This document shows, piece after piece, positions 1 through 64,000 of a DNA stretch of 64,000 nt; the first letter of the stretch is position 1; the number at the start of each line of letters is the position of its first letter. The notes below the pieces were generated by a model. The model saw only the letters and a list, made by a program, of their open reading frames with translations, was not told where the DNA came from and made no database searches. Both the position numbers and the translations under genes were made by a program. Origin of the DNA: Anaerolineae bacterium (GTDB lineage Bacteria > Chloroflexota > Anaerolineae > SpSt-600); the NCBI GenBank assembly GCA_025062375.1, contig JANXAG010000008.1, positions 1-64,000 of the forward strand, read 5' to 3'.

Positions 1-649
1 AGCCTTTGGTGTGGGCAGCGGAGGCTCCGTGGATTTCCTTAACCTTCACCGAAAGGGGCTCTATTCTGGCCCCAGGGCCAGCAGACGGACCGATCTTCTC
101 CTTCCCAGGAAAGGATGGCTTGGGAAGGGGAGCCCTCTGGGGCCTTATCTCCTGCAGCTTCTGGCGCAGGAGTTTCTTTCCCCCCTTGCGCAGGATCTCT
201 CCGATTTCCTTCTTTGTGAGCTTAATTCGGGCAGGTTTGAAGTCCTCTTCCCCTGGCACATCTACAGGTTTATAGGACTCGGTGGAGATAACGGAGATCA
301 CACCGGGGATGCCTGCCAGCTTCTTGAGGTTGGTGTCCAGAATCTCCCCTGTAGCCCAACGAATCCCGTTCAGAGGCCTGGAGTAGACCACCCGTTTCAT
401 CAGGCCACTGAGGTTGACATCCCTGGTCATAAGAACGCTGATCAAGATGGACCGGCCAGTGGGGTTCCTGGCAGGCCCACGCAAATCGGGAGCCAGTTTG
501 GCTAAAGAAGGGTCAGATGCTGTTTGAACTTTCTCCGGCAAAGGCTTTTGAGGTTCTGGCGAGGAGGCATAGGCATAAGGGGCTAATCCTACCAGGAGGG
601 CTGCTATGAGCAACAGATACAAAACATATATCTTTTTGTTTTTGACATC
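1..649 (-). pseudogene. Secreted protein, probable subtilase propeptide region; start out of frame, 3' end outside window
   Basis: On the minus strand an open frame runs off the left edge. It begins with a basic stretch, a hydrophobic segment and an Ala-rich cleavage region (a signal peptide), followed by a propeptide-like domain and then 'VKEIHGASAAH', which resembles the entry to a subtilisin S8 catalytic domain. The only ATG with a good ribosome site (AGGAGG, positions 655-660) is at 649, but it reads into TAG after 14 codons. Adding one A to the A-run just after the ATG restores MSKNKKIYVLYLLL joined to the body frame. So there is a one-base lesion, slippage site or sequencing error in the signal peptide. 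The subtilase assignment is moderate because the catalytic triad lies outside the window. Confidence 0.5.
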
Positions 650-691
650 GGACCCTCCTTTGAGGCTTGAGCCCGCTTCAGCTCCAAAAGT

Positions 692-720
692 ATTATACCA
701 CGGAAAAATTTTGAGAGCAA
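692..720 (-). promoter_or_regulatory. Sigma-A type promoter for the 649 minus-strand gene
   Basis: Minus strand TTGCTC (715-720), 17-bp spacer, perfect TATAAT (692-697). Predicted transcription start is near 685, about 36 bases before the ATG at 649. Confidence 0.6.
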
Positions 721-879
721 ATTGATAACTTATGGGTTCCTTCCCCATTTTTAAACCAGATGCATGATAGCTTGCCTTGCTCACATCTTCCAGGGATAAT
801 TGAACCTCACAAAAGCCACCGCTGCTGGCATCCCCATCGTGGCCTGAGTGAAATCCCCTTCGGCACTCTGGATGCCTCC

Positions 880-908
880 TTGACAAACATAAATCAGTGT
901 CTTATATT
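880..908 (+). promoter_or_regulatory. Promoter for the radical SAM-yvcK-gap operon
   Basis: Perfect TTGACA (880-885), 17-bp spacer, TATATT (903-908). It lies about 30 bases upstream of the GTG start at 939, with a GGGAGGT ribosome site between. The stretch 650-879 holds nothing else I can support. Confidence 0.65.
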
Positions 909-938
909 AACCGTAGGAAAGGCAAAGGGAGGTAGGCG

Positions 939-1883
939 GTGGATTTTGTGCCTTCTTATCTTGCCCTTTACGAGTCAGGTGAACTGAAGAGAAGAGTAGA
1001 AGAGGCGGTGGCTCGCCTGGCTAAGTGCGATATCTGCCCCAGGGAATGCGGAGCTAATCGTCTGGAAGGAAGCAAAGGGGCAGGTTGCCGCACCGGAAGA
1101 AAGGCCGTGGTTTCAAGCTTTCACCCTCACTTTGGGGAAGAGGATCCTCTGGTTGGTATCCACGGCTCTGGAACGATCTTCTTCACCTGGTGTAACCTCC
1201 ATTGTCAGTTCTGCCAGAACTACGAGATAAGCCAGCTGGGTCAGGGAAGGGAAGTGGAACCCGCAGAGTTAGCAGCGATGATGCTTTACCTTCAAGATCT
1301 GGGCTGTCATAACATAAACCTGGTATCTCCAACCCATGTCGTCCCCCAAATCCTGGAGGCTCTCCTCATAGCAGTGGGAAAAGGCCTCCGTCTCCCCCTC
1401 GTTTACAACACCGGAGGTTACGATTCTCTCAAAACCTTAAGCCTCCTGGACGGGATCGTGGACATCTACATGCCCGATATGAAGTATTCCGATCCTGAAA
1501 TTGCCTGGCGCTATTCAAAAGTCAAGGACTATCCAGCCGTGAACAAAGCTGCTGTCAAAGAGATGCACCGCCAGGTTGGAGACCTGGTCCTGGATAAAAG
1601 GGGAATAGCCTTAAGGGGGCTTCTCGTCAGGCATCTGGTCCTCCCAAATCGCCTGGCAGGGACAGAAGAAATAGTCCGGTTTTTAGCGGAGGAGATTTCC
1701 ACCAATACTTACCTCAACATTATGGACCAATATCGTCCGTGCTACAGGGCTCATCAGATCCCGGAGCTTTCCCGGCGCATAACCTTTGAAGAATACGAAG
1801 AAGCCATAGAGATGGCTCGCAAAGCAGGCCTTAACAGGTTAGATAAACGTCGGCCAAGGTTTATTTGGCTTTTTCCCCAGTGA
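939..1883 (+). CDS. Radical SAM protein, PflX-like (COG1313)
   Basis: A 314-residue radical SAM enzyme of the group annotated as putative pyruvate formate-lyase activating enzyme (PflX/COG1313). The S-adenosylmethionine cluster motif CxxxCxxC is at C85, C89 and C92 (TWCNLHCQFCQ). An N-terminal cysteine set (C30, C33, C37, C50), typical of this subgroup, probably binds a second metal centre. The GTG start at 939 has a GGGAGGT ribosome site 5-6 bases upstream. It is first in an operon with yvcK and gap. The true substrate is not known for this family, and no glycyl radical enzyme is visible nearby, so the PFL-activase name should not be taken literally. Confidence 0.8.
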   Translation: MDFVPSYLALYESGELKRRVEEAVARLAKCDICPRECGANRLEGSKGAGCRTGRKAVVSSFHPHFGEEDPLVGIHGSGTIFFTWCNLHCQFCQNYEISQLGQGREVEPAELAAMMLYLQDLGCHNINLVSPTHVVPQILEALLIAVGKGLRLPLVYNTGGYDSLKTLSLLDGIVDIYMPDMKYSDPEIAWRYSKVKDYPAVNKAAVKEMHRQVGDLVLDKRGIALRGLLVRHLVLPNRLAGTEEIVRFLAEEISTNTYLNIMDQYRPCYRAHQIPELSRRITFEEYEEAIEMARKAGLNRLDKRRPRFIWLFPQ

Positions 1884-1898
1884 TTTGGGAGAAAACCA

Positions 1899-3955
<2,057 letters not shown>

Positions 3956-4082
3956 CTTTAACCTTTGAATTGACGGCTATAGCCAGCATTAGACAGTAAA
4001 ATAAGGGAAAACGCTCCAGAGAGAGGCTGGTAAGCCCTCAATGCCTGCGGTTTGCACCGTTTAGGCGTAAAGATTGTTTTTG

Positions 4083-4108
4083 AGGCTGGTGGATCTTCAC
4101 CACAGCCT
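4083..4108. other. Weak hairpin between convergent gap and efflux genes
   Basis: AGGCT (4083-4087) pairs with AGCCT (4104-4108) and GTGG (4089-4092) with CCAC (4100-4103), with one bulged G and a 7-nt loop. There is no T-run on either side, so it is at best a weak terminator for the convergent genes. The rest of 3956-4209 shows nothing recognisable. Confidence 0.3.
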
Positions 4109-4209
4109 AAATCATGATTATTCCCGCAGGTTCTGGACTTCAGGCCACCTGACGGTGACCAGAGAGCGATTTGACTAAAGAGATGCCAGGCACAGGTTCA
4201 GCCTCATAA

Positions 4210-5451
4210 CTATTCGTAGCGCAGCGCTTCTATGGGATTGAGATTGGCCGCCTTATTGGCAGGATAGATCCCGAAGAAAAGCCCGACCGCTGCTGAGAAA
4301 ATTACAGCCAGAATTACAGACCAAGGGGTGACCAGGGTTTCAATGTTGCTACCTCCAATGTTTATCCTACTCACCCCCCACGAAACCAGCCACCCAAGAA
4401 TTATGCCTATTATTCCTCCGAGGAGACTCAGAACTGTGGCTTCTGTCAAGAATTGAAGGAGTATATCCCTTCTCTTGGCCCCCACGGCCATCCTTATGCC
4501 TATCTCGCGGGTTCGCTCCGTTACCGAAACCAGCATTATGTTCATTATCCCAATCCCACCCACTATGAGGGAAATAGCCCCTATGCTCCCCAGGAAAATG
4601 GTGAAAATGTTGGTGATAGAGTTTGCCATGCTGAGCATATCTTCCTGAGTGACTATGGAGAAGTCATCATCGGCTGATGGGGCAAGGTTGTGGCGCTCCC
4701 GAAGCAGGCTGCGGACCTCTTCTATGGCCTGGTCCAGGAGATTTCTGTCCCTTGCCTGAGCGTAAATGGCCGTTACACTCGGCTGCCCCCGCCAATCGGC
4801 GCGGCGCGGGAAATAAGTAAAAGCGGTAGTTATGGGAATTATCACCAGATCATCCTGGGTGAACATTCCAGCCCCGCCCTTTCTCTCCAGGACCCCAATC
4901 ACCCTGAAGGAAACCCTGTTAATTTTCACAACCTGCCCCACCGGATCCTGATCGCCAAAGAGGGTTTTGGCCACATCGTTTCCCAGAACAGCCACCAAAG
5001 AACGCGCCCTTATGTGAGAATCCGTGATGAAGGAGCCTGATACTACCTTGTGGTTGCGCACCCTCGTGTAATCGGGGGTCGTCCCAATCAGGTTGGTCTG
5101 AATGTTGGAATCCAAGTAAACCACTTGAACTGAGCTCTGAATTATAGGAGCTACACCTCCTAAGGAAGGAAGTCTCTCCAGTGCTTCCGCATCAGCGTAG
5201 GTTAGGGTTATGGCTGAGCCAATCCCTCCCCTTATGGCTCCCGTAGTTAAACGGCCCGGAAGGATTATGAGAAGATTAGTGCCGATGCTCTCAATCTGCC
5301 TTGTCACCGATGCCTGGGTACCTCCCCCTATAGAAAGCATGGTTATTACAGCCATCACTCCAATGACTATGCCCAAGACGGTAAGGCCAGAGCGAAGCCG
5401 ATTAGCCATTATGCTCTGAAAGGCTAATTGAAGGTTTTCCATAAAGCTCAT
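4210..5451 (-). CDS. MacB-like ABC transporter permease (FtsX fold)
   Basis: A 413-residue permease of the MacB/LolC superfamily. There is an N-terminal membrane segment (about 19-43), then a large extracytoplasmic MacB_PCD domain, then a C-terminal FtsX domain with three membrane helices containing [20 protein letters not shown], the coupling region. Unlike E. coli MacB, the ATPase is a separate protein. The gene overlaps the upstream ATPase gene by four bases and is last in rplS-rnhB-adaptor-ATPase-permease. With the adaptor it probably exports a peptide, lipid or macrolide-like compound; the substrate cannot be read from sequence. Confidence 0.85.
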
Positions 5452-6131
5452 AGTCTTTCCTCCCCCACTATCTGCCCATCAAGAAGCCTTACGATTCGAC
5501 CTGCGTAGGACGCAACTTTCTGGTCATGGGTCACCAGCACTACCGTGATGCCCATTTCCCTGTTGAGCCTCTTGAAGATCTCCATTATCTCTGCCCCGGA
5601 TCTGGAGTCCAGGTTACCTGTGGGCTCATCAGCCAGGATAATTGAAGGGTTGTTCACCAAGGCCCTGGCTATGGCTACCCTCTGTTGCTCCCCTCCAGAA
5701 AGTTCTGCAGGCCTGTGGTTCAACCTATCCCCAAGCCCCACTATTTGTAGGGCTTCGATAGCTCTCCTCTTTCTCTCTCTACCATTGACCCCCGCATAGA
5801 TGAGGGGAAGCTCCACGTTCTGAACTGCAGTAGCTCTGGGCAGAAGGTTGAACAACTGGAAAACAAAACCGATTTTGCGGTTGCGCACCTCAGCCAGCTG
5901 GTTCTCGTTGAGAGTTTCAACCGCAACTCCTTCAAGCCAGTATTTTCCGGAGGTTGGCTGGTCAAGGCAGCCTATTATGTTCATCAAGGTTGATTTGCCC
6001 GAGCCTGAGGGGCCCATTATGGCCACCATTTCCCCCTTCTCAATGGAGAGAGAAACACCTCTGAGGGCAAAAATTTCCACCTTGCCCATCCTGTAAATCT
6101 TTATGATGTCCCTGAGCTCTATAAACGCCAT
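5448..6131 (-). CDS. MacB/LolD-type ABC transporter ATPase
   Basis: A 227-residue stand-alone nucleotide-binding subunit. Walker [10 protein letters not shown] is at 40-48, the Q-loop is [10 protein letters not shown], the ABC signature is [15 protein letters not shown], Walker B is [13 protein letters not shown], and the H-loop is VTHDQ. This pattern (VFQ.FNLLP, GNLDS) is typical of the LolD/MacB/FtsE subgroup, which drives mechanotransmission rather than classic import. It lies 13 bases after the adaptor gene and overlaps the permease gene. Confidence 0.9.
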
Positions 6132-6144
6132 AGTTTCCCCCCTT

Positions 6145-7551
6145 TTACCTGCCTCGGAAAGCTCCCCCTCCGAACATGAAGGGTCCGGGAGGACGCATCA
6201 CCGGCTGAGGCAAACTGACCAGCACAAGGTCCCCTTCCTTTATATCTCCTTCCACTACTTCAGCCATCGTTTCGTTAGCCATCCCTATTTTAACGGGAAC
6301 TGGGGTAAAAGTTTCACCTCTTTTCACCATAACCACCTGCCTCCCCTGGCTGGAACGAACAGCTCTGATCGGAATCAGAAGGGCATTTTCAACGCGCCCC
6401 ACTAAAATATTGAGGTTAGCTGTCATCCCAACTTTTACACGTTCATCGGGGTCTTCCATAAGGATTGTCACTGGATAATTGACCACGCCCTGGACGGTTT
6501 GGCCCACTTTGCCAACTTTTGCCACCTTCCCGCGGTAGGTTCGATCGGGAATAGCGTCGAAGGCGATCTCCACTTCCTGACCTTCCTGGATTTTGCCTAC
6601 GTCCAATTCCACCAGCTGGGTTTCAATTTCAAGGGAAGAAATATCTGCCAAGGTAATAGCTGGAGTTCCGGGTCCTGCAGTGCCCCCCACTACGATGTTC
6701 ACATCTGCCACTATTCCATTGAAAGGGGCTATAAGGGTAGCATTTTCCAGGTTGAACCGGGCCTGTTCCAGAGCTATCTCAGCCTGGCGAACTTGAGCTC
6801 TGGCTATGATGAGGTCTTCTTCGGAAGGATAATTTTCCAGTTCTTCAAGCTGAGCTCTGGCCTGAGCCAGCTGTGCAGCAGCATTGTAAAGGGCAACGTC
6901 GGTATACCTGGATACGGTGAGCTCGTAATTGAGCCTGGCGGCTTCGTAATCCAAAGTGGCCTGGTATAACTGCTGAGCCTGAGGCAGAGAGGCGGCTTCC
7001 GGCCTCCATCCTATTTTATCGTACTGGGCCTGAGCCTGTTCTAAAGCTATGCGGGCTTTTTCCACACTTATTTCCGCCAGACGGATCTGTTTTTCTCGGT
7101 TAGCTGCATCAATTTTGGCAGCTTCATAGGCAGCCTGAGCGCTACGAAGAGCCGCTTTAGCGGCTTCAATCTGAGCTCTGGATTTACCTTTTAGGAGCTT
7201 ATCAAGCTGGGCCCGGGCTATTGCCAGGTTCACTTCAGCCTGAGCCACCTGCAACTCAAGGGTTCTGGTGTCAAGACGCGCCAGGGGCTGCCCTTCTTCT
7301 ACAAAATCCCCTTCACTTACCAGTACTTCCGCTACCCTGCCTGAAGTCTGGAATGCAAGGCTTACCTGAGCCCTGGCTTTAACCGAGCCAACAGCCGAGA
7401 CCGTTATGAGCAGATTCCCGCGCCTGACAGGAACCGCTTCCACAGCTGCCCGATCGGTGCTCCTGGGTCTGAAGGCAAACCAGTATATTAGCCCCCCAGC
7501 AAGCACAAGGAGAACAAAACCTACTATCATCCGTTTGAGGCGCATCTCCAC
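6145..7551 (-). CDS. HlyD/MacA-type efflux adaptor (membrane fusion protein)
   Basis: A 468-residue adaptor. One N-terminal membrane helix (about residues 8-26) is followed by a lipoyl-like half, a long Ala/Gln/Leu-rich coiled coil (about residues 95-270, many 'QAQA/EAA' heptads), the second lipoyl half, a beta-barrel and a membrane-proximal domain. It ends in a Gly/Phe/Arg-rich tail. The coiled coil is longer than in E. coli MacA. Adjacent ATPase and permease genes make a MacAB-like tripartite system. No outer-membrane TolC partner is visible, consistent with a monoderm-type envelope (inference). Confidence 0.85.
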
Positions 7552-7571
7552 CTCCTGATTTAATGGGCCCT

Positions 7572-8222
7572 TTATTTTCTATTATGCTGCAACTCTGTAA
7601 AGGAGTTGTGAAGAAGCTTTAAGGGGGCGAAGGATAAACGGTGTATGGGGCAAGGCCCCAGCCTTTTCAGAGCCTCCCAGTGCTGGGGAGTGCCATAACC
7701 TTTGTGTTCTGAAAACCCATAACCGGGGAAAAGTTCCTCCATAACCGCCATCCACTGGTCCCTCAATACTTTGGCTATTATAGAAGCAGCGGCAATGGAG
7801 AGGCAGAGAGCATCGCCTGAGGTTACAGCCTCCTGTGGGATGGAGATCTCGGGAAGGCGGAAGTAATCAATTAGAAGGAACTGAGGAGGCGGATTAAGTT
7901 GAGAAATAGCCAGGGCCATCGCCTCTCTTGTAGCCCTGGCTATTCCCACCCGGTTAATACGCTCCGGGGGAACAAACCCAGCTCCCCAGGATACCGCCAG
8001 AGAGGAAATGAGTTCGAAGAGCTCTTCTCTCTTCTCGGGCCTAAGCTTTTTGGAATCGCACACTTCGGCCAGAGCCGAACAGATTTCGGGATTGTCAAGG
8101 GGTAAGATCACTGCCCCCGCCACTACCGGTCCAGCCCAGGCTCCTCTGCCAGCTTCGTCAACACCAGCGATATAACAGTAGCCTTTTCCCAGGAGCTTTT
8201 TCTCCAGGGATGAAATTCGCAT
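7572..8222 (-). CDS. rnhB: Ribonuclease HII
   Basis: A 216-residue type 2 RNase H, which cleaves the RNA strand of RNA-DNA hybrids and single ribonucleotides in DNA. The active-site motif DEAGRG begins at D22, with DSKKL following. Further acidic residues lie in LLIDYF and SGDALCLSIAAASIIAKV, as expected for the DEDD set. It sits seven bases downstream of rplS, the common rplS-rnhB order. Confidence 0.95.
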   Translation of the reverse strand: MRISSLEKKLLGKGYCYIAGVDEAGRGAWAGPVVAGAVILPLDNPEICSALAEVCDSKKLRPEKREELFELISSLAVSWGAGFVPPERINRVGIARATREAMALAISQLNPPPQFLLIDYFRLPEISIPQEAVTSGDALCLSIAAASIIAKVLRDQWMAVMEELFPGYGFSEHKGYGTPQHWEALKRLGPCPIHRLSFAPLKLLHNSFTELQHNRK

Positions 8223-8229
8223 CGCTTTT

Positions 8230-8586
8230 TTAGTCTCTTTTTTCCTTCAAACGCGCGGCTTTACCGCTGAGGCCTCTTAAGTAATAAAGCTTACTTCTCC
8301 GAACCTTGGCCCGGCGCACTATTTCAATTTTCTCTATCCTTGGGGAATGGAGAGGGAAAATCCTCTCAATGCCTATATTGTGGGCCCCAATCCTCCGGAC
8401 AGTAAAGGTAGCTCCTGTTCCGGTTCCCCTTACCCTTATGACCACTCCCTCGAAAACCTGGACCCTTTCGGTTTCATCCTCTACGAACTTATAGTGAACC
8501 CTGACAGTATCCCCCGGGCGTATATCCGGGACCGAAGGCTTCTGGCTTGTGCTCTCCACTGCCTTTATAGCCTGCTGCACGTTCAT
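8230..8586 (-). CDS. rplS: 50S ribosomal protein L19
   Basis: A 118-residue protein of the large subunit, located at the 30S-50S interface. Family blocks visible are [45 protein letters not shown] and [15 protein letters not shown]. The start has a ribosome site (GGGGTGAAGGG) and a good promoter upstream. It heads the rnhB and efflux genes, so the efflux system may partly share housekeeping expression. Confidence 0.97.
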
Positions 8587-8618
8587 TTCCCTTCACCCCT
8601 TTCCAGATAGTGCCCAAT

Positions 8619-8647
8619 ATTTTATCACACCGCCTCTGAAAACACAA
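8619..8647 (-). promoter_or_regulatory. Promoter for rplS operon
   Basis: Minus strand TTGTGT (8642-8647), 17-bp spacer, TAAAAT (8619-8624), about 35 bases upstream of the rplS start. Confidence 0.5.
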
Positions 8648-8723
8648 ATTGAAAAAGCCATAGATTCCACGCGATCTTACGGAAGCCTTTCCCGATGGGG
8701 CAAGGTCACAAAGTTGAGCTGTT

Positions 8724-8752
8724 TTGACAAAACAGGTTATTTGTGGTATTAA
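8724..8752 (+). promoter_or_regulatory. Promoter for the peptide ABC importer operon
   Basis: Perfect TTGACA (8724-8729), 17-bp spacer, TATTAA (8747-8752). Transcription would start near 8759, leaving about a 40-base leader with a GGAGGAGG ribosome site before the ATG at 8801. Confidence 0.6.
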
Positions 8753-8800
8753 TGCATAAAGAAGCCTCCCCGCCAGTAAAAATTTAATGGAGGAGGAAAC

Positions 8801-10798
8801 ATGGGTAGAAAACTTTGGATAATCGCAGGGTTGCTAACGGTCCTTGCCATGCTGGTGGCAGCCTGCAAGCCTGCCCCAACCCCTACACCCACGCCGGTTG
8901 CCACCCCAACGCCGGCCCCACCCCCCACACCCACACCTGTGCCGGCTAAGCCCTATAAGGTAGGCATTTTCTCTGACCTCACCACCATAAACTACTGGAA
9001 CTATCTGGGGCCAGCTGCTACTGTTTGGAACGCTTACGTCCTTGCCCCCCAACGAGTCTCCCTCTACGCCCTCGCTGACCGAACTTTCCAGATTGTCCCA
9101 GCAGTTGCCGATGGAATGCCTGAACCTCTCAAGCAGGAAGGGGAATTCTGGGTCTCCACCGTCAAGATGAAAAAAGGTATAATGTGGAGCGACGGCAAGC
9201 CTCTCACGGCCCACGATGTTGCCTTTACTGTGAACTCTGCCCTGGAACTCAAGCTTCCCGGCAACTGGGCTACCATTTATGATCCCAACTTCCTGGACCG
9301 CGTTGAAGTGGTAGATGATTACACCGTCAAGTTCGTCTACAAGAAGAAGCCTGGTCTTGCCGTCCATGAGTACGGAGCGCTTCAGGGTCCCATCCTCTCC
9401 AAAGCTTACTGGGAGCCTGTAGTGGAAGAGGCCAAGAAGGCCCTGGCTGCCCTTACCCCTCCACCTGAGGGTGCTCCAGAAGAGGAAGTGAAGGCCTATG
9501 AGGAGAAGCGTGCCGAAGCTCTGAACGTCCTCTTCGGCCATGAACCCAAGAATGAGCCAGTGGCTGGCGCCTTCACCTTCAGCAAGTGGGAGAAGGGAGC
9601 TTTCGCTGAGAACCTCGCTAACCCCAACTACTTCTTCAAGGGCGTGAAGGTCACCCAGTACAAGAACGGGGCCTACAAAGAAGTTAAAGAAGGGGTCTAC
9701 GAGTTCGTGGGCTATGGCGAGCCTGTTGGCGATATAGACAAAGAATGGGAGGTTGGCCCCTTCGTTTCCTCCGTCATCTACACCCTCTACGGCACTCAGG
9801 ATGCAGCTGTCCTGGCCCTCAGGAACGGTGAAGTCCACTTTGTCCTTAACCCGCTTGGCCTCCACCGGGGTCTGCGCGCTCAAATTGAAGAGGATCCCAA
9901 CCTGGCCGTCATTGAGAACCCCACCAACGGCTTCCGCTACATGGGCTTCAACTGCCGCAGGCCTCCTATGAACGACAAGGCCTTCCGCCAGGCTGTGGCT
10001 GTCCTCATCGACAAGGAGTTCGTGAGCAAAACGGTGCTCCAGGGAGTAGCCTTCCCAATGTATACTCTGGTCCCGCCCGGGAACAGGGCCTGGTATACTG
10101 ACGATGTGCCCAAGTTTGGCCTCAAGGAAGACGGCACCCCCATGACCCGTGAGGAGCGCATCAACAAGGCCATTGAGATCCTGGAGGCCGCTGGTTACAA
10201 GTGGGAAGGCAACAAGAAGCCCGCCTGGGATCCAGAAAACCGCGAGGTTATCCCCGGTGGTCGCCTGATCATGCCCGATGGCAAGCCAGTGCCTGAGATG
10301 GAGCTTCTGGCCCCCAGCGCCGGTTATGACCCGCTCCGCGCTACCTTCGCTATCTGGATCGAGAAGTGGCTTACCGAGTTCGGCATCCCCGTTAAGGCCA
10401 ACCTCACTGGCTTCAATATCATCGTTACCAAAGTGTTTGATGAGCAGGACTTCGATATGTGGATGCTGGGCTGGAGCCTGGGCATCTTCCCCGACTTCTT
10501 GCGCGACTTCTTCCACAGCGAGCGGTCCGGCCTGGGTGACTTCAATGCCGGTGGCTACTCCAACCCTGAATTCGACAAACTGGCTGACGAGATCAAAGTA
10601 TGTGACACTTACGAATCCTGCAAGAAGATTGCCGATCAGATCCAGAAGATCCTGGCTGAAGAGCTTCCTTATGTAGTCCTCTTTGACACCGGCATCATGG
10701 AGGCTTACCGGGCCGCCGAAGTGGAGTATCCTTACACCGATACCCTGGGAGGCCTCCAGTATGTGAGCGGTCTGCCATCTCTGGTCCATGTAAAGTAA
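8801..10798 (+). CDS. ABC transporter substrate-binding lipoprotein, family 5
   Basis: A 665-residue extracellular solute-binding protein of the peptide/nickel class (SBP_bac_5). It has a lipoprotein signal with lipobox LVAAC (C22) followed by a Thr-Pro linker (PTPTPTPVATPTP), a hallmark of Chloroflexota lipoproteins. The SBP_bac_5 body contains WSDGKPLTAHDVAFT and later FRQAVAVLIDKEFV. It is longer than the usual roughly 540 residues, with acidic/Lys-rich inserts around residues 205-250. It heads an operon with two permeases, a peptidase and two ATPases, so it likely delivers oligopeptides, though glycosides are possible in this family. Confidence 0.9.
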   Translation: MGRKLWIIAGLLTVLAMLVAACKPAPTPTPTPVATPTPAPPPTPTPVPAKPYKVGIFSDLTTINYWNYLGPAATVWNAYVLAPQRVSLYALADRTFQIVPAVADGMPEPLKQEGEFWVSTVKMKKGIMWSDGKPLTAHDVAFTVNSALELKLPGNWATIYDPNFLDRVEVVDDYTVKFVYKKKPGLAVHEYGALQGPILSKAYWEPVVEEAKKALAALTPPPEGAPEEEVKAYEEKRAEALNVLFGHEPKNEPVAGAFTFSKWEKGAFAENLANPNYFFKGVKVTQYKNGAYKEVKEGVYEFVGYGEPVGDIDKEWEVGPFVSSVIYTLYGTQDAAVLALRNGEVHFVLNPLGLHRGLRAQIEEDPNLAVIENPTNGFRYMGFNCRRPPMNDKAFRQAVAVLIDKEFVSKTVLQGVAFPMYTLVPPGNRAWYTDDVPKFGLKEDGTPMTREERINKAIEILEAAGYKWEGNKKPAWDPENREVIPGGRLIMPDGKPVPEMELLAPSAGYDPLRATFAIWIEKWLTEFGIPVKANLTGFNIIVTKVFDEQDFDMWMLGWSLGIFPDFLRDFFHSERSGLGDFNAGGYSNPEFDKLADEIKVCDTYESCKKIADQIQKILAEELPYVVLFDTGIMEAYRAAEVEYPYTDTLGGLQYVSGLPSLVHVK

Positions 10799-10815
10799 AC
10801 CTGGGGAGGCTTTCA

Positions 10816-10846
10816 GGGGGTAGGGGGAATCCCCTACCCCCCTTTT
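10816..10846 (+). terminator. Intra-operon hairpin after the binding-protein gene
   Basis: GGGGGTAGGGG (10816-10826), loop GAAT, CCCCTACCCCC (10831-10841), then C and TTTT. This perfect 11-bp stem lies 17 bases after the binding-protein stop and 35 before the permease start. It is probably a partial terminator or 3'-end stabiliser that makes binding protein in excess over permease. Confidence 0.7.
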
Positions 10847-10876
10847 ATATGGGGAAGAATCCGGGGAGGAGGATTT

Positions 10877-12028
10877 ATGACTAAATACGTGTTGAGGAGA
10901 TTGGGGCAGATTGTCATAACCTTGTTTATTTTTCTTACCCTCGTTTACTTTCTGCTGGAAGCCCAGCCGGGGGATTATGCCCACACCTTTTTATCTAATC
11001 CAAAGCTCACTAAAGAACAAAGGGAAGCCCTCAAAGCTCAGTTTGGCCTGGATAGGCCTGTCTGGGAGCGCTACTTGCGCTATATGGGTTCCCTGCTCAG
11101 AGGCAACCTGGGAATTTCCTTTGAATATTACCCCAGGCCAGTTATTTCCGTAATAGCTGAAAGGGCACCCCGCACTATCCTCCTATTCCTCACAGCCCAA
11201 ATTTTATCGTTCCTCCTGGGCTTTTCACTGGGCAAAATCCTGGCCTGGAAGAGAGGCCAGGCCTTTGAATACGCCCTTACCGTAGGAGGAGTTACTCTTT
11301 ACACTGTTTTTACCCCCTGGTTTGGCCTGATGATGATATGGATATTTGCTTACATCCTGGGCCTTTTCCCCGTGGGTAAATTTGTTACTCCCACCTTGTG
11401 GCGTGGCGCACCCGTGGATGCTAACTATGTCTTCATAAGGATGTTGCTTTCAGCTTTTATAGCTTCGGTCATCCTTTTTGTAATTTTACTAACCACCAGG
11501 CGTCTGGAGCTGAAACTGAGAAGGGGATTGAGGTGGGCAGGAGTTTTAGTGATTGTGGCAGGCCTTCTTGCCTACTGGCTCCCCTCAGGCATAGCCCGCT
11601 ACGCTCTGGATATCCTCCACCACCTCATTCTGCCAGTTATGACCCTCACCCTCATAAACTTCGCTGGAATGATGCTTCTTACCCGCAACAGCATGTTGGA
11701 AACCATGCGGGAAGATTTCGTAATGGCTGCCAGGGCCAAAGGCCTGCCAGAGGGAGTTATAAGAGATAAACACGTAGCCCGCAACGCCATGCTCCCAGTT
11801 GTGACATCCTTTATCTTCTCCATCGCCTTTGTGCTGGATGGCGGAGTAATAACTGAAACGGTTTTCTCCTGGCCCGGGATGGGCCTTACCCTCATGGAAG
11901 CAGCTCTGTCTCATGATATACCCATGGTTATGGGAGCTCTCGTCTTTACCGGAACCCTCGCCCTCATAGGCCACCTTGTGGCCGACATAACTTACGCTTA
12001 CCTTGACCCAAGGATCCGTTACAGCTAA
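10877..12028 (+). CDS. ABC importer permease, DppB-like
   Basis: A 383-residue inner-membrane permease of the DppB/OppB class. The N-terminal helix is followed by the typical QPGDYA...QFGLDRPVWERY segment and the BPD_transp_1 domain with the EAA-loop (ARAKGLPEGVIRDKHVARNAMLPV). About 55-60 residues longer than usual: between the core helices (about residues 190-240) there are two extra hydrophobic segments separated by a basic stretch (TTRRLELKLRRGLR). Forms a heterodimer with the DppC-like product 12 bases downstream. Confidence 0.9.
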   Translation: MTKYVLRRLGQIVITLFIFLTLVYFLLEAQPGDYAHTFLSNPKLTKEQREALKAQFGLDRPVWERYLRYMGSLLRGNLGISFEYYPRPVISVIAERAPRTILLFLTAQILSFLLGFSLGKILAWKRGQAFEYALTVGGVTLYTVFTPWFGLMMIWIFAYILGLFPVGKFVTPTLWRGAPVDANYVFIRMLLSAFIASVILFVILLTTRRLELKLRRGLRWAGVLVIVAGLLAYWLPSGIARYALDILHHLILPVMTLTLINFAGMMLLTRNSMLETMREDFVMAARAKGLPEGVIRDKHVARNAMLPVVTSFIFSIAFVLDGGVITETVFSWPGMGLTLMEAALSHDIPMVMGALVFTGTLALIGHLVADITYAYLDPRIRYS

Positions 12029-12040
12029 GGGGGGAAAATA

Positions 12041-13036
12041 ATGAAAGAGGTAACCAGAACCGTTACTAGGCCTAAGGTTGAGATCATCTTAGAAGAGGAG
12101 GAGCGGAGAAAGCTACGGGAAATGCCCCTATGGAGGGTGCGCCTCTATCTAACCTGGCGGGAAATTCGCAATAACTGGAGGCTTTTCTCCGAAAACAAGA
12201 TAGGCCTTATAGGGCTGGGAATCATCATCTTCTTCGCCCTTATGGCCATAGCTCATCCAATCTTGATGAAATGGGTGTGGGACCCCACCATCTATGACCC
12301 GATAGTTGGATATGCCTTTGATGAACCGGTGCAACCGGCTCCCCCCTCCCTGCGCCACCCCCTGGGTACCGACCCCCTGGGTAGGGATGTCCTGAGCCAG
12401 CTTATGTATAGCACCCGCTCCGAATTCGCCCTGGGAATCCTGGCAGCTATTATAACCGTAACTATCGGAACTACCGTGGGAGCAGTGGCTGCTTACTTCG
12501 GCGGGATAATTGATACCATCCTTATGCGCCTGGCTGACCTCATCATAATGCTACCATTCGTTACTATCCTTATAGTTCTCAGCGCTATGTTCAAGATGAA
12601 CCTCATAATTTTGGCCATAGTGATAGGCATCCTTTCAGGTTTTGGAGGCACAGGCATAGTTATAAAGTCGCAGGCTCTCTCCATCAAAGTGCGAGCGTAC
12701 ATAGAGGCAGCCAGAGTTGCAGGAGGCTCTCACTGGCATATTATTTTCCGTCACATCATCCCCAACCTCATGCCCCTTTCTTTCCTTTACATGATGTTTT
12801 CTGTAACCAGCGCTATCTTCTCCGAAGCAGTGCTTTCCTTCTTCGGCCTCCTTAACATCCGAATGTCATGGGGCCTGATGATCCACACTGCCCAGACAGC
12901 CGGCTATCTCCTTAACCCTAAAACCTGGTGGCTCATTGTTCCCGCAGGTATGTCCATCACCTTGCTCTGCTCTGCCTTCTACCTGGTGGGTAGAGCCCTG
13001 GACGAAGTAGTTAACCCTCGCCTTCGCAAGAGATAG
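12041..13036 (+). CDS. ABC importer permease, DppC-like
   Basis: A 331-residue second permease with an N-terminal cytoplasmic extension rich in charged residues (about residues 1-45). The family motifs are HPLGTDPLGRDVLSQLMY and the EAA-type loop AYIEAARVAGGSHWHIIFRHIIPNLMP. Its signature residues fit the OppC_N/BPD_transp_1 architecture. It lies between the DppB-like permease and the DUF885 peptidase. Confidence 0.9.
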   Translation: MKEVTRTVTRPKVEIILEEEERRKLREMPLWRVRLYLTWREIRNNWRLFSENKIGLIGLGIIIFFALMAIAHPILMKWVWDPTIYDPIVGYAFDEPVQPAPPSLRHPLGTDPLGRDVLSQLMYSTRSEFALGILAAIITVTIGTTVGAVAAYFGGIIDTILMRLADLIIMLPFVTILIVLSAMFKMNLIILAIVIGILSGFGGTGIVIKSQALSIKVRAYIEAARVAGGSHWHIIFRHIIPNLMPLSFLYMMFSVTSAIFSEAVLSFFGLLNIRMSWGLMIHTAQTAGYLLNPKTWWLIVPAGMSITLLCSAFYLVGRALDEVVNPRLRKR

Positions 13037-13044
13037 GGGGGAGT

Positions 13045-14694
13045 GTGTTGAGCTCAGAAACTCAGTTTTATCGGCGCTTTGAAAAGTGGCTGGAGACTTT
13101 CCTGGAAGAATATCCTGTCGTTGCTACTTTCCTGGGCGATCACCGCTTTGACCATCGCCTTGGCACCTATTCTCCTGAGGCCGTTGAGGCTCGAGTCCGG
13201 GGCCTCAGGGAAGCCCTTGAAGAGTTCACCCGGATGGATTCCCCAGCCTTTTCCCTTGATGGCCGCATTGATCACACCCTGACAGTGCAAATAATCAAAC
13301 TGATATTGCGAGAATACGAGCATGAAAAGCTTCAGAGTCACCTTCGCAATCCCGGTTTCTATCTGGAAGAGGCGATGGAAGGGCTTTTCGGCCTTTTGGT
13401 AAAGGATTTTGCCCCTCTGCCGGAGCGCCTGCGTTCGGCCCTGGGTCGCCTGAAGGAGATGCCCAGGCTCTTGAAAGAGGGAATGAGCAACATTGTGCCT
13501 GAGCGCGTCCCACCCGTTTGGGCAGAAGTTGCCTTGGAACAAGCACGCATGGCCCCCCTTTTCTTCTCAAGCCTGTTTTTGCCAACAGTTCAGGAGGCAG
13601 CGCCCGAACTTTTACCGGAAGTGGAAAGAGCAGCGGAAGAGGCTTCTAAAGGGCTGGATGAATACGCATCCTTTATTCAAAACGATGTTCTGCCCCAGGC
13701 CCGGGGGGATTTTGCCGCAGGGGTAGAGCTCTTCAATGAGTTGCTTCGGGAAAAACACCTGGTGGATTACGATGCCGAGGCCTTGCTCAGGATCGGGTGG
13801 GAGCAGTTTGAGCGAACTCGCTCCCAGATGGAAGAACTCGCCCGGCAAATTGATCCCCGTAAAACAGCCCGCGAACTCCTGGAGGAAGCCAAAGAGGACC
13901 ACCCCGCAGAAGAAGAGCTCTTAAAGGCCTATGAAGAAGCGATGAGAGCAGCGCGGGATTTCGTGATAGAAAAAGAAATAGCCACAATCCCGGAAGGCGA
14001 AAGCCTCCGAATTGTGGAAACCCCTCATTACCTGCGCCCCCTGATACCCTATGCTGCTTACATGAGCCCCGGCATTTTTGAGGAAAAACAGGAAGGGCTC
14101 TTTTTCGTAACACCAGTGGACCCAGATGCTTCTCCTGAAGAGAAAAAGCAAAAGCTCCGCGGACACACCTACGTGAAACTGCCCATCACAGCCCTTCACG
14201 AAGCATATCCCGGCCATCACCTCCAGCTGGTTTGGGCTAATAGACATGAATCCCTCCCCAGGCGCCTTGGGTCATTTATTGCCACTTTATTCATTGAAGG
14301 GTGGGCTTTCTATTGCGAGGAGATGATGGAAGAGATGGGCTTCATTGATAAACCTATCCAGAAGTTAGGCCGCCTTGCGGATCAGTTGTGGCGCGCAGCG
14401 CGTATCATCCTGGATGTTTCCCTGCACTCTGGGAAAATGACTGTTGAAGAAGCTGTTAATTTCTTGGTGGAAAGATGCCAGCTGGAGCCCGCCAACGCCC
14501 TCGCGGAGGTGCGTCGCTACACCCAGACGCCCACACAGCCCCAATCTTACCTTATGGGCAAACTCTTAATCCTTGAGCTTATATCAGATTACCGCCAGGT
14601 GAAACCAGGAGCTTCGCTGAAGGAACTCCACGATTCAATTCTGGGATGTGGGAGCTTGCCACCAGCTCTGATGCGACAGAGACTCTTGGGTTAG
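13045..14694 (+). CDS. DUF885 family metallopeptidase-like protein
   Basis: A 549-residue cytoplasmic protein (no signal peptide) of the DUF885 family, which is related to zinc carboxypeptidases. The metal-binding motif HEAYPGHH begins at H385, with a downstream EGWAFYCEEM providing the third ligand glutamate, as in this family. It starts with GTG at 13045 after GGGGGAG; TTG at 13048 is an alternative. Placement between the permease and ATPase genes of a peptide importer suggests it hydrolyses imported peptides, though substrate specificity is unproven. Confidence 0.85.
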   Translation: MLSSETQFYRRFEKWLETFLEEYPVVATFLGDHRFDHRLGTYSPEAVEARVRGLREALEEFTRMDSPAFSLDGRIDHTLTVQIIKLILREYEHEKLQSHLRNPGFYLEEAMEGLFGLLVKDFAPLPERLRSALGRLKEMPRLLKEGMSNIVPERVPPVWAEVALEQARMAPLFFSSLFLPTVQEAAPELLPEVERAAEEASKGLDEYASFIQNDVLPQARGDFAAGVELFNELLREKHLVDYDAEALLRIGWEQFERTRSQMEELARQIDPRKTARELLEEAKEDHPAEEELLKAYEEAMRAARDFVIEKEIATIPEGESLRIVETPHYLRPLIPYAAYMSPGIFEEKQEGLFFVTPVDPDASPEEKKQKLRGHTYVKLPITALHEAYPGHHLQLVWANRHESLPRRLGSFIATLFIEGWAFYCEEMMEEMGFIDKPIQKLGRLADQLWRAARIILDVSLHSGKMTVEEAVNFLVERCQLEPANALAEVRRYTQTPTQPQSYLMGKLLILELISDYRQVKPGASLKELHDSILGCGSLPPALMRQRLLG

Positions 14695-14706
14695 GGAGGG
14701 GAAACA

Positions 14707-15675
14707 GTGACCAGAAGTATTCTGAAGATAGAAAATTTTACGATGCACTATGCCACCAAAGCAGGTGAGGTCTCCGCAGTGGATAACGTTGACCTTGAGG
14801 TATTCAAGGGTGAATCCCTGGGCTTGGTGGGTGAATCGGGCTGCGGCAAGACATCTCTGGCCATAAGCATAATGAAACTATTGCCAGAAAACGCTATCAT
14901 AAAGGGCGGTCACATCTATTTCGATGGCACGGACCTTATCCCCCTTAAGGAAGAGGAAATGAGGCGCTTCCGCTGGCGCCGCATATCCATGATATTCCAG
15001 GCCGCTATGAACTCCCTCAACCCTGTTTACAAGGTAAGCCACCAGATCATAGAGGCGATGGAAACCCATTTTGGGAGCATTAACTACTCGGAGGCACGAG
15101 AAAAAGTGGCCAATCTTTTCCGCCTGGTTGGGCTGGATCCCAAGTTTATGGACCAATATCCCCATGAGTATAGCGGAGGAATGAGACAAAGAGCAGTTAT
15201 TGCCATGGCCTTGGCCTGCGACCCGGATCTTATCATCGCTGATGAGCCTACTACAGCCCTTGATGTTATCGTCCAGGATAATATCCTTCGGGAATTGAAA
15301 AACCTTCAGGAAAAACTCGGCACCACCATGATTTACATCTCTCACGATATAGCTGTCATCGCCGAGGTAAGCCATCGCATCGGTATAATGTATGGAGGTA
15401 AACTTGTGGAACTGGCCAGCGCGGCGGAGATCTTCCACCACCCAATTCACCCCTACACTGCCGGGCTGATGTCAGCTTTCCCCAGCATTGTGGGGCCCAA
15501 GAGGGAGCTGGTAACCATCCCTGGAGAGCCTCCAGACCTCCTGAACCCTCCCCCCGGCTGTCGTTTCCACCCCCGCTGCAAATTCGCCACAGATATTTGC
15601 CGGGAAAAGGAGCCGGAATTAAAGGACTATGGCGCTGGCCATCTGGCGGCGTGCTGGAATCCTCTGGAGGGATGA
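14707..15675 (+). CDS. Peptide ABC importer ATPase, DppD-like
   Basis: A 322-residue nucleotide-binding subunit. Walker A is GESGCGKTS, the signature is YSGGMRQRAVIAMAL, Walker B is LIIADEPTTALDV, and the H-loop is YISHDIA. The C-terminal oligopeptide/dipeptide domain carries a cysteine set (GCRFHPRCKFATDIC) of the kind that in relatives binds a 4Fe-4S cluster. It starts with GTG after GGAGGGG and lies 3 bases before the DppF-like gene. Confidence 0.92.
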   Translation: MTRSILKIENFTMHYATKAGEVSAVDNVDLEVFKGESLGLVGESGCGKTSLAISIMKLLPENAIIKGGHIYFDGTDLIPLKEEEMRRFRWRRISMIFQAAMNSLNPVYKVSHQIIEAMETHFGSINYSEAREKVANLFRLVGLDPKFMDQYPHEYSGGMRQRAVIAMALACDPDLIIADEPTTALDVIVQDNILRELKNLQEKLGTTMIYISHDIAVIAEVSHRIGIMYGGKLVELASAAEIFHHPIHPYTAGLMSAFPSIVGPKRELVTIPGEPPDLLNPPPGCRFHPRCKFATDICREKEPELKDYGAGHLAACWNPLEG

Positions 15676-15678
15676 AAG

Positions 15679-16665
15679 ATGAGTGAACCCCTTGTGCGGG
15701 TGGAAAACCTTCGTAAGCACTTCCCCCTCACCCGGGGCCTCTTCAGAAAAACAAACCTTTTTGTCCATGCCGTTGATGATGTAAGTTTCGTCATAAACTC
15801 CGGTGAAAGCCTTGGCCTCGTAGGTGAATCAGGCTCCGGAAAGACCACCACCGGGAAACTCTTAGTGCGCCTGCTGGAACCAACCTCCGGACACATCTTC
15901 ATGAAGATGGATGGCGAAGAAGTGGATATTTCGACCCTAAAAGGTAAAAGCCTTAAACTTTTCCGCCGCAAAGTTCAGATGATTTTCCAGGACCCCTACG
16001 AGTCCCTCAACCCCCGCTTTACCGTCTTTGACACAGTAGCAGAGCCCCTCGTAGTTCAAGGCATAGGGGACGTTCTGGAAAGAGAGGAAAGAGTAGCTCA
16101 AATGTTAGCTCTGGTGGGCCTTACCCCCCCTTCCTCCTTCCTCTTCCGCTTCCCCCACGAGCTTTCGGGCGGTCAGAGGCAGAGGGTAGCCATTGCCAGG
16201 GCCCTCATCATTGAGCCTTCCTTCGTGGTAGCGGATGAGCCCACTTCCATGCTGGATGTATCCATCCGCACCGGCATAATGTATCTTATGCTGGATTTGG
16301 CTGAACGCCTCGGAGTTACGTATCTTTATATAACCCACGACTTGGCCGTCGCCAGATATATGGCCAGACGCCTGGCTGTAATGTATCTCGGCAAAATTGT
16401 GGAGATGGGAGAAACAGAGGAAGTGCTTCAGAGGCCACTGCACCCTTATACCCGGGCCCTTATCTCCGCTGTCCCCGTTCCCGACCCCCTCTACAAGCGC
16501 TCGGTGCCGCAAATAAAGGGGAGCATAACGGAACCCATAAACCCACCGCCTACCTGCCGCTTTCTGGAAAGGTGTCTGCAGGCAGCAAAAATCTGCAGGG
16601 ATAGCCCCCATCCGCCCCTTGAGGACAAAGGCGGAGGCCACTATGTAGCCTGTTACCTTGCCTGA
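15679..16665 (+). CDS. Peptide ABC importer ATPase, DppF-like
   Basis: A 328-residue partner ATPase. Walker A is GESGSGKTT, the signature is [15 protein letters not shown], Walker B is FVVADEPTSMLDV, and the H-loop is YITHDLA. It ends with the oligo_HPY region with cysteines (TCRFLERCLQAAKIC). It completes a full importer (binding protein, two permeases, two ATPases) and ends at a strong terminator. Confidence 0.92.
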   Translation: MSEPLVRVENLRKHFPLTRGLFRKTNLFVHAVDDVSFVINSGESLGLVGESGSGKTTTGKLLVRLLEPTSGHIFMKMDGEEVDISTLKGKSLKLFRRKVQMIFQDPYESLNPRFTVFDTVAEPLVVQGIGDVLEREERVAQMLALVGLTPPSSFLFRFPHELSGGQRQRVAIARALIIEPSFVVADEPTSMLDVSIRTGIMYLMLDLAERLGVTYLYITHDLAVARYMARRLAVMYLGKIVEMGETEEVLQRPLHPYTRALISAVPVPDPLYKRSVPQIKGSITEPINPPPTCRFLERCLQAAKICRDSPHPPLEDKGGGHYVACYLA

Positions 16666-16697
16666 GCTGACCTCGGGCACGGAGAGTTCGTTCTATC

Positions 16698-16728
16698 AAG
16701 CCGTGGGGTTTTAGCCCGCGGCTTTTTT
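16698..16728 (+). terminator. Bidirectional intrinsic terminator
   Basis: AAGCCGTGGG (16698-16707), 7-nt loop, CCCGCGGCTT (16715-16724) then TTTT. It ends the plus-strand importer operon. The minus-strand subtilase stop codon (16727-16729) overlaps its edge, so it may serve both convergent operons. Confidence 0.85.
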
Positions 16729-18247
16729 ATCTGAACACTACCGGTAAGAAAATCCGGAAAAGGCTCCCGGTGTAGTTCACGGTCACAGTAACAGTTTCCC
16801 TTATGACCTGACCGCCAGGGGCAGTTCCTGTTATAAAGATTCGCTCTGTGTAAAGGCCGTAGGTGGGCGGAAGGGTGGCTGTAATGAGCAGAGACCCTCT
16901 GACACCCTGAAAGATAGGGCTTCCACTGGTATAGAAGCTCAGCCACGAGACCGAAGTTGCTCCTGCAGTCCAGCTTGTGGGCACGCACCCGGGGTTTTCC
17001 ACTGAAACGGTCGCCATGGAAGGCCCGACAAAGCCGGAAGAATCGGCCAGGAAAAAGACCCTCGTCGGTGCACGGATCACCCGGGCCCTGAGGGCTTCAG
17101 CCGCATTGATTGCTCCGTAGCCATAATAATGATCGCGCCCCGGAACCCCCAGATCCACAGCGGTGGAAGTAATGCAGTAGCGAACCTGCGCCGCGGTAAG
17201 GCCCGGATTCACAGACCAGATAAGCGCCGCCAGGCCCGCCACATGAGGGGCGGCCATTGAGGTCCCTGCATCATATCCATACCAATCATCCGGAAGGGTG
17301 CTGAGTATTTCATAAAAACTGTCCCCGCCCGGCGCCGCTACCTCTATCTCCGGCCCGTAGTTTGAATACCACGCTGTTCCAGAATAATAATTGATGGCCG
17401 AAACAGCCATAACCTGGGGGTAAGCTGCAGGGTAGAGAACTTGATTGCTTGCAAAATTGCCGGCAGCAGCCACCAGAAGACAGCCTTTCCGGGACGCATA
17501 GTCCACCGCACTGGCCATAACTGCGGAAGAGGGTCCTCCCAGGCTCAAATTTATGACTCTTGCTCCCCTATCGGCAGCGCTAACGATGGCGTTTGCTACA
17601 TTATAATCGTAGCCCTCACCTTTGTTGTTCAGAACTTTATAGGGCAATATTTTTACGTTCCACGCCATCCCGGCGATGCCTATATAGTTGTTCCCGCGCG
17701 CGCTGGCTATCCCTGCTACATGGGTTCCATGCCCATTATCATCGCCGGGATAAGGGTCATTTTTGACAAAATTCCATCCCTGGACAATCCTTCCGGAAAA
17801 TTCAGGATGGTCAAGGTCAATCCCGGTGTCTACTATGGACACCGTTACAACGGAGGTCCCCGTTGTAACATCCCAGGCCTGAGGGGCTCCGATAAGGCTC
17901 ATGTTCCACTGGTAGGACCAGAAGGGGTCATTGGGCGTAAGGAGAGCTCTCACCAGCTGGGCAGGCTCAGCATATTCCACAAGGGAGCTTGCTCTGAGAC
18001 GGTTGATCCACTCTTTCTCTTTCCCGCGAGGGACCAAGAGCACTTTGACCCTGAGAGGTGGTATCTCGCTGATTACCCTGACCTCGCGGCCCAGGAGGGA
18101 TTGAAGGGAACGCTCGGAGACGCCCGGGCGGAGCCCCACAACCACTTTCCCGGAGGTGGAGGGGATCTCAGCTTCTACCAGCTTGAAAAGCAACCAGATT
18201 AAAGTGAGGCTGGAAAAGATGGGAATAGCGAATTTCCTTGCTAACAC
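16727..18247 (-). CDS. Secreted subtilisin-like serine protease (S8) with C-terminal Ig-like domain
   Basis: A 506-residue protease. It has an N-terminal signal segment (about residues 5-25), an inhibitor-type propeptide (35-100), and a catalytic domain with triad D140 (SIVDTGID), H173 (NGHGTHVAG) and S330 (GTSMAAPHVAG) plus the oxyanion Asn in AAGN. The last 115 residues form a beta-rich domain resembling BACON/Ig-like modules. The GTG start overlaps the stop of the preceding protease gene (GTGTTAG). It is last in asnS-SDR-S8-S8 and likely digests extracellular protein, feeding the adjacent peptide importers (inference). Confidence 0.9.
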   Translation of the reverse strand: MLARKFAIPIFSSLTLIWLLFKLVEAEIPSTSGKVVVGLRPGVSERSLQSLLGREVRVISEIPPLRVKVLLVPRGKEKEWINRLRASSLVEYAEPAQLVRALLTPNDPFWSYQWNMSLIGAPQAWDVTTGTSVVTVSIVDTGIDLDHPEFSGRIVQGWNFVKNDPYPGDDNGHGTHVAGIASARGNNYIGIAGMAWNVKILPYKVLNNKGEGYDYNVANAIVSAADRGARVINLSLGGPSSAVMASAVDYASRKGCLLVAAAGNFASNQVLYPAAYPQVMAVSAINYYSGTAWYSNYGPEIEVAAPGGDSFYEILSTLPDDWYGYDAGTSMAAPHVAGLAALIWSVNPGLTAAQVRYCITSTAVDLGVPGRDHYYGYGAINAAEALRARVIRAPTRVFFLADSSGFVGPSMATVSVENPGCVPTSWTAGATSVSWLSFYTSGSPIFQGVRGSLLITATLPPTYGLYTERIFITGTAPGGQVIRETVTVTVNYTGSLFRIFLPVVFR

Positions 18248-19497
18248 TTTCGTCTTTCCTTCTGGAAGAGTGCGTTGAGAAAATAGAGACAGCCCCTGGG
18301 TTTTGGAGGTTGAGGCACCTCTGTTTCAAGGGCACCAAGGGCATCCCCACGTCCTGCGCCCTGGGTATTAGGGTCCTGATTGAGGTTCAGAGCAGAGTTC
18401 ATCATCTTAGCCTTTACCTGGGCTGGGGTCAGATCGGGGTAAGCCTGGAGGAGAAGAGCAGCCACTCCTGAAGCATGAGGCGTGGCCATGCTGGTCCCGC
18501 TGGCAGAAGTGTAAAAATCGTCCACAGGATTGCCCATAGAAGTCCCTGCGGCGCGGCAGGACACAATTCCAACACCGGGGAAAAGGATATCCGGTTTGGT
18601 CCGGCCATCAGCGGTAGGGCCACGGGAGGAGAAATCAGCCACCTGGTCGTTATCATCGGAAGCCCCTACGGTTATTACTTCCTCAGCGCATCCAGGGCTT
18701 CCGATGGTTCCCGGATCTGGGCCATCGTTCCCGGCAGCGGCACACACCACAACTCCCGCTCTTACAGCGGCATCACACATGGCCGAGAGAGCATCAGTTC
18801 CGTCACAAGGCCCCGGAGAACCCAGGGAAAGGTTTATGACTTTTGCCCCCTGCTCCACTGCCCACTCTATCCCGGCCATTGCATCGCTCATCATCCCAGA
18901 GCCATTGGCTTTCAGGACTTTGGCGCTCAATATGAGAGCTTCCGGGGCTACTCCCCGGTACTTTCCCCCAGAGGCTTCCCCGCTCCCGGCTATTATTCCG
19001 GCCACGTGAGTGCCATGGCCGTGGTCATCTTGCCCATCCCCGCCGACAAAGCTGGTGAAAGCCAGGATCCGTCCAGCGAAATCGGGATGCCGGTAATCAA
19101 TGCCTGTGTCCACAACAGCCACCTTAACCCCTCGTCCGGTAAACCCTTTTTCCCAGACCTGAGGTGCTCTTATCAGGGGCACGGAAACATCCAAAAGGGC
19201 ATAGACGGGCTTATCGAGCCATATAGCTTCCACCCTTGGATCCTCTTCCAGGGCTTTGAGCTCTTCCACTTTTACCCTTAAAGCTGAAGCGGGGACGAGG
19301 CGAAAGTGGCGGAAAATAGTTTCCCGCCACGGCCCGAGGATTTCCTCGGCTAAACGGGCCAGAGCCTCCAGACTCAGGGCGAGGCCCTCTACAAGACCAG
19401 CTCTCACAAGGAAAGCGGAACTATATTTCACAATCACCGGGACAAATTCTTCAGGGGGTAAGGTAGAAATTTCAGGAGGACGTTTGTAAGGGCTCAT
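18241..19497 (-). CDS. Subtilisin-like serine protease (S8) without signal peptide
   Basis: A 418-residue subtilase. Triad: D130 (VVDTGIDY), H161 (DHGHGTHVAG) and S336 (ASGTSMATPH), with the oxyanion Asn in AAAGND. The N-terminal region (about 15-105) looks like a propeptide but no signal peptide is evident, so it may be intracellular or exported unconventionally. Cysteines C231, C241, C252 and C270 could form disulfides. The start overlaps the SDR gene stop (ATGA). Together with the next gene it is a tandem, diverged protease pair. Confidence 0.88.
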   Translation of the reverse strand: MSPYKRPPEISTLPPEEFVPVIVKYSSAFLVRAGLVEGLALSLEALARLAEEILGPWRETIFRHFRLVPASALRVKVEELKALEEDPRVEAIWLDKPVYALLDVSVPLIRAPQVWEKGFTGRGVKVAVVDTGIDYRHPDFAGRILAFTSFVGGDGQDDHGHGTHVAGIIAGSGEASGGKYRGVAPEALILSAKVLKANGSGMMSDAMAGIEWAVEQGAKVINLSLGSPGPCDGTDALSAMCDAAVRAGVVVCAAAGNDGPDPGTIGSPGCAEEVITVGASDDNDQVADFSSRGPTADGRTKPDILFPGVGIVSCRAAGTSMGNPVDDFYTSASGTSMATPHASGVAALLLQAYPDLTPAQVKAKMMNSALNLNQDPNTQGAGRGDALGALETEVPQPPKPRGCLYFLNALFQKERRKC

Positions 19498-20453
19498 TCC
19501 CCCTCCTTGACTTTCTTTCTCCAGTAATCCATTATGTCTTCCAGGGTCTTCTCCAGAGGAATGGAGGGTTCCCAGCCGGTATCACGCTTAAGCTTGGAGT
19601 AATCGCAAAGGGTTACTGGGACATCGCTGGGACGCATTAAGGCTGGGTCCTGCTCCACTTTAACTTCTATCGGGCACATTTTCAGGAGCATATCCAGCAC
19701 CTCTTTTATGGAGTAAGCTTTCCCGGAGCCAACGTTGTAAACTTCCCCAGGCTTCCCCTTTGTGAGGGCTAAATAATAAGCCCGAACTACATCCCGCACA
19801 TCGGTGAAATCACGCCTGGGCGATAGATTCCCCACTTTTATGACCGGTGGACGCAAGCCGGCTTCAGCTTCTGCCAACTGTTTGGCAAAGGCCGGGATTA
19901 CAAAATCGGGCCTCTGGCGGGGCCCAGTGTGGTTGAAAGGCCGAACCCTAACCACATAAAGGCCATGGGAAAGGTGAAACTGGAGGCCGAGGAAATCCTG
20001 GGCCACTTTGCTGACCCCGTATGGATTGTTGGGGCGAAGGGGAGTATCCTCACGGACGGGAAGGTCTTCTTCCGGGATTATCCCGTATTCTTCATTGGAT
20101 CCGACCACCAGGATGCAGGAATCCAGCTTGATGTTTACCACTGCCTGGAGGACGTTGAGCTGCCCCCGGACGTTGTTTTCAAAAACACCCCAGGGATCTC
20201 GCCAGGAATCGGGAACAAAAGCCATGGCTGCCAGATGGAAAATGTAGTGAGGACGTATCCGAGCCAGGATCTCTTCTATGCTCTGGTAATTTCCCAAATC
20301 GCCTCGCTCCAGGCGGACCCTATTCTTGAGGTGTTCCGCATTTCCTGGCGAACGGTGTATGAGGCCTGAGATTTCCCAGTCAGTATTTTCCAATAGGAAT
20401 TCCGCCAGATGGCTTCCAGCGAAACCCCCTATGCCTGTTATAAAAGCGCGCAC
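19494..20453 (-). CDS. Extended SDR sugar-nucleotide dehydratase/reductase (GDP-mannose dehydratase/RMD group)
   Basis: A 319-residue extended short-chain dehydrogenase. The NAD(P) motif GIGGFAGSHLAE is at residues 7-18. The active site has S in VVGSNEEYG and YxxxK in NPYGVSK. The substrate-side blocks RPFNHTGPRQ and RRDFTDVRDVVRAY match the GDP-4-keto-6-deoxymannose reductase / GDP-mannose 4,6-dehydratase branch. Expected role: making deoxysugar nucleotides for glycans. The exact reaction is uncertain. It lies between asnS and the two proteases. Confidence 0.8.
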   Translation of the reverse strand: MRAFITGIGGFAGSHLAEFLLENTDWEISGLIHRSPGNAEHLKNRVRLERGDLGNYQSIEEILARIRPHYIFHLAAMAFVPDSWRDPWGVFENNVRGQLNVLQAVVNIKLDSCILVVGSNEEYGIIPEEDLPVREDTPLRPNNPYGVSKVAQDFLGLQFHLSHGLYVVRVRPFNHTGPRQRPDFVIPAFAKQLAEAEAGLRPPVIKVGNLSPRRDFTDVRDVVRAYYLALTKGKPGEVYNVGSGKAYSIKEVLDMLLKMCPIEVKVEQDPALMRPSDVPVTLCDYSKLKRDTGWEPSIPLEKTLEDIMDYWRKKVKEGE

Positions 20454-20465
20454 CAGGTCCTCCGC

Positions 20466-21770
20466 TCAGGGGTATATTCTTCCCAGGGTTCTCGGGAAGG
20501 GGATAGTTTCCCGGATGTGTTGCAATCCACATATCCAGGCCACTGTGCGTTCCACGCCCAGCCCAAAACCGGAGTGGGGAACCGAACCGAATAACCTCAA
20601 GTCAATGTACCACTGGTAAGCTTCCCTCGGTAGGTTGTGCTCCCTTATACGCTGTTCCAGCAATTGGGGATCTGAAATCCTCTGGCCTCCCCCTATTATT
20701 TCTCCATAGCCTTCAGGAGCTAAAAGGTCTACCGAGCGGCAAACTTCGGGGCGATCCGGTTCCGGTTCCATGTAGAAAGCTTTGGCTCTGGTGGGGTAAT
20801 GGTGGACAAAAACAGGTTTGTCAAATTTCATGGAAATTATGGTCTCATGGGGAGCTCCGAAATCCTCACCCCATTCCAGGGGCTCCCCGGCTTCTTCCAG
20901 GATTTTCAGAGCTTCATCGTAAGAAATGCGGGGGAAAGGCGGCTCCACTCTTTCCAGAAGGGAAGTATCCCTTTCCAGAACTTTAAGCTCGCTTGCCCTT
21001 TCCTTTAAAACCGTCTGGACCACGTAGGTTACCAGCTCTTCTTCAACCCGCATGCAATCTTCCAGGTCAGCGAAAGCCATTTCAGGCTCCACCATCCAGA
21101 ACTCCATGAGGTGGCGGCGGGTCCGGGACTTCTCAGCCCTAAAGGTGGGACCGAAACAATACACTTTCCCAAAAGCCATTATGGTAGCTTCGTTGTAAAG
21201 CTGCCCGCTCTGGCTCAGATAAGCCGGCTGCCCGAAGTAATCGGTGGCAAAAAGGGTGGTAGTGCCCTCGCAGGCGGCTGGAGTTAAGATAGGGGCGTCA
21301 ATGTTTATAAAGCCGTGGGAATCAAGCCAATCCCTTATAGCCTTTATCACTGTAGCTCTTATGCGCATAATAGCCCATTGGCGGGTGGAACGAAGCCACA
21401 GGTGTCGGTGGTCCATGAGGAATTCTATTCCGTGCTCCTTCGGGGTTATCGGATAATCCTGGACGAACTGGAGCACTTTTAAGTCCTTCACTTCCACTTC
21501 ATACCCACCCGGTATACCCGGGGCTTTGGGTTCGGCTTTGAGAGTGCCTTCAATGACAAGGGATGACTCCTGGCCTATCCGATGCGCGGCCTCAAAGACT
21601 TCTGGAGAGACATTTTTAACGAAGACAACAGCCTGAATTATCCCTGTCCCGTCCCTTACCTGAAGAAACTGAAGTTTGCCTTTATCTACCTTGCCGTAGA
21701 GCCAGCCCTTTATCCTGACCTCTTCCCCCACAAATCTCGGAGCCTCTTCAATCCTTATATCTCTCGCCAC
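20466..21770 (-). CDS. asnS: Asparaginyl-tRNA synthetase
   Basis: A 434-residue class IIb synthetase. It has an N-terminal OB-fold anticodon domain ([10 protein letters not shown] onward), motif 2 ([22 protein letters not shown]) and motif 3 ([13 protein letters not shown]). The frame is open back to 21830 and contains ATG at 21803. However, a promoter with TATAAT at 21802-21807 overlaps that ATG, so the transcript starts after it. I place the start at GTG 21770, which has GGAGGG seven bases upstream and begins [11 protein letters not shown]. It heads the SDR and protease genes. Confidence 0.92.
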
Positions 21771-21801
21771 TTCTTCGCCCTCCACTCCTAATTTTGCATC
21801 C

Positions 21802-21830
21802 ATTATATCATTATCCAAGAAGCCTGACAA
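21802..21830 (-). promoter_or_regulatory. asnS: Promoter for asnS operon
   Basis: Minus strand TTGTCA (21825-21830), 17-bp spacer, perfect TATAAT (21802-21807). Predicted transcription start is near 21795, which excludes upstream in-frame start codons of asnS. Confidence 0.75.
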
Positions 21831-21933
21831 AAAAGGAAGTTTTCACCTCCCTTTCCTCAAGCATTTTCCCAGAGGCCAAATCCGCTGCCCCTGCTGCCCG
21901 GTGGCGACTTGCACGCACAGGAACTGGTGAAAA

Positions 21934-21962
21934 TTGCCATATCGCGGCTCCCTGGCTATAAT
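21934..21962 (+). promoter_or_regulatory. Promoter for alpha/beta hydrolase gene
   Basis: TTGCCA (21934-21939), 17-bp spacer, perfect TATAAT (21957-21962). It lies about 33 bases upstream of the ATG at 21995, with an AAGGAGG ribosome site between. Confidence 0.7.
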
Positions 21963-21994
21963 AGGCTATCAATTGCCGGAAAGGAAAGGAGGAA

Positions 21995-22957
21995 ATGGAA
22001 AAGTTCATCCTGAAAGTCTTAGTATCTCTCAGCGGAGGCATCTTCGGCACCTTCTCCCTGTTCATCCTGGTCTCGGTAATTCTGGAATCCTGGATGACAA
22101 GCGCGCCTGCCTTCCCCAGAAACTGGCAAATCCCACAGTTTGGCTTCCCCTTTGAAGAAGTAGTTTTTACCTCCCAGGATGGAATTGCTCTCAGGGGATG
22201 GCTTTTCCCGCCCCTAAACCCCGATGGACCCGTTGTAATCTACGCCCACGGTTCCGGGAAAGACCTGAGGGAAGGACTGCCTTTCGTTCCTCTGCTCAGA
22301 GAAGCCGGCTTTGGAATACTGCTTTTCAGCTACAGGAACCACGGTTTCAGCCATCGTTTTTTAAAAGGACATACCTATGGTTTGAAAGAGAGCGAAGATT
22401 TAGAGGCAGCAGTGCACTTCCTGAAAGAGCGAGGTTATAAATCCATAGCGGTAATAGGTTATTCCCTGGGAGCAGCAAGCGCCGTAATGACCGCTGCTCG
22501 CTCTCAAGATATAAAAGCGGTGGTGGCCGTAGCTCCCTTCGCCTCGGTCACTGACCTGTGGTTTTCCAATAGTCCTCCTTTCATCCCCAGGCCGTTCCTC
22601 TACATCACCATGTGGTTGACGGAAAAACGCAAAGGCATAAAGTTTTCGGCTATATCTCCAGTGGAAGCTATAAGGAAAATAACTCCCCGGCCTATCCTTC
22701 TGATCCAGGGCGCTAAAGATTCTTACATCTCACCCGAACAAACCTGGAAATTGTTTGAAGCCGCAGGGGAAGGAGCCACCCTGCTTCTAATTGAAGAGGC
22801 TGACCACAAGTCCGTTCTCCTGCCAGGGATTGTGAAATATTGGCGTTTTGTACTCAATTTCCTCAAAAAAGCCTTAGCTACGAGTACGACGCCAGGGGTC
22901 CATCAGATCCCGCAAACCATCTCCCAGGAAATTGAACCCGAGTACGGTCAAAAATAG
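21995..22957 (+). CDS. Membrane-anchored alpha/beta hydrolase
   Basis: A 320-residue protein with one N-terminal membrane helix (about residues 7-30) and an alpha/beta hydrolase fold. The oxyanion region is HGSGKD, the nucleophile elbow is GYSLGAAS (Ser), the acid lies in IQGAKDSYI and the catalytic His in EEADHK. It resembles the S33/BAAT/BEM46-like hydrolases. The substrate is unknown. It is a single-gene unit with its own promoter. Its last 84 bases overlap the convergent permease gene, so its final roughly 28 residues are hydrophilic and probably unimportant. Confidence 0.8.
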   Translation: MEKFILKVLVSLSGGIFGTFSLFILVSVILESWMTSAPAFPRNWQIPQFGFPFEEVVFTSQDGIALRGWLFPPLNPDGPVVIYAHGSGKDLREGLPFVPLLREAGFGILLFSYRNHGFSHRFLKGHTYGLKESEDLEAAVHFLKERGYKSIAVIGYSLGAASAVMTAARSQDIKAVVAVAPFASVTDLWFSNSPPFIPRPFLYITMWLTEKRKGIKFSAISPVEAIRKITPRPILLIQGAKDSYISPEQTWKLFEAAGEGATLLLIEEADHKSVLLPGIVKYWRFVLNFLKKALATSTTPGVHQIPQTISQEIEPEYGQK

Positions 22958-23680
22958 GGCAAGTCCGGGGAAAATTGCTATCCAGGGAGCCCTTTCCATA
23001 AAGAGGCGTGCTTCTTCCAACATCCTTCCCCAACTGGGGTGGGGCGGTTGGGTTCCAAGCCCAAGGTAACTGAGAGAAGCCTCAGCTAAGACCGCAGTAG
23101 ACGCACCAACAGAAGCCTGGACCAGAAGAGGTCCGAGGCCATTGGGCAAAATGTGGCGCCAGAGAATTCTGAACCTGGAGGAACCCAGGGCCTCGGCTGC
23201 CAGCACAAAATCCCGCTCTTTCAAAGAGAGAACGACGCTGCGAGCCAGGCGTGCAAACACCGGCACATTCACAAGACCTATCGCCACCATCGCATTCAGA
23301 GGACCAGGCCCTATAATCGCTACGATGGCTATGGCCAGCAATATGGAAGGGAAAGCCTGCATAGCATCCATTATGCGCATAACAATCTCATCCAGCACAC
23401 CACCCGCAAGGCCTGCCAGGAAACCCACAGGAGTTCCTATCAGGGAAGCGATCCCAACTGATATTAAACTTGCCCCCAGAGCCACTATTCCACCCCTCAA
23501 TACTCTGCTGAATAAATCCCTGCCGTACTGGTCAGTCCCGAAGGGGTGACGCCAGGAAGGAGGGGAAAGGCGCTCGGTTATATCCATAGAAAGAGGATCA
23601 GAAAGGGGCAAGAACAGGCTTCCCACCGCACCGGCAACTATAATCCCCAGAAGGGTTGCTCCCAGCACAAAGGATCTCAT
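22874..23680 (-). CDS. ABC importer permease, DppC-like (second system)
   Basis: A 268-residue permease. Motifs: HPFGTDQYGRDLFSRVLRGG and the EAA loop FVLAAEALGSSRFRILWRHILPNGLGP. It is the last gene of a three-gene operon (binding protein, DppB-like, DppC-like) and overlaps the DppB-like gene by four bases. No ATPase genes accompany it, so it must borrow ATPases from elsewhere, possibly the pair at 14707-16665. Confidence 0.9.
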   Translation of the reverse strand: MRSFVLGATLLGIIVAGAVGSLFLPLSDPLSMDITERLSPPSWRHPFGTDQYGRDLFSRVLRGGIVALGASLISVGIASLIGTPVGFLAGLAGGVLDEIVMRIMDAMQAFPSILLAIAIVAIIGPGPLNAMVAIGLVNVPVFARLARSVVLSLKERDFVLAAEALGSSRFRILWRHILPNGLGPLLVQASVGASTAVLAEASLSYLGLGTQPPHPSWGRMLEEARLFMERAPWIAIFPGLALFLTVLGFNFLGDGLRDLMDPWRRTRS

Positions 23681-24618
23681 TCAAGCCTTATCCTCGGGTC
23701 AAGATAGGCATAAAGCAGGTCCACGATAAAGTTGCTAACCACTACCACGGTGGTTATGAACATCACAAGTCCCTGGATCAGGGGGATATCTCTGGTATAG
23801 ACAGCGCTCAGGAGGAGACGGCCAAGGCCAGGCAGAGCAAAAACCTGCTCTATAACTATGCTTCCCCCCATCAAAAAGCTCCACTGAATTCCCGCCAGAG
23901 TAATAACCGGAATGAGAGCATTTTTGAGGGCATGGCGGAAAATTACCTGATAGCTCGTTAAGCCTTTAGCTTTGGCTACGGTAATATATGCCTGGTTCAG
24001 GACTTCCAGCATGGATGAACGAAGCATTCTGGTGAGAAAAGCCGCGGCCACTAACCCAAGGGAAACCGATGGAAGGAGAAGGTGCCTGAAAGCCTCCAGA
24101 GGATTTTCCCACCAACTCACAAATCCCCCCGTGGGGAAAAGGCGAAAGTAGAGAGAGAAAACGAGGATCAAAAGGATGCCCACCCAGAAGGAGGGAATGG
24201 CTATGCCCAGCTGAGTGACAAATAAGAGGAAATAATCCAGAGGTGAATTCCATTTCAAGGCCGAAAAAATGCCAGCCGGGAAAGAAATGACCAGGGCTAT
24301 GAACATAGCCGCAAAGGCCAGGGATAGAGTAACGGGAAGCCTTTCGGCGATGAGGGCAGAGACTGGCCTTTCCAGCCGGATTGACATCCCCATATTGCCC
24401 CGGAGCATATCCGCAAGCCACGCTATATACCTGAGAGGCCATGGTTTATCCAGGCCCAGACGTGCTCTCAATGATTCAAGAGCTTCAGGGGGGGCCTCAA
24501 TCCCCAGGATCAACTGAGCCGGATCGCCCGGGATAACCTGGAGGAGGAAGAAAGTTAAAAAGGAAACAAGCCAGAGAACTATAATCAGGGAAATCAAACG
24601 CCTCAGCACATATCTCAA
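23677..24618 (-). CDS. ABC importer permease, DppB-like (second system)
   Basis: A 313-residue permease of normal length for the class. The start of the core is VIPGDPAQLILG, followed by ARLGLDKPWPLRY. The EAA loop is VAKAKGLTSYQVIFRHALKNALIPV, and the end is DLLYAYLDPRIRL. It is separated from the upstream binding-protein gene by 181 bases that contain a strong RNA hairpin. Confidence 0.92.
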   Translation of the reverse strand: MRYVLRRLISLIIVLWLVSFLTFFLLQVIPGDPAQLILGIEAPPEALESLRARLGLDKPWPLRYIAWLADMLRGNMGMSIRLERPVSALIAERLPVTLSLAFAAMFIALVISFPAGIFSALKWNSPLDYFLLFVTQLGIAIPSFWVGILLILVFSLYFRLFPTGGFVSWWENPLEAFRHLLLPSVSLGLVAAAFLTRMLRSSMLEVLNQAYITVAKAKGLTSYQVIFRHALKNALIPVITLAGIQWSFLMGGSIVIEQVFALPGLGRLLLSAVYTRDIPLIQGLVMFITTVVVVSNFIVDLLYAYLDPRIRLE

Positions 24619-24746
24619 ATTTTACCCCACCCTCTTCTCCGGATAGAATAAACTTCAGGCGAAAAAGGTCCATCGCGCTCCTGGCTGAAGCCAGGAAAAT
24701 AAGGCCTCCCATAAACTTGCTATGGGGATTAACCGCTGGAGTTTAC

Positions 24747-24780
24747 CCCCGACCCCACCCTTTATAGGGCAGGGCCGGGG
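24747..24780 (-). other. Strand-specific RNA hairpin between binding-protein and permease genes
   Basis: Two 14-base arms (24747-24760 and 24767-24780) flank a 6-base loop. In the minus-strand RNA all 14 positions pair (11 Watson-Crick, 3 G-U). On the plus strand the three wobbles become A-C mismatches, so the fold belongs to the transporter transcript. No T-run follows, so it is more likely an mRNA-stabilising element for the binding-protein message than a terminator. The rest of 24619-24799 shows nothing else. Confidence 0.65.
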
Positions 24781-24799
24781 TAAGTTCGATTGGCGAGCG

Positions 24800-26317
24800 C
24801 TACCCGGAAGTCTTGTAGACGGTGCGCAGGTCAAAGATGTCTACCGGGTAAATCTTCCACCCCTCCACCTCTTTCCTCATCCCGACCGTCCAGAGGGGGG
24901 CCATGAGGTATAAGGCTACCGCATCTTCAGCCAGGAGGCGCTGAGCTTCGGCGTAAAGCTCTTTTCGTTTCTGGAAGTCGGTAATGACAGCCGCCTGGCG
25001 CATGATCTCATCGTAGCGGGGGTTATTGTAGTTCATGTAATTTTCCTTGGAATCGCTCACGTAGCGGTTGAGGAAGGGGTCGGGGTCAAGTCTACCAGTA
25101 TGGCCTATACAGGTAGCCTGATAATCGCGCCCTTTGTAGACTTTCTCCAGCCACGTGCCCCACTCGTAAGTTTCCAGTTTAACCTTAATCCCTATTTTCT
25201 TAAGGTAATCGGCGATGACTTCGCAGTTGCGGATGTGGAAGTCATAAGGCTGAGGCATTATGAGGGTGACTTCAAAACCTTCGCCGTAACCAGCTTGAGC
25301 CAGAAGCTCACGAGCTTTATCTGGATTGTATGGATATTTATCGGTCAGGTCTACGTAGAACGGGCTTACAGGAGGCATGTGGCTTCCTATGGGAGCCCCC
25401 TGGCCCCACTGGGCAGCCTCAATTACCCCTCTTTTATCCACCGCGTAAGAAATAGCCTGGCGAACTTCCTTTTTATCAAAGGGTGGGCGAGCATTGTTAA
25501 GAGCCATTATGTAAATCCCGTTGGAAGGAGCCTGGACCAGCTTTATTTCAGGGTTCTTCTTGAGCTCCTCCACTTCCTGAGGAGGAACCTGATCCACCAC
25601 GTCTACTTCGCCAGCTTTGAGGGCAGCCAGCTTGGCGGCTGGGTCAGGCATTATCTTGAAGATCACCGTATCCAGGTATGGCTGTCCCTTGATGAAATAA
25701 TCAGGGAAGCGTTCCAGCTTTATGTGACTATCGGGCACCCACTCCACAAAACGGAAAGGCCCAGTGCCGACAGGGCGATTCCGCAGGTCCTTCTCCTCCA
25801 CCGGGACAATGGATGCCCAACCGTAGGCCAGGTTGGAGAGAAAAGCAGCCTGAGGCTCCTTCAAATGGAAGACGACGGTGTAATTATCTGGAGTTTCAAT
25901 GTTCTGGATAACGGCGTAATCCCTGGCTCTCGGAGCCTTGGTCTCAGGATTGAGGATGCGCTCGAAGGAAGCCTTTACATCGGCCGAAGTCATTTCCCGC
26001 CCGTTGTGGAATTTGACACCTTTGCGGAGGTAGAAGGTCCAGCGGAGGCCATCGGGGGATGCTTCCCATTTTTCTGCAAGGCCAGGCACAATGTTCCCCA
26101 GGGTATCGCTTTCTACCAGAGTATCGTAGAGGTTTTTAACCACTTCAAAGGTGACAGCAGCCACAGTTTTGTGAGGGTCAAGGCCATCAGGATTGGCGGA
26201 GATAGCCACCACTAAAGTTCCACCCCTTACGGGCTTGGCCTGAGGAGTTTCAGCAGGACGGGCACAGGAAACGGCCAGAATCAAGAATAGGGTTGCTATA
26301 AGCATACCCTTTCTCAT
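24800..26317 (-). CDS. ABC transporter substrate-binding lipoprotein, family 5 (second system)
   Basis: A 505-residue SBP_bac_5 protein of typical length. The lipobox is LAVSC (C18), followed by RPAETPQAKPVRGGTL. The family block LRKGVKFHNGREMTSADV is present, then VRQAISYAVDKRGVI. It is expected to bind oligopeptides or related solutes. It is the first gene of a minus-strand operon with a near-perfect promoter and a structured 138-base leader. Confidence 0.92.
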   Translation of the reverse strand: MRKGMLIATLFLILAVSCARPAETPQAKPVRGGTLVVAISANPDGLDPHKTVAAVTFEVVKNLYDTLVESDTLGNIVPGLAEKWEASPDGLRWTFYLRKGVKFHNGREMTSADVKASFERILNPETKAPRARDYAVIQNIETPDNYTVVFHLKEPQAAFLSNLAYGWASIVPVEEKDLRNRPVGTGPFRFVEWVPDSHIKLERFPDYFIKGQPYLDTVIFKIMPDPAAKLAALKAGEVDVVDQVPPQEVEELKKNPEIKLVQAPSNGIYIMALNNARPPFDKKEVRQAISYAVDKRGVIEAAQWGQGAPIGSHMPPVSPFYVDLTDKYPYNPDKARELLAQAGYGEGFEVTLIMPQPYDFHIRNCEVIADYLKKIGIKVKLETYEWGTWLEKVYKGRDYQATCIGHTGRLDPDPFLNRYVSDSKENYMNYNNPRYDEIMRQAAVITDFQKRKELYAEAQRLLAEDAVALYLMAPLWTVGMRKEVEGWKIYPVDIFDLRTVYKTSG

Positions 26318-26433
26318 GTTACACCTCCGTTTGTGAAATTACCACCGGGAGGCTACGCAGGAGGAGATTTTCTCCGTCCCGGTTAATCACTAATCCGGGC
26401 GGTTAAAGAATCCTAAAAAACTTTTCCCCCTGC

Positions 26434-26454
26434 TCACCGCCACATGGTCGGTGG
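26434..26454 (-). other. Leader hairpin upstream of second binding-protein gene
   Basis: CCGCCAC and GTGGCGG arms with a 7-base loop lie right at the predicted 5' end of the transcript. Two further possible stems (CCCGG/CCGGG and GGAGA/TCTCC) follow before the ATG at 26317. I cannot match them to a known riboswitch. Confidence 0.4.
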
Positions 26455-26462
26455 CGGCCAAT

Positions 26463-26491
26463 ATTATACAGAGAATGGGCTTCCATGTCAA
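26463..26491 (-). promoter_or_regulatory. Consensus promoter for second ABC importer operon
   Basis: Minus strand perfect TTGACA (26486-26491), 17-bp spacer, perfect TATAAT (26463-26468). This is the strongest promoter match in the window, giving a leader of about 138 bases. Confidence 0.8.
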
Positions 26492-26606
26492 AACAAGCCT
26501 TCCGCGACCCCGCTCAGAAATGGAACTTACAAGGGAGTGCATTTGCTTTCTTTCCCCCTTTGTGGTAATGTTTAAACCCACAAGGCCTTTCAAAGGAGGA
26601 GCCAAA

Positions 26607-27689
26607 ATGGGTAGGAAAAAAGTGAGAGTGGCCATCATTGGGGTTGGAAACTGTGCCTCCGCCCTCGTGCAGGGAGTGTATTACTACCGCAATGTCCCGG
26701 ATGATGCCCTGGTCCCGGGCCTCATGCATGTTAACATGGGGGGCTATCACGTCGGAGATATAGAGTTCAGCGCAGCTTTTGATATTGATGTAAACAAGGT
26801 AGGCAAAGACCTATCGGAGGCCATCTTCACCTACCCCAACAATACGGCCAAATTTGCCGATGTCCCTTATCTGGGAGTGCCTGTGCATCGGGGAATGACC
26901 CATGACGGCCTTGGCCGTTACCTCAAACAAGTGATAACTAAAGCTCCTGGTTCCACAGCCGATATAGTCAAAATTCTAAAGGATACGGGAACTGATGTGG
27001 TGGTTAATTTCCTCCCGGTGGGGAGCGAGATGGCCACCAAGTGGTATGTGGAACAAATCTTGGACGCAGGATGCGCTTTCGTGAACGGCATCCCGGTTTT
27101 CATTGCGCGGGAAGAATACTGGCGCAAGCGTTTTGAAGAGAGAGGCCTTCCCCTCATCGGCGATGACGTCAAATCCCAGGTCGGAGCTACCATCGTGCAC
27201 AGAGTCCTCACCAAACTGTTCCGGGACCGAGGAGTCAAAATTGAACGCACCTATCAGCTAAACTTTGGTGGCAACACAGACTTTCTTAACATGCTGGAAA
27301 GAGAACGGCTTGAGTCCAAAAAAATCTCCAAAACCAGCGCCGTAACCAGCCTGCTGGATTACGAAATTCCACCAGAGAATATCCACATTTCTCCAAGCGA
27401 TTACATCCCCTGGCTGGCTGACCGTAAGTGGTGCTATATAAGAATTGAAGGGAGGACTTTCGGAGATTTGCCCTTGAATTTGGAGCTTAAGCTTGAGGTC
27501 TGGGATTCTCCCAACTCTGCCGGGGTAATAATTGATGCAGTAAGATGCGCTAAGATTGCCCTGGATAGAGGATTGAAGGGTGCCCTCATAGGCCCATCAG
27601 CTTACTTTATGAAATCCCCTCCCGTCCAGTACCCGGATGAAGTGGCCAAACAGATGGTGGAAGATTTCATCCAGGGCAAGGGTATTTAG
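26607..27689 (+). CDS. ino1: Inositol-3-phosphate synthase, archaeal/actinobacterial type
   Basis: A 360-residue synthase converting glucose-6-phosphate to 1L-myo-inositol 1-phosphate with NAD. The Rossmann motif [12 protein letters not shown] is near the N-terminus. Family blocks: [26 protein letters not shown] and [12 protein letters not shown]. The frame is open back to 26451, but ATG 26607 has AAAGGAGG seven bases upstream and begins [15 protein letters not shown], the usual N-terminus. In thermophiles the product feeds inositol phospholipids or di-myo-inositol phosphate; which applies here is unknown. It ends at an intrinsic terminator. Confidence 0.9.
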
Positions 27690-27709
27690 GCATTTCCTGA
27701 AACTCCAAG

Positions 27710-27740
27710 GCCGGAGGTTTCAAAGCGACCTCCGGCTTTT
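27710..27740 (+). terminator. ino1: Intrinsic terminator of ino1
   Basis: GCCGGAGGT (27710-27718), 9-base loop, ACCTCCGGC (27728-27736), then TTTT and CTTTTC. This is a perfect 9-bp stem about 20 bases after the ino1 stop. The convergent methyltransferase frame ends inside this hairpin. Confidence 0.88.
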
Positions 27741-28595
27741 CGCTTTTCTAAAAAGGAAAGCAAACCCTGGGGTCCGCAGGGTTCTGCACAGAAGTTCGGA
27801 AATTTTTGAGCGCGCCCCTTGAAGGCGGCGAGGCAATCTCCCGGGTGGTCTTTCCCGGCCGCAGGGTTCGGAATTAACCGCTTTCTCCGCCACCAAAAAA
27901 TGGGAGAGCCCGAAAGCGTTCAGAGGGCCTCTCTCCAGCGCGTAAGTTATGCGCTTCAGCCATTTAGCCAGGGAAGGCCGCCGCAAAGCAATTCTGTCAT
28001 AGCCAGGATAAATGCGGGTATGGATTACAAAACGCACAGGATGTCCTTCAAAGAGCTTTTTCAACCCCCCAGAAGTATATGCTCTTACGTGAGGACAAAG
28101 CCGCTGGCGCAGAAAATTGGGCATATAGTTTACCAGGGGTATATTGCCGAAGAAATACCTTTTGCCCAGAAAAATACCGTGAGTTTCAAAAGGGTAAAGC
28201 CTGTTGGGGGCGAACACCACCACCTTGCCACCGGGACGCAGGACCCTTATCGCCTCTTCAACAGCTTTTGCATCATCTTCCACGTGTTCCAGCACTTCGT
28301 GCAAAAGAACGACGTCAAAGGCTTCAGACCGGAAAGGCAGGCACTCTGCCAGAGCAACTGCAAGGTTGTGGAATTGAACGGAGGCCTCGGCTATCTTCTC
28401 TTCATCTACATCTATCCCAAAGGTTATTGCCCCGTGCTCCTTTAACTTCCCGAGGTATAAACCGATGCCGCAGCCTATGTCCAGCACCTTTTTCCCTTCA
28501 ACAGGGGCATAGTGCAAAATTAGCTGGAGCCTTCTTTCCTGTCCTGTCCGCCATACGTAACTGGGATGACCGAGCCGCACATGTTTTTCATCCAA
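27720..28595 (-). CDS. Class I SAM-dependent methyltransferase
   Basis: A 291-residue frame. The SAM-binding motif VLDIGCGIGLYLG lies around residues 38-50, the acidic motif is FGIDVDEE, and motif post-II is FDVVLLHEVLEHVED. This is a Methyltransf_11/25 fold of unknown substrate. It starts at TTG, overlapping the menG-like stop by eight bases. The fold should end near residue 240 (SHFLVAEKA). The remaining roughly 50 residues are basic, low complexity, and run into the ino1 terminator, so they look like readthrough after a lost stop codon or a frameshift rather than a real domain. Confidence 0.75.
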   Translation of the reverse strand: MDEKHVRLGHPSYVWRTGQERRLQLILHYAPVEGKKVLDIGCGIGLYLGKLKEHGAITFGIDVDEEKIAEASVQFHNLAVALAECLPFRSEAFDVVLLHEVLEHVEDDAKAVEEAIRVLRPGGKVVVFAPNRLYPFETHGIFLGKRYFFGNIPLVNYMPNFLRQRLCPHVRAYTSGGLKKLFEGHPVRFVIHTRIYPGYDRIALRRPSLAKWLKRITYALERGPLNAFGLSHFLVAEKAVNSEPCGRERPPGRLPRRLQGARSKISELLCRTLRTPGFAFLFRKAKSRRSL

Positions 28596-29298
28596 GGTTT
28601 ATGCTCCCTGAAGGTTTAAAGCCCCGGTGCAACACTACAGCACCGGGAAAGAGCCTCCGGAAACTAACGTGAACGAAGCCCACCTCCTCCATCAGACGAG
28701 CGAATCCATCGGGAGAAATGAAATTTGCCACCGAGAAAGGCAGGTATTCGTAAGCTTCCGGATTGTGAGCTATGAGTTTACCCATGAGAGGGACAAACCT
28801 GCCAAAGTAAAGGTCAAAGGCAGGACGAAGGGGCTTTGGGGGCAGGGTGATTTCCAGACAGATAAAGGGGCTTCCGGGCTTGAGGACTCTAAGGATTTCC
28901 CCCAGAGCTACCCTTAAGTCGCTCAGATTCCTCATAGCGAAAGCCGATATTACCCCATCAAAAGATGAGGGGGCGAAAGGTAACTCCAAAGCATCGCCCT
29001 GGACTAAGGAAAACTTTCCGCTGAACTTCCTGAGCTTGGGGGAAGCTCTTCTTAGCATTTCTTCACAAAAATCCAGAGCAACAGCCTTTGCACCTCTTTT
29101 CACTTCTAAGAAAGCCAGGGTAGAATCTCCAGTTCCTGCTGCTAAATCCAGAACCAATCCCGAATCGGGCGCCCACAAGGCCATTTCCTGCCGCCATTTC
29201 TGATCCAGAGTTAAGCTTATGAGGCGATTCATAAGATCATAGTACGGGGCTATGCGGGAGAACATGGAACGGACAAAGAGAGCCTTGGGAGTTCGCAT
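28588..29298 (-). CDS. UbiE/MenG-type C-methyltransferase
   Basis: A 236-residue methyltransferase of the family that C-methylates demethylmenaquinone. The N-terminal signature is FSRIAPYYDLMNRLISL, the SAM motif is VLDLAAGTGDSTL, then LDFCEEML, and the family block SAFAMRNLSDL is present. Its role in quinone synthesis is probable; no other men genes are in the window. It follows the COG1579 gene by six bases. Confidence 0.82.
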   Translation of the reverse strand: MRTPKALFVRSMFSRIAPYYDLMNRLISLTLDQKWRQEMALWAPDSGLVLDLAAGTGDSTLAFLEVKRGAKAVALDFCEEMLRRASPKLRKFSGKFSLVQGDALELPFAPSSFDGVISAFAMRNLSDLRVALGEILRVLKPGSPFICLEITLPPKPLRPAFDLYFGRFVPLMGKLIAHNPEAYEYLPFSVANFISPDGFARLMEEVGFVHVSFRRLFPGAVVLHRGFKPSGSINLG

Positions 29299-29304
29299 TT
29301 GCTT

Positions 29305-30006
29305 CTACATCGGGAAAAGTATACGACCGCAGTGAGGACACATAACTAGCTTGCTTCCAGAGCGTGCCTCCTGCGCCACCACTGTCGGGATGGTTATCCC
29401 ACATCCCTGGCATGTAAGGCCTTTGAGCTGGACTACAACCCTTGGCCCTTTACGGTTGCGGAGCTGTTCATATAAACGCAAATCTTCAGGAGGAATTGTT
29501 AGAAGGATAGTTTCTCGCTCCCGATGGAGCCTTTCCAGAGCTTTTTCCAACCTGGCTTTTTCCTGACGCAGGAGTTCGCTCTCTCTGTGCCAGGCTTCTT
29601 CCATCTCTTTGAGTTTTCTCTCTAAATCTTTCAGCTCCTCGTTTTCTCTCTCCAACTCTTCCATCAGTTCCAGATACCGCTCTTCCATCCGGGAGTAAGT
29701 TCCCTCCATTGCCTGAACTTCCTTTTCCAGGTTCATAAGCTCCTTGGGGCTGCGGACCTGCCCGCTGTAAAGTTTTTTCTTAGCCTCTTTGAGCTTTTCC
29801 TCCAGCCCTCTCAAGCTCAGCTCTATATCCCTGAGGGTTATCCTGTTTTCCTCGCAGCGCGCTTTGAGGCTTTCCAGCTTAGCTCTGTGGGCTTTCAGGG
29901 CCAGGTCTTCCTCCAGCTTTTTGTTTATCGCTGCTATCTGCATCCCCTTTTCAGCTATTTCAGCCTCAACGCTCTGAAGCTGAAAGAGAAGGGTAACCCT
30001 GTTCAT
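29305..30006 (-). CDS. COG1579 coiled-coil protein with C4 zinc ribbon
   Basis: A 233-residue protein. A long coiled coil of about 170 residues (Glu/Lys/Leu heptads) is followed by a zinc ribbon with CxxC pairs (TCQGCG and MCPHCG) near the C-terminus, the standard layout of the COG1579 family. Its function is poorly known; links to nucleic-acid binding or envelope assembly have been proposed. The frame is open to 30054, but ATG 30006 follows GAGGTGAAG and begins MNRVTLLFQLQ, matching the family start. It heads the two methyltransferase genes. Confidence 0.85.
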   Translation of the reverse strand: MNRVTLLFQLQSVEAEIAEKGMQIAAINKKLEEDLALKAHRAKLESLKARCEENRITLRDIELSLRGLEEKLKEAKKKLYSGQVRSPKELMNLEKEVQAMEGTYSRMEERYLELMEELERENEELKDLERKLKEMEEAWHRESELLRQEKARLEKALERLHRERETILLTIPPEDLRLYEQLRNRKGPRVVVQLKGLTCQGCGITIPTVVAQEARSGSKLVMCPHCGRILFPM

Positions 30007-30034
30007 AACTTCACCCCCTCTTTTAAAAGAAGAA

Positions 30035-30060
30035 GGCCTGATGCCTCCAAGCACCAGGCC
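30035..30060 (-). promoter_or_regulatory. Leader hairpin with pyrimidine tail (possible attenuator)
   Basis: In the minus-strand RNA, GGCCTGGTGC pairs with GCATCAGGCC (one G-U) around a 6-base loop and is followed by TTCTTCTTTT, 29 bases before the ATG at 30006. It looks like an intrinsic terminator placed inside the leader, so it may attenuate the COG1579 operon. Confidence 0.45.
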
Positions 30061-30129
30061 CCTGTTCTTGACTTTTTGCCCCTGCTTCTAAATGCTTCGC
30101 TTCCATTTCCTTCTTCCCATTTTTTGAGG

Positions 30130-30158
30130 ATTATACCATGTTTTGCTCAAACTGAAAA
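30130..30158 (-). promoter_or_regulatory. Promoter for the COG1579 operon
   Basis: Minus strand perfect TATAAT (30130-30135), 17-bp spacer, weak -35 TTTTCA (30153-30158). The predicted leader of about 117 bases includes the hairpin at 30035-30060. The stretch 30159-30284 downstream of selA shows no tRNA-Sec or other element I can recognise. Confidence 0.5.
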
Positions 30159-30284
30159 GCTCAAAGGGCCTGAATAGTCACCGCAGACTGCTCTGGCCAA
30201 AAGCCCGGATTTCACCGTTGATAAATTTTGGCGACTATTTTGAACGCTTCGGAAAACGGAGCCTTGAGATTCCGACTTCACTCC

Positions 30285-31652
30285 TTAAGGGACGAGAGCT
30301 GTTCTAATTCCCCGCAGTAGTATTTCTTCCTCCTCCGGAAGAACCGTGCGGGGGTCAAAGAGAACCAGGTCCTCCTCTATCCGCACAATTATGGGAGGTT
30401 TATAGCTCCGTAGAGCACGAGCTGCGGCGGCTGGTGAGGGTACCCGCAGGGCCAGAAGCCAGGTGGGAAGAGTATCACCGGGCAAGCTCCCTCCCCCAAT
30501 CGCTGACTGACCCTCTATGACCTCAGCCCTGAAACCAAATTCCCGCAGTCGCCTGGCCCAGCGTTGCGCCCTCCGTTTAAGTCCCGCCAGGTCTGCCGAT
30601 ATCATGCGCCAGACAGGAACCTTCTGCTCAGCCTCCCCTTTGAGGTAATGGAGAAGGGTGGCTTGAAGACCTGCGAGGGTTATTTTGTCAACCCTCAGAG
30701 CCCTGGTAAGGGGAAATTTCTTGAGGCGTTCAATTATTTCCTTTCGTCCTACGATTATTCCAGCTTGAGGGCCACCTAAGAGTTTATCCCCGCTGAAGCA
30801 AACCACATCAGCTCCGGCCGCTACGCTTTCCTGAACCATGGGCTCGTGGGTTAAACCGTAGCGAGAGGTGTCCAACAGCGCCCCACTTCCGAGATCATCC
30901 ATAAGCCAGAGCCCACGGCGGTGGGCCAGATCGGCCAGCTCGCTCAGAGGGACGTCATGGATAAAGCCGGTGATGCGGAAATTGGAGCGATGCGCCCTGA
31001 GAATAAGGGCGGTGTTTTCGGTTATGGCTTCCTCATAGTCCCGAAGGTATGTGCGGTTGGTGGTGCCTACTTCTATAAGAATTGCTCCACTCTGACGCAT
31101 AACATCAGGGATGCGGAAGCCACCCCCAATTTCCACCAGCTGGCTCCGGGATATTATAACCTCTCTGCCTCTGGCCAGAGCCGAAAGGACAAGCAGCACT
31201 GCTCCAGCGTTGTTGTTCACCACAAGAGCAGCTTCTGCTCCCGTTAGACGCGTAAGCAGGTTTTCAGCGTGAACGTAACGAGAGCCACGGCGTCCCTCTT
31301 CAAGGTCAAATTCCAGATTGCAATACCCCCGAGCCACTGCTTCCATAGCAGCTCTGGCTTCAACGCTTAACGGCGCTCGCCCCAGGTTGGTGTGAATGAT
31401 AACACCGGTGGCATTAATAAGGGGGTAGAGGGAGGGGGAGATGGTTTTCAGAAAGATGTTCTTCGCCTCGCCGGCTATTTCTTCAGAGGGAGGGCACTTC
31501 TCCCCGGCGAGAATCCGCCTGCGAGCTCTATCTACCGCTTCCCTGGCTGCTTCTACCACCAGCTCCCGACTGTATTCTTCAATAAGGGGGGAAAGAAGTT
31601 CGCTCCTTAAAAGTTCATCCACACTTGGGAGCCTTCGTAGTTCCTCGTTCAT
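30285..31652 (-). CDS. selA: L-seryl-tRNA(Sec) selenium transferase
   Basis: A 455-residue PLP enzyme converting seryl-tRNA(Sec) to selenocysteyl-tRNA(Sec) with selenophosphate. Family blocks: INATGVIIHTNLGRAPLS, LVVNNNAGAVLL, EVGTTNRTYLRDYE, and the PLP-lysine K290 in FSGDKLLGGPQAG. Its length is typical. It overlaps the aldolase gene upstream by ATGA and is the last gene of a long operon. Its presence implies selenoprotein synthesis in this organism; selB, selD and tRNA-Sec are not in the window. A candidate selenoprotein is at 51499-52143. Confidence 0.93.
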   Translation of the reverse strand: MNEELRRLPSVDELLRSELLSPLIEEYSRELVVEAAREAVDRARRRILAGEKCPPSEEIAGEAKNIFLKTISPSLYPLINATGVIIHTNLGRAPLSVEARAAMEAVARGYCNLEFDLEEGRRGSRYVHAENLLTRLTGAEAALVVNNNAGAVLLVLSALARGREVIISRSQLVEIGGGFRIPDVMRQSGAILIEVGTTNRTYLRDYEEAITENTALILRAHRSNFRITGFIHDVPLSELADLAHRRGLWLMDDLGSGALLDTSRYGLTHEPMVQESVAAGADVVCFSGDKLLGGPQAGIIVGRKEIIERLKKFPLTRALRVDKITLAGLQATLLHYLKGEAEQKVPVWRMISADLAGLKRRAQRWARRLREFGFRAEVIEGQSAIGGGSLPGDTLPTWLLALRVPSPAAAARALRSYKPPIIVRIEEDLVLFDPRTVLPEEEEILLRGIRTALVP

Positions 31653-32413
31653 GGTCTTACACCCTTAACCTTCTCCCAGTCCTCCATGAATCGCTTTATG
31701 CCAACATCAGTGAAATGGTGCTGGATGGCTCTCATAAGGACATCGTAGGGAACAGTGGCGATATCGGCTCCGGCCAGAGCCGCCTCAGTAATGTGGCGAG
31801 GATGCCGTATGGAAGCAGCGATTATGGATGTTTCAAACCCGTACCTTTCAAAGATTTCCGCCAGTTCTGAAACTACTATCATTCCCTCATGGCCGGCATC
31901 ATCAAGTCTTCCAATGAAAGGTGAGACATAGGAAGCACCGGCTATGGCTGCCAAGAGTCCCTGATTGGCCGAAAAGACCAGGGTTGCGTTGGTGCGTATC
32001 CCCCAGGTCATTATTATATTCCTCGCTTCCTCCAGGGGTGTATAGCACTTCCCCAGCCATGGGCACCCAGAGCATACCTTTCCCGCGATAGACTCCAGAT
32101 CTTTTTCTTCCAGCGAGGCCAACTGGCTTATCGCTTTAAGGCCTTCCTCACATACCGGAATTTTAACGGCGACGTAAGGTGACCAGCAGGCTATTTCCTT
32201 TGCCTGCTCTACCATCTCTTCAGCTTTCAAAGAGGTGACTTCGGCGCTAATATGGCCCTGGACTATGTAGCATATTTCCTGCACCACGGCTTTGTAGTCA
32301 GCAGTTCCGGCTCGCATCATTAGAGTTGGGTTTGTGGTGACACCGGTTATTATCCCCAGTTCTGCAGCGTGGCGGATTTCATCTATTTTGGCCGTGTCAA
32401 GGAAGATCTCCAT
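31649..32413 (-). CDS. Fructose-6-phosphate aldolase/transaldolase-like protein with Cys insert
   Basis: A 254-residue TalC/FSA-type aldolase. The start is MEIFLDTAKIDEI, the block GVTTNPTL is present, and the Schiff-base Lys is K84 (YVAVKIP). Later come TNATLVFSANQ and ASYVSPFIGRLDD. It is about 35 residues longer than typical FSA. The extra segment (about 104-135) contains C114, C117 and C123 in a CxxC-x5-C arrangement that could bind metal or form a disulfide. It overlaps selA by four bases. Confidence 0.85.
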   Translation of the reverse strand: MEIFLDTAKIDEIRHAAELGIITGVTTNPTLMMRAGTADYKAVVQEICYIVQGHISAEVTSLKAEEMVEQAKEIACWSPYVAVKIPVCEEGLKAISQLASLEEKDLESIAGKVCSGCPWLGKCYTPLEEARNIIMTWGIRTNATLVFSANQGLLAAIAGASYVSPFIGRLDDAGHEGMIVVSELAEIFERYGFETSIIAASIRHPRHITEAALAGADIATVPYDVLMRAIQHHFTDVGIKRFMEDWEKVKGVRP

Positions 32414-32443
32414 TTTTCCCTCCCCCCAGAGATTTAAGCAAAA

Positions 32444-33319
32444 TCACAAAAGCCCTGCATAGCGGTAATAGACTATAGTCCACAGTATAACCACCCCCAC
32501 CACTGCCAGAAGGGCTATGGCCCCAAGAAAAAGAGCTACCCAGTCAAAAACTTCCTCTTCTTCCACAGCTTTAAGCTCTTTTTCCTCCTTGATTAACCTG
32601 AGCTCCTCCGAGAGGAGCATTTTGACCTGATGGGCATTTCGGTAACGGCCGTGGGGTTCGGGAGAAAGGCATATTCTTATAATCTCCTCCAGCCTCGGGG
32701 AACCAAACGCAATCCTTTCGGCCGCAGGGTAGGGACCTGCAACCATCTTCTGCAGCAGAAGGCCTATGGAATAAACGTCAGCGCCCGGAGTTAGCGGCCT
32801 CCCCACGTGCATCTCCGGTGCTATCCATAGAGGATCAAGCCATATCCTGTAAGGTAAACCTAACTGATAAATGGCTTGGGTTAAGCCTATCCCCAGTATC
32901 TTGACCCCTCCCTCTCGCGTAAGAAGGATATCATCGGGAGAAAGGCCACCGGTAACCTGTCCAGCTTTGTGAAGCTCTGCAAGGCCCTCGCTTATTTTTA
33001 CACTTAATTCTAAGGCCTCCGTTAGAGTTAATTTCCCCTTTGAAGCCAGGACCTCGGACAGGAAAAAGCCTTCATCGTATTCGTAAAGAACTCGGAAGTC
33101 CTCCGTTCCCTGGATCCCATAAAACCGGGCGATGGACGGGGAATATATCCCCTGGAAAGGAGCAAGGCTCCTGGCCAGGCTTGCCCTCACCTCCGGATCG
33201 GCAGAGAGGGCAGGGCGAAGGCGAAAGCAGTAAAACTTCCTGCCTGAAGAGTCCTGAGCTATCCATAAAGTGAAGGCCCTAAGTTCTTTCCTTATGGAAA
33301 GGAGCCGGAGGTTTTCCAT
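32444..33319 (-). CDS. Membrane-anchored pseudokinase (protein kinase-like fold)
   Basis: A 291-residue protein with a Ser/Thr kinase-like fold (residues 1-245) and a C-terminal membrane helix (about 262-284) ending in a short tail. The catalytic elements are degenerate. The HRDLKPEN region reads TGGLSPDD (123-130), and DFG is replaced by LGIG (142-145). No clear VAIK lysine is seen (YCFRLRP). The APE-like motif is kept (IAPEMHVG) and so is ADVYSIGLLL. It is therefore predicted to bind rather than phosphorylate. It sits seven bases after fabF in a metabolic operon. Confidence 0.75.
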   Translation of the reverse strand: MENLRLLSIRKELRAFTLWIAQDSSGRKFYCFRLRPALSADPEVRASLARSLAPFQGIYSPSIARFYGIQGTEDFRVLYEYDEGFFLSEVLASKGKLTLTEALELSVKISEGLAELHKAGQVTGGLSPDDILLTREGGVKILGIGLTQAIYQLGLPYRIWLDPLWIAPEMHVGRPLTPGADVYSIGLLLQKMVAGPYPAAERIAFGSPRLEEIIRICLSPEPHGRYRNAHQVKMLLSEELRLIKEEKELKAVEEEEVFDWVALFLGAIALLAVVGVVILWTIVYYRYAGLL

Positions 33320-33326
33320 GGGATTT

Positions 33327-34559
33327 TTACTGATATTTGCCGAAAATTACCGCTACGTTCTGACCACCGAAGCCGAAAGCGTTAACCATAGCTTTTCTTA
33401 CTTCCATTTTCCTGGCCACGTTGGGGACATAATCCAGATCGCACTCGGGGTCCGGCTCTTCCAGGTTTATGGTAGGAGGGACCACGCCATCCCTTATGGA
33501 TAAAACTGCAGCTAAGGAGGAAATGGCTCCAGCCGCCCCTAAAAGGTGCCCCACCATTGATTTAGTGGCAGTTATAGCCAGACGATAAGCGTGCTCGCCA
33601 AATACCCTTTTGATGGCTTTGGTTTCGGAAACATCGTTAAGGGGTGTGCCGGTTCCGTGAGCAAAGATAACATCTATGTCTTCAGGTTTTAGTCCAGTGA
33701 ACTCAAGGGCGAGCTTCATAGCTCTGGCCGCCCCATCGCCTTCAGGATCAGGAGCCGTTATGTGGTAAGCTTCACCTGTAAGAGCTCCCCCAAGGAACTC
33801 GGCGTAGATTTTAGCACCCCTTTTCAAAGCGTGCTCCTCACTTTCCAGAATCATCACGGCAGCTCCCTCACCATATACCATCCCACAGCGGTTTTTGTCA
33901 AAGGGTCTGCAGGCTCTGACAGGGTTGTCGGAATCAGCCAGAGCTCCCATCCTTTCAAAGGCAGCAAGAGCGAGAGGCACATTGGTTGACTCAGTCCCTC
34001 CAGCAATAACTACATCGGCTTCACCCCTTTGGATAAAATGCATTGCTTCCACAAAAGCATAGTTGCCACTGGCGCAGGCCAAAGCGCTGGTGAGGACAGG
34101 GCCTTTGGCTCCGGTAACGAGGGAAACAAGGCAAGATGGAGCGTTGGGCATTATTATGGGCACGAAAAGGGGATTAACAGAGCGGGGGCCTTTCTCAATG
34201 AACTTTACTCCTTCGGTAAAAACCTCAGCCACTCCCCCTGCTCCGGTATTTATCACAACCCCCACCCTTTCGGCGTTTTCTGGGGTTATATCGTATCGGG
34301 CGTCCCTCAGAGCCTGGATAGCGGCAGCGACGGCGAATTGTGAACTGCGGCTGGAACGCTTTATTGTCTTATAGTCCATATAATCTTCTGGGCGGAAATC
34401 CTTGACCTCGGCTCCAAATTTAACCTTGAGGCCTGTAGTATCAAAGGTTTTTATAAAATCAACGCCGGAGACACCGGCAACGAGGTTTTTCCAGAAGGTT
34501 TCCACATCATTACCAATAGGAGTTACGGCCCCAAGGCCTGTAATGACCACGCGGCGCAT
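33327..34559 (-). CDS. fabF: Beta-ketoacyl-ACP synthase II
   Basis: A 410-residue condensing enzyme of fatty acid elongation. The triad is C162 (ALACASGN), His in FAHGTGTPLND and His in GHLLGAAGA. The N-terminal block is RRVVITGLGAVTPIG, and the family end is VNAFGFGGQNV. Its length is standard. It lies within the ten-gene operon between the NusG paralogue and the pseudokinase; no other fab genes are adjacent. Confidence 0.93.
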   Translation of the reverse strand: MRRVVITGLGAVTPIGNDVETFWKNLVAGVSGVDFIKTFDTTGLKVKFGAEVKDFRPEDYMDYKTIKRSSRSSQFAVAAAIQALRDARYDITPENAERVGVVINTGAGGVAEVFTEGVKFIEKGPRSVNPLFVPIIMPNAPSCLVSLVTGAKGPVLTSALACASGNYAFVEAMHFIQRGEADVVIAGGTESTNVPLALAAFERMGALADSDNPVRACRPFDKNRCGMVYGEGAAVMILESEEHALKRGAKIYAEFLGGALTGEAYHITAPDPEGDGAARAMKLALEFTGLKPEDIDVIFAHGTGTPLNDVSETKAIKRVFGEHAYRLAITATKSMVGHLLGAAGAISSLAAVLSIRDGVVPPTINLEEPDPECDLDYVPNVARKMEVRKAMVNAFGFGGQNVAVIFGKYQ

Positions 34560-34609
34560 AAAATACCTCCTTCATCCGGGGGCTTGAGGTACCCCCATTT
34601 TAAAGGAAT

Positions 34610-35101
34610 TTAACGCACTCTCTCCACCCAATCGCCTGGAATCTCGCAACGGCGGAGGGTGCCCAAAAATTCCAGCAAAATTCGGACCCGTTTGGAGGCA
34701 GGGAGAGGAGTCTCAAATACGGCTTCCAGCCCCTTCAGAGGCCCTTTCACTATCCGCACTCTCTCCCCAGGCATTATCCCTCCATAGCCCTTTTCCTTTA
34801 TTTCCTGAATTCGGATTTTAATGTACTCTATAACCTCTTCCGGCACCACGGTCCAGTGGCCGTCAAAACCGACCACCCTTTTAAGTCCTGGGGTCCACTG
34901 GAGAACTGAGGGCCCCATCCTTTCAACGTCTAAGCGAGCAAAAAGGTAGCAAGGGAAGAAAGGCTCTTCTTTTTCACGGCGCAGGCGGGCTCTCCAGACC
35001 CGGATAGTGGGGAGAAAAACCTCCACCCCTTTCCCTTCAAGGATTTCCGCCACCTGGAACTCCTTGAAGGGCTTAGTGTATAGAGCATACCAGCAAAGCA
35101 A
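34610..35101 (-). CDS. NusG paralogue (RfaH/LoaP-like specialised elongation factor)
   Basis: A 163-residue protein with an NGN domain (WYALYTKPFKEFQVAEIL ... FLPTIRVWRAR ... PFFPCYLFARLD) and a C-terminal KOW segment (PGERVRIVKGPLKGLEAVF). It resembles the operon-specific NusG paralogues more than housekeeping NusG: it lacks the secE/rplK neighbourhood and sits inside a long metabolic operon. It starts at TTG 35101 with GGGAGG seven bases upstream. It may promote readthrough of its own 11-kb operon; this is inference. Confidence 0.82.
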   Translation of the reverse strand: MLCWYALYTKPFKEFQVAEILEGKGVEVFLPTIRVWRARLRREKEEPFFPCYLFARLDVERMGPSVLQWTPGLKRVVGFDGHWTVVPEEVIEYIKIRIQEIKEKGYGGIMPGERVRIVKGPLKGLEAVFETPLPASKRVRILLEFLGTLRRCEIPGDWVERVR

Positions 35102-35140
35102 CGATTAACCTCCCCCTTGGCTGGGAAGCCGGCCGAACTT

Positions 35141-36412
35141 TTAAGCGACTTTCTCCAAATAGGGGAAAGAAGCACCACCCACGGGAAGTACCAGAACATC
35201 GGCTCTGATGTACCTGTCCTTCAGAGTAGTCAGAGCTTCTTCAATTCCAGGAAACCATCCCATTTCCATATCGGCCAGCTGCTGTGGAGTTAAACCCCCT
35301 GTTACCAGATAGAGATTTTTGGTCTGAAGGAGCCGGCGGAGCCTTGAAGCCATAGGACCGCCCGTGGGAGAAGCTTTGCCTTCGGCAATCCAGTCCACCA
35401 CTTGCTCAGGAGTGGGCTTCTGGCTCAGGGTTTCATACATCAAAGGGCCGGCTCCATCTTTGCAAGCCGAAAGAACCAGGATCGTTCCTCCGGGCTTTGT
35501 GACCAGATCCGCCAGAAGGATGGCTTTGCCCGATTGGATAAGGTCTATTTCCAAAGGATAACTGGAAGTGATGGTAATATCGGCCTGGGATGGTACGGGA
35601 ACACCGTAAACTTTGAGGAACCCCTCAATGGCTGCTTTCTGGGCCTCAGCTACATCCCCCGCATAGAGGCGATGTATCTCCTGCTCAGTATTAAGGAGCA
35701 CATCTATCTTCATGTTAAGCCCGGCGATGCGGGCTGTCTCCAGCATGTCTTCCCAGATAACATTACCTTCCCTCTGGCCCTGCACCGTGCCTTCATGCCG
35801 GATAAGGACGTGATTGCGCCTGATGGTTTCCCTCCCGCTTATACCCGGTAGAATTATCTTAGGCCCGCCGCTATAGCCGGCAAAGTAATGGGGGTTAATG
35901 GTTCCAACCCCTAACTTGAGGGCAGCCTCAGCAAAAGACTTGTTGATCCAGCACGGCGTGCCGCGGCTCGTGGTCCCCATGAAAACCAAGCCGTTGGGAT
36001 CGTCGGGATCATGCAGTGAGACCTTAACCCTCTTCAGAATTTCCTCTCCCAGCTTTTCCCGAAGCTCCTCTTCCTTGATTTTGCGGTGGGTACCCAGGGC
36101 CACGATTATTTCTACCTGGTCATCCGATACTCCAAGTTCATTGAGGTGTTCAAGCAGTGGAAGGATTATAAGGCCGGTTCGCGTTGGCCTGGTCTGATCC
36201 TCACTGAGAATCACCACTTTGCCTTTCCCAAGCCCCTTAACCATTTCCGATAAGGGCGGACAACCAATGGGGTTCTCCACTGATTTCACCACTTCGGAAG
36301 CCAGGTTTTCAAGAGGTGGGGCTTCCCGGGGCTCGCTCATTGCTAAAAGGTTCCACCCTTCAGGAAGCTCATATTCCAGACGTTTGCCTTCGTAATAGCT
36401 ATAAACCTGCAT
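35141..36412 (-). CDS. LarA-like nickel-pincer racemase family protein (DUF2088)
   Basis: A 423-residue member of the lactate racemase family, whose enzymes use a nickel-pincer nucleotide bound to a lysine. The residues known from LarA are in place: R75 (DQTRPTR), H109 (ALGTHRK), H175 (NPHYFAGYSGG), K185 (GGPKIILPG) and H201 (RRNHV). The protein is therefore probably catalytically competent. Its substrate may be another 2-hydroxyacid, since the family is diverse. No larBCE cofactor genes are in the window. Confidence 0.82.
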   Translation of the reverse strand: MQVYSYYEGKRLEYELPEGWNLLAMSEPREAPPLENLASEVVKSVENPIGCPPLSEMVKGLGKGKVVILSEDQTRPTRTGLIILPLLEHLNELGVSDDQVEIIVALGTHRKIKEEELREKLGEEILKRVKVSLHDPDDPNGLVFMGTTSRGTPCWINKSFAEAALKLGVGTINPHYFAGYSGGPKIILPGISGRETIRRNHVLIRHEGTVQGQREGNVIWEDMLETARIAGLNMKIDVLLNTEQEIHRLYAGDVAEAQKAAIEGFLKVYGVPVPSQADITITSSYPLEIDLIQSGKAILLADLVTKPGGTILVLSACKDGAGPLMYETLSQKPTPEQVVDWIAEGKASPTGGPMASRLRRLLQTKNLYLVTGGLTPQQLADMEMGWFPGIEEALTTLKDRYIRADVLVLPVGGASFPYLEKVA

Positions 36413-36413
36413 T

Positions 36414-37151
36414 TCAGCCTCCCACTTTGCCCGAATTTTGTTCTTCCGACCTGTTTCCCCCTTTCCTTGCGGGGCCGCTTTGTTCTTGAATTTTCAACAC
36501 CCTGACCTGGTCCGCGGTTGCGGTGATTTCCTTCACCACCCTTTCAATCTCCACCAGGTCTTTTATCACAAAATCTATGCCTTCCTGCGGTTCCCCATTC
36601 ACCAATACAGTGATTATACCAAAGGCCTTGGCCGCCACTAAATTCCTTGGGGTATCGTCTACCAGGATGCACTCCTCCCCTTTCGCCCCAACTATTTCTA
36701 GGAAGAGCCTGTAGGCTTCCGGATGAGGCTTGCAGAAAAAATTCAAATCCCTTATGTCTACAATGCGGGAAAAGTGCTCTGCAAGCCCAAGGTAATTTAA
36801 CACCTTCAAAGCGTGTTCCCGGGAAGCGTTAGTGAAAATAACTTTTTCCAGGGGAATGCGCGAGAGAACCCTACGAAGGGGCTGGTTGTTGGGAGAAAGG
36901 TAGCGCTCCAGTGGAACATCATGCACAAAGTGCAAAAAATCGTCGGGGTCTATGCCATACTCTACCATGAGACCCCGGAGGCTCGTCCCATAGTGGGCAT
37001 AGTATCTTTGCCTTATCTGGTCCACCTCTAAAGGGTCAAACCCCAGCCTCTGGACCATGTAAAGCTTTATGCGTTCGTTTATGGCTTCCATTAATCTGGT
37101 ATCGGTAGGGTACAGAGTTTCATCCAGGTCAAAGGCGATGATTTTTATCAT
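36414..37151 (-). CDS. HAD-family phosphatase, pyrimidine 5'-nucleotidase-like
   Basis: A 245-residue HAD hydrolase. Motif I is AFDLDETLYPT (residues 6-16), motif II is VIFTNAS, Lys/motif III is CKPHPEAY and motif IV is LVDDTPRNL. The helical cap places it with the SDT1-like pyrimidine 5'-nucleotidases. The last 35 residues are a polar Gly/Lys/Ser tail. The start overlaps the DMT exporter stop by four bases; LarA-like starts one base after its stop. Confidence 0.83.
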   Translation of the reverse strand: MIKIIAFDLDETLYPTDTRLMEAINERIKLYMVQRLGFDPLEVDQIRQRYYAHYGTSLRGLMVEYGIDPDDFLHFVHDVPLERYLSPNNQPLRRVLSRIPLEKVIFTNASREHALKVLNYLGLAEHFSRIVDIRDLNFFCKPHPEAYRLFLEIVGAKGEECILVDDTPRNLVAAKAFGIITVLVNGEPQEGIDFVIKDLVEIERVVKEITATADQVRVLKIQEQSGPARKGGNRSEEQNSGKVGG

Positions 37152-38032
37152 TTAGCTGTTACCTCTTGCACGATTGGCTCTTCCTGTCGGCTCACAATGA
37201 ATATTCCTGTTAAGACAATTATACCTCCGATTAACTCCAGAGGCAAAGGCGTCTCCCGGAGTATGAAGTAAGCCAAGAGGGTAGCACCAACAGGTTCTCC
37301 CAGAGTGGCAACGGTAACTAGGGTTGAAGAAAGGTAACGGAGAGCCCAGTTGAAGGAGGAATGGCCCAGAATCTGAGGGACGAGGGCCAGCAGTAAAAAC
37401 ATAAGATATGTGCGGAGGCTGTAACCGGTGAAGGGGTGGCGGGCTATTATGGAGGCTAAAATCAAAGAAGCAGCTGCCGTGCAGTAAGTAGGATAAATGT
37501 AAGCAAGGATGGATAAGCGGCGCCGCAGAGCTTTGCCAATAAGGAAATACCCCGAGACCGCCACCGCTCCCAGAAGGGCAAGGATATCTCCCCAGAGGGC
37601 TCCGAGGCTTACCTCTAAGCCCCCTGCGCCTATTATGCTGGCTCCCAACATGGCTAAAAATATTCCTGCAATCTTCAATGGGGATAACCTTTCTCCATAA
37701 AGAAAGTGGGAGGCGATGCCTACAAAGAGAGGGGAAGTGCTTACCAGAACCACTGATGCTGCTACTGAAGTGTATTCAAGGGAAGCAATCCAGGTGGCAA
37801 AGTGCGCCCCGAGGAAAAGTCCGGAAAGGATTGCCAGACCCAGATCTCTGCGGGAAAGGGAAAGAAGCTCATCCCGCACTTTGGACCAGACCACAGGGGT
37901 AAGGACTAAGGAAGCGATAGTAAGCCTATAAGCCCCAATTACCAGGGCAGGGGCATCAGCTAAGCGTATGAAAATGGAAGCAAAGGATACGGAGATAATG
38001 CCTACTAAGAGGCCAAGATATGCTGCTTTCAT
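37148..38032 (-). CDS. DMT-superfamily (EamA) transporter
   Basis: A 294-residue membrane protein with about ten hydrophobic segments in two EamA halves (GIISVSFASIFIRLADAPA ... AAVSGYFLIGK...). It is probably an exporter of a metabolite or amino acid. The frame is open to 38116, but the ATG at 38032 has GGAGGATTC directly upstream and begins MKAAYLGLLVG, which removes a non-hydrophobic leader. It ends in a cytoplasmic tail rich in Glu. Confidence 0.85.
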   Translation of the reverse strand: MKAAYLGLLVGIISVSFASIFIRLADAPALVIGAYRLTIASLVLTPVVWSKVRDELLSLSRRDLGLAILSGLFLGAHFATWIASLEYTSVAASVVLVSTSPLFVGIASHFLYGERLSPLKIAGIFLAMLGASIIGAGGLEVSLGALWGDILALLGAVAVSGYFLIGKALRRRLSILAYIYPTYCTAAASLILASIIARHPFTGYSLRTYLMFLLLALVPQILGHSSFNWALRYLSSTLVTVATLGEPVGATLLAYFILRETPLPLELIGGIIVLTGIFIVSRQEEPIVQEVTAK

Positions 38033-38148
38033 TGAATCCTCCTTTTGGGAAAATGAAAAAAAGGGCACAAATTTCACCGCTGGGAAAAGGAAAAATTTAG
38101 GGAGTTTATGCTTCAACTTCAGGCCCCTTTGCGCCCGAACAGGCTTCG

Positions 38149-40644
38149 TTATTCTCTGAAACCTTCAATTATGCGAGCGTATTTTTCGGCCAGATTATTG
38201 GCTTCAGCACGGGATCCAGCCTCTGAGTAGACATGGAAGGAGGGTCTATCAGGATCGGGATGGATCAGAACCCAGGTTTCTTCCCCAAGCCATATCCTGA
38301 TACCGTCAATGTTATCGTGAGGAGCGTCCTTGTATTGCTCGTTCAAAAGCCGCATAACCTGGCCTTTGGATTCCCAGGAGCATGAGACTTCGCGATGCAT
38401 AAGGTGGAAGGAGGGGATTGAGTCTATCACCTCCGAAAGTTTTACTTTCTGAAGCGCAAGGAATTCCAGAAGAGTGGCCAGGGTAAAAAGAGCGTCGGGA
38501 GCGGGGTGGAAGCGAGGGAGAATGATGTTGCCTGTGCCATCGGCAGCAATTATCACTTTCTCCTTGTCCGCTGTCTCCATAAGATGTCCAAGGTCAACCT
38601 TTGTGCGGATGACTTCTCCTCCGTAGCGGGAGGCGATCTTTTCAAAGACCAGGGGCAGATTTACAGGAACAGCCACTTTTCCTGGCCCCCAAACTCTGAA
38701 AGCCAGTTCCACCATGGCTGCAGCGAATACAGGATCGGGAATGAGCCGGCCTTTGTCATCTACCACGAAAAGCTTTTCCCCTCCTACTTCAAGCCTGACT
38801 CCAAGGTCAGCTTTTACTGCAGAACATATAGAGCGAAGCTGCTCCAGGGCGGCTTCAAACTCTTCCCTGAGGATAGCAAGCTTGTTTTCGTCCAGGCTGG
38901 CGTTAAGGGTTACGGCATTGACTTTGAGTTCATTGAGGATCTCGGGCAAGACCAGAGCATTGGGAGAATTGGCATAATCCACCACGATGCGGAAGGCTCC
39001 AGCTCTTATAGCTTCAAGGTTAAGAGCAGCCAAGAAATTGGCCTTGTAGCGCTCCACAGCATCAGGGGCATATTCAATAAATCCGATTTCATTTAGATAG
39101 GCCCGGCGGAAATCCTCCTGGAAGAAAGTGCGCTCCACATTGCGAGCTTCAGACCTTGAAAGGTCAAGGCCCCGGTGATCGAAGAACTTTATATCCACAA
39201 CCCTCTGGTCGTAAGGAGATAGGCGCACATGAATTCCACCGGCGGCGTGAGTTATGCGCGTGTAGTACCGTGCTACCGGGATGGGGACCGTCCTTAGATC
39301 CAGGACGTTAATGCCAGCGGAAGGCAACCCTGAGATTATGGCCCTCTTTATCATCCTGGGGCTGCGGTGGGGGTCGCGATTTATGGTAACAGTGGAGCCT
39401 TTGGGAAGAGTTGCACCATAAGCAGCCCCCAATTTAGAGGCAAATTCTGGGGTTAAATCAACGTTAACGACACCCGTTATCCCATATCTTCCGAACAGGG
39501 TGCGTCTTACCTGCCCACCCCATATTACAGTGCTTTTAACTGTAGCTCCTGCCTCCACTTCCTTCCCAGGCCATAGCCTCACTTTGGGGTGGATGACCGC
39601 ATCCCTTTCCACAAGGCAATTATCGCCCAGGACTGCCCCTTCAAAAATAGCCACATTAGCTTTTATCGTGCACTGCCTTCCAATAACAGCACCTCTTATT
39701 TCAGCCCCCTCTCCTATATAACAGTTGCGCCAAATTATGCTTCGCTCCAGGAATGCCCTATTATCTATTACGGAGTAATCCCTGACAACAGCAGGTCCCT
39801 GAATTACAACTCCTCCCTTCACCTTAACCTCAGTCCCCAGATATACGGGGCCGTATATCTTGGCATCGGGGGCTATTTCCACTCCTTCCCCAGCCCAGAT
39901 TCCTGGCCCAATTCTGATACCGGGGTCGGGAAGATTTACTTTCCCCTGTAAGAAATCAAAGGAGGCTCTCACGTATTCCTGGATGTTTCCCACATCGCAC
40001 CAGTAGCCTGAAGCCATATAACCAAACATAGGGGCTTTTTTCTTGAGGAGCACTGGGAACAGGTCTTTGCTGAAATCAAAGGGCTGGCCTGGGGGTATGT
40101 AATCCAGAACTTCCGGTTCTAAAACGTAGATTCCGGTGTTCACCCAATCGGATATGACCTCGGCCCAGCCTGGCTTTTCCAGAAATTGGATTATGCGGCC
40201 TTCTTCATCGGTTATGACCACACCGTATTCCAAGGGGTTGGGAACACGGTAAAGGGCGATGGTGACCAGAGCACCTTTTTCCCGGTGAAAGTTAATGAGG
40301 GAACTTAGATCTATATCCGTCACCGCATCGCCGCTTATCACCACAAACGGTTCGTCCAGGAAAGGCTGAGCGTTCTTAACGCTCCCTGCTGTCCCTAAGG
40401 GTTCATCTTCTATAAAGTATATTAACTCAACCTCAAAAGCGCTTCCATCGCCGAAGTAATCCTGGATATCTTTAGCCATATATTGGAGAGTTGCAGCAAT
40501 GCGGGTCAAATTGTGGCGCTTTAGCAAGTCAAGGATATGGGCCATAACAGGCTTGTTGACCAGGGGAACCATAGGTTTTGGCCGCCCCATGGTAAGGGGG
40601 CGCAATCTTGAACCTGCTCCTCCAGCCATAACTACAGCTTTCAC
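38149..40644 (-). CDS. Mannose-1-phosphate guanylyltransferase fused to degenerate phosphomannomutase
   Basis: An 831-residue fusion. Residues 1-235 are a sugar-nucleotide pyrophosphorylase with [16 protein letters not shown] and PKPMVPL. Residues about 250-370 are hexapeptide repeats (left-handed beta helix). Residues about 380-831 have the phosphohexomutase fold. The mutase core motifs are lost: TASHNP reads VRLSPYDQ (about 472-479) and the metal loop DGDGDR reads EVGGEK (about 618-623). It is therefore predicted to be a functional nucleotidyltransferase with a non-mutase, perhaps regulatory, C-terminal half. Similar fusions occur in cyanobacteria. It lies 10 bases after iorB. Confidence 0.85.
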
Positions 40645-40654
40645 GATCCCTCCT

Positions 40655-41236
40655 TTAAATCAATTTCCGGCCCTCTTGGAACGCTTTAAGGTTAAGTTCA
40701 AGGTACCGCTGAGGTACACGCCTCTCCAGAACTTTCTGCCACACTTCTTCAGGAACGTCCAGTAAAGATGAAAGGGCTCCCAGCAGGATAATGTTAGTAA
40801 CTCTGGCGTCCCCAAGCTCTTCGGCCTTCCGCAAAGCAGGGATAAAAAGGATTCTCCCTGCTACCTGAGAAAGGGTGTTTTTAATCCTCTCATCATCGGG
40901 ATAAGATATGGCTCCAATGTTGACAGCCACTGGGGGTATAGCATGGTCATTTACGAGAGCAGTGCCCCCTGGCCGGAGGAATTCAACGTAGCGAAGGGCC
41001 TCAAGCTTTTCCAGAGCCAATAGAAAATGTGCTTCTCCCTTTCCAATAAGGGGTGAATAAACCTTTTCACCCCAGCGAATGTGCGTAATAACACTTCCGC
41101 CTCTCTGAGCCATACCGTGGACTTCAGCTTTCTTGGCATCGTAGCCTGCTCTGAGGCCTACTTCGGTTAGGATATCGCTGGCCAGGATTGTTCCCTGGCC
41201 TCCCACTCCCACCAAAACAAAATTCAGGGGCGCCAT
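40655..41236 (-). CDS. iorB: Indolepyruvate/2-oxoacid:ferredoxin oxidoreductase gamma-type subunit (IorB-like)
   Basis: A 193-residue POR gamma-domain protein. Motifs: [15 protein letters not shown] and [20 protein letters not shown], then SPLIGKGEA, characteristic of the beta subunit of indolepyruvate:ferredoxin oxidoreductase. It would act with a large IorA subunit, which is not adjacent. It is the first gene of the ten-gene operon reaching selA. An alternative is a KorC subunit pairing with KorA at 52589, but the sequence fits IorB better. Confidence 0.8.
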
Positions 41237-41273
41237 GAAGGTCTCCCTCCAGAAACTGGATTAGCTCAATTCA

Positions 41274-41302
41274 ATTTTAACATGCACAGAAGGCAAACGC
41301 AA
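41274..41302 (-). promoter_or_regulatory. Promoter for the iorB-to-selA operon
   Basis: Minus strand TTGCGT (41297-41302), 17-bp spacer, TAAAAT (41274-41279), about 38 bases upstream of the iorB start with GGAGGGAG between. No other promoter as good is seen in the next 11 kb on this strand. The remainder of 41303-41451 holds nothing recognisable. Confidence 0.55.
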
Positions 41303-41451
41303 GAAGCCTTCGCACCAGGAGATTGTTAGCTGTAGAGGTAGTGCGCTATTTCAACCAAACCCTCAGGGGAATTGATGTAGTTTTTTTCACTCGTTGGCAA
41401 CAGCTTAAGTTCACATAGAGGTCGAGTAATCTTCAAAGGGCAATTGGAGGA

Positions 41452-42399
41452 TTATCTTTTGCGGATATAAAGCAGAAGCAAACCCAAAAGCGCCAGGGCT
41501 ACCGCAAATACAATGGCCGCAGTTCCCCCAAAGTCCCCAATCCGCTTTGCCTTGGTAAAGCCTGCAAATTTTACGGAGATTTCCCCATTTTTAGGAAGCT
41601 TCTCTCCGCTATAATTGAGAAACTCCTTCCCTTCCCGCCTGATCCTGCCAGCCATACGGGCTCCCACAACTTCCACTGAAAGGCCTACATCAGTCACGAG
41701 TATATTGTAGCTTTCCACAGGGTATAAGACAGGACGCCGCACTTCAAAGAAATCGCCCTGAACGGGTAAAGAGTATTCCAAGACTATGGGCTGAGGCATG
41801 GGACCAGGATAAACCGGTAAAGTATAAATGGCTTTTCCAGCCTCAAACCTGAGGGTATCAGAGCTAAAGTCCTGAACCCCTGAGGGCAATGGGAAGCGAA
41901 GGCTTCCCTCCTCCCCAGCTGCCAGGGTTTTCAAGCCATTGTTAGCTACAAGGTACATCTCCATAACCAGGACAATCCCTGCATCCAGATCCACGTTGAA
42001 GATAAAGTGGGCTTTTTGAATAGAAACGTCCGTGTCCCTTTCAGTGGCTTCATAAACCAGAACTGGTAGGTGAAGCTTCTGCTGCCCTTCGGTGAAGGAA
42101 AGTGCTGGGCTCCGGTAGACTATACCCTCAAAGTTTACCGCGGTTACATAAAACAAGCCCTTATTGGTATCCAAACCTTTGAAGGAAAAACGGCCTTCCT
42201 GATCTGTGACGGTAGTGAACGAAGCTTTCCCTATCCCCCGGGAATCAAAGACATGAAGGGTAACCGTTATGCCAGGGACTGGTTTGCCCTCCCGGGAGCC
42301 ATTGGTCACGTCTCCTTCCACCGTGCCGGAGCCTTGGGCTAAAGCCAGAGATACAACCAGGAATCCGCTCAGAAAGAGAAAGAAAGCGATTCTTTTCAT
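41452..42399 (-). CDS. Secreted, C-terminally anchored carboxypeptidase-regulatory-like domain protein
   Basis: A 315-residue protein with an N-terminal signal peptide (about 1-21), a CarboxypepD_reg-like beta-sandwich (about 25-105), a second extracellular beta region, and a C-terminal membrane helix (about 290-310) ending LLYIRKR. It may present an extracytoplasmic domain for cytochrome maturation, since it follows ccmF and a zinc-ribbon peptide in the same operon. Its function is unknown. Confidence 0.75.
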   Translation of the reverse strand: MKRIAFFLFLSGFLVVSLALAQGSGTVEGDVTNGSREGKPVPGITVTLHVFDSRGIGKASFTTVTDQEGRFSFKGLDTNKGLFYVTAVNFEGIVYRSPALSFTEGQQKLHLPVLVYEATERDTDVSIQKAHFIFNVDLDAGIVLVMEMYLVANNGLKTLAAGEEGSLRFPLPSGVQDFSSDTLRFEAGKAIYTLPVYPGPMPQPIVLEYSLPVQGDFFEVRRPVLYPVESYNILVTDVGLSVEVVGARMAGRIRREGKEFLNYSGEKLPKNGEISVKFAGFTKAKRIGDFGGTAAIVFAVALALLGLLLLYIRKR

Positions 42400-42400
42400 T

Positions 42401-42574
42401 TTACCCTTCTTTCACAAGCTTACGGCCACATCGGGAGCAGTATTTATCATCAGGTCTATATGGAGTTCCGCAGGACGGGCAAAGCCTCTTTTCGCCCTTC
42501 ATCCCTTTTATAAGAGGCCAGGTAACCCAGAGCAGAACTCCCAAAGCCAGTGCCACAACTGCTACCCTTTCCAT
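42401..42574 (-). CDS. Small membrane protein with zinc ribbon
   Basis: A 57-residue protein too short to stand out. The N-terminal membrane helix (about 3-22) is followed by a zinc ribbon with CPSC (32-35) and CSRC (46-49). It lies three bases downstream of ccmF and one base before the next gene, so it is very likely translated. The ribbon should face the cytoplasm if the N-terminus is outside. It may assist heme or thiol handling in the cytochrome c system; this is inference. Confidence 0.75.
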   Translation of the reverse strand: MERVAVVALALGVLLWVTWPLIKGMKGEKRLCPSCGTPYRPDDKYCSRCGRKLVKEG

Positions 42575-42577
42575 TTT

Positions 42578-44476
42578 TCAGCCTCCCCTGGGCCAGAGGG
42601 AAAGAACAGCTCCGAGGATTAACAACCCTCCCCCAACCCATATCCAGAAAACTCCAGGATTTATTTCCACTTGAAAAGTTGCCGTGCCGTCCTCCTCAAG
42701 ACCAGCCAGGATTATGTAAAGGTCTTCAGCTGGAGTGCTTCTCAGACCTATCTCACTCACCCATTGTTCAACATGGTAGTGGAAATTCTTCTCTGGGCGG
42801 ACTTCTCCTAAGAGACGATGGTGGCTGTAAACCTCCACTCTGGCCTGGAAACGTTCTTTATCGGGAAGGCTCTGATGCTGGAAGTTTACATACTTCAAAG
42901 TATAACCACCAACCTCCACCGTCTCTCCTGGCTTCAGGGAAACCAGGACGTCGGTTTTATAGAAGGACGAACCTGCAACCCCAAGAGCCAGAAGGATTAT
43001 CCCCGCGTGGGCAAGGTAGCCACCGTAGGGGCGTGGGATAAACCGGCGCTTGCGCCAGAACTCCCAGAACCCTCGGAAAAGCTCTCGAGCTACGCCGGCT
43101 CCAGAAAAACCTACTACCCCCCAGCTAAGAAGGGGAAACAGGTCTCTTTCTCCCAACAGGAAAGGTACTGCGAACCCAAGGAAAGCCCCAGCGGTGGGGA
43201 AAACAAATCGGCGAAACCATGATCCAGTGAACGTCGCTTGCCAGCTGAGCCCAGCGCAAAAGCCCATGATGAGCAGCGTCAAAGCAACCAGGGGCATGAA
43301 AGTCTGGTGGTAAAAGGAAATACCCACGTTGGCCTCGCGGCCCTGGAAGAGGAGAACAAGGGCAGGGAAAACAATTCCCAGAAAAAGCATCAATGCTTCT
43401 CCTAAAAAGAGCCAGTTCAGGAGATAAAAGGCCGTGTCCCGGGAAAGCCAGTGGCCTTCCACCCTTTTGTCCGAAAGACTTGTCCGACGCTTAAAGAAAA
43501 TTACACCGGCCAGGAGGCTCCAGAAAACGATGAAAGCCAGGAAATAAAGGCCCACAGGCGACTCGGCAAAGGCATGGACCGATTGGATAAAGCCTGAGCG
43601 AGTTACGAAAGTGGCGAAAAAGCAGAGAAGGAAGGACAGGGTTATGAGCCAGAAACTCCAATTTTTTAGATAATGCCTTCTTTCCGTCACCACCGATGAG
43701 TGCAGGAAAGCTGTGGCAGTGAGCCAGGGGAGGAGGGAAGAATTCTCCACTGGATCCCAGGCCCAGTACCCTCCCCAGCCGAGCTCAATATAAGCCCACC
43801 ATCCCCCTATGATTATTCCGGCTCCCAGAAAAACCCAGGCCACAATAGTCCAAACCCTTACCCTTCGCACCAATTCCTCAAAGGGTTTTCCAGCTAAAAG
43901 GTAAGCGATAGCATAGGCAAAGGGAACCGTTAGACCAGCGTATCCAGCGAAAATCGTTGGAGGGTGGACTACCATGCTGAGGTTTTCCAGAAGGGGGTTG
44001 AGGCCCATCCCTTCGGAAAAAGGGTGCGGAGAAAAGGAGAAAGGGTTGCTCAGCAAAGCTATGACCAGAGTGAAGAAAGCTTCCACCGCTGCCAGCACGG
44101 CTAAGGCGTAATCCTGAACGGCCTCTTCATCCTTTCGTCCGTTAATGGAAACCAGAAGAGTGAAAATTGAGAGCAACCATAACCAAAGGAGAAGGGAACC
44201 TTCCTGACCAGCCCAGAAAGCTGAAAAAGCATACAGGGGCGAAAGGGTGGTACTGGTGTGGCGGAACACGTACTCCACCGTGAAATCACGCCGCAGCAAA
44301 AGATATATGAGAGAAAAAGAAGCCAAGGTAACCAATATTGTTGTAGCCTGAAGGGCCCTCCTTGCACTTTCCCTGAGCTCTCTGTAGCCCCTGGCTCGAG
44401 CCACCAGAAAACTCAAAACAGCATAAAGACTCACCACTAAAGCCAGCTGGACGGAAGCATAGCCAATGATGGCCAT
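42578..44476 (-). CDS. ccmF: Cytochrome c heme lyase subunit CcmF
   Basis: A 632-residue polytopic membrane protein that transfers heme from CcmE to apocytochrome c. About 14-15 hydrophobic segments are visible, with the WWD heme-handling domain (GGYWAWDPVENSSLLPWL) and flanking histidines. It is followed by a C-terminal extracellular domain. The frame is open to 44521, but this would overlap ccmE; ATG 44476 begins MAIIGYASVQLAL with GGGG six bases upstream. It is co-transcribed with ccmE. Other ccm genes (A, B, C) are not in the window. Confidence 0.92.
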   Translation of the reverse strand: MAIIGYASVQLALVVSLYAVLSFLVARARGYRELRESARRALQATTILVTLASFSLIYLLLRRDFTVEYVFRHTSTTLSPLYAFSAFWAGQEGSLLLWLWLLSIFTLLVSINGRKDEEAVQDYALAVLAAVEAFFTLVIALLSNPFSFSPHPFSEGMGLNPLLENLSMVVHPPTIFAGYAGLTVPFAYAIAYLLAGKPFEELVRRVRVWTIVAWVFLGAGIIIGGWWAYIELGWGGYWAWDPVENSSLLPWLTATAFLHSSVVTERRHYLKNWSFWLITLSFLLCFFATFVTRSGFIQSVHAFAESPVGLYFLAFIVFWSLLAGVIFFKRRTSLSDKRVEGHWLSRDTAFYLLNWLFLGEALMLFLGIVFPALVLLFQGREANVGISFYHQTFMPLVALTLLIMGFCAGLSWQATFTGSWFRRFVFPTAGAFLGFAVPFLLGERDLFPLLSWGVVGFSGAGVARELFRGFWEFWRKRRFIPRPYGGYLAHAGIILLALGVAGSSFYKTDVLVSLKPGETVEVGGYTLKYVNFQHQSLPDKERFQARVEVYSHHRLLGEVRPEKNFHYHVEQWVSEIGLRSTPAEDLYIILAGLEEDGTATFQVEINPGVFWIWVGGGLLILGAVLSLWPRGG

Positions 44477-44487
44477 TACTGGACCCC

Positions 44488-44880
44488 TTACGGACTTTTC
44501 TCCTGATATCTTGAGGGGCACTTGAGGAGCAGGCCTTTGGGATTGACTTTAAAAACTCCCTCTTGAGTGTAACGCCCTTCCACAACGGCCTCGGCACCTT
44601 CCCGAAGCATATCAGGGCGGGGCCCATGGTAGATCACCGGGAGTTTACCGCTTTCATCAGCAATTTCAAAGGTGAGGGTTAAGGTTTGAGGGTCCCACTG
44701 GATAGAGCCTTCCACCACTTTCCCAGCCACCCTCACAGTCTTTCCATAAATGGAGGGAGCTTTAGCCTTCAATTCGCCCACTGTTATGTAATAAACAGAA
44801 GAACTTCCCAGCCCTGTCGCCACTAGATAAAGTAAAGCCCCCGCTATGAGAATTATCCCGACCACCAGTTTTCTGTTCAT
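44488..44880 (-). CDS. ccmE: Heme chaperone CcmE, CxxxY variant
   Basis: A 130-residue heme chaperone with an N-terminal anchor (about 5-23) and an OB-fold beta barrel (VRVAGKVVEGSI ... LTFEIADESGKLPVIYHG). The heme-attachment motif is normally HxxxY near the C-terminus; here it is C121-P-S-R-Y125, the CxxxY type known from archaea and some sulfate reducers. It lies 25 bases after pdaD and 11 before ccmF. Confidence 0.9.
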   Translation of the reverse strand: MNRKLVVGIILIAGALLYLVATGLGSSSVYYITVGELKAKAPSIYGKTVRVAGKVVEGSIQWDPQTLTLTFEIADESGKLPVIYHGPRPDMLREGAEAVVEGRYTQEGVFKVNPKGLLLKCPSRYQEKSP

Positions 44881-44905
44881 GACCCTTACCTCTTTTCAGA
44901 GCCTT

Positions 44906-45364
44906 TCAAAAGAAGATGCACGCTGCCACCACTGCAGCGCAGTTCTTCACCTTCCAGGAAACTGAAACCACGCGGAGCTCTTTTAGTTCCAGACCCCTGC
45001 GAGCCAGAGCGAATTTAACCTTATTTTCCACTTCCTTTCGCACCTCTTCCTCGCTCTGTCCAACCCCTCCGGCCTCCATAATCACCCCAAAGCCGTCCTC
45101 GCACCGCCCAAATCCCACCGCCGCCGAAATTATATCCCCTGGAGTGCAGGAGGATACCGCAGCATATACCACAGGGAGGAAAGCCCCTTTAGGCAAAGGG
45201 TTAAGTTTCTCCACAACTTCCACACCTGAAGGCATTATGCTGGAAACCTTTACCAGGTTTATATCCCCTATTCCTGCTTCCAAAAGAGCATTGTCGAAGG
45301 CATTGAGTTCTGTTTCTCCCTCTGAAGCTCCGCTCACCAGGCAGGCAAACCTTGGTTCGAACAT
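44906..45364 (-). CDS. pdaD: Pyruvoyl-dependent arginine decarboxylase
   Basis: A 152-residue enzyme that makes agmatine from arginine using a pyruvoyl group formed by self-cleavage. The processing site aligns with VSSIMPSG, giving cleavage between S41 and S42. Family blocks: SGASEGETELNAFDNALLEAGIG and PGDIISAAVGFG. The ATG at 45364 follows GGGAGGGG and fits the family start; a longer frame to 45379 also exists. It is immediately downstream of bpsA (12 bases overlap avoided), consistent with a single polyamine pathway. Confidence 0.9.
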   Translation of the reverse strand: MFEPRFACLVSGASEGETELNAFDNALLEAGIGDINLVKVSSIMPSGVEVVEKLNPLPKGAFLPVVYAAVSSCTPGDIISAAVGFGRCEDGFGVIMEAGGVGQSEEEVRKEVENKVKFALARRGLELKELRVVSVSWKVKNCAAVVAACIFF

Positions 45365-45375
45365 GGCCCCTCCCT

Positions 45376-46416
45376 TCACACCGTAGCCGTTTCTTCATCG
45401 TAAAGGTCCAGGGGAAAAACCTCAATGTCCGGGCCTGGTTTCTCCAGAAGTTCTATTCGGTAATGAGCCGATTTATACCATTCCCTCCTGGGTAACACCT
45501 GCACAGGGAGGTGCTCCCAGGCCCGCATTGATTCTATATAAGGCCAGTTGGCGTAAACATTGAAGTCGTCAATAATATCGGTTATAACCGCGCCCTTTTC
45601 CAGGAGAAAGCCCTGGATGATTCTCCATTTCTTCAGAGAAGCCTCCCGCCGGGTAAAGCCAAAGTAACCAGCACTACCAGGGCCTTTGAGGCAGGAAAGG
45701 CTGCGGCTCAGAAAAGCTTTCATCCCCTTCAGGGATTCCGTCGGGTCAGTAATAAAAGTGTCAAAAGCTCCCTGGAGCTCTTCGGGGAGGGGATAGCGTA
45801 GATCATGCTTTGTAACCTGTATCCCGAGGCCCTCTCTATCCGACACCTTCTGGATAAAATCCAGGAGCCTTTCATCAATATCAAGAACTGCTACCCTCTT
45901 AGGCACTCCGGTCAAAGCGGCGGCGATGCTCACCAGGTCATCATCCCCCAGAACTAAAAGCTCAAGGCCTGCCAGGTCTCCCTTCTGCCACATCAGAGCC
46001 ACCCTCGCTACTGTTACGTACTCCAGGACATAGCCCTGATCGTAATCCCTTATAGCGTTAGGGCGGTTTTGGGCGATGGCTTGAAATCTCTCAGCTATGT
46101 CTTTGATCAGTTCTACCGATATTCCTGTTCCTTTACAGCGAGGGCAGACAAATTCTTGGGAAGGGGCTATGCTTAGAGAGGCGGCCAGCTCTCTGCCCTT
46201 AGCGGTCAACCTCAAGGAGGAATCCTTTACCTCCACGAGCCCTTCCTGAGCCATGACCTTCCACATTTCGCAGAAAGCCATAATAGGCACATCCATCAGG
46301 TCCAGAATTTCCCACTGGTCATCGGTTCTGAGAAGGGCCTCAAAGGCACGCCTGAAATCCCGCTCCCTTACAGGGAACTTATGGGCTACCCTCTCGGCCA
46401 GAGCTCTAAGTTCCAT
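45376..46416 (-). CDS. bpsA: N4-bis(aminopropyl)spermidine synthase (branched polyamine synthase)
   Basis: A 346-residue BpsA-family enzyme (old DUF43). It adds aminopropyl groups to spermidine to make branched quaternary polyamines, which protect nucleic acids in thermophiles. It has an N-terminal winged-helix domain (about 1-85), a CPRC motif (91-94), a DYDQ block (124-127), the GDDD motif (157-160) and TDPTES. The C-terminal catalytic core is complete. It is first in an operon with pdaD, ccmE and ccmF. Confidence 0.92.
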   Translation of the reverse strand: MELRALAERVAHKFPVRERDFRRAFEALLRTDDQWEILDLMDVPIMAFCEMWKVMAQEGLVEVKDSSLRLTAKGRELAASLSIAPSQEFVCPRCKGTGISVELIKDIAERFQAIAQNRPNAIRDYDQGYVLEYVTVARVALMWQKGDLAGLELLVLGDDDLVSIAAALTGVPKRVAVLDIDERLLDFIQKVSDREGLGIQVTKHDLRYPLPEELQGAFDTFITDPTESLKGMKAFLSRSLSCLKGPGSAGYFGFTRREASLKKWRIIQGFLLEKGAVITDIIDDFNVYANWPYIESMRAWEHLPVQVLPRREWYKSAHYRIELLEKPGPDIEVFPLDLYDEETATV

Positions 46417-46452
46417 AGGAAAATTACCCCCTCAAGTTGTTTTGTGAGTAAG

Positions 46453-46480
46453 ATTATAGCTTCAAAGGGCTAAAAAGCAA
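46453..46480 (-). promoter_or_regulatory. Promoter for the bpsA-pdaD-ccm operon
   Basis: Minus strand perfect TATAAT (46453-46458), 16-bp spacer, TTGCTT (46475-46480), about 37 bases before the bpsA ATG. It is divergent from the histidine kinase promoter 40 bases away. Confidence 0.6.
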
Positions 46481-46519
46481 AAATCAGGCTTAAAAACCCC
46501 GAAGGCAAATTCCCTCTCG

Positions 46520-46548
46520 TTGCCTTCTTCCGCAGCTGAGTGTATAAT
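46520..46548 (+). promoter_or_regulatory. Promoter for the histidine kinase operon
   Basis: TTGCCT (46520-46525), 17-bp spacer, perfect TATAAT (46543-46548). Transcript start is near 46555, 30 bases before the GTG at 46585. Confidence 0.7.
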
Positions 46549-46584
46549 TTTATCAGGCAAAAGTAAAAATGTTTGAGGTTTAGA

Positions 46585-49500
46585 GTGCATTTCAACGTTC
46601 CTATCCGGAAAGCTTTTGCAGATTTTGTATGGTTTCGGCTGATGCCAGCAGCCCTGGCAACCTTTCTCCTGGCCGTTACCTTCACCAGTTTCTACGGAGC
46701 TAAAATCTCAAGCGATCGCCACGAAGCCTTAGCTAAATTTTCCGCCCGAAGGCTGGAGAGAGAAATTGACCACCTCCACCGCCACCTTTCCTCTCTCGCC
46801 GAAACCCTCAGGGGAAAACCCCCAAGGGAAGCCGCTCGTATCCTAAACAACGCCCTCAGTGAAGGGCATTTTGAAAGCTTTTTCCTGATTGACGCTTCCG
46901 GAGCTGTCATCCTGATTATGCCTTCCACTTCCCTGCTCCCTTCCGAATTTCCGACCAAGGGTTTTTCCTTAGCCCAAAGCCCTTCAGGCTATACCTCCTT
47001 CTACCTTGCTCATGAAACACCAGAAGGTGTCCTCATTGCAGCTGTGAGCCATTATTACCTTAAAAGCACCATGGCCCGCGAGTTTGGCCCTTTTTACAGA
47101 GGCCAGCTATTTTTAGCCAGCAGCCAGGGGCATTTCTTCCCTCTCTACCCCATGGAGCTGGAAGAAAGCTCTCTGAGGTTTGAACCTCTACCCCCCCTGA
47201 AAACAGGCCATCAGATATACATGGCAGGCCACAACTTGCTCATAAGAGGATTTCACCCTCTTGGAAACTCTGGGATTAGTGTGATTGTTCGCTCCTCGTT
47301 CCTGGGGATCTTAGCTCCTTTTCTGGGTATAGGATTCGGATTTCTCGCCTTGGTGTTTTTGATATGGTTTGTGATAATACACATCACCTATCGTGACCTC
47401 GAAAGGATGGCCATTGCGCCCATTGAAGTGCTCCTTGAAGGGATCAAAAACCTGCGGAAAGGCCTTGCTTCGCCTTATTTCCCTGCCCAGCTACCGGGCG
47501 CTGCGGCCGAAATAAACCAGCTTCTCTCTTCTTTCAAGGAGGTGGCTAACGAAATTACGGCCACTCAAGCCGCTTTAGCTCGCTCTGAGAAAGAGAAAAG
47601 CCTTGTCCTGGAAGGAGTCTCGGACCTGGTAACCCTTCAGGATCTGGACTTAAGGATCCAGTGGGCCAATAAAGCTGCAGGAGATTCTGTAGGGAAAAAG
47701 CCCGAGGAACTTGTAGGCAGGCACTGCTATGAAATATGGCACGGAAGGACATCCCCGTGTCCAGGATGCCCTGTGGTGGAAGCAATTCGGACCGGTTCTC
47801 CTCAGCAAAATGAGATAACTTCTCCTGATGGCCGGATATGGTTCATAAGGGCGAGGCCCTTAAAAGATGAAGGTGGAAATATAATAGGCGTAGTGGAGAC
47901 CACCACCGAAATAACTCAGATACGCCAGGCCGAAGAGGAAGAAAGAGCTCTTGCTGAAATCTCCAAAGCCCTCAACGCCGCAGATGTTAGAGAAGCTTTC
48001 CCCACCCTGGCTAAGACTCTATCCCGAGTCCTCGATTGCCAAAGAATCGTGCTTTTGTTCTTTGATGAAGAAACGAGGACCTTCCGTATAACTAACCTCC
48101 TTTCAGAACTTCCGGTTCCGGAGCTCCACGATGGCGCATCCTTCGCTGCTGGAGATACGGCTGCTTTTGAGGTTCTCATGGCCGGAGAAATGTGTGCCAC
48201 CACCAACCTGGAAAAAATGGCCTCCTTCCCGGTGGAAAGAGCTCTCGCGCAGGCAGGGTACCGGTCCAGAATTATCTTGCCTCTAAACTTCATGGGCAAA
48301 ATCCTGGGAGCTCTGGCTCTGGTCAGCACACACCCTGAACCCTTCTGGGAAGGCAAGGAGTTTTTCCTCAAGCAGGTGAACGAAGTCCTGTCTATAGCGC
48401 TGGCCAGAGATCATACCTTTCAGAGAGAAAAGGAGGAAAGGTCTTTCACTTCAACTGTAGCCGAAACCCTGACCCTAATCCTCAAGATTTCTTCTCCAGA
48501 AGACCTCTTTGGCCCCATACTGGAAAAAGTGGAACGCATCATCCAGGCTGACGCTTACAACTTGATGCTCATCATAGGAGATTATGCTCAAGTAGTCAGC
48601 CACAGGGGCTACGAAAAATGGGGAGTGGAGGAAAAGATCGCCTGGTATTCTTTTCCCATCAGCGATTATCAAGGCCTCCGGACCGTTTACGAAAAAGGAG
48701 AACCTTTGATTATCTATGATACTGCATCTGTTTCTTGGTGGGTGCAGCTGCCTGGTTTTGAGTGGATAAGGTCTTACCTGTGTGCGCCTCTTAAAATTGA
48801 AGGCAAAGTAATTGGCTTCTTAAACGTAGATGGGGCCCGGCCTTTCCAGTTCACCTCTAAAGACCTCCAGCGCCTCCAGATATTTGCCGATTACATATCA
48901 CTGGCTCTTGAGAAAGTTAAGATGCTGACGGTGCTTGAGGAATACTCCGAACAAATGGAAAGGCTTGTTCAAGACAGAACCGAGCACCTTCAGGCCCGCC
49001 AGGCCTGGCTTGAGGCTATCTTCAAGGGTTCAAGCGATGGCTATATCCTATTTAACCCTCAGGGAGAAATCCTGGAAATGAATCTACTGGCATGGGCCTG
49101 GTTAAACCAGGTCGCCTCGCCGGAAGAAGCCAAGTCTCTGCGGGAAACCCTGAGAGAAATGGCCCTGAGGGCTCAAACCTATCCTGAAATCACCCGCGAT
49201 TTGGGGTCGGTAACCCTTCACATCAAGGTTATACCCCTTGAACCTGGCTATCCTGGGGCTCTTGCCATCTTACACGACATAACCTATCTGAAAGCTCTGG
49301 ACAAGATGAAGACCAAATTCATAACTGATATATCCCACGAACTTCGCACTCCTATGTCCGCTCTCAAGCTTTACGGTGAGCTTATCCGCACAGCATTTCC
49401 CGAGAAACAAAGCATTTACATCAAACAAATTGTGGAACTGATAGACCATATGGCAACCCTGGTGAACGACATAGAAGAAGTGGCGAGGTTGGAAGCAGGG

Positions 49501-50016
49501 AGGATAGAACTTAACCTTAAGCCTGTGGAACTTAACCCGGTTGTGGAAAGAATTCTGGAAAAACACCGTCAAAAAGCCAGAAAGCATGACCACCGCCTGG
49601 AGTTCTTCCCTTCCCAGGATAACCCTGTGGTCATGGCCGATTCCCACCGTCTGGAGCAAATACTGGATAATCTTGTAGACAATGCCATTCGCTACACGCC
49701 CGATGGAGGGCGCATAACTGTATCCATCGGCATCCGAGAGGAAGGTGGCCGCCTGTGGGGGGCTATAGAAGTGGCTGACAATGGCATTGGAATACCGGAA
49801 GAAGAGCTTCCTCATATTTTTGAGAGGTTCTTCCGGGGCGAGGGAGCACAGGCAAAGCAGATTCCGGGCACTGGGCTCGGCCTGGCCATAGCCAAAGAGC
49901 TGGTGGACCTTCACAGGGGAAAGATAACGGTAAAAAGCAAACTAGGGGAAGGGAGCACTTTCACCGTTATGCTCCCTCTTCTGGAAAAGCCTTTCAGCAA
50001 GCTGGAATGGAGGTGA
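46585..50016 (+). CDS. Multi-domain membrane sensor histidine kinase
   Basis: About 1143 residues. In order: a membrane helix near residues 16-36; an extracellular sensing region to about 235; a second helix (about 240-270); a HAMP-like linker; a PAS domain with a cysteine cluster (SPCPGCPVV); a GAF domain (about 455-605); a second GAF domain (about 630-780); another PAS; the phosphoacceptor His in DISHELRTPMSAL; and a C-terminal ATPase with DNAIRYTPDGG and GTGLGLAIAKEL. The start is taken as GTG 46585 because GAGG lies six bases upstream; TTG 46573 is possible. It is followed nine bases later by the response regulator-kinase hybrid. Confidence 0.85.
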   Translation: MHFNVPIRKAFADFVWFRLMPAALATFLLAVTFTSFYGAKISSDRHEALAKFSARRLEREIDHLHRHLSSLAETLRGKPPREAARILNNALSEGHFESFFLIDASGAVILIMPSTSLLPSEFPTKGFSLAQSPSGYTSFYLAHETPEGVLIAAVSHYYLKSTMAREFGPFYRGQLFLASSQGHFFPLYPMELEESSLRFEPLPPLKTGHQIYMAGHNLLIRGFHPLGNSGISVIVRSSFLGILAPFLGIGFGFLALVFLIWFVIIHITYRDLERMAIAPIEVLLEGIKNLRKGLASPYFPAQLPGAAAEINQLLSSFKEVANEITATQAALARSEKEKSLVLEGVSDLVTLQDLDLRIQWANKAAGDSVGKKPEELVGRHCYEIWHGRTSPCPGCPVVEAIRTGSPQQNEITSPDGRIWFIRARPLKDEGGNIIGVVETTTEITQIRQAEEEERALAEISKALNAADVREAFPTLAKTLSRVLDCQRIVLLFFDEETRTFRITNLLSELPVPELHDGASFAAGDTAAFEVLMAGEMCATTNLEKMASFPVERALAQAGYRSRIILPLNFMGKILGALALVSTHPEPFWEGKEFFLKQVNEVLSIALARDHTFQREKEERSFTSTVAETLTLILKISSPEDLFGPILEKVERIIQADAYNLMLIIGDYAQVVSHRGYEKWGVEEKIAWYSFPISDYQGLRTVYEKGEPLIIYDTASVSWWVQLPGFEWIRSYLCAPLKIEGKVIGFLNVDGARPFQFTSKDLQRLQIFADYISLALEKVKMLTVLEEYSEQMERLVQDRTEHLQARQAWLEAIFKGSSDGYILFNPQGEILEMNLLAWAWLNQVASPEEAKSLRETLREMALRAQTYPEITRDLGSVTLHIKVIPLEPGYPGALAILHDITYLKALDKMKTKFITDISHELRTPMSALKLYGELIRTAFPEKQSIYIKQIVELIDHMATLVNDIEEVARLEAGRIELNLKPVELNPVVERILEKHRQKARKHDHRLEFFPSQDNPVVMADSHRLEQILDNLVDNAIRYTPDGGRITVSIGIREEGGRLWGAIEVADNGIGIPEEELPHIFERFFRGEGAQAKQIPGTGLGLAIAKELVDLHRGKITVKSKLGEGSTFTVMLPLLEKPFSKLEWR

Positions 50017-50025
50017 AAGAGCAGA

Positions 50026-51126
50026 ATGGCTACGATATTAGTGGTTGAAGATAACATCCCCCTCCTCTATGGCCTCAGAGAACTTCTAAGACAAGAAGGC
50101 TACCAGGTGCTTACCGCTCAGGATGGAATGGAAGCACTAGAGATTATGGAAAAAACCTGCCCTGACCTTATAATAGCCGATATCATGATGCCGCGCATGG
50201 ATGGCTATGCCTTTTACGAGGCTGTTAGAAGCCGGCCGGAATGGGTGCCGATACCATTTATATTCCTTACGGCAAAAGCGACCCGTGAGGACATCATAAA
50301 GGGCAAAGCCATGGGAGCCGAGGATTACATAACCAAGCCTTTTGATATCCGGGAACTTCTGGCCACAGTTCGCTCCCGCCTGGAGAGAGCTAAAGCCGTG
50401 CGGGAATTTTCTGAAGCAAAGGTGGAAAAACTCAAGGAACAAATCATAACGGCCTTGAGCCATGAGCTTCGGACCCCCCTCACCTACGTGGTGGGATACA
50501 CCGAATTAGCTCTGGAAGGTCTTAAATCCCTTCCAATTGAGGCTTTCCAGGATTATTTGCAGGAAATTAAAAAAGGAGCAGATCGGCTCACAAAACTGGT
50601 GGGAGATTTTCTCTTCTTGCTTCAGATAGATACTGGCCGAATCAAAGAGCAGATCCAGCAATTTTCGGAGGTGCGGGAAGATTTAGCGGAAATAGTAAGG
50701 AAAACGGTGGATAAATATCGTCCTCTGGCTGAGAGCCAGGGAGTTCGCCTTGAATTTCAGGTAATCCCCCCCATCCCGCCGGTTCGCCTCATGGAGCCCC
50801 TCTTTGTTGATGCGCTGGGGCGACTTTTGGATAACGCCATCAAATTTTCTCTGAGAGAGGAGAAAGAGGTGCGGGTTTATCTTCAGAAAGAGGGCGAGCA
50901 TGTAAAGCTGACCGTAAGGGATAAGGGTATAGGAATTCCGCCGGAGGAAATCCCTAACCTCTTTGAGAGGTTCCGGCAGATAGGAAGAGATAAAACCGAA
51001 CAGCAGGGCGTGGGGCTTGGATTGGCCATTGCCTGGGAAATAATAAACCTGCACGGGGGAAGAATAGAAGTGGAAAGCGAGCCTGGCTCCGGGAGTTCGT
51101 TTACCATCTGTCTTCCCCAGGCATAA
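50026..51126 (+). CDS. Response regulator-histidine kinase hybrid
   Basis: A 366-residue protein with an inverted layout. The receiver domain comes first (D52 in LIIADIMMPRMDG, Thr in FLTAKA, Lys in YITKPF), followed by a HisKA domain with H146 (ALSHELRTPLTYV) and a HATPase (DNAIKFSLRE, DKGIGIPPEEIP, GVGLGLAIAWEI). It has no DNA-binding output and no membrane segment. It probably relays phosphate from the upstream kinase through a branched or feedback phosphorelay. The final target is unknown. Confidence 0.88.
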   Translation: MATILVVEDNIPLLYGLRELLRQEGYQVLTAQDGMEALEIMEKTCPDLIIADIMMPRMDGYAFYEAVRSRPEWVPIPFIFLTAKATREDIIKGKAMGAEDYITKPFDIRELLATVRSRLERAKAVREFSEAKVEKLKEQIITALSHELRTPLTYVVGYTELALEGLKSLPIEAFQDYLQEIKKGADRLTKLVGDFLFLLQIDTGRIKEQIQQFSEVREDLAEIVRKTVDKYRPLAESQGVRLEFQVIPPIPPVRLMEPLFVDALGRLLDNAIKFSLREEKEVRVYLQKEGEHVKLTVRDKGIGIPPEEIPNLFERFRQIGRDKTEQQGVGLGLAIAWEIINLHGGRIEVESEPGSGSSFTICLPQA

Positions 51127-51160
51127 CTATATAACCAGCCACCGAGCGGAGAACATAACC

Positions 51161-51189
51161 TTGACAAAATTTGAGTTTTGGTATAGATT
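51161..51189 (+). promoter_or_regulatory. Promoter of the selenoprotein/kor operon
   Basis: Perfect TTGACA (51161-51166) with -10 as TAGATT (51184-51189, 17-bp spacer) or TATAGA (51182-51187, 15-bp spacer). The -10 and start site are overlapped by the palindrome at 51186-51212. Confidence 0.65.
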
Positions 51190-51212
51190 TATACCCCCGG
51201 TGGGTATAAATC
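51186..51212. promoter_or_regulatory. Operator-like perfect inverted repeat (TACCC/GGGTA)
   Basis: GATTTATACCC (51186-51196), spacer CCGGT, GGGTATAAATC (51202-51212): a perfect 11-bp inverted repeat. The AT-flanked C-tract/G-tract form resembles operators of the CsoR/CstR/FrmR family (copper, persulfide or aldehyde sensors). It would block RNA polymerase at -10/+1. No regulator gene is adjacent, so the binding protein is inferred only. Confidence 0.6.
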
Positions 51213-51231
51213 AACAGAGGAGGTGAAGGGT

Positions 51232-51438
51232 ATGCCCATTTACGAGTATAAGTGCACGAAGTGTGGGGAAGAATTTGAAGCCTTTGTCCTTTCCATTTTG
51301 GCCAAGGCTGATGAAGTGGAATGTCCGCGGTGTAGGAGCCGAGAAGTCAAGCGTAAAATTTCACTTTTCGGCTTTGCTGGCTCTAAGGGGAGCACTGGCA
51401 TTACGGGTTCATCCTGCTCTTCCTTTTCTGTAGGCTGA
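51232..51438 (+). CDS. FmdB-family zinc ribbon protein
   Basis: A 68-residue protein with the CxxC pairs C8/C11 and C31/C34 (MPIYEYKCTKCGEEFE ... ECPRC), typical of the FmdB/putative regulatory protein family. It ends in a Gly/Ser/Cys-rich tail. ATG 51232 is used; GTG 51223 is in frame but lies within the ribosome site region AGAGGAGGTG. It is the first gene after the operator. Confidence 0.8.
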   Translation: MPIYEYKCTKCGEEFEAFVLSILAKADEVECPRCRSREVKRKISLFGFAGSKGSTGITGSSCSSFSVG

Positions 51439-51498
51439 GGGGTTTAGAAGAGAAATGGGGCCGTCGGCCTCGAAAATTTTGTTAAAAGGAGGGTAATC

Positions 51499-52143
51499 AT
51501 GCCCTTGATTCCCGCCAAGGAGAGAGAGCATATAAAGAAGTTCTTCGAAGAAAACCTGGTAAATCCCGTTCGCCTGGTAATGTTCACCCAGGAGATTGAG
51601 TGCGAATACTGTGCCGAAACAAGGCAATTGGTGGAGGAAATAGCTCAGCTTTCCCCCAAAATCACTGCCGAAATATACAATTTTATAACTGATAAAGCCG
51701 AGGCCGAAAAGTATAAAGTGGATAAAATCCCGGCCATTGCCGTAATCGGCCAGAAGGATTACGGCATCCGTTTTTACGGGATACCCTCAGGCTATGAGTT
51801 CACCGTCCTCCTGGAAGGCATTGTGGATGTATCGCGCGGAGAATCAGGCCTTTCGGAAGCCAGCAAAAAGGCTCTGGCAACTCTTTCCAAGCCCGTCCAC
51901 ATCCAGGTTTTCGTCACCCCAACCTGACCATATTGCCCTATGGCGGTCAGGTTGGCCCACAAAATGGCTATTGAAAGCGATTTTGTCCGGGCGGATATGG
52001 TAGAAGCTATAGAATTTCCCCATCTCGCTGTAAAGTATCACGTCCACGGCGTTCCCAAGACTGTCGTTAATGAAACTTTCTTCATCGAAGGGGCCATGCC
52101 CGAAGTGCTTTTTGTCCAGCAAGTAGTTAGATCCGTAAAGTAA
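51499..52143 (+). CDS. Selenocysteine-containing protein disulfide oxidoreductase (double thioredoxin fold)
   Basis: A 214-residue protein if TGA at 51925-51927 is read as selenocysteine. The first thioredoxin-like unit carries C35-E-Y-C38. The second carries Sec143-P-Y-Cys146, in VFVTPT-U-PYCPMAV. In homologous protein disulfide oxidoreductases of thermophiles this motif is CPYC, so TGA sits precisely at the nucleophilic Cys. The frame continues without interruption to TAA at 52141, and downstream residues ([10 protein letters not shown]) match the thioredoxin cis-Pro region. A hairpin with an AGGU loop lies 21 bases after the TGA. SelA is encoded in this window. A point mutation or error is the alternative. 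The operon and operator suggest a redox-regulated role. Confidence 0.8.
51941..51959 (+). promoter_or_regulatory. Candidate bacterial SECIS hairpin
   Basis: GGTC (51945-51948) pairs with GGCC (51954-51957, one G-U) around the loop AGGTT (51949-51953). UG/CA pairs extend below an internal bulge. The loop begins 21 bases after the UGA and carries a G in its first two positions, meeting the published spacing and loop rules. The AGGU loop also resembles the E. coli fdhF SECIS loop. Confidence 0.5.
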
Positions 52144-52153
52144 GAGGGTAAAA

Positions 52154-52372
52154 ATGCAGGAGCTTATCCTCGTTATCCGGAAACAAATAAGTCACTGGAT
52201 TGAGCACAATAACGAGCACGCAGAAAAATTCCAGGAGTGGGCCGCTAAGGCCGAGGGAGCCGGCTTCAAGGGAGTCTCTGAAAGGCTTCAGAAAGCTTCT
52301 TCCCTCCTGAGAGAAGCCTCCAGAGAACTGGAAGCTGCTTACAAGGAACTTGAAACTGTCCAGCTCGTGTAG
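52154..52372 (+). CDS. Small all-helical protein of unknown function
   Basis: A 72-residue, Glu/Lys/Ala-rich helical protein with no cysteines (ISHWIEHNNEHAEKFQEWAAKAE), forming probably two or three helices. It lies 10 bases after the selenoprotein and two before the ferredoxin gene, so it belongs to the operon. The HNNEH segment could bind metal but I do not recognise the family. Confidence 0.6.
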   Translation: MQELILVIRKQISHWIEHNNEHAEKFQEWAAKAEGAGFKGVSERLQKASSLLREASRELEAAYKELETVQLV

Positions 52373-52374
52373 CC

Positions 52375-52596
52375 ATGGCTCTCCCACGCATTGAGATCAA
52401 TGCTGAATGGTGCAAGGCTTGTTACCTTTGCGTGGAGATGTGTCCCCGCAAGGTGCTGGAAATTGATTATTCTCGTTTCGTCAATGGCTTGCATCCGGTT
52501 ATTCCAGTTCACCTGGAAAAGTGCACTGTCTGCAGGCTCTGTGAGCTCTGGTGCCCTGATGTAGCTATTGTCGTTTCCGGGGAGGAAGATGCCTGA
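52375..52596 (+). CDS. korD: 2[4Fe-4S] ferredoxin, delta subunit of 2-oxoacid oxidoreductase
   Basis: A 73-residue ferredoxin with two CxxCxxCxxxCP motifs (CKACYLCVEMCP and CTVCRLCELWCP), the layout of KorD/PorD subunits. It carries electrons from the 2-oxoacid oxidoreductase. Its end overlaps the ribosome site of korA. Confidence 0.85.
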   Translation: MALPRIEINAEWCKACYLCVEMCPRKVLEIDYSRFVNGLHPVIPVHLEKCTVCRLCELWCPDVAIVVSGEEDA

Positions 52597-53770
52597 AGGG
52601 GGATGGATTACCCGTAAAACTCTGCTTCCAGCAGGACGATATTTCCTGCAGGGGGATGAGGCTTGCGCCGAGGGGGCTATTGCCGCTGGGTGCAATTACT
52701 ACGCCGGTTATCCCATCACCCCCGCAAGCGAGATTATGCATTATATCTGCCGCCGCTTTCTGGAACTTGATGACGGCAGGGTTTTTATCCAGATGGAAGA
52801 TGAGATTGGCTCTATTGCTTCCTGCATCGGAGCCTCGTGGGCTGGAGCAAAGGCTATGACTGCCACCAGCGGCCCGGGTATATCCTTGATGCTGGAAAAC
52901 ATCGGTTACGCCATAATGACTGAAACACCCGTTGTGGTGGTGGATGTCCAGAGGGCAGGACCCGCTACCGGCCAGGCTACACGCCCCGCTCAAGGGGATG
53001 TGATGCAATTACGATGGGGAGCCCACGGGGATTACGAAATAATCGTTTTGGCCCCGTGGTCGGTTCAGGAAATGTTTGACCTCACATTGAGAGCTTTTAA
53101 CCTCGCCGAAAAGTTCCGGGTCCCGGTTATAGTAGCAGCTGATGAGGCCGTAGGGCACATGAGGGAAAATTTGATTATACCCCCAGAGGTGGAGGTTTAC
53201 GAGAGAATTAAACCCCTGCCAGGGGAAAATATCCCACCCTTCGGCGGGGTGGAGGTCCCCCCCATGCCCATCTTTGGGCGGGGCCATAAGGTTCTGGTAA
53301 CTGGCTCAACTCATGATGAATGGGGATACAGGCGGACCGTCAGCGCCAGAGCCCAGGCTTCTCTCATTTCCCGTTTTCGGGAGAAAATCCTCAACCATCT
53401 GGTTGAAATTGTCCAGGTAGATAGAAGGTTCTGTGATGGAGATATAGACGTGCTGGTTTTCGCTTACGGTTTTACGGCCAGGAGCGCTCTGGCGGCTGTA
53501 AAAGAAGCCCGTAAGAGAGGGATTAAAGCAGCTCTCTTCCGCCCTCAAACCCTCTGGCCCTTCCCCGAACAGGAGCTTCTGGCTCTCAAAGGGAAGGTGG
53601 ACAAAGTGCTGGTGGCTGAAATGAACCAGGGCCAGATTTTGAGGGAAGTGCAGAGATTTCTGCCCCAGGCTGTGGGGTATAACCGAACCGATGGCGAAGT
53701 GATAACTCCCTCTGAAGTCCTGGAAGCCATAGAGAAGCTTCTCGGGAGGTCGGCAAATGAAGCTGCATGA
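52589..53770 (+). CDS. korA: 2-oxoglutarate:ferredoxin oxidoreductase alpha subunit
   Basis: A 393-residue subunit that, with KorB, oxidatively decarboxylates 2-oxoglutarate (or another 2-oxoacid) to the acyl-CoA with reduced ferredoxin, or runs in reverse for carbon fixation. Motifs: [28 protein letters not shown] and [17 protein letters not shown], then [21 protein letters not shown] 52589 has GGGGAGGA upstream. The TPP subunit KorB is not next to it, which is unusual: sucC follows instead, overlapping by ATGA. Confidence 0.88.
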
Positions 53771-54902
53771 GTATCAGTCAAAGCAACTTTTTGCCCGCTA
53801 TGGAATACCCATCCCTCAAGGGGAAGTAGCCTCAACCCCAGGCGAAGCCAGAGCCATCGCCGAAAAGCTTGGGAAAGCGGTGGTGGTAAAAGCTCAGGTT
53901 TTAGTGGGGGGGCGGGGCAAAGCTGGTGGGATACGCCTTGCCTATAGTCCTGAGGAAACTGAAAAGGTTGCCTCTCAAATCCTGGCTATGGAAATAAAAG
54001 GCATACCAGTGCGGAAGGTCCTGGTGGATGAGGCGCTGGATATAGCCCGGGAGCTTTATCTGGGTGTGGTCATTGATAGGGTTCAGGGTAAGCCTGTAAT
54101 GATGGCTTCTTCTGAGGGAGGGGTTGATATAGAAGAGATAGCTCGCCTTAGCCCTGAAAAAATTATCAAAATAACCGTTGACCCTTTTTTGGGCCTGAAG
54201 CCATATCAGGCCCGGGAGTTAGCTTTGAGAATTGGGCTGGATAAATCTCTTTTCAATACTTTTGCCTCCATAGCTGTTGGGCTTTACCGGTGCTTCGCTG
54301 AAAACGATGCCTCTTTAGCCGAGATAAATCCGTTAGCCCTTACTTCAGATGGGCGCTTGTTGGCTGCTGACGCTAAGGTGGTAATAGATGACAATGCCCT
54401 TTTCCGCCATCCAGACCTCGCTGCCATGCGCGATCCGGATGAGGACACGCCTTCCGAGCGGGAAGCTCGTGCTCATGGTATAAGTTACGTCCAGCTGGAT
54501 GGGGAAATCGGCTGCATGGTGAACGGTGCGGGTCTTGCCATGGCTACGATGGACATTATCAAGCTCTATGGGGGCAATCCGGCCAATTTCCTGGACATAG
54601 GTGGGGGTGCACGGGCAGAACAAGTGGCGGCAGGGTTACGGATAATCCTATCGGACCCCAAAGTTAAAGCGGTGCTTATAAACATTTTCGGAGGGATAAC
54701 CCGCTGCGATGAAGTGGCCAGGGGAATTCTGGATGCAATGAAGAACATTGAAGTGAAGGTGCCCATAGTGGTGAGGCTTGTGGGGACTAATGAGGAAGAG
54801 GGGCGCCGTCTCCTGGCTGAAGCTAACATCATTACAGCGGTTTCTCTTAACGAAGCTGCTGAAAAAGTAGTGGCTCTGGTGAAAAATCCATCTGCTCTTT
54901 AA
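53757..54902 (+). CDS. sucC: Succinyl-CoA ligase beta subunit
   Basis: A 381-residue ATP-grasp subunit of succinyl-CoA synthetase (succinate + CoA + NTP). Motifs: [50 protein letters not shown] and the end [13 protein letters not shown]. It overlaps korA at its start, so the operon couples 2-oxoglutarate oxidation to succinyl-CoA. The alpha subunit sucD, which normally follows, is absent; a repeat region comes next. Confidence 0.93.
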
Positions 54903-54961
54903 GGGGGGCAAAGCTGCTGAGATAAGGAAGGGGCTTCGCTCCCTTCCACCCCCAAATTTTT

Positions 54962-55281
54962 CCCACCCTCGTGGGCGTAGGGTTTGCTACGGTTAGGGTC
55001 CCACTCGTGGGCGGGTTGCAAAGGGTGGTTGATGGCTCCCTTTTTGAGGTTTTTTGGGGGACACCCCCAAACCCCCGGGATGGGGGCTTCGCCCCCCTCC
55101 AACCCCCGATTTCCCACCCTCGTGGGCTCAGGGTTCGCCATGGTTTTGGGTCCCCACTCGTGGGCAGGATGTAAGGGGTGGCTGATGGCTCCCCTTTTGA
55201 GGTTTCTGGGGAGACACCCTCAAACTCCCGGGAGGAGGGTTCAGGGTTCGCCACGGCTAAAGGTCCCACTCGTGGGGCGGT
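54962..55281. repeat. Degenerate tandem repeat of about 151 bp, hairpin-rich
   Basis: The intergenic block 54903-55284 holds about 2.2 copies of a unit. The word 'cccaccctcgtgggc' occurs at 54962 and 55113. A block 'agggtt-gc-acgg ... tcccactcgtggg' begins at 54979, 55130 and 55243. The word 'gatggctccc' is spaced by 152. Many short palindromes (CCCACTCGTGGG, GGGGGCTTCGCCCCC) are included. It is likely a genome-wide interspersed element rather than a gene; it is bounded by sucC and the tRNA promoter. Confidence 0.75.
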
Positions 55282-55284
55282 CGC

Positions 55285-55313
55285 TTGACGGTCACGCTTA
55301 CAATTGATATAAT
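55285..55313 (+). promoter_or_regulatory. Promoter for tRNA-Ser
   Basis: TTGACG (55285-55290), 17-bp spacer, perfect TATAAT (55308-55313). Start is near 55320, just ahead of the tRNA 5' end. Confidence 0.75.
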
Positions 55314-55324
55314 TTAGAATGAAC

Positions 55325-55415
55325 GGAGAGGTGCGAGAGTGGACGAATCGGCGCGACTGGAAATCGCGTGGGCGTCTAAAACGGCGCCTCGTGGGTTCGA
55401 ATCCCACCCTCTCCG
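55325..55415 (+). tRNA. tRNA-Ser (anticodon GGA)
   Basis: A 91-base type II tRNA. Acceptor arms GGAGAGG and CCTCTCC plus discriminator G pair fully. The anticodon stem CGCGA/TCGCG flanks loop CTGGAAA with anticodon GGA (reads UCC and UCU). A long variable arm (TGGGCGTCTAAAACGGCGCC) identifies a serine tRNA. The T arm is GTGGG-TTCGAAT-CCCAC. The 3' CCA is not encoded; the genome reads CCT after the discriminator. Confidence 0.93.
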
Positions 55416-55422
55416 CCTGAGA

Positions 55423-57276
55423 ATGAAGAGTTGGCAGCTTAAAGTTTTAGCATGCCAACTCTTATTTTTTACCCCCCTTGTCCTCCTGGCCTGCGCTCAC
55501 TCCCCACAGTGGCAACCCATTCACAATGACCTCAAACCTCAGGTGTTTGTCCTTTCCGTAGCCGAAAATTCTTCAGGGCTATGGGCCGCAGTCTATGCTA
55601 ATCCAGGCCTCTACTTCTCCCCCAATGGAGGAAAAACATGGCAACCGGTTGAGGCTGGCCTCCACCCCGGGCCCGTTTTTTCCCTCAAGCCCGACCCACT
55701 AAACCCTGAAACCATTTACGCTGGAACATCAAAAGGGGTGGTTAGGTGCAAAGGCAAACCTCTTTCCTGCATTAGTGTGGGGGAAAACCTCCCTCCCGTT
55801 AGAATTTATGCTTTAGCCTTTTCTTCCGATGGCACCCTTTACGCTTCCCCCGATGAGGCCCCCATTCATCGGCTCCGGGGTGAAGAGTGGGAACCCCTTT
55901 CGCCTATAAAAGCAACAGCTCTCGTTCTGCTCCCACACCCACAAGATCCTTTGACCCTTTATGCCGGAACAGCTGGCCAAGGGGTATGGAAAACTGAAGA
56001 TGGTGGTTTGAGCTGGCGCAATACTTCGGTAAATTCGGGAATGCGTCACGTCTACGCTCTGGCCGTTAACCCCCTTAATCCCGGGGAAATCTTCGCTGGA
56101 ACAAGAGAAGGTTTGTTTTTCTCGGAAGACGGGGGAGAAACCTGGAAAAAGCTTGATTCGCCCCTTTCCGTTCCAGCGGCGCTTCTATTCTCTTCCGATG
56201 GAGCTCTGTACGCCGGAGAGCAAAGCCCAGACCCCGCCCGTAACCGTTTCGGAGTTTACAGAAGCTTTGACAGGGGAAAATCGTGGGAGAAGCTTCCCGG
56301 TTTTCCCTCCTCAGTTTCCATATTTTCCCTCGCCGAAGGCCCCTCCGCCTTTTATGCAGGTGGGCTACAGGGCCTTTTCAAAAGCGCCAGTAAAACCACA
56401 CCCTGGAAAGAAGTGGAAACAGGCCCAGGAGGCCCTCTTATCCTCGGAATTGCCCTTTCTCCCAAAGGCGATGCCCTCTACGCCATGACGGGGAAAGGCT
56501 TGTACATCTCTCTCAACGAAGGCGAAACCTGGACTCCGCTCCTGGAAGGATGGGGAGTGCAGAGCATCGCTTTCCATCCCCATGATCCCCAGACCTTTTA
56601 CGTGGGAGTTATAGGTCATGGGATATGGATAGGAGGAAAATGGGAGCCTATAAGTCCTTCTCTGACCGGATTGAGCGTTCCCCAGCTAATAATAGACCCC
56701 GAAAACCCACAGTTTTTCTATGCCCGCATCTCTTACGATCGGCTTTTCCGAAGCTCTGATGGGGGAAAAACTTTCAAGAGCATTTGGGAAGGTATGAAGC
56801 TTAGCGATGAGGTCCTCTGCGTTGCCTACGATGCCCGGAACCCCGGCACTCTCCTGGCCGGCGCCACCGAAAACCTTTACATCTCCCGCAACAGGGGCGA
56901 TTTCTGGGAAATAATTCCCGGTCCTTTCCAGGGCCAAAGCATCCTGGCCGTAGCCATACACCCTGCTAAACCCGGCTACTTTTATGTCGGAGCTACCAGA
57001 GGTTTGTATGTAAGCACCGATTATGGCCAATCCTGGAAAATGGCAGGCTTTGAGGATACCACGGTATCAGCCATAACCCTTGACCCTCAAAACCCTGATA
57101 CGATTTACATCGGAACAAGGTACTCGGGTTTGTTCCGGAGCAAAGATGGAGGGAAATCCTGGGAATTTATCGGGGATGGGCTGCCCCTGGAAATAAGGCA
57201 AGTACTGGTAAATCCGAGCGGCAGGTTATTTGTCCGTACCGCTGAAGGAATTTACAAAGGTGCGGTGAAACCGTGA
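55423..57276 (+). CDS. Lipoprotein with beta-propeller (BNR/Asp-box, YCF48-like) repeats
   Basis: A 617-residue exported lipoprotein, lipobox LLAC (C24). The rest is a two-part beta-propeller with about a dozen copies of a sialidase-type Asp-box (S.DGG.TW, e.g. SPNGGKTWQ, SEDGGETWKK, SKDGGKSWE). Such domains bind glycans or proteins, or form photosystem/secretion assembly scaffolds. It has no clear sialidase active site. The start ATG is only seven bases after the tRNA-Ser end and has no ribosome site, so it may be translated from a near-leaderless transcript. It overlaps the glycosidase gene by GTGA. Confidence 0.8.
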   Translation: MKSWQLKVLACQLLFFTPLVLLACAHSPQWQPIHNDLKPQVFVLSVAENSSGLWAAVYANPGLYFSPNGGKTWQPVEAGLHPGPVFSLKPDPLNPETIYAGTSKGVVRCKGKPLSCISVGENLPPVRIYALAFSSDGTLYASPDEAPIHRLRGEEWEPLSPIKATALVLLPHPQDPLTLYAGTAGQGVWKTEDGGLSWRNTSVNSGMRHVYALAVNPLNPGEIFAGTREGLFFSEDGGETWKKLDSPLSVPAALLFSSDGALYAGEQSPDPARNRFGVYRSFDRGKSWEKLPGFPSSVSIFSLAEGPSAFYAGGLQGLFKSASKTTPWKEVETGPGGPLILGIALSPKGDALYAMTGKGLYISLNEGETWTPLLEGWGVQSIAFHPHDPQTFYVGVIGHGIWIGGKWEPISPSLTGLSVPQLIIDPENPQFFYARISYDRLFRSSDGGKTFKSIWEGMKLSDEVLCVAYDARNPGTLLAGATENLYISRNRGDFWEIIPGPFQGQSILAVAIHPAKPGYFYVGATRGLYVSTDYGQSWKMAGFEDTTVSAITLDPQNPDTIYIGTRYSGLFRSKDGGKSWEFIGDGLPLEIRQVLVNPSGRLFVRTAEGIYKGAVKP

Positions 57277-58751
57277 GAAAGTTTCTCTTCCTTTTCCTCG
57301 CCGCAGCAACTTTCATCTTTCCCGCCCCCCATGCCCCTGAAAGGGGGAAAATTCGCTTCGGGGTTCATGTTCTCGATGCGCAGGATGAAACCCTCCGGAA
57401 AGTCCGAGAAATGGGAGCTACTTGGGTCATTTACCCCGTATTGTGGCGCGATATTGAACCATATCCAGGCCGGTACAATTGGGCCGGACTGGACCTGGCT
57501 CTCCAGGCTATGGAATATTACCGCCTCAACCCTGTCTTCAGGGTCGATCATCCTCCAGCCTGGGCTTCATCCTCTCCCCATCCCAACTCTCCTCCAAAGG
57601 AACCAGGCCTCTACGCCGAGTTCCTGAGAAAGCTCTCATCCCGGTATAAGGGCCGGGTCAAGGCCTATATAATCTGGAACGAACCGAACCTGGCTCAGGA
57701 ATGGGGCAATCTTCCACCCGACCCCCAGGGTTACCTTTCGCTTCTCCGGTCAGCGGCTCAGGCTATAAGGCTGACTGACCCGGGTGCCATCATAGTGAGT
57801 GCCGGGCTCGCTCCTACCAACGAGTTAAGCCGGAAAGCCATGGATGATCGCCTATACCTCAGGCGTCTGTATGAAGCCGGGGCCTCTGAATATTTCGACG
57901 TTCTGGGAGCTCATCCCTATGGCTTTGCTTACCCCCCTGATGACCCCAGGGGCGCCCACAACGGCCTCAATATGGCCAGGCTTGAAGACCTCCGGGAGAT
58001 CATGGTCCTCTACGGCGATGGCAAAAAAGAGGTCTGGATAACGGAATTCGGCTGGACTACCAAGGGTTACGGAAGCTGGGCCTGGGCTGAGGTGACTCCG
58101 GAACAGCAGGCTCGTTACCTGGTGGAAGCGGTGAAAATAGCCGCCTCTCGTTGGCCCTGGGTTGGGATGATGGCCGTCTGGCTTCTGAGTTCGGCTGAAA
58201 TTGACCCTGCCTACAGCGGTTTCAACCTTCTAAATTCCGACGGCTCCCCTAAGCCGGCCTGGGAATCCCTCAGAGCTTTTGCCCGTTTTTCCCCATACCT
58301 TCGCCGCGACCTCCTCCCAGAACCCCCTTCTCCGCAGCGCATCGTCATCCTCGCTCCCGATCAGATTGTGCATCTGGGCGATAGCGAATACCCCTATCCA
58401 TGGGAACCTCTGTACCTAATGCGTAACCCGAGCCCTTCATGGGAATGGGCTTTCTACGTCCGTAAACCTGAGAGAAAATGCTGGCTTTTAACCTTAGAAT
58501 TAATGCAGAGCAATGAGTGGGGAAACGCTCTCTTCCTGAACGGCAAACCTGTGGCCTTTTTGCCAGCGGAAGTGTGGGAAGGGCTGTGGGTAAACTTCCC
58601 AATTGAAATCCCCCCTGGGTTCCTCAGAGAAGGCCGCAATGAAATAGCGGTAAAAATTACCAAGCGCATCCCTCCATGGCAGCACGATGACCTCATATGG
58701 GATGACCTCCAGTTCCGCCATGTAATCCTGCGGGAGATAGCCTGCCCCTGA
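57273..58751 (+). CDS. Secreted GH39/GH5-like glycoside hydrolase
   Basis: A 492-residue protein with an N-terminal signal peptide (about 1-20), a TIM-barrel glycosidase of clan A and a C-terminal beta-sandwich. The acid/base Glu is E137 in IIWNEPNL and the nucleophile Glu is E258 in WITEFGW, the spacing of GH39/cellulase-type enzymes. Its C-terminal domain (about 350-492) has a jelly-roll-like character. It starts at GTG 57273 within the stop of the propeller gene. Likely substrate: a plant or exopolysaccharide glycan; not resolved. Confidence 0.85.
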   Translation: MRKFLFLFLAAATFIFPAPHAPERGKIRFGVHVLDAQDETLRKVREMGATWVIYPVLWRDIEPYPGRYNWAGLDLALQAMEYYRLNPVFRVDHPPAWASSSPHPNSPPKEPGLYAEFLRKLSSRYKGRVKAYIIWNEPNLAQEWGNLPPDPQGYLSLLRSAAQAIRLTDPGAIIVSAGLAPTNELSRKAMDDRLYLRRLYEAGASEYFDVLGAHPYGFAYPPDDPRGAHNGLNMARLEDLREIMVLYGDGKKEVWITEFGWTTKGYGSWAWAEVTPEQQARYLVEAVKIAASRWPWVGMMAVWLLSSAEIDPAYSGFNLLNSDGSPKPAWESLRAFARFSPYLRRDLLPEPPSPQRIVILAPDQIVHLGDSEYPYPWEPLYLMRNPSPSWEWAFYVRKPERKCWLLTLELMQSNEWGNALFLNGKPVAFLPAEVWEGLWVNFPIEIPPGFLREGRNEIAVKITKRIPPWQHDDLIWDDLQFRHVILREIACP

Positions 58752-58780
58752 TTGCATCCGGGTTGCATTTATGGTATAAA
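58752..58780 (+). promoter_or_regulatory. Promoter for ftsY operon
   Basis: TTGCAT (58752-58757), 17-bp spacer, TATAAA (58775-58780), about 28 bases before the ftsY ATG, which has GGAGGA upstream. Confidence 0.6.
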
Positions 58781-58807
58781 TATCCCGGAGGAATTTGGAG
58801 GATGTAA

Positions 58808-59692
58808 ATGAATTTGTGGAGAATTGGCTTAGAGAAAACAAGAAAAGGCTTCCTGGAAAGGCTCAGAGAGCTTTTTGGCGGCTCCAGAATTACCCCCGAT
58901 ATGTGGGAGGAGCTGGAGGCACTTCTAATTCAGGCTGACCTTGGAGTAAAGGTTACGGCGGAAATTTTAAAGAAACTTCGCAGCGAAGTCCAGCATCCTG
59001 AAGAGCTAAGGCCAGCGCTGAGGAGAGAACTTTTGGCCATTCTCGGGGAAAAGCCCTCCTTCAACCTTGACCAGGGTCGGCCTCTAAATGTTTTCCTGAT
59101 AGTTGGCGTTAATGGTTCAGGCAAGACCACCAGCATAGCCAAGCTGGCCCATTACTGCCGGCAGAAAGGCCATAAGGTAATCCTGGCTGCGGCCGACACT
59201 TTCAGGGCTGCCGCCATTGACCAGCTTAAAATATGGGGCGAAAGAGTAGGAGCCGACGTTATCGCTCATCAGCCGGGAGCGGATCCGGGAGCTGTAGTTT
59301 ATGATGCGATCCAGGCTTCACTCGCCCGTGGAGCCACCGTTCTCATAGTGGATACTGCCGGAAGGCTTCACACCAAATACAACCTTATGCAGGAACTTAA
59401 GAAAATCCGGAACGTTGCATCCAAACTCGTTCCCGGTTCCCCCCACGAAACCCTTCTGGTCCTCGATGCCACTTTTGGCCAGAACGCCCTTTCCCAGGCC
59501 CTTCACTTTAAGGAAGCAGTGGAAATAACGGGCATCATCCTGGCCAAACTGGATGGAACGGCCAAGGGTGGCGCTATATTCCCCATCGTCAAAGAGCTCG
59601 GAATTCCGGTTAAATTTGTAGGGACAGGAGAAAAGCTTGGGGATTGGGCTGAATTTGACCCCCAAGCTTTCGTTGATGCTTTGCTGGAGTAG
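58808..59692 (+). CDS. ftsY: Signal recognition particle receptor FtsY
   Basis: A 294-residue NG-domain GTPase without the long acidic A domain of E. coli FtsY. It has an N-terminal four-helix N domain, G1 [10 protein letters not shown] (about 100-109), DTAGRLHTK, and [12 protein letters not shown]. It docks SRP-bound ribosomes at the membrane translocon. It heads a five-gene operon with prfB, coaE, argF and a TPR gene; prfB starts 11 bases after its stop. Confidence 0.95.
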
Positions 59693-59703
59693 GAGGAGGG
59701 AAA

Positions 59704-60784
59704 ATGGAAGAACTGATCCATCGCCTTCAGGAAATGCTCGCCCGAATTCAGGAAATTGAGGTGCGTCTTTGACATCCCCGGAATGGAGAAAGAGATAGAG
59801 GAGCTGGAAAGAAAAACCTCTTCCCCTGAAATATGGTCGGACCCTGTAGAAGCGGGCAAGATAATGCGCAAACTGGCTTCTCTCCGAGAGGAAGTGGAAG
59901 GGTGGAGGAACCTTGAAAGGAGAGCGCGCGATGCTCTAGAACTGGCCCAGCTGGGCCTAGATGAGGATGAGCTTAGAGCTGAAGCCGAGAGCATTTCAGC
60001 CTCCCTGGAAGAAAAAGAAAGAAAGCTCCTTTTCTCAGGAGAGCATGACGCCAAAAATGCCATCCTTTCCATTCACGCTGGAGCCGGAGGAGTTGATGCT
60101 CAGGATTGGGCCGAAATGCTCCTCCGAATGTATTTAAGGTGGGCTGAGAGCAAGGGCTTCAACACCGAAATCCTTGACACTTCCTATGGGGAAGAAGCGG
60201 GGATAAAGAGCGCCACTGTGGCCGTAGAAGGCCCCTATGCTTATGGATACCTCAAGGCTGAGAAAGGTGTTCACAGGCTGGTGAGGATCTCTCCCTTCGA
60301 TGCTGCCCACCGCCGCCATACTTCCTTCGCCCTGGTGGAAGTATTGCCCGAAGTGGAAGAAGATGTGGAAGTGGAGATAAAGCCTGAGGATTTAAAGGTT
60401 GAAACTTTCCGCTCCTCTGGCCCTGGTGGGCAACATATGCAGAAAAACGCCACAGCTGTCCGCATAACCCACCTGCCTACAGGGATTGTGGTCTCCTGCC
60501 AGAGCGAGCGCTCGCAATATTATAACAGAATGGCAGCCCTGCGCATCCTCAAAGCTAAACTCTATCAAAAGAAAAAAGAGGAGAAAGCCAGGGAATTGGC
60601 CCAGATAAAGGGGGAACATGTGGAAGCTGAATGGGGCAATCAGATCCGCTCTTACGTCCTTCATCCATACAAACTCGTCAAGGACCTCCGCACTGGGGTG
60701 GAAGTGACTGATCCCTTCCGGGTTCTGGAAGGGGATCTGGATGAATTTATCCTGGCTTACCTGCGCAAGAATATCTCAAGATAA
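59704..60784 (+). CDS. prfB: Peptide chain release factor 2 with programmed +1 frameshift
   Basis: About 359 residues in two frames. The zero frame begins at ATG 59704 and reaches TGA at 59770-59772 after 22 codons. The +1 frame continues from GAC with [11 protein letters not shown]. The shift site is CTT TGA C (59767-59773), preceded by GAGGTG (59758-59763) three bases before CTT, the same spacing as the E. coli RF2 site. Motifs: SPF ([11 protein letters not shown]) for stop-codon reading and GGQ ([13 protein letters not shown]) for hydrolysis. The shift lets RF2 autoregulate: low RF2 favours the frameshift at its own UGA. Confidence 0.93.
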
Positions 60785-60836
60785 GAGCCCTCAGCTTTTC
60801 CATACGGCTCAGCACGAAATTGAAGAGGGGAATATA

Positions 60837-61919
60837 ATGCTGAAGGATCGTTACCTGATTGGTCTTACCGGGAATATTGCTACTGGCAAAAGCGTGGTGG
60901 CCAGGATGCTGGAACGCCTGGGGGCTAAGGTTATTGACGCCGATCGCCTCGTCCACTGGCTCCTGGACCACGATAGAGAACTTCAGCAAGCCATAATCCA
61001 TGAATTCGGGAAAGATGTACTGGACGAAGATGGGAGGATAGTTCGCCGAAAATTGGCCGCTAGGGTGTTCGGAAACCCAGATGCCCTCCAGAAGCTGGAA
61101 TCCCTCATACACCCCAGGGTAATCAGATGGATTCAATGGATCGTGGAAAATGCTAGGGAGCGCGTGATAGTCATAGAGGCCATAAAGCTTATAGAATCCG
61201 GGTTCCACACCCAATGTGACGCCCTCTGGGTTGTCACCTGCCCTGAAGGAGAACAACTTCGGCGGCTTGTGGAAATCCGAGGTATGAGCCCGCAGGAAGC
61301 CCTGGCGCGAATCAGATCTCAACCTCCGCAGGAAGCTAAAATAGCCCTGGCCGATGTGGTCATTCACAACGACGGCCCGCTTGCCCGCACCTGGGAGCAG
61401 GTTAAAGCGGAGTGGGAAAAAGCCATTGCCAGCCTTAAACCAGTGGAAGAAAAAGCACTTCAGGTTCCACTGGAGGTGCGGAAAGCTCTCAAGAAAGACC
61501 TTCCAGCCTTCGCGCACCTTTTCTCCCTTCCCGAAGATAAAGCTCTGGAGAAACTTCTAAACAAAGGTTACATCATTGCTCTACGAGGCCAAGAAGCTGT
61601 TGGAGCGCTGGGGTGGAATGTGGAAAATCTGGTGGCCTCAATAGAGGAGGTTGTGGTTAATGATCAGGAGCTTTCAATCTTAACAGCAATGCTCAAAGCC
61701 CTGGAAAGCGAAGCTTCTGCCCTGATGTGTGAAATAGCGATGGTAGCTCTTGATTCTGAAACCCCGCTGGCCAGAGCCTTTGAAGCTTCTGGTTACAGTC
61801 CAGCGGACCCTCAGAAACTTTACAGGCCATGGCGGGAAGAGGCCCAGAAAATCCTCAGGGAGGGTCAAACCTTACTCATTAAAAGAATCCGGGAAACCAT
61901 AATTACGCGCCCCATCTAA
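60837..61919 (+). CDS. coaE: Dephospho-CoA kinase with C-terminal GNAT-like domain
   Basis: A 360-residue protein. Residues 1-200 are CoaE: P-loop GNIATGKS (12-19), then DADRLVHWLL, IHPRVIRWI and VVTCPEGEQ. It performs the last step of CoA synthesis. Residues about 205-350 form an extra domain that looks like a GNAT acetyltransferase (LRGQEAVGALGW ... VEEVVVNDQE), roughly 150 residues longer than normal CoaE. ATG 60837 has GAGGGG upstream. A fusion of a CoA-synthesis enzyme with an acetyltransferase is notable; the second activity is untested. Confidence 0.85.
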   Translation: MLKDRYLIGLTGNIATGKSVVARMLERLGAKVIDADRLVHWLLDHDRELQQAIIHEFGKDVLDEDGRIVRRKLAARVFGNPDALQKLESLIHPRVIRWIQWIVENARERVIVIEAIKLIESGFHTQCDALWVVTCPEGEQLRRLVEIRGMSPQEALARIRSQPPQEAKIALADVVIHNDGPLARTWEQVKAEWEKAIASLKPVEEKALQVPLEVRKALKKDLPAFAHLFSLPEDKALEKLLNKGYIIALRGQEAVGALGWNVENLVASIEEVVVNDQELSILTAMLKALESEASALMCEIAMVALDSETPLARAFEASGYSPADPQKLYRPWREEAQKILREGQTLLIKRIRETIITRPI

Positions 61920-62019
61920 GGAAACGGATTGCTACTTGCCTGCGAGGGGTGCCAAAGCCGTAAAAGCTGCTGGGCCAGCGGGTTGGGGAAAACCTTAGCA
62001 AAACAACAGGAGGTGCTCG

Positions 62020-62943
62020 ATGAAACACTTTCTCTGCATTGCCGACCTTTCGCCGGAGGAAATCCTTCACATTTTAGACCTTTCCGCCAGGCTCAAAGAA
62101 GAGTGGAAGAAAGGTGGGAATAAACCAATCCTTGCGGGCAAAACCCTGGGCATGATATTCCAGAAGCCTTCCCTTCGCACGAGAGTTTCTTTTGAGATGG
62201 CCATGCGCCACTTGGGAGGCCACGCCATCTACCTTTCACCCGACGAAATACAGCTGGGCAAAAGGGAAAGCGTCGCCGATGTGGCCAGGGTTCTATCCCG
62301 CTATGTGGATGCCATCATGGCCAGGGTTTTCTCTCACAAGGACCTGGAGGAGCTGGCTCGCTATTCCAGTGTTCCGGTTATAAATGGCCTATCGGATTAC
62401 AGCCACCCTTGCCAGGCTATGGGCGACATTTTCACCATTCAGGAAAAGGTGGGAAATATCAAGGGCTTGAAATTGGCCTTCGTCGGTGATGGCAACAACG
62501 TCTGTAACTCTCTGCTTTTTATCACTTCCAAACTGGGCATGGACATGTCTGTAGCTTCTCCAAAGGGATACGAACCCCGCCCAGAGGTAGTGCAGAAAGC
62601 TCTGGAATTTGCCTCCAAAAGCGGAAGCAGGATAACCATCACTAACGACCCAGTGGAGGCCGTCCGAGATGCTAACATAATTTACACAGATGTGTGGACC
62701 AGCATGGGGCAAGAGGCTGAAGCGGAGGAAAGGGCAAAGGTCTTTCCACCCTACCAGGTCAACTCCGCCTTGGTAGCTAAAGCCAGGCCAGATGTTATGG
62801 TCATGCACTGTTTGCCGGCCCATCGGGGGCAAGAGATAACTGATGAAGTGGCTGATGGGCCTAATTCCATAATATTTGATCAAGCGGAAAATCGCCTCCA
62901 TGCCCAGAAAGGAATTCTCGCCTACCTCCTGGCGGGAATGTAG
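62020..62943 (+). CDS. argF: Ornithine carbamoyltransferase
   Basis: A 307-residue enzyme of arginine synthesis that joins carbamoyl phosphate and ornithine to citrulline. The carbamoyl phosphate loop reads [11 protein letters not shown] (49-59), followed by SHPCQAMGD and the ornithine-side [11 protein letters not shown]. It starts at ATG 62020 after AACAGGAGGTG. The 100 bases before it contain an in-frame cysteine-rich short frame from 61929 that I do not accept as a gene. It sits in the ftsY operon. Confidence 0.95.
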
Positions 62944-62969
62944 CAGGAGCGGGTAGGAAATTGGCCAGA

Positions 62970-64000
62970 ATGGACATTAACCATCAGCGTTATGAGGAAA
63001 CCCTGAAAAAAGCCCATGCCTCTGCCTGGGAAGGGCGGTGGAAAGAGGCTCTGGTTTTATACAAAAAGGCTGCTTCCATGAATCCCGAGGCCCCTGAGCC
63101 TTTCCTTGGCATTGGCGCTGCCTGCTCAGAGCTGGGCCTCTGGGAAGAAGCAGCCGAAGCTTATAGAAAAGCCACGCGCCTGGAGCCCAACTCTCCAGCT
63201 TTTCGGGAAAAACTGGGAGAAGCTCTCCTCAAAACTGGTCAAAAAATAGAGGCTGCGCAAGCCTACACTGAAGCCGGAAACCTTTACCGGTTGCGCAAGG
63301 AATATCGGAAAGCAATAGAAAGTTTTATTAAAGCAGCCAGAGCCGCCCCTCACCTTCCGGAACCCGCTACCAATTTGGCTAACCTTTACCTGGAACTGGG
63401 AAGAAAGGATCTGGCTATAAAGACATATCTGGGTCTTGCTTCTTATTTTAAGAAGAGGGGGGACATAACTCAAGCCACAGCTTTATGCAAAAAAGCCCTT
63501 GAGATTGAGCCGGGGAATCCTCAGGCGCTGGCCTTTAAATCTTCCCTGGAATTTCCCGCAGCTCCAGCTCCTGTGGAAGAAGGCACCCCCCTGGAATTAG
63601 CCCGGGCCAGATCCGTGAGAACCCTGGCTGATATGCTCTTTGAATCTTCCCTATCGGGAACCGGAAGCTACCTGGCTCAAGCCCTGGATGCCCAGAGCAA
63701 GGGAGAGATAGACCAGGCCATTAAGTACTACAAGTTGGCTTTGGAAGCAGGCTTTGATAGTCCCGATATCCACTTTAACCTCGGCCTCCTTTACAAGGAG
63801 AAATTCCTTCTGGATGAAGCCATAAACCACCTTCAGAAAGCCTTGAAACACGAGCCTCTGGCCTTGGGAGCTCACTTTGCCCTGGGAGAGTGCTTCAGGC
63901 TCAAGGGCCATCTGAGCGAAGCCCTTCGCCATTTCTTCGAAGCTCTCAAAATAGTGGACCTTTCAACCCTGGACCATGCCAATGCCGATGAGGTGACCAG
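62970..64000 (+). CDS. TPR-repeat protein, 3' end outside window
   Basis: At least 343 residues, continuing past the right edge. It contains a series of tetratricopeptide repeats (A-x-W-x-G-R-x-x-E-A-L-x-L-Y-K-K-A and similar, at least eight), with a Pro/Ala linker around residues 195-215. It lacks a signal peptide and is probably cytoplasmic. The ATG at 62970 is used; TTG 62961 in frame is an alternative. It is 26 bases after argF. TPR scaffolds mediate protein-protein contacts; the partner is unknown. Confidence 0.75.
   Translation, partial: MDINHQRYEETLKKAHASAWEGRWKEALVLYKKAASMNPEAPEPFLGIGAACSELGLWEEAAEAYRKATRLEPNSPAFREKLGEALLKTGQKIEAAQAYTEAGNLYRLRKEYRKAIESFIKAARAAPHLPEPATNLANLYLELGRKDLAIKTYLGLASYFKKRGDITQATALCKKALEIEPGNPQALAFKSSLEFPAAPAPVEEGTPLELARARSVRTLADMLFESSLSGTGSYLAQALDAQSKGEIDQAIKYYKLALEAGFDSPDIHFNLGLLYKEKFLLDEAINHLQKALKHEPLALGAHFALGECFRLKGHLSEALRHFFEALKIVDLSTLDHANADEVT

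Follow-up and report, generated by a model that had tools for sequence, protein, structure and literature searches.

A probable selenocysteine at the C-terminal redox site of a two-thioredoxin-fold protein disulfide oxidoreductase from an Anaerolineae bacterium

The window, a stretch of 64,000 nucleotides from contig JANXAG010000008.1 of an Anaerolineae bacterium, contains a gene for a protein disulfide oxidoreductase (PDO) with an in-frame TGA codon. The PDO gene, its predicted RNA elements, its neighbours and a selenocysteine synthase gene of the same window lie as follows:

30285–31652, minus strand: selA (selenocysteine synthase), matching TIGR00474 with 590 bits (cut-off 268)
51232–51438, plus strand: upstream gene for an FmdB-type zinc-ribbon protein, all-Cys (PF09723/TIGR02605)
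51499–52143, plus strand: predicted PDO selenoprotein gene (TIGR02187), 214 amino acids with Sec143, from frame, structure alignment and NCBIfam profile
51601–51612, plus strand: N-terminal CEYC redox motif, all Cys, residues 35–38, from translation and homologue alignment
51919–51955, plus strand: predicted alternative long stem, 51919–51929 pairing with 51945–51955 and the UGA inside (71-nt fold of −30.9 kcal/mol, z −5.5)
51925–51927, plus strand: in-frame UGA, probably read as selenocysteine, opening the C-terminal UPYC redox motif; 80 Cys homologues, 1a8l and 1j08 have the Cys of CPYC at this column, and a congener keeps the TGA
51945–51957, plus strand: SECIS-type apical hairpin GGUCA[GGU]UGGCC, +18 to +30, whose 5' arm stops 22 nt past the UGA, from hairpin statistics and compensatory variants
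52154–52372, plus strand: small downstream ORF of 72 residues, charged, without Pfam or NCBIfam match in profile searches and, on locus comparison, found otherwise only in the congener
52375–53770, plus strand: delta (ferredoxin) and alpha subunits of a 2-oxoacid:acceptor oxidoreductase, from Pfam and NCBIfam profiles

The PDO frame starts at an ATG (51499) with AAGGAGGG, a good ribosome-binding sequence, just ahead of it, runs for 142 codons to the TGA at 51925–51927 (residue 143) and continues for 71 more in-frame codons to a TAA at 52141–52143. As originally predicted, this TGA is the sole interruption of the 214-residue frame. In the read-through product, each thioredoxin unit has its own CXXC-type motif: CEYC at residues 35–38, intact as had been claimed, and UPYC at residues 143–146. 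An NCBIfam profile search matched it to TIGR02187 with 288 bits (cut-off 185) over residues 7–211, in agreement with the claim that thioredoxin features persist after the TGA. It also aligned end to end with the PDOs of Pyrococcus horikoshii (1j08) and Pyrococcus furiosus (1a8l), with E about 1e-56, and the TGA sits exactly over the first Cys of their C-terminal CPYC. In a window-wide scan for TGA read-through frames, judged by eye, the PDO was the only one recognized as a single continuous domain, and most of the other long frames were adjacent genes or antisense frames. By homology, the protein would be a cytosolic, two-site disulfide oxidoreductase, and its family suggests thiol-disulfide oxidoreductase activity.

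Upstream of the PDO lies the FmdB-type gene, a homologue of which was found near the PDO in 17 of 129 loci. Downstream follow the small ORF, the ferredoxin-like delta subunit, the alpha subunit and then sucC; between 52375 and 54902, which spans both subunits and sucC, no beta (TPP) subunit was recognized among the neighbouring ORFs. Among 129 loci, many with short flanks, no genus but this one showed the same order of neighbours, FmdB excepted. The PDO gene had been placed in an operon with 2-oxoacid oxidoreductase genes: these genes do lie beside it here, but as this was seen in the one genus only, it does not speak for a functional link. Further downstream, imperfect G-rich direct repeats with a unit of about 153 nt occupy 54930–55284, in the stretch that separates sucC from a tRNA-Ser(GGA) gene (55325–55417). 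A listed ORF with a GTG start (55339–57276) overlaps this tRNA gene, and its real start is probably further downstream. The host is likely a thermophile closely related to hot-spring Anaerolineae, judging from a congeneric MAG, RSWS10.

The original prediction proposed counting TGA and Cys codons at the column of residue 143. Among the first 30 homologue loci, TGA was present in 7 and TGC or TGT in 23, and across all distinct fetched homologues we counted 37 TGA versus 80 Cys codons. The one further genome available from this genus belongs to a second species; its PDO is 91% identical to that of the window, and its gene has the same TGA.

The same prediction suggested a search for selB, selD and tRNA-Sec, all three of which were found in the genome. 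With selA, they form a complete set: selB matched its profile with 356 bits (cut-off 242), tRNA-Sec has the anticodon tca (UCA), and selD contains an in-frame UGA within CAGUAGK. The selD gene (L048, minus strand 1501–2436) is a selenoprotein gene itself, its UGA falling at the position of the Sec residue in Sec-type SelD proteins. For genomes with a listed PDO gene and a completeness of 90% or more, selB was present in 21 of 21 carrying the TGA version versus 74 of 86 carrying the Cys version (p = 0.06). As selB is common in the class, its presence is weak support for the Sec state. Five incomplete genomes with a TGA gene showed no selB match; three of the five have selA.

To describe the RNA downstream of the UGA, we scored hairpins whose stem had 5 or more pairs, with a G within the first two nucleotides of the loop and a 5' arm ending +17 or +22 after the UGA. 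Such hairpins were present in 35 of 37 Sec genes versus 10 of 80 Cys genes, although the two positions were picked after inspection of the same data and the sequences are related. When the hairpin was allowed anywhere from 13 to 34, the counts were 36 of 37 versus 39 of 80 (p = 6e-8, again for related sequences). Restricting the analysis to one Sec/Cys pair per supported branch left only 7 comparisons that are independent; most of them point the expected way, with a median p of 0.06. The stems of Sec genes vary in sequence yet stay paired (GCGAGC..GCUCGC, CCAGGC..GCCUGG, GCAC..GUGC, CAGGGC..GCCCUG), and compensatory variants also occur in the register of the window's gene (GGUCA..UGGCC, GGUCA..UGACC, AGUCA..UGGCU). 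In a same-genus pair, the stem CGCGAGC..GCUCGCG of the Sec gene (L055) is broken in the Cys gene (L007) by one synonymous CGA → CGC difference. Around the site, these two PDO genes (L055, G072:C98; L007, G003:C84) hardly differ.

When 71 nt around the window's UGA were folded, the long UGA-containing stem was preferred over the short apical hairpin. This long stem is common to the window's gene and several relatives, not to all Sec genes, and either of the two predicted structures may be the element that SelB recognizes in the window's gene. Folding energy from +3 to +42, compared with synonymous shuffling, did not separate Sec and Cys genes (p = 0.19); with 12 nt of upstream sequence added, Sec genes exceeded Cys genes only modestly (p about 0.01). 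A search of 51850–52060 with all Rfam families gave no match, and RF00031 had no match in the genome, but none in any control either.

Because Cys homologues align at the codon, a SECIS-type hairpin follows it and selA, selB, selD and tRNA-Sec are all present, the predicted selenocysteine in the UPYC motif of a double-thioredoxin PDO is well supported. We put the probability that UGA codon 143 is decoded as selenocysteine at roughly 0.95. The best of the competing explanations, itself quite improbable, takes the TGA as a true stop, leaving either a recent pseudogene or a one-domain protein of 142 residues. UGA is indeed an ordinary stop elsewhere in the genome, and in systems already characterized Sec insertion has to compete with termination. 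However, the congener retains the same TGA with no other lesion and a fully conserved downstream half, TGA recurs at exactly this column in 37 sequences, and the Sec machinery is complete. Decoding of UGA as Cys or Trp, through a reassigned code or a suppressor, is less probable still: nothing was found in its favour, tRNA-Sec(UCA) and selA, selB and selD are present, and the aligned column is that of the catalytic Cys, a classical Sec/Cys exchange. A sequencing or assembly error for TGC or TGT might be suspected in a 94-contig draft assembly whose close relatives are MAGs, but it was rejected, being refuted by the congener, an independent genome of the same genus with TGA and hairpin, as are found in many unrelated genomes too; as 37 homologues also carry TGA at this column, neither chance nor sequencing error can lie behind the codon.

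With codon 143 read as selenocysteine, SelB carrying Sec-tRNA(UCA) would bind the hairpin immediately downstream of the UGA, and the inserted Sec would stand where the C-terminal CPYC site has its nucleophilic Cys. The selenolate would then attack protein disulfides, with the second Cys resolving the intermediate via an Se–S bond, and the N-terminal CEYC site would remain thiol-based. The protein would probably serve in the cytosol as a thiol-disulfide reductase acting on proteins or peroxiredoxins. In the PDO of Sulfolobus solfataricus, the C-terminal site dominates thiol-transferase activity (PMC7465337); isomerase activity of the Sulfolobus enzyme needs both sites, and electrons pass from thioredoxin reductase through it to peroxiredoxins (PMC7465337).

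On the best tree of 117 proteins, at least 14 Sec/Cys changes, in either direction, were required, 7 of them forced by supported branches. Mixed states occur inside single genera or families (L055 with L007; L057 and L059 with L056; L162 and L164 with L020). On balance, we favour a view in which the PDO active site of this class switches repeatedly between Sec and Cys, with hairpins that sit in either of two registers (+17 or +22), vary in sequence from lineage to lineage and are removed by synonymous changes where the residue is Cys. If this holds, the family would be a fine-grained natural experiment in selenocysteine gain and loss. Close Sec/Cys pairs in one genus allow tests of the benefit that Sec brings to a disulfide oxidoreductase with two sites and of how the SECIS disappears.

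The family is already on record as one of selenoproteins: from Carboxydothermus hydrogenoformans and Symbiobacterium thermophilum, it was listed by Zhang et al. (2006) under the name 'homolog of AhpF N-terminal domain' (PMC1794560), and reviews from 2022 and 2026 tie this AhpF-homolog selenoprotein to TIGR02187, UxxC and ABB15282.1 (PMC9312934, PMC13188914). The current name of the TIGR02187 model in NCBIfam is PDO_seleno_TRX, formerly GlrX_arch. Because of this name and the 2006 listing, the window's PDO is not a new kind of selenoprotein but a further member of a family described since 2006, and calling it an uncommon selenoprotein was an overstatement, as Sec forms are also frequent in the class. 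What it adds is a Sec-containing PDO that has good support and comes from a Chloroflexota lineage likely to be thermophilic, a single finding of modest interest given that the family is known.

The Carboxydothermus (ABB15282.1) and Symbiobacterium proteins belong to the same TIGR02187 family and have a single Sec in a UxxC motif, which in ABB15282.1 may be the C-terminal or the N-terminal one. Thermophilic hosts were among the first known examples, as is likely here, whereas the host phylum differs, the window's host belonging to a Chloroflexota class. The PDOs of P. furiosus and P. horikoshii (1a8l, 1j08) and Sulfolobus (SsPDO) are likewise built from two thioredoxin units with a CXXC in each, and both Pyrococcus proteins align with the window's PDO over their whole length and have a C-terminal CPYC, but all of these have Cys at the C-terminal site where the window's PDO would carry Sec. 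Bacterial Sec-thioredoxins and Sec-glutaredoxins also have a thioredoxin fold in which U is the nucleophile of a UXXC motif; unlike the window's PDO, they are single-domain proteins of separate families. The SECIS of Escherichia coli fdhF is a hairpin just 3' of the UGA, as here, but differs in sequence. Its apical loop begins about 17 nt after the UGA, as in most Sec PDO genes analysed here, and that of the window's gene starts 5 nt further on.
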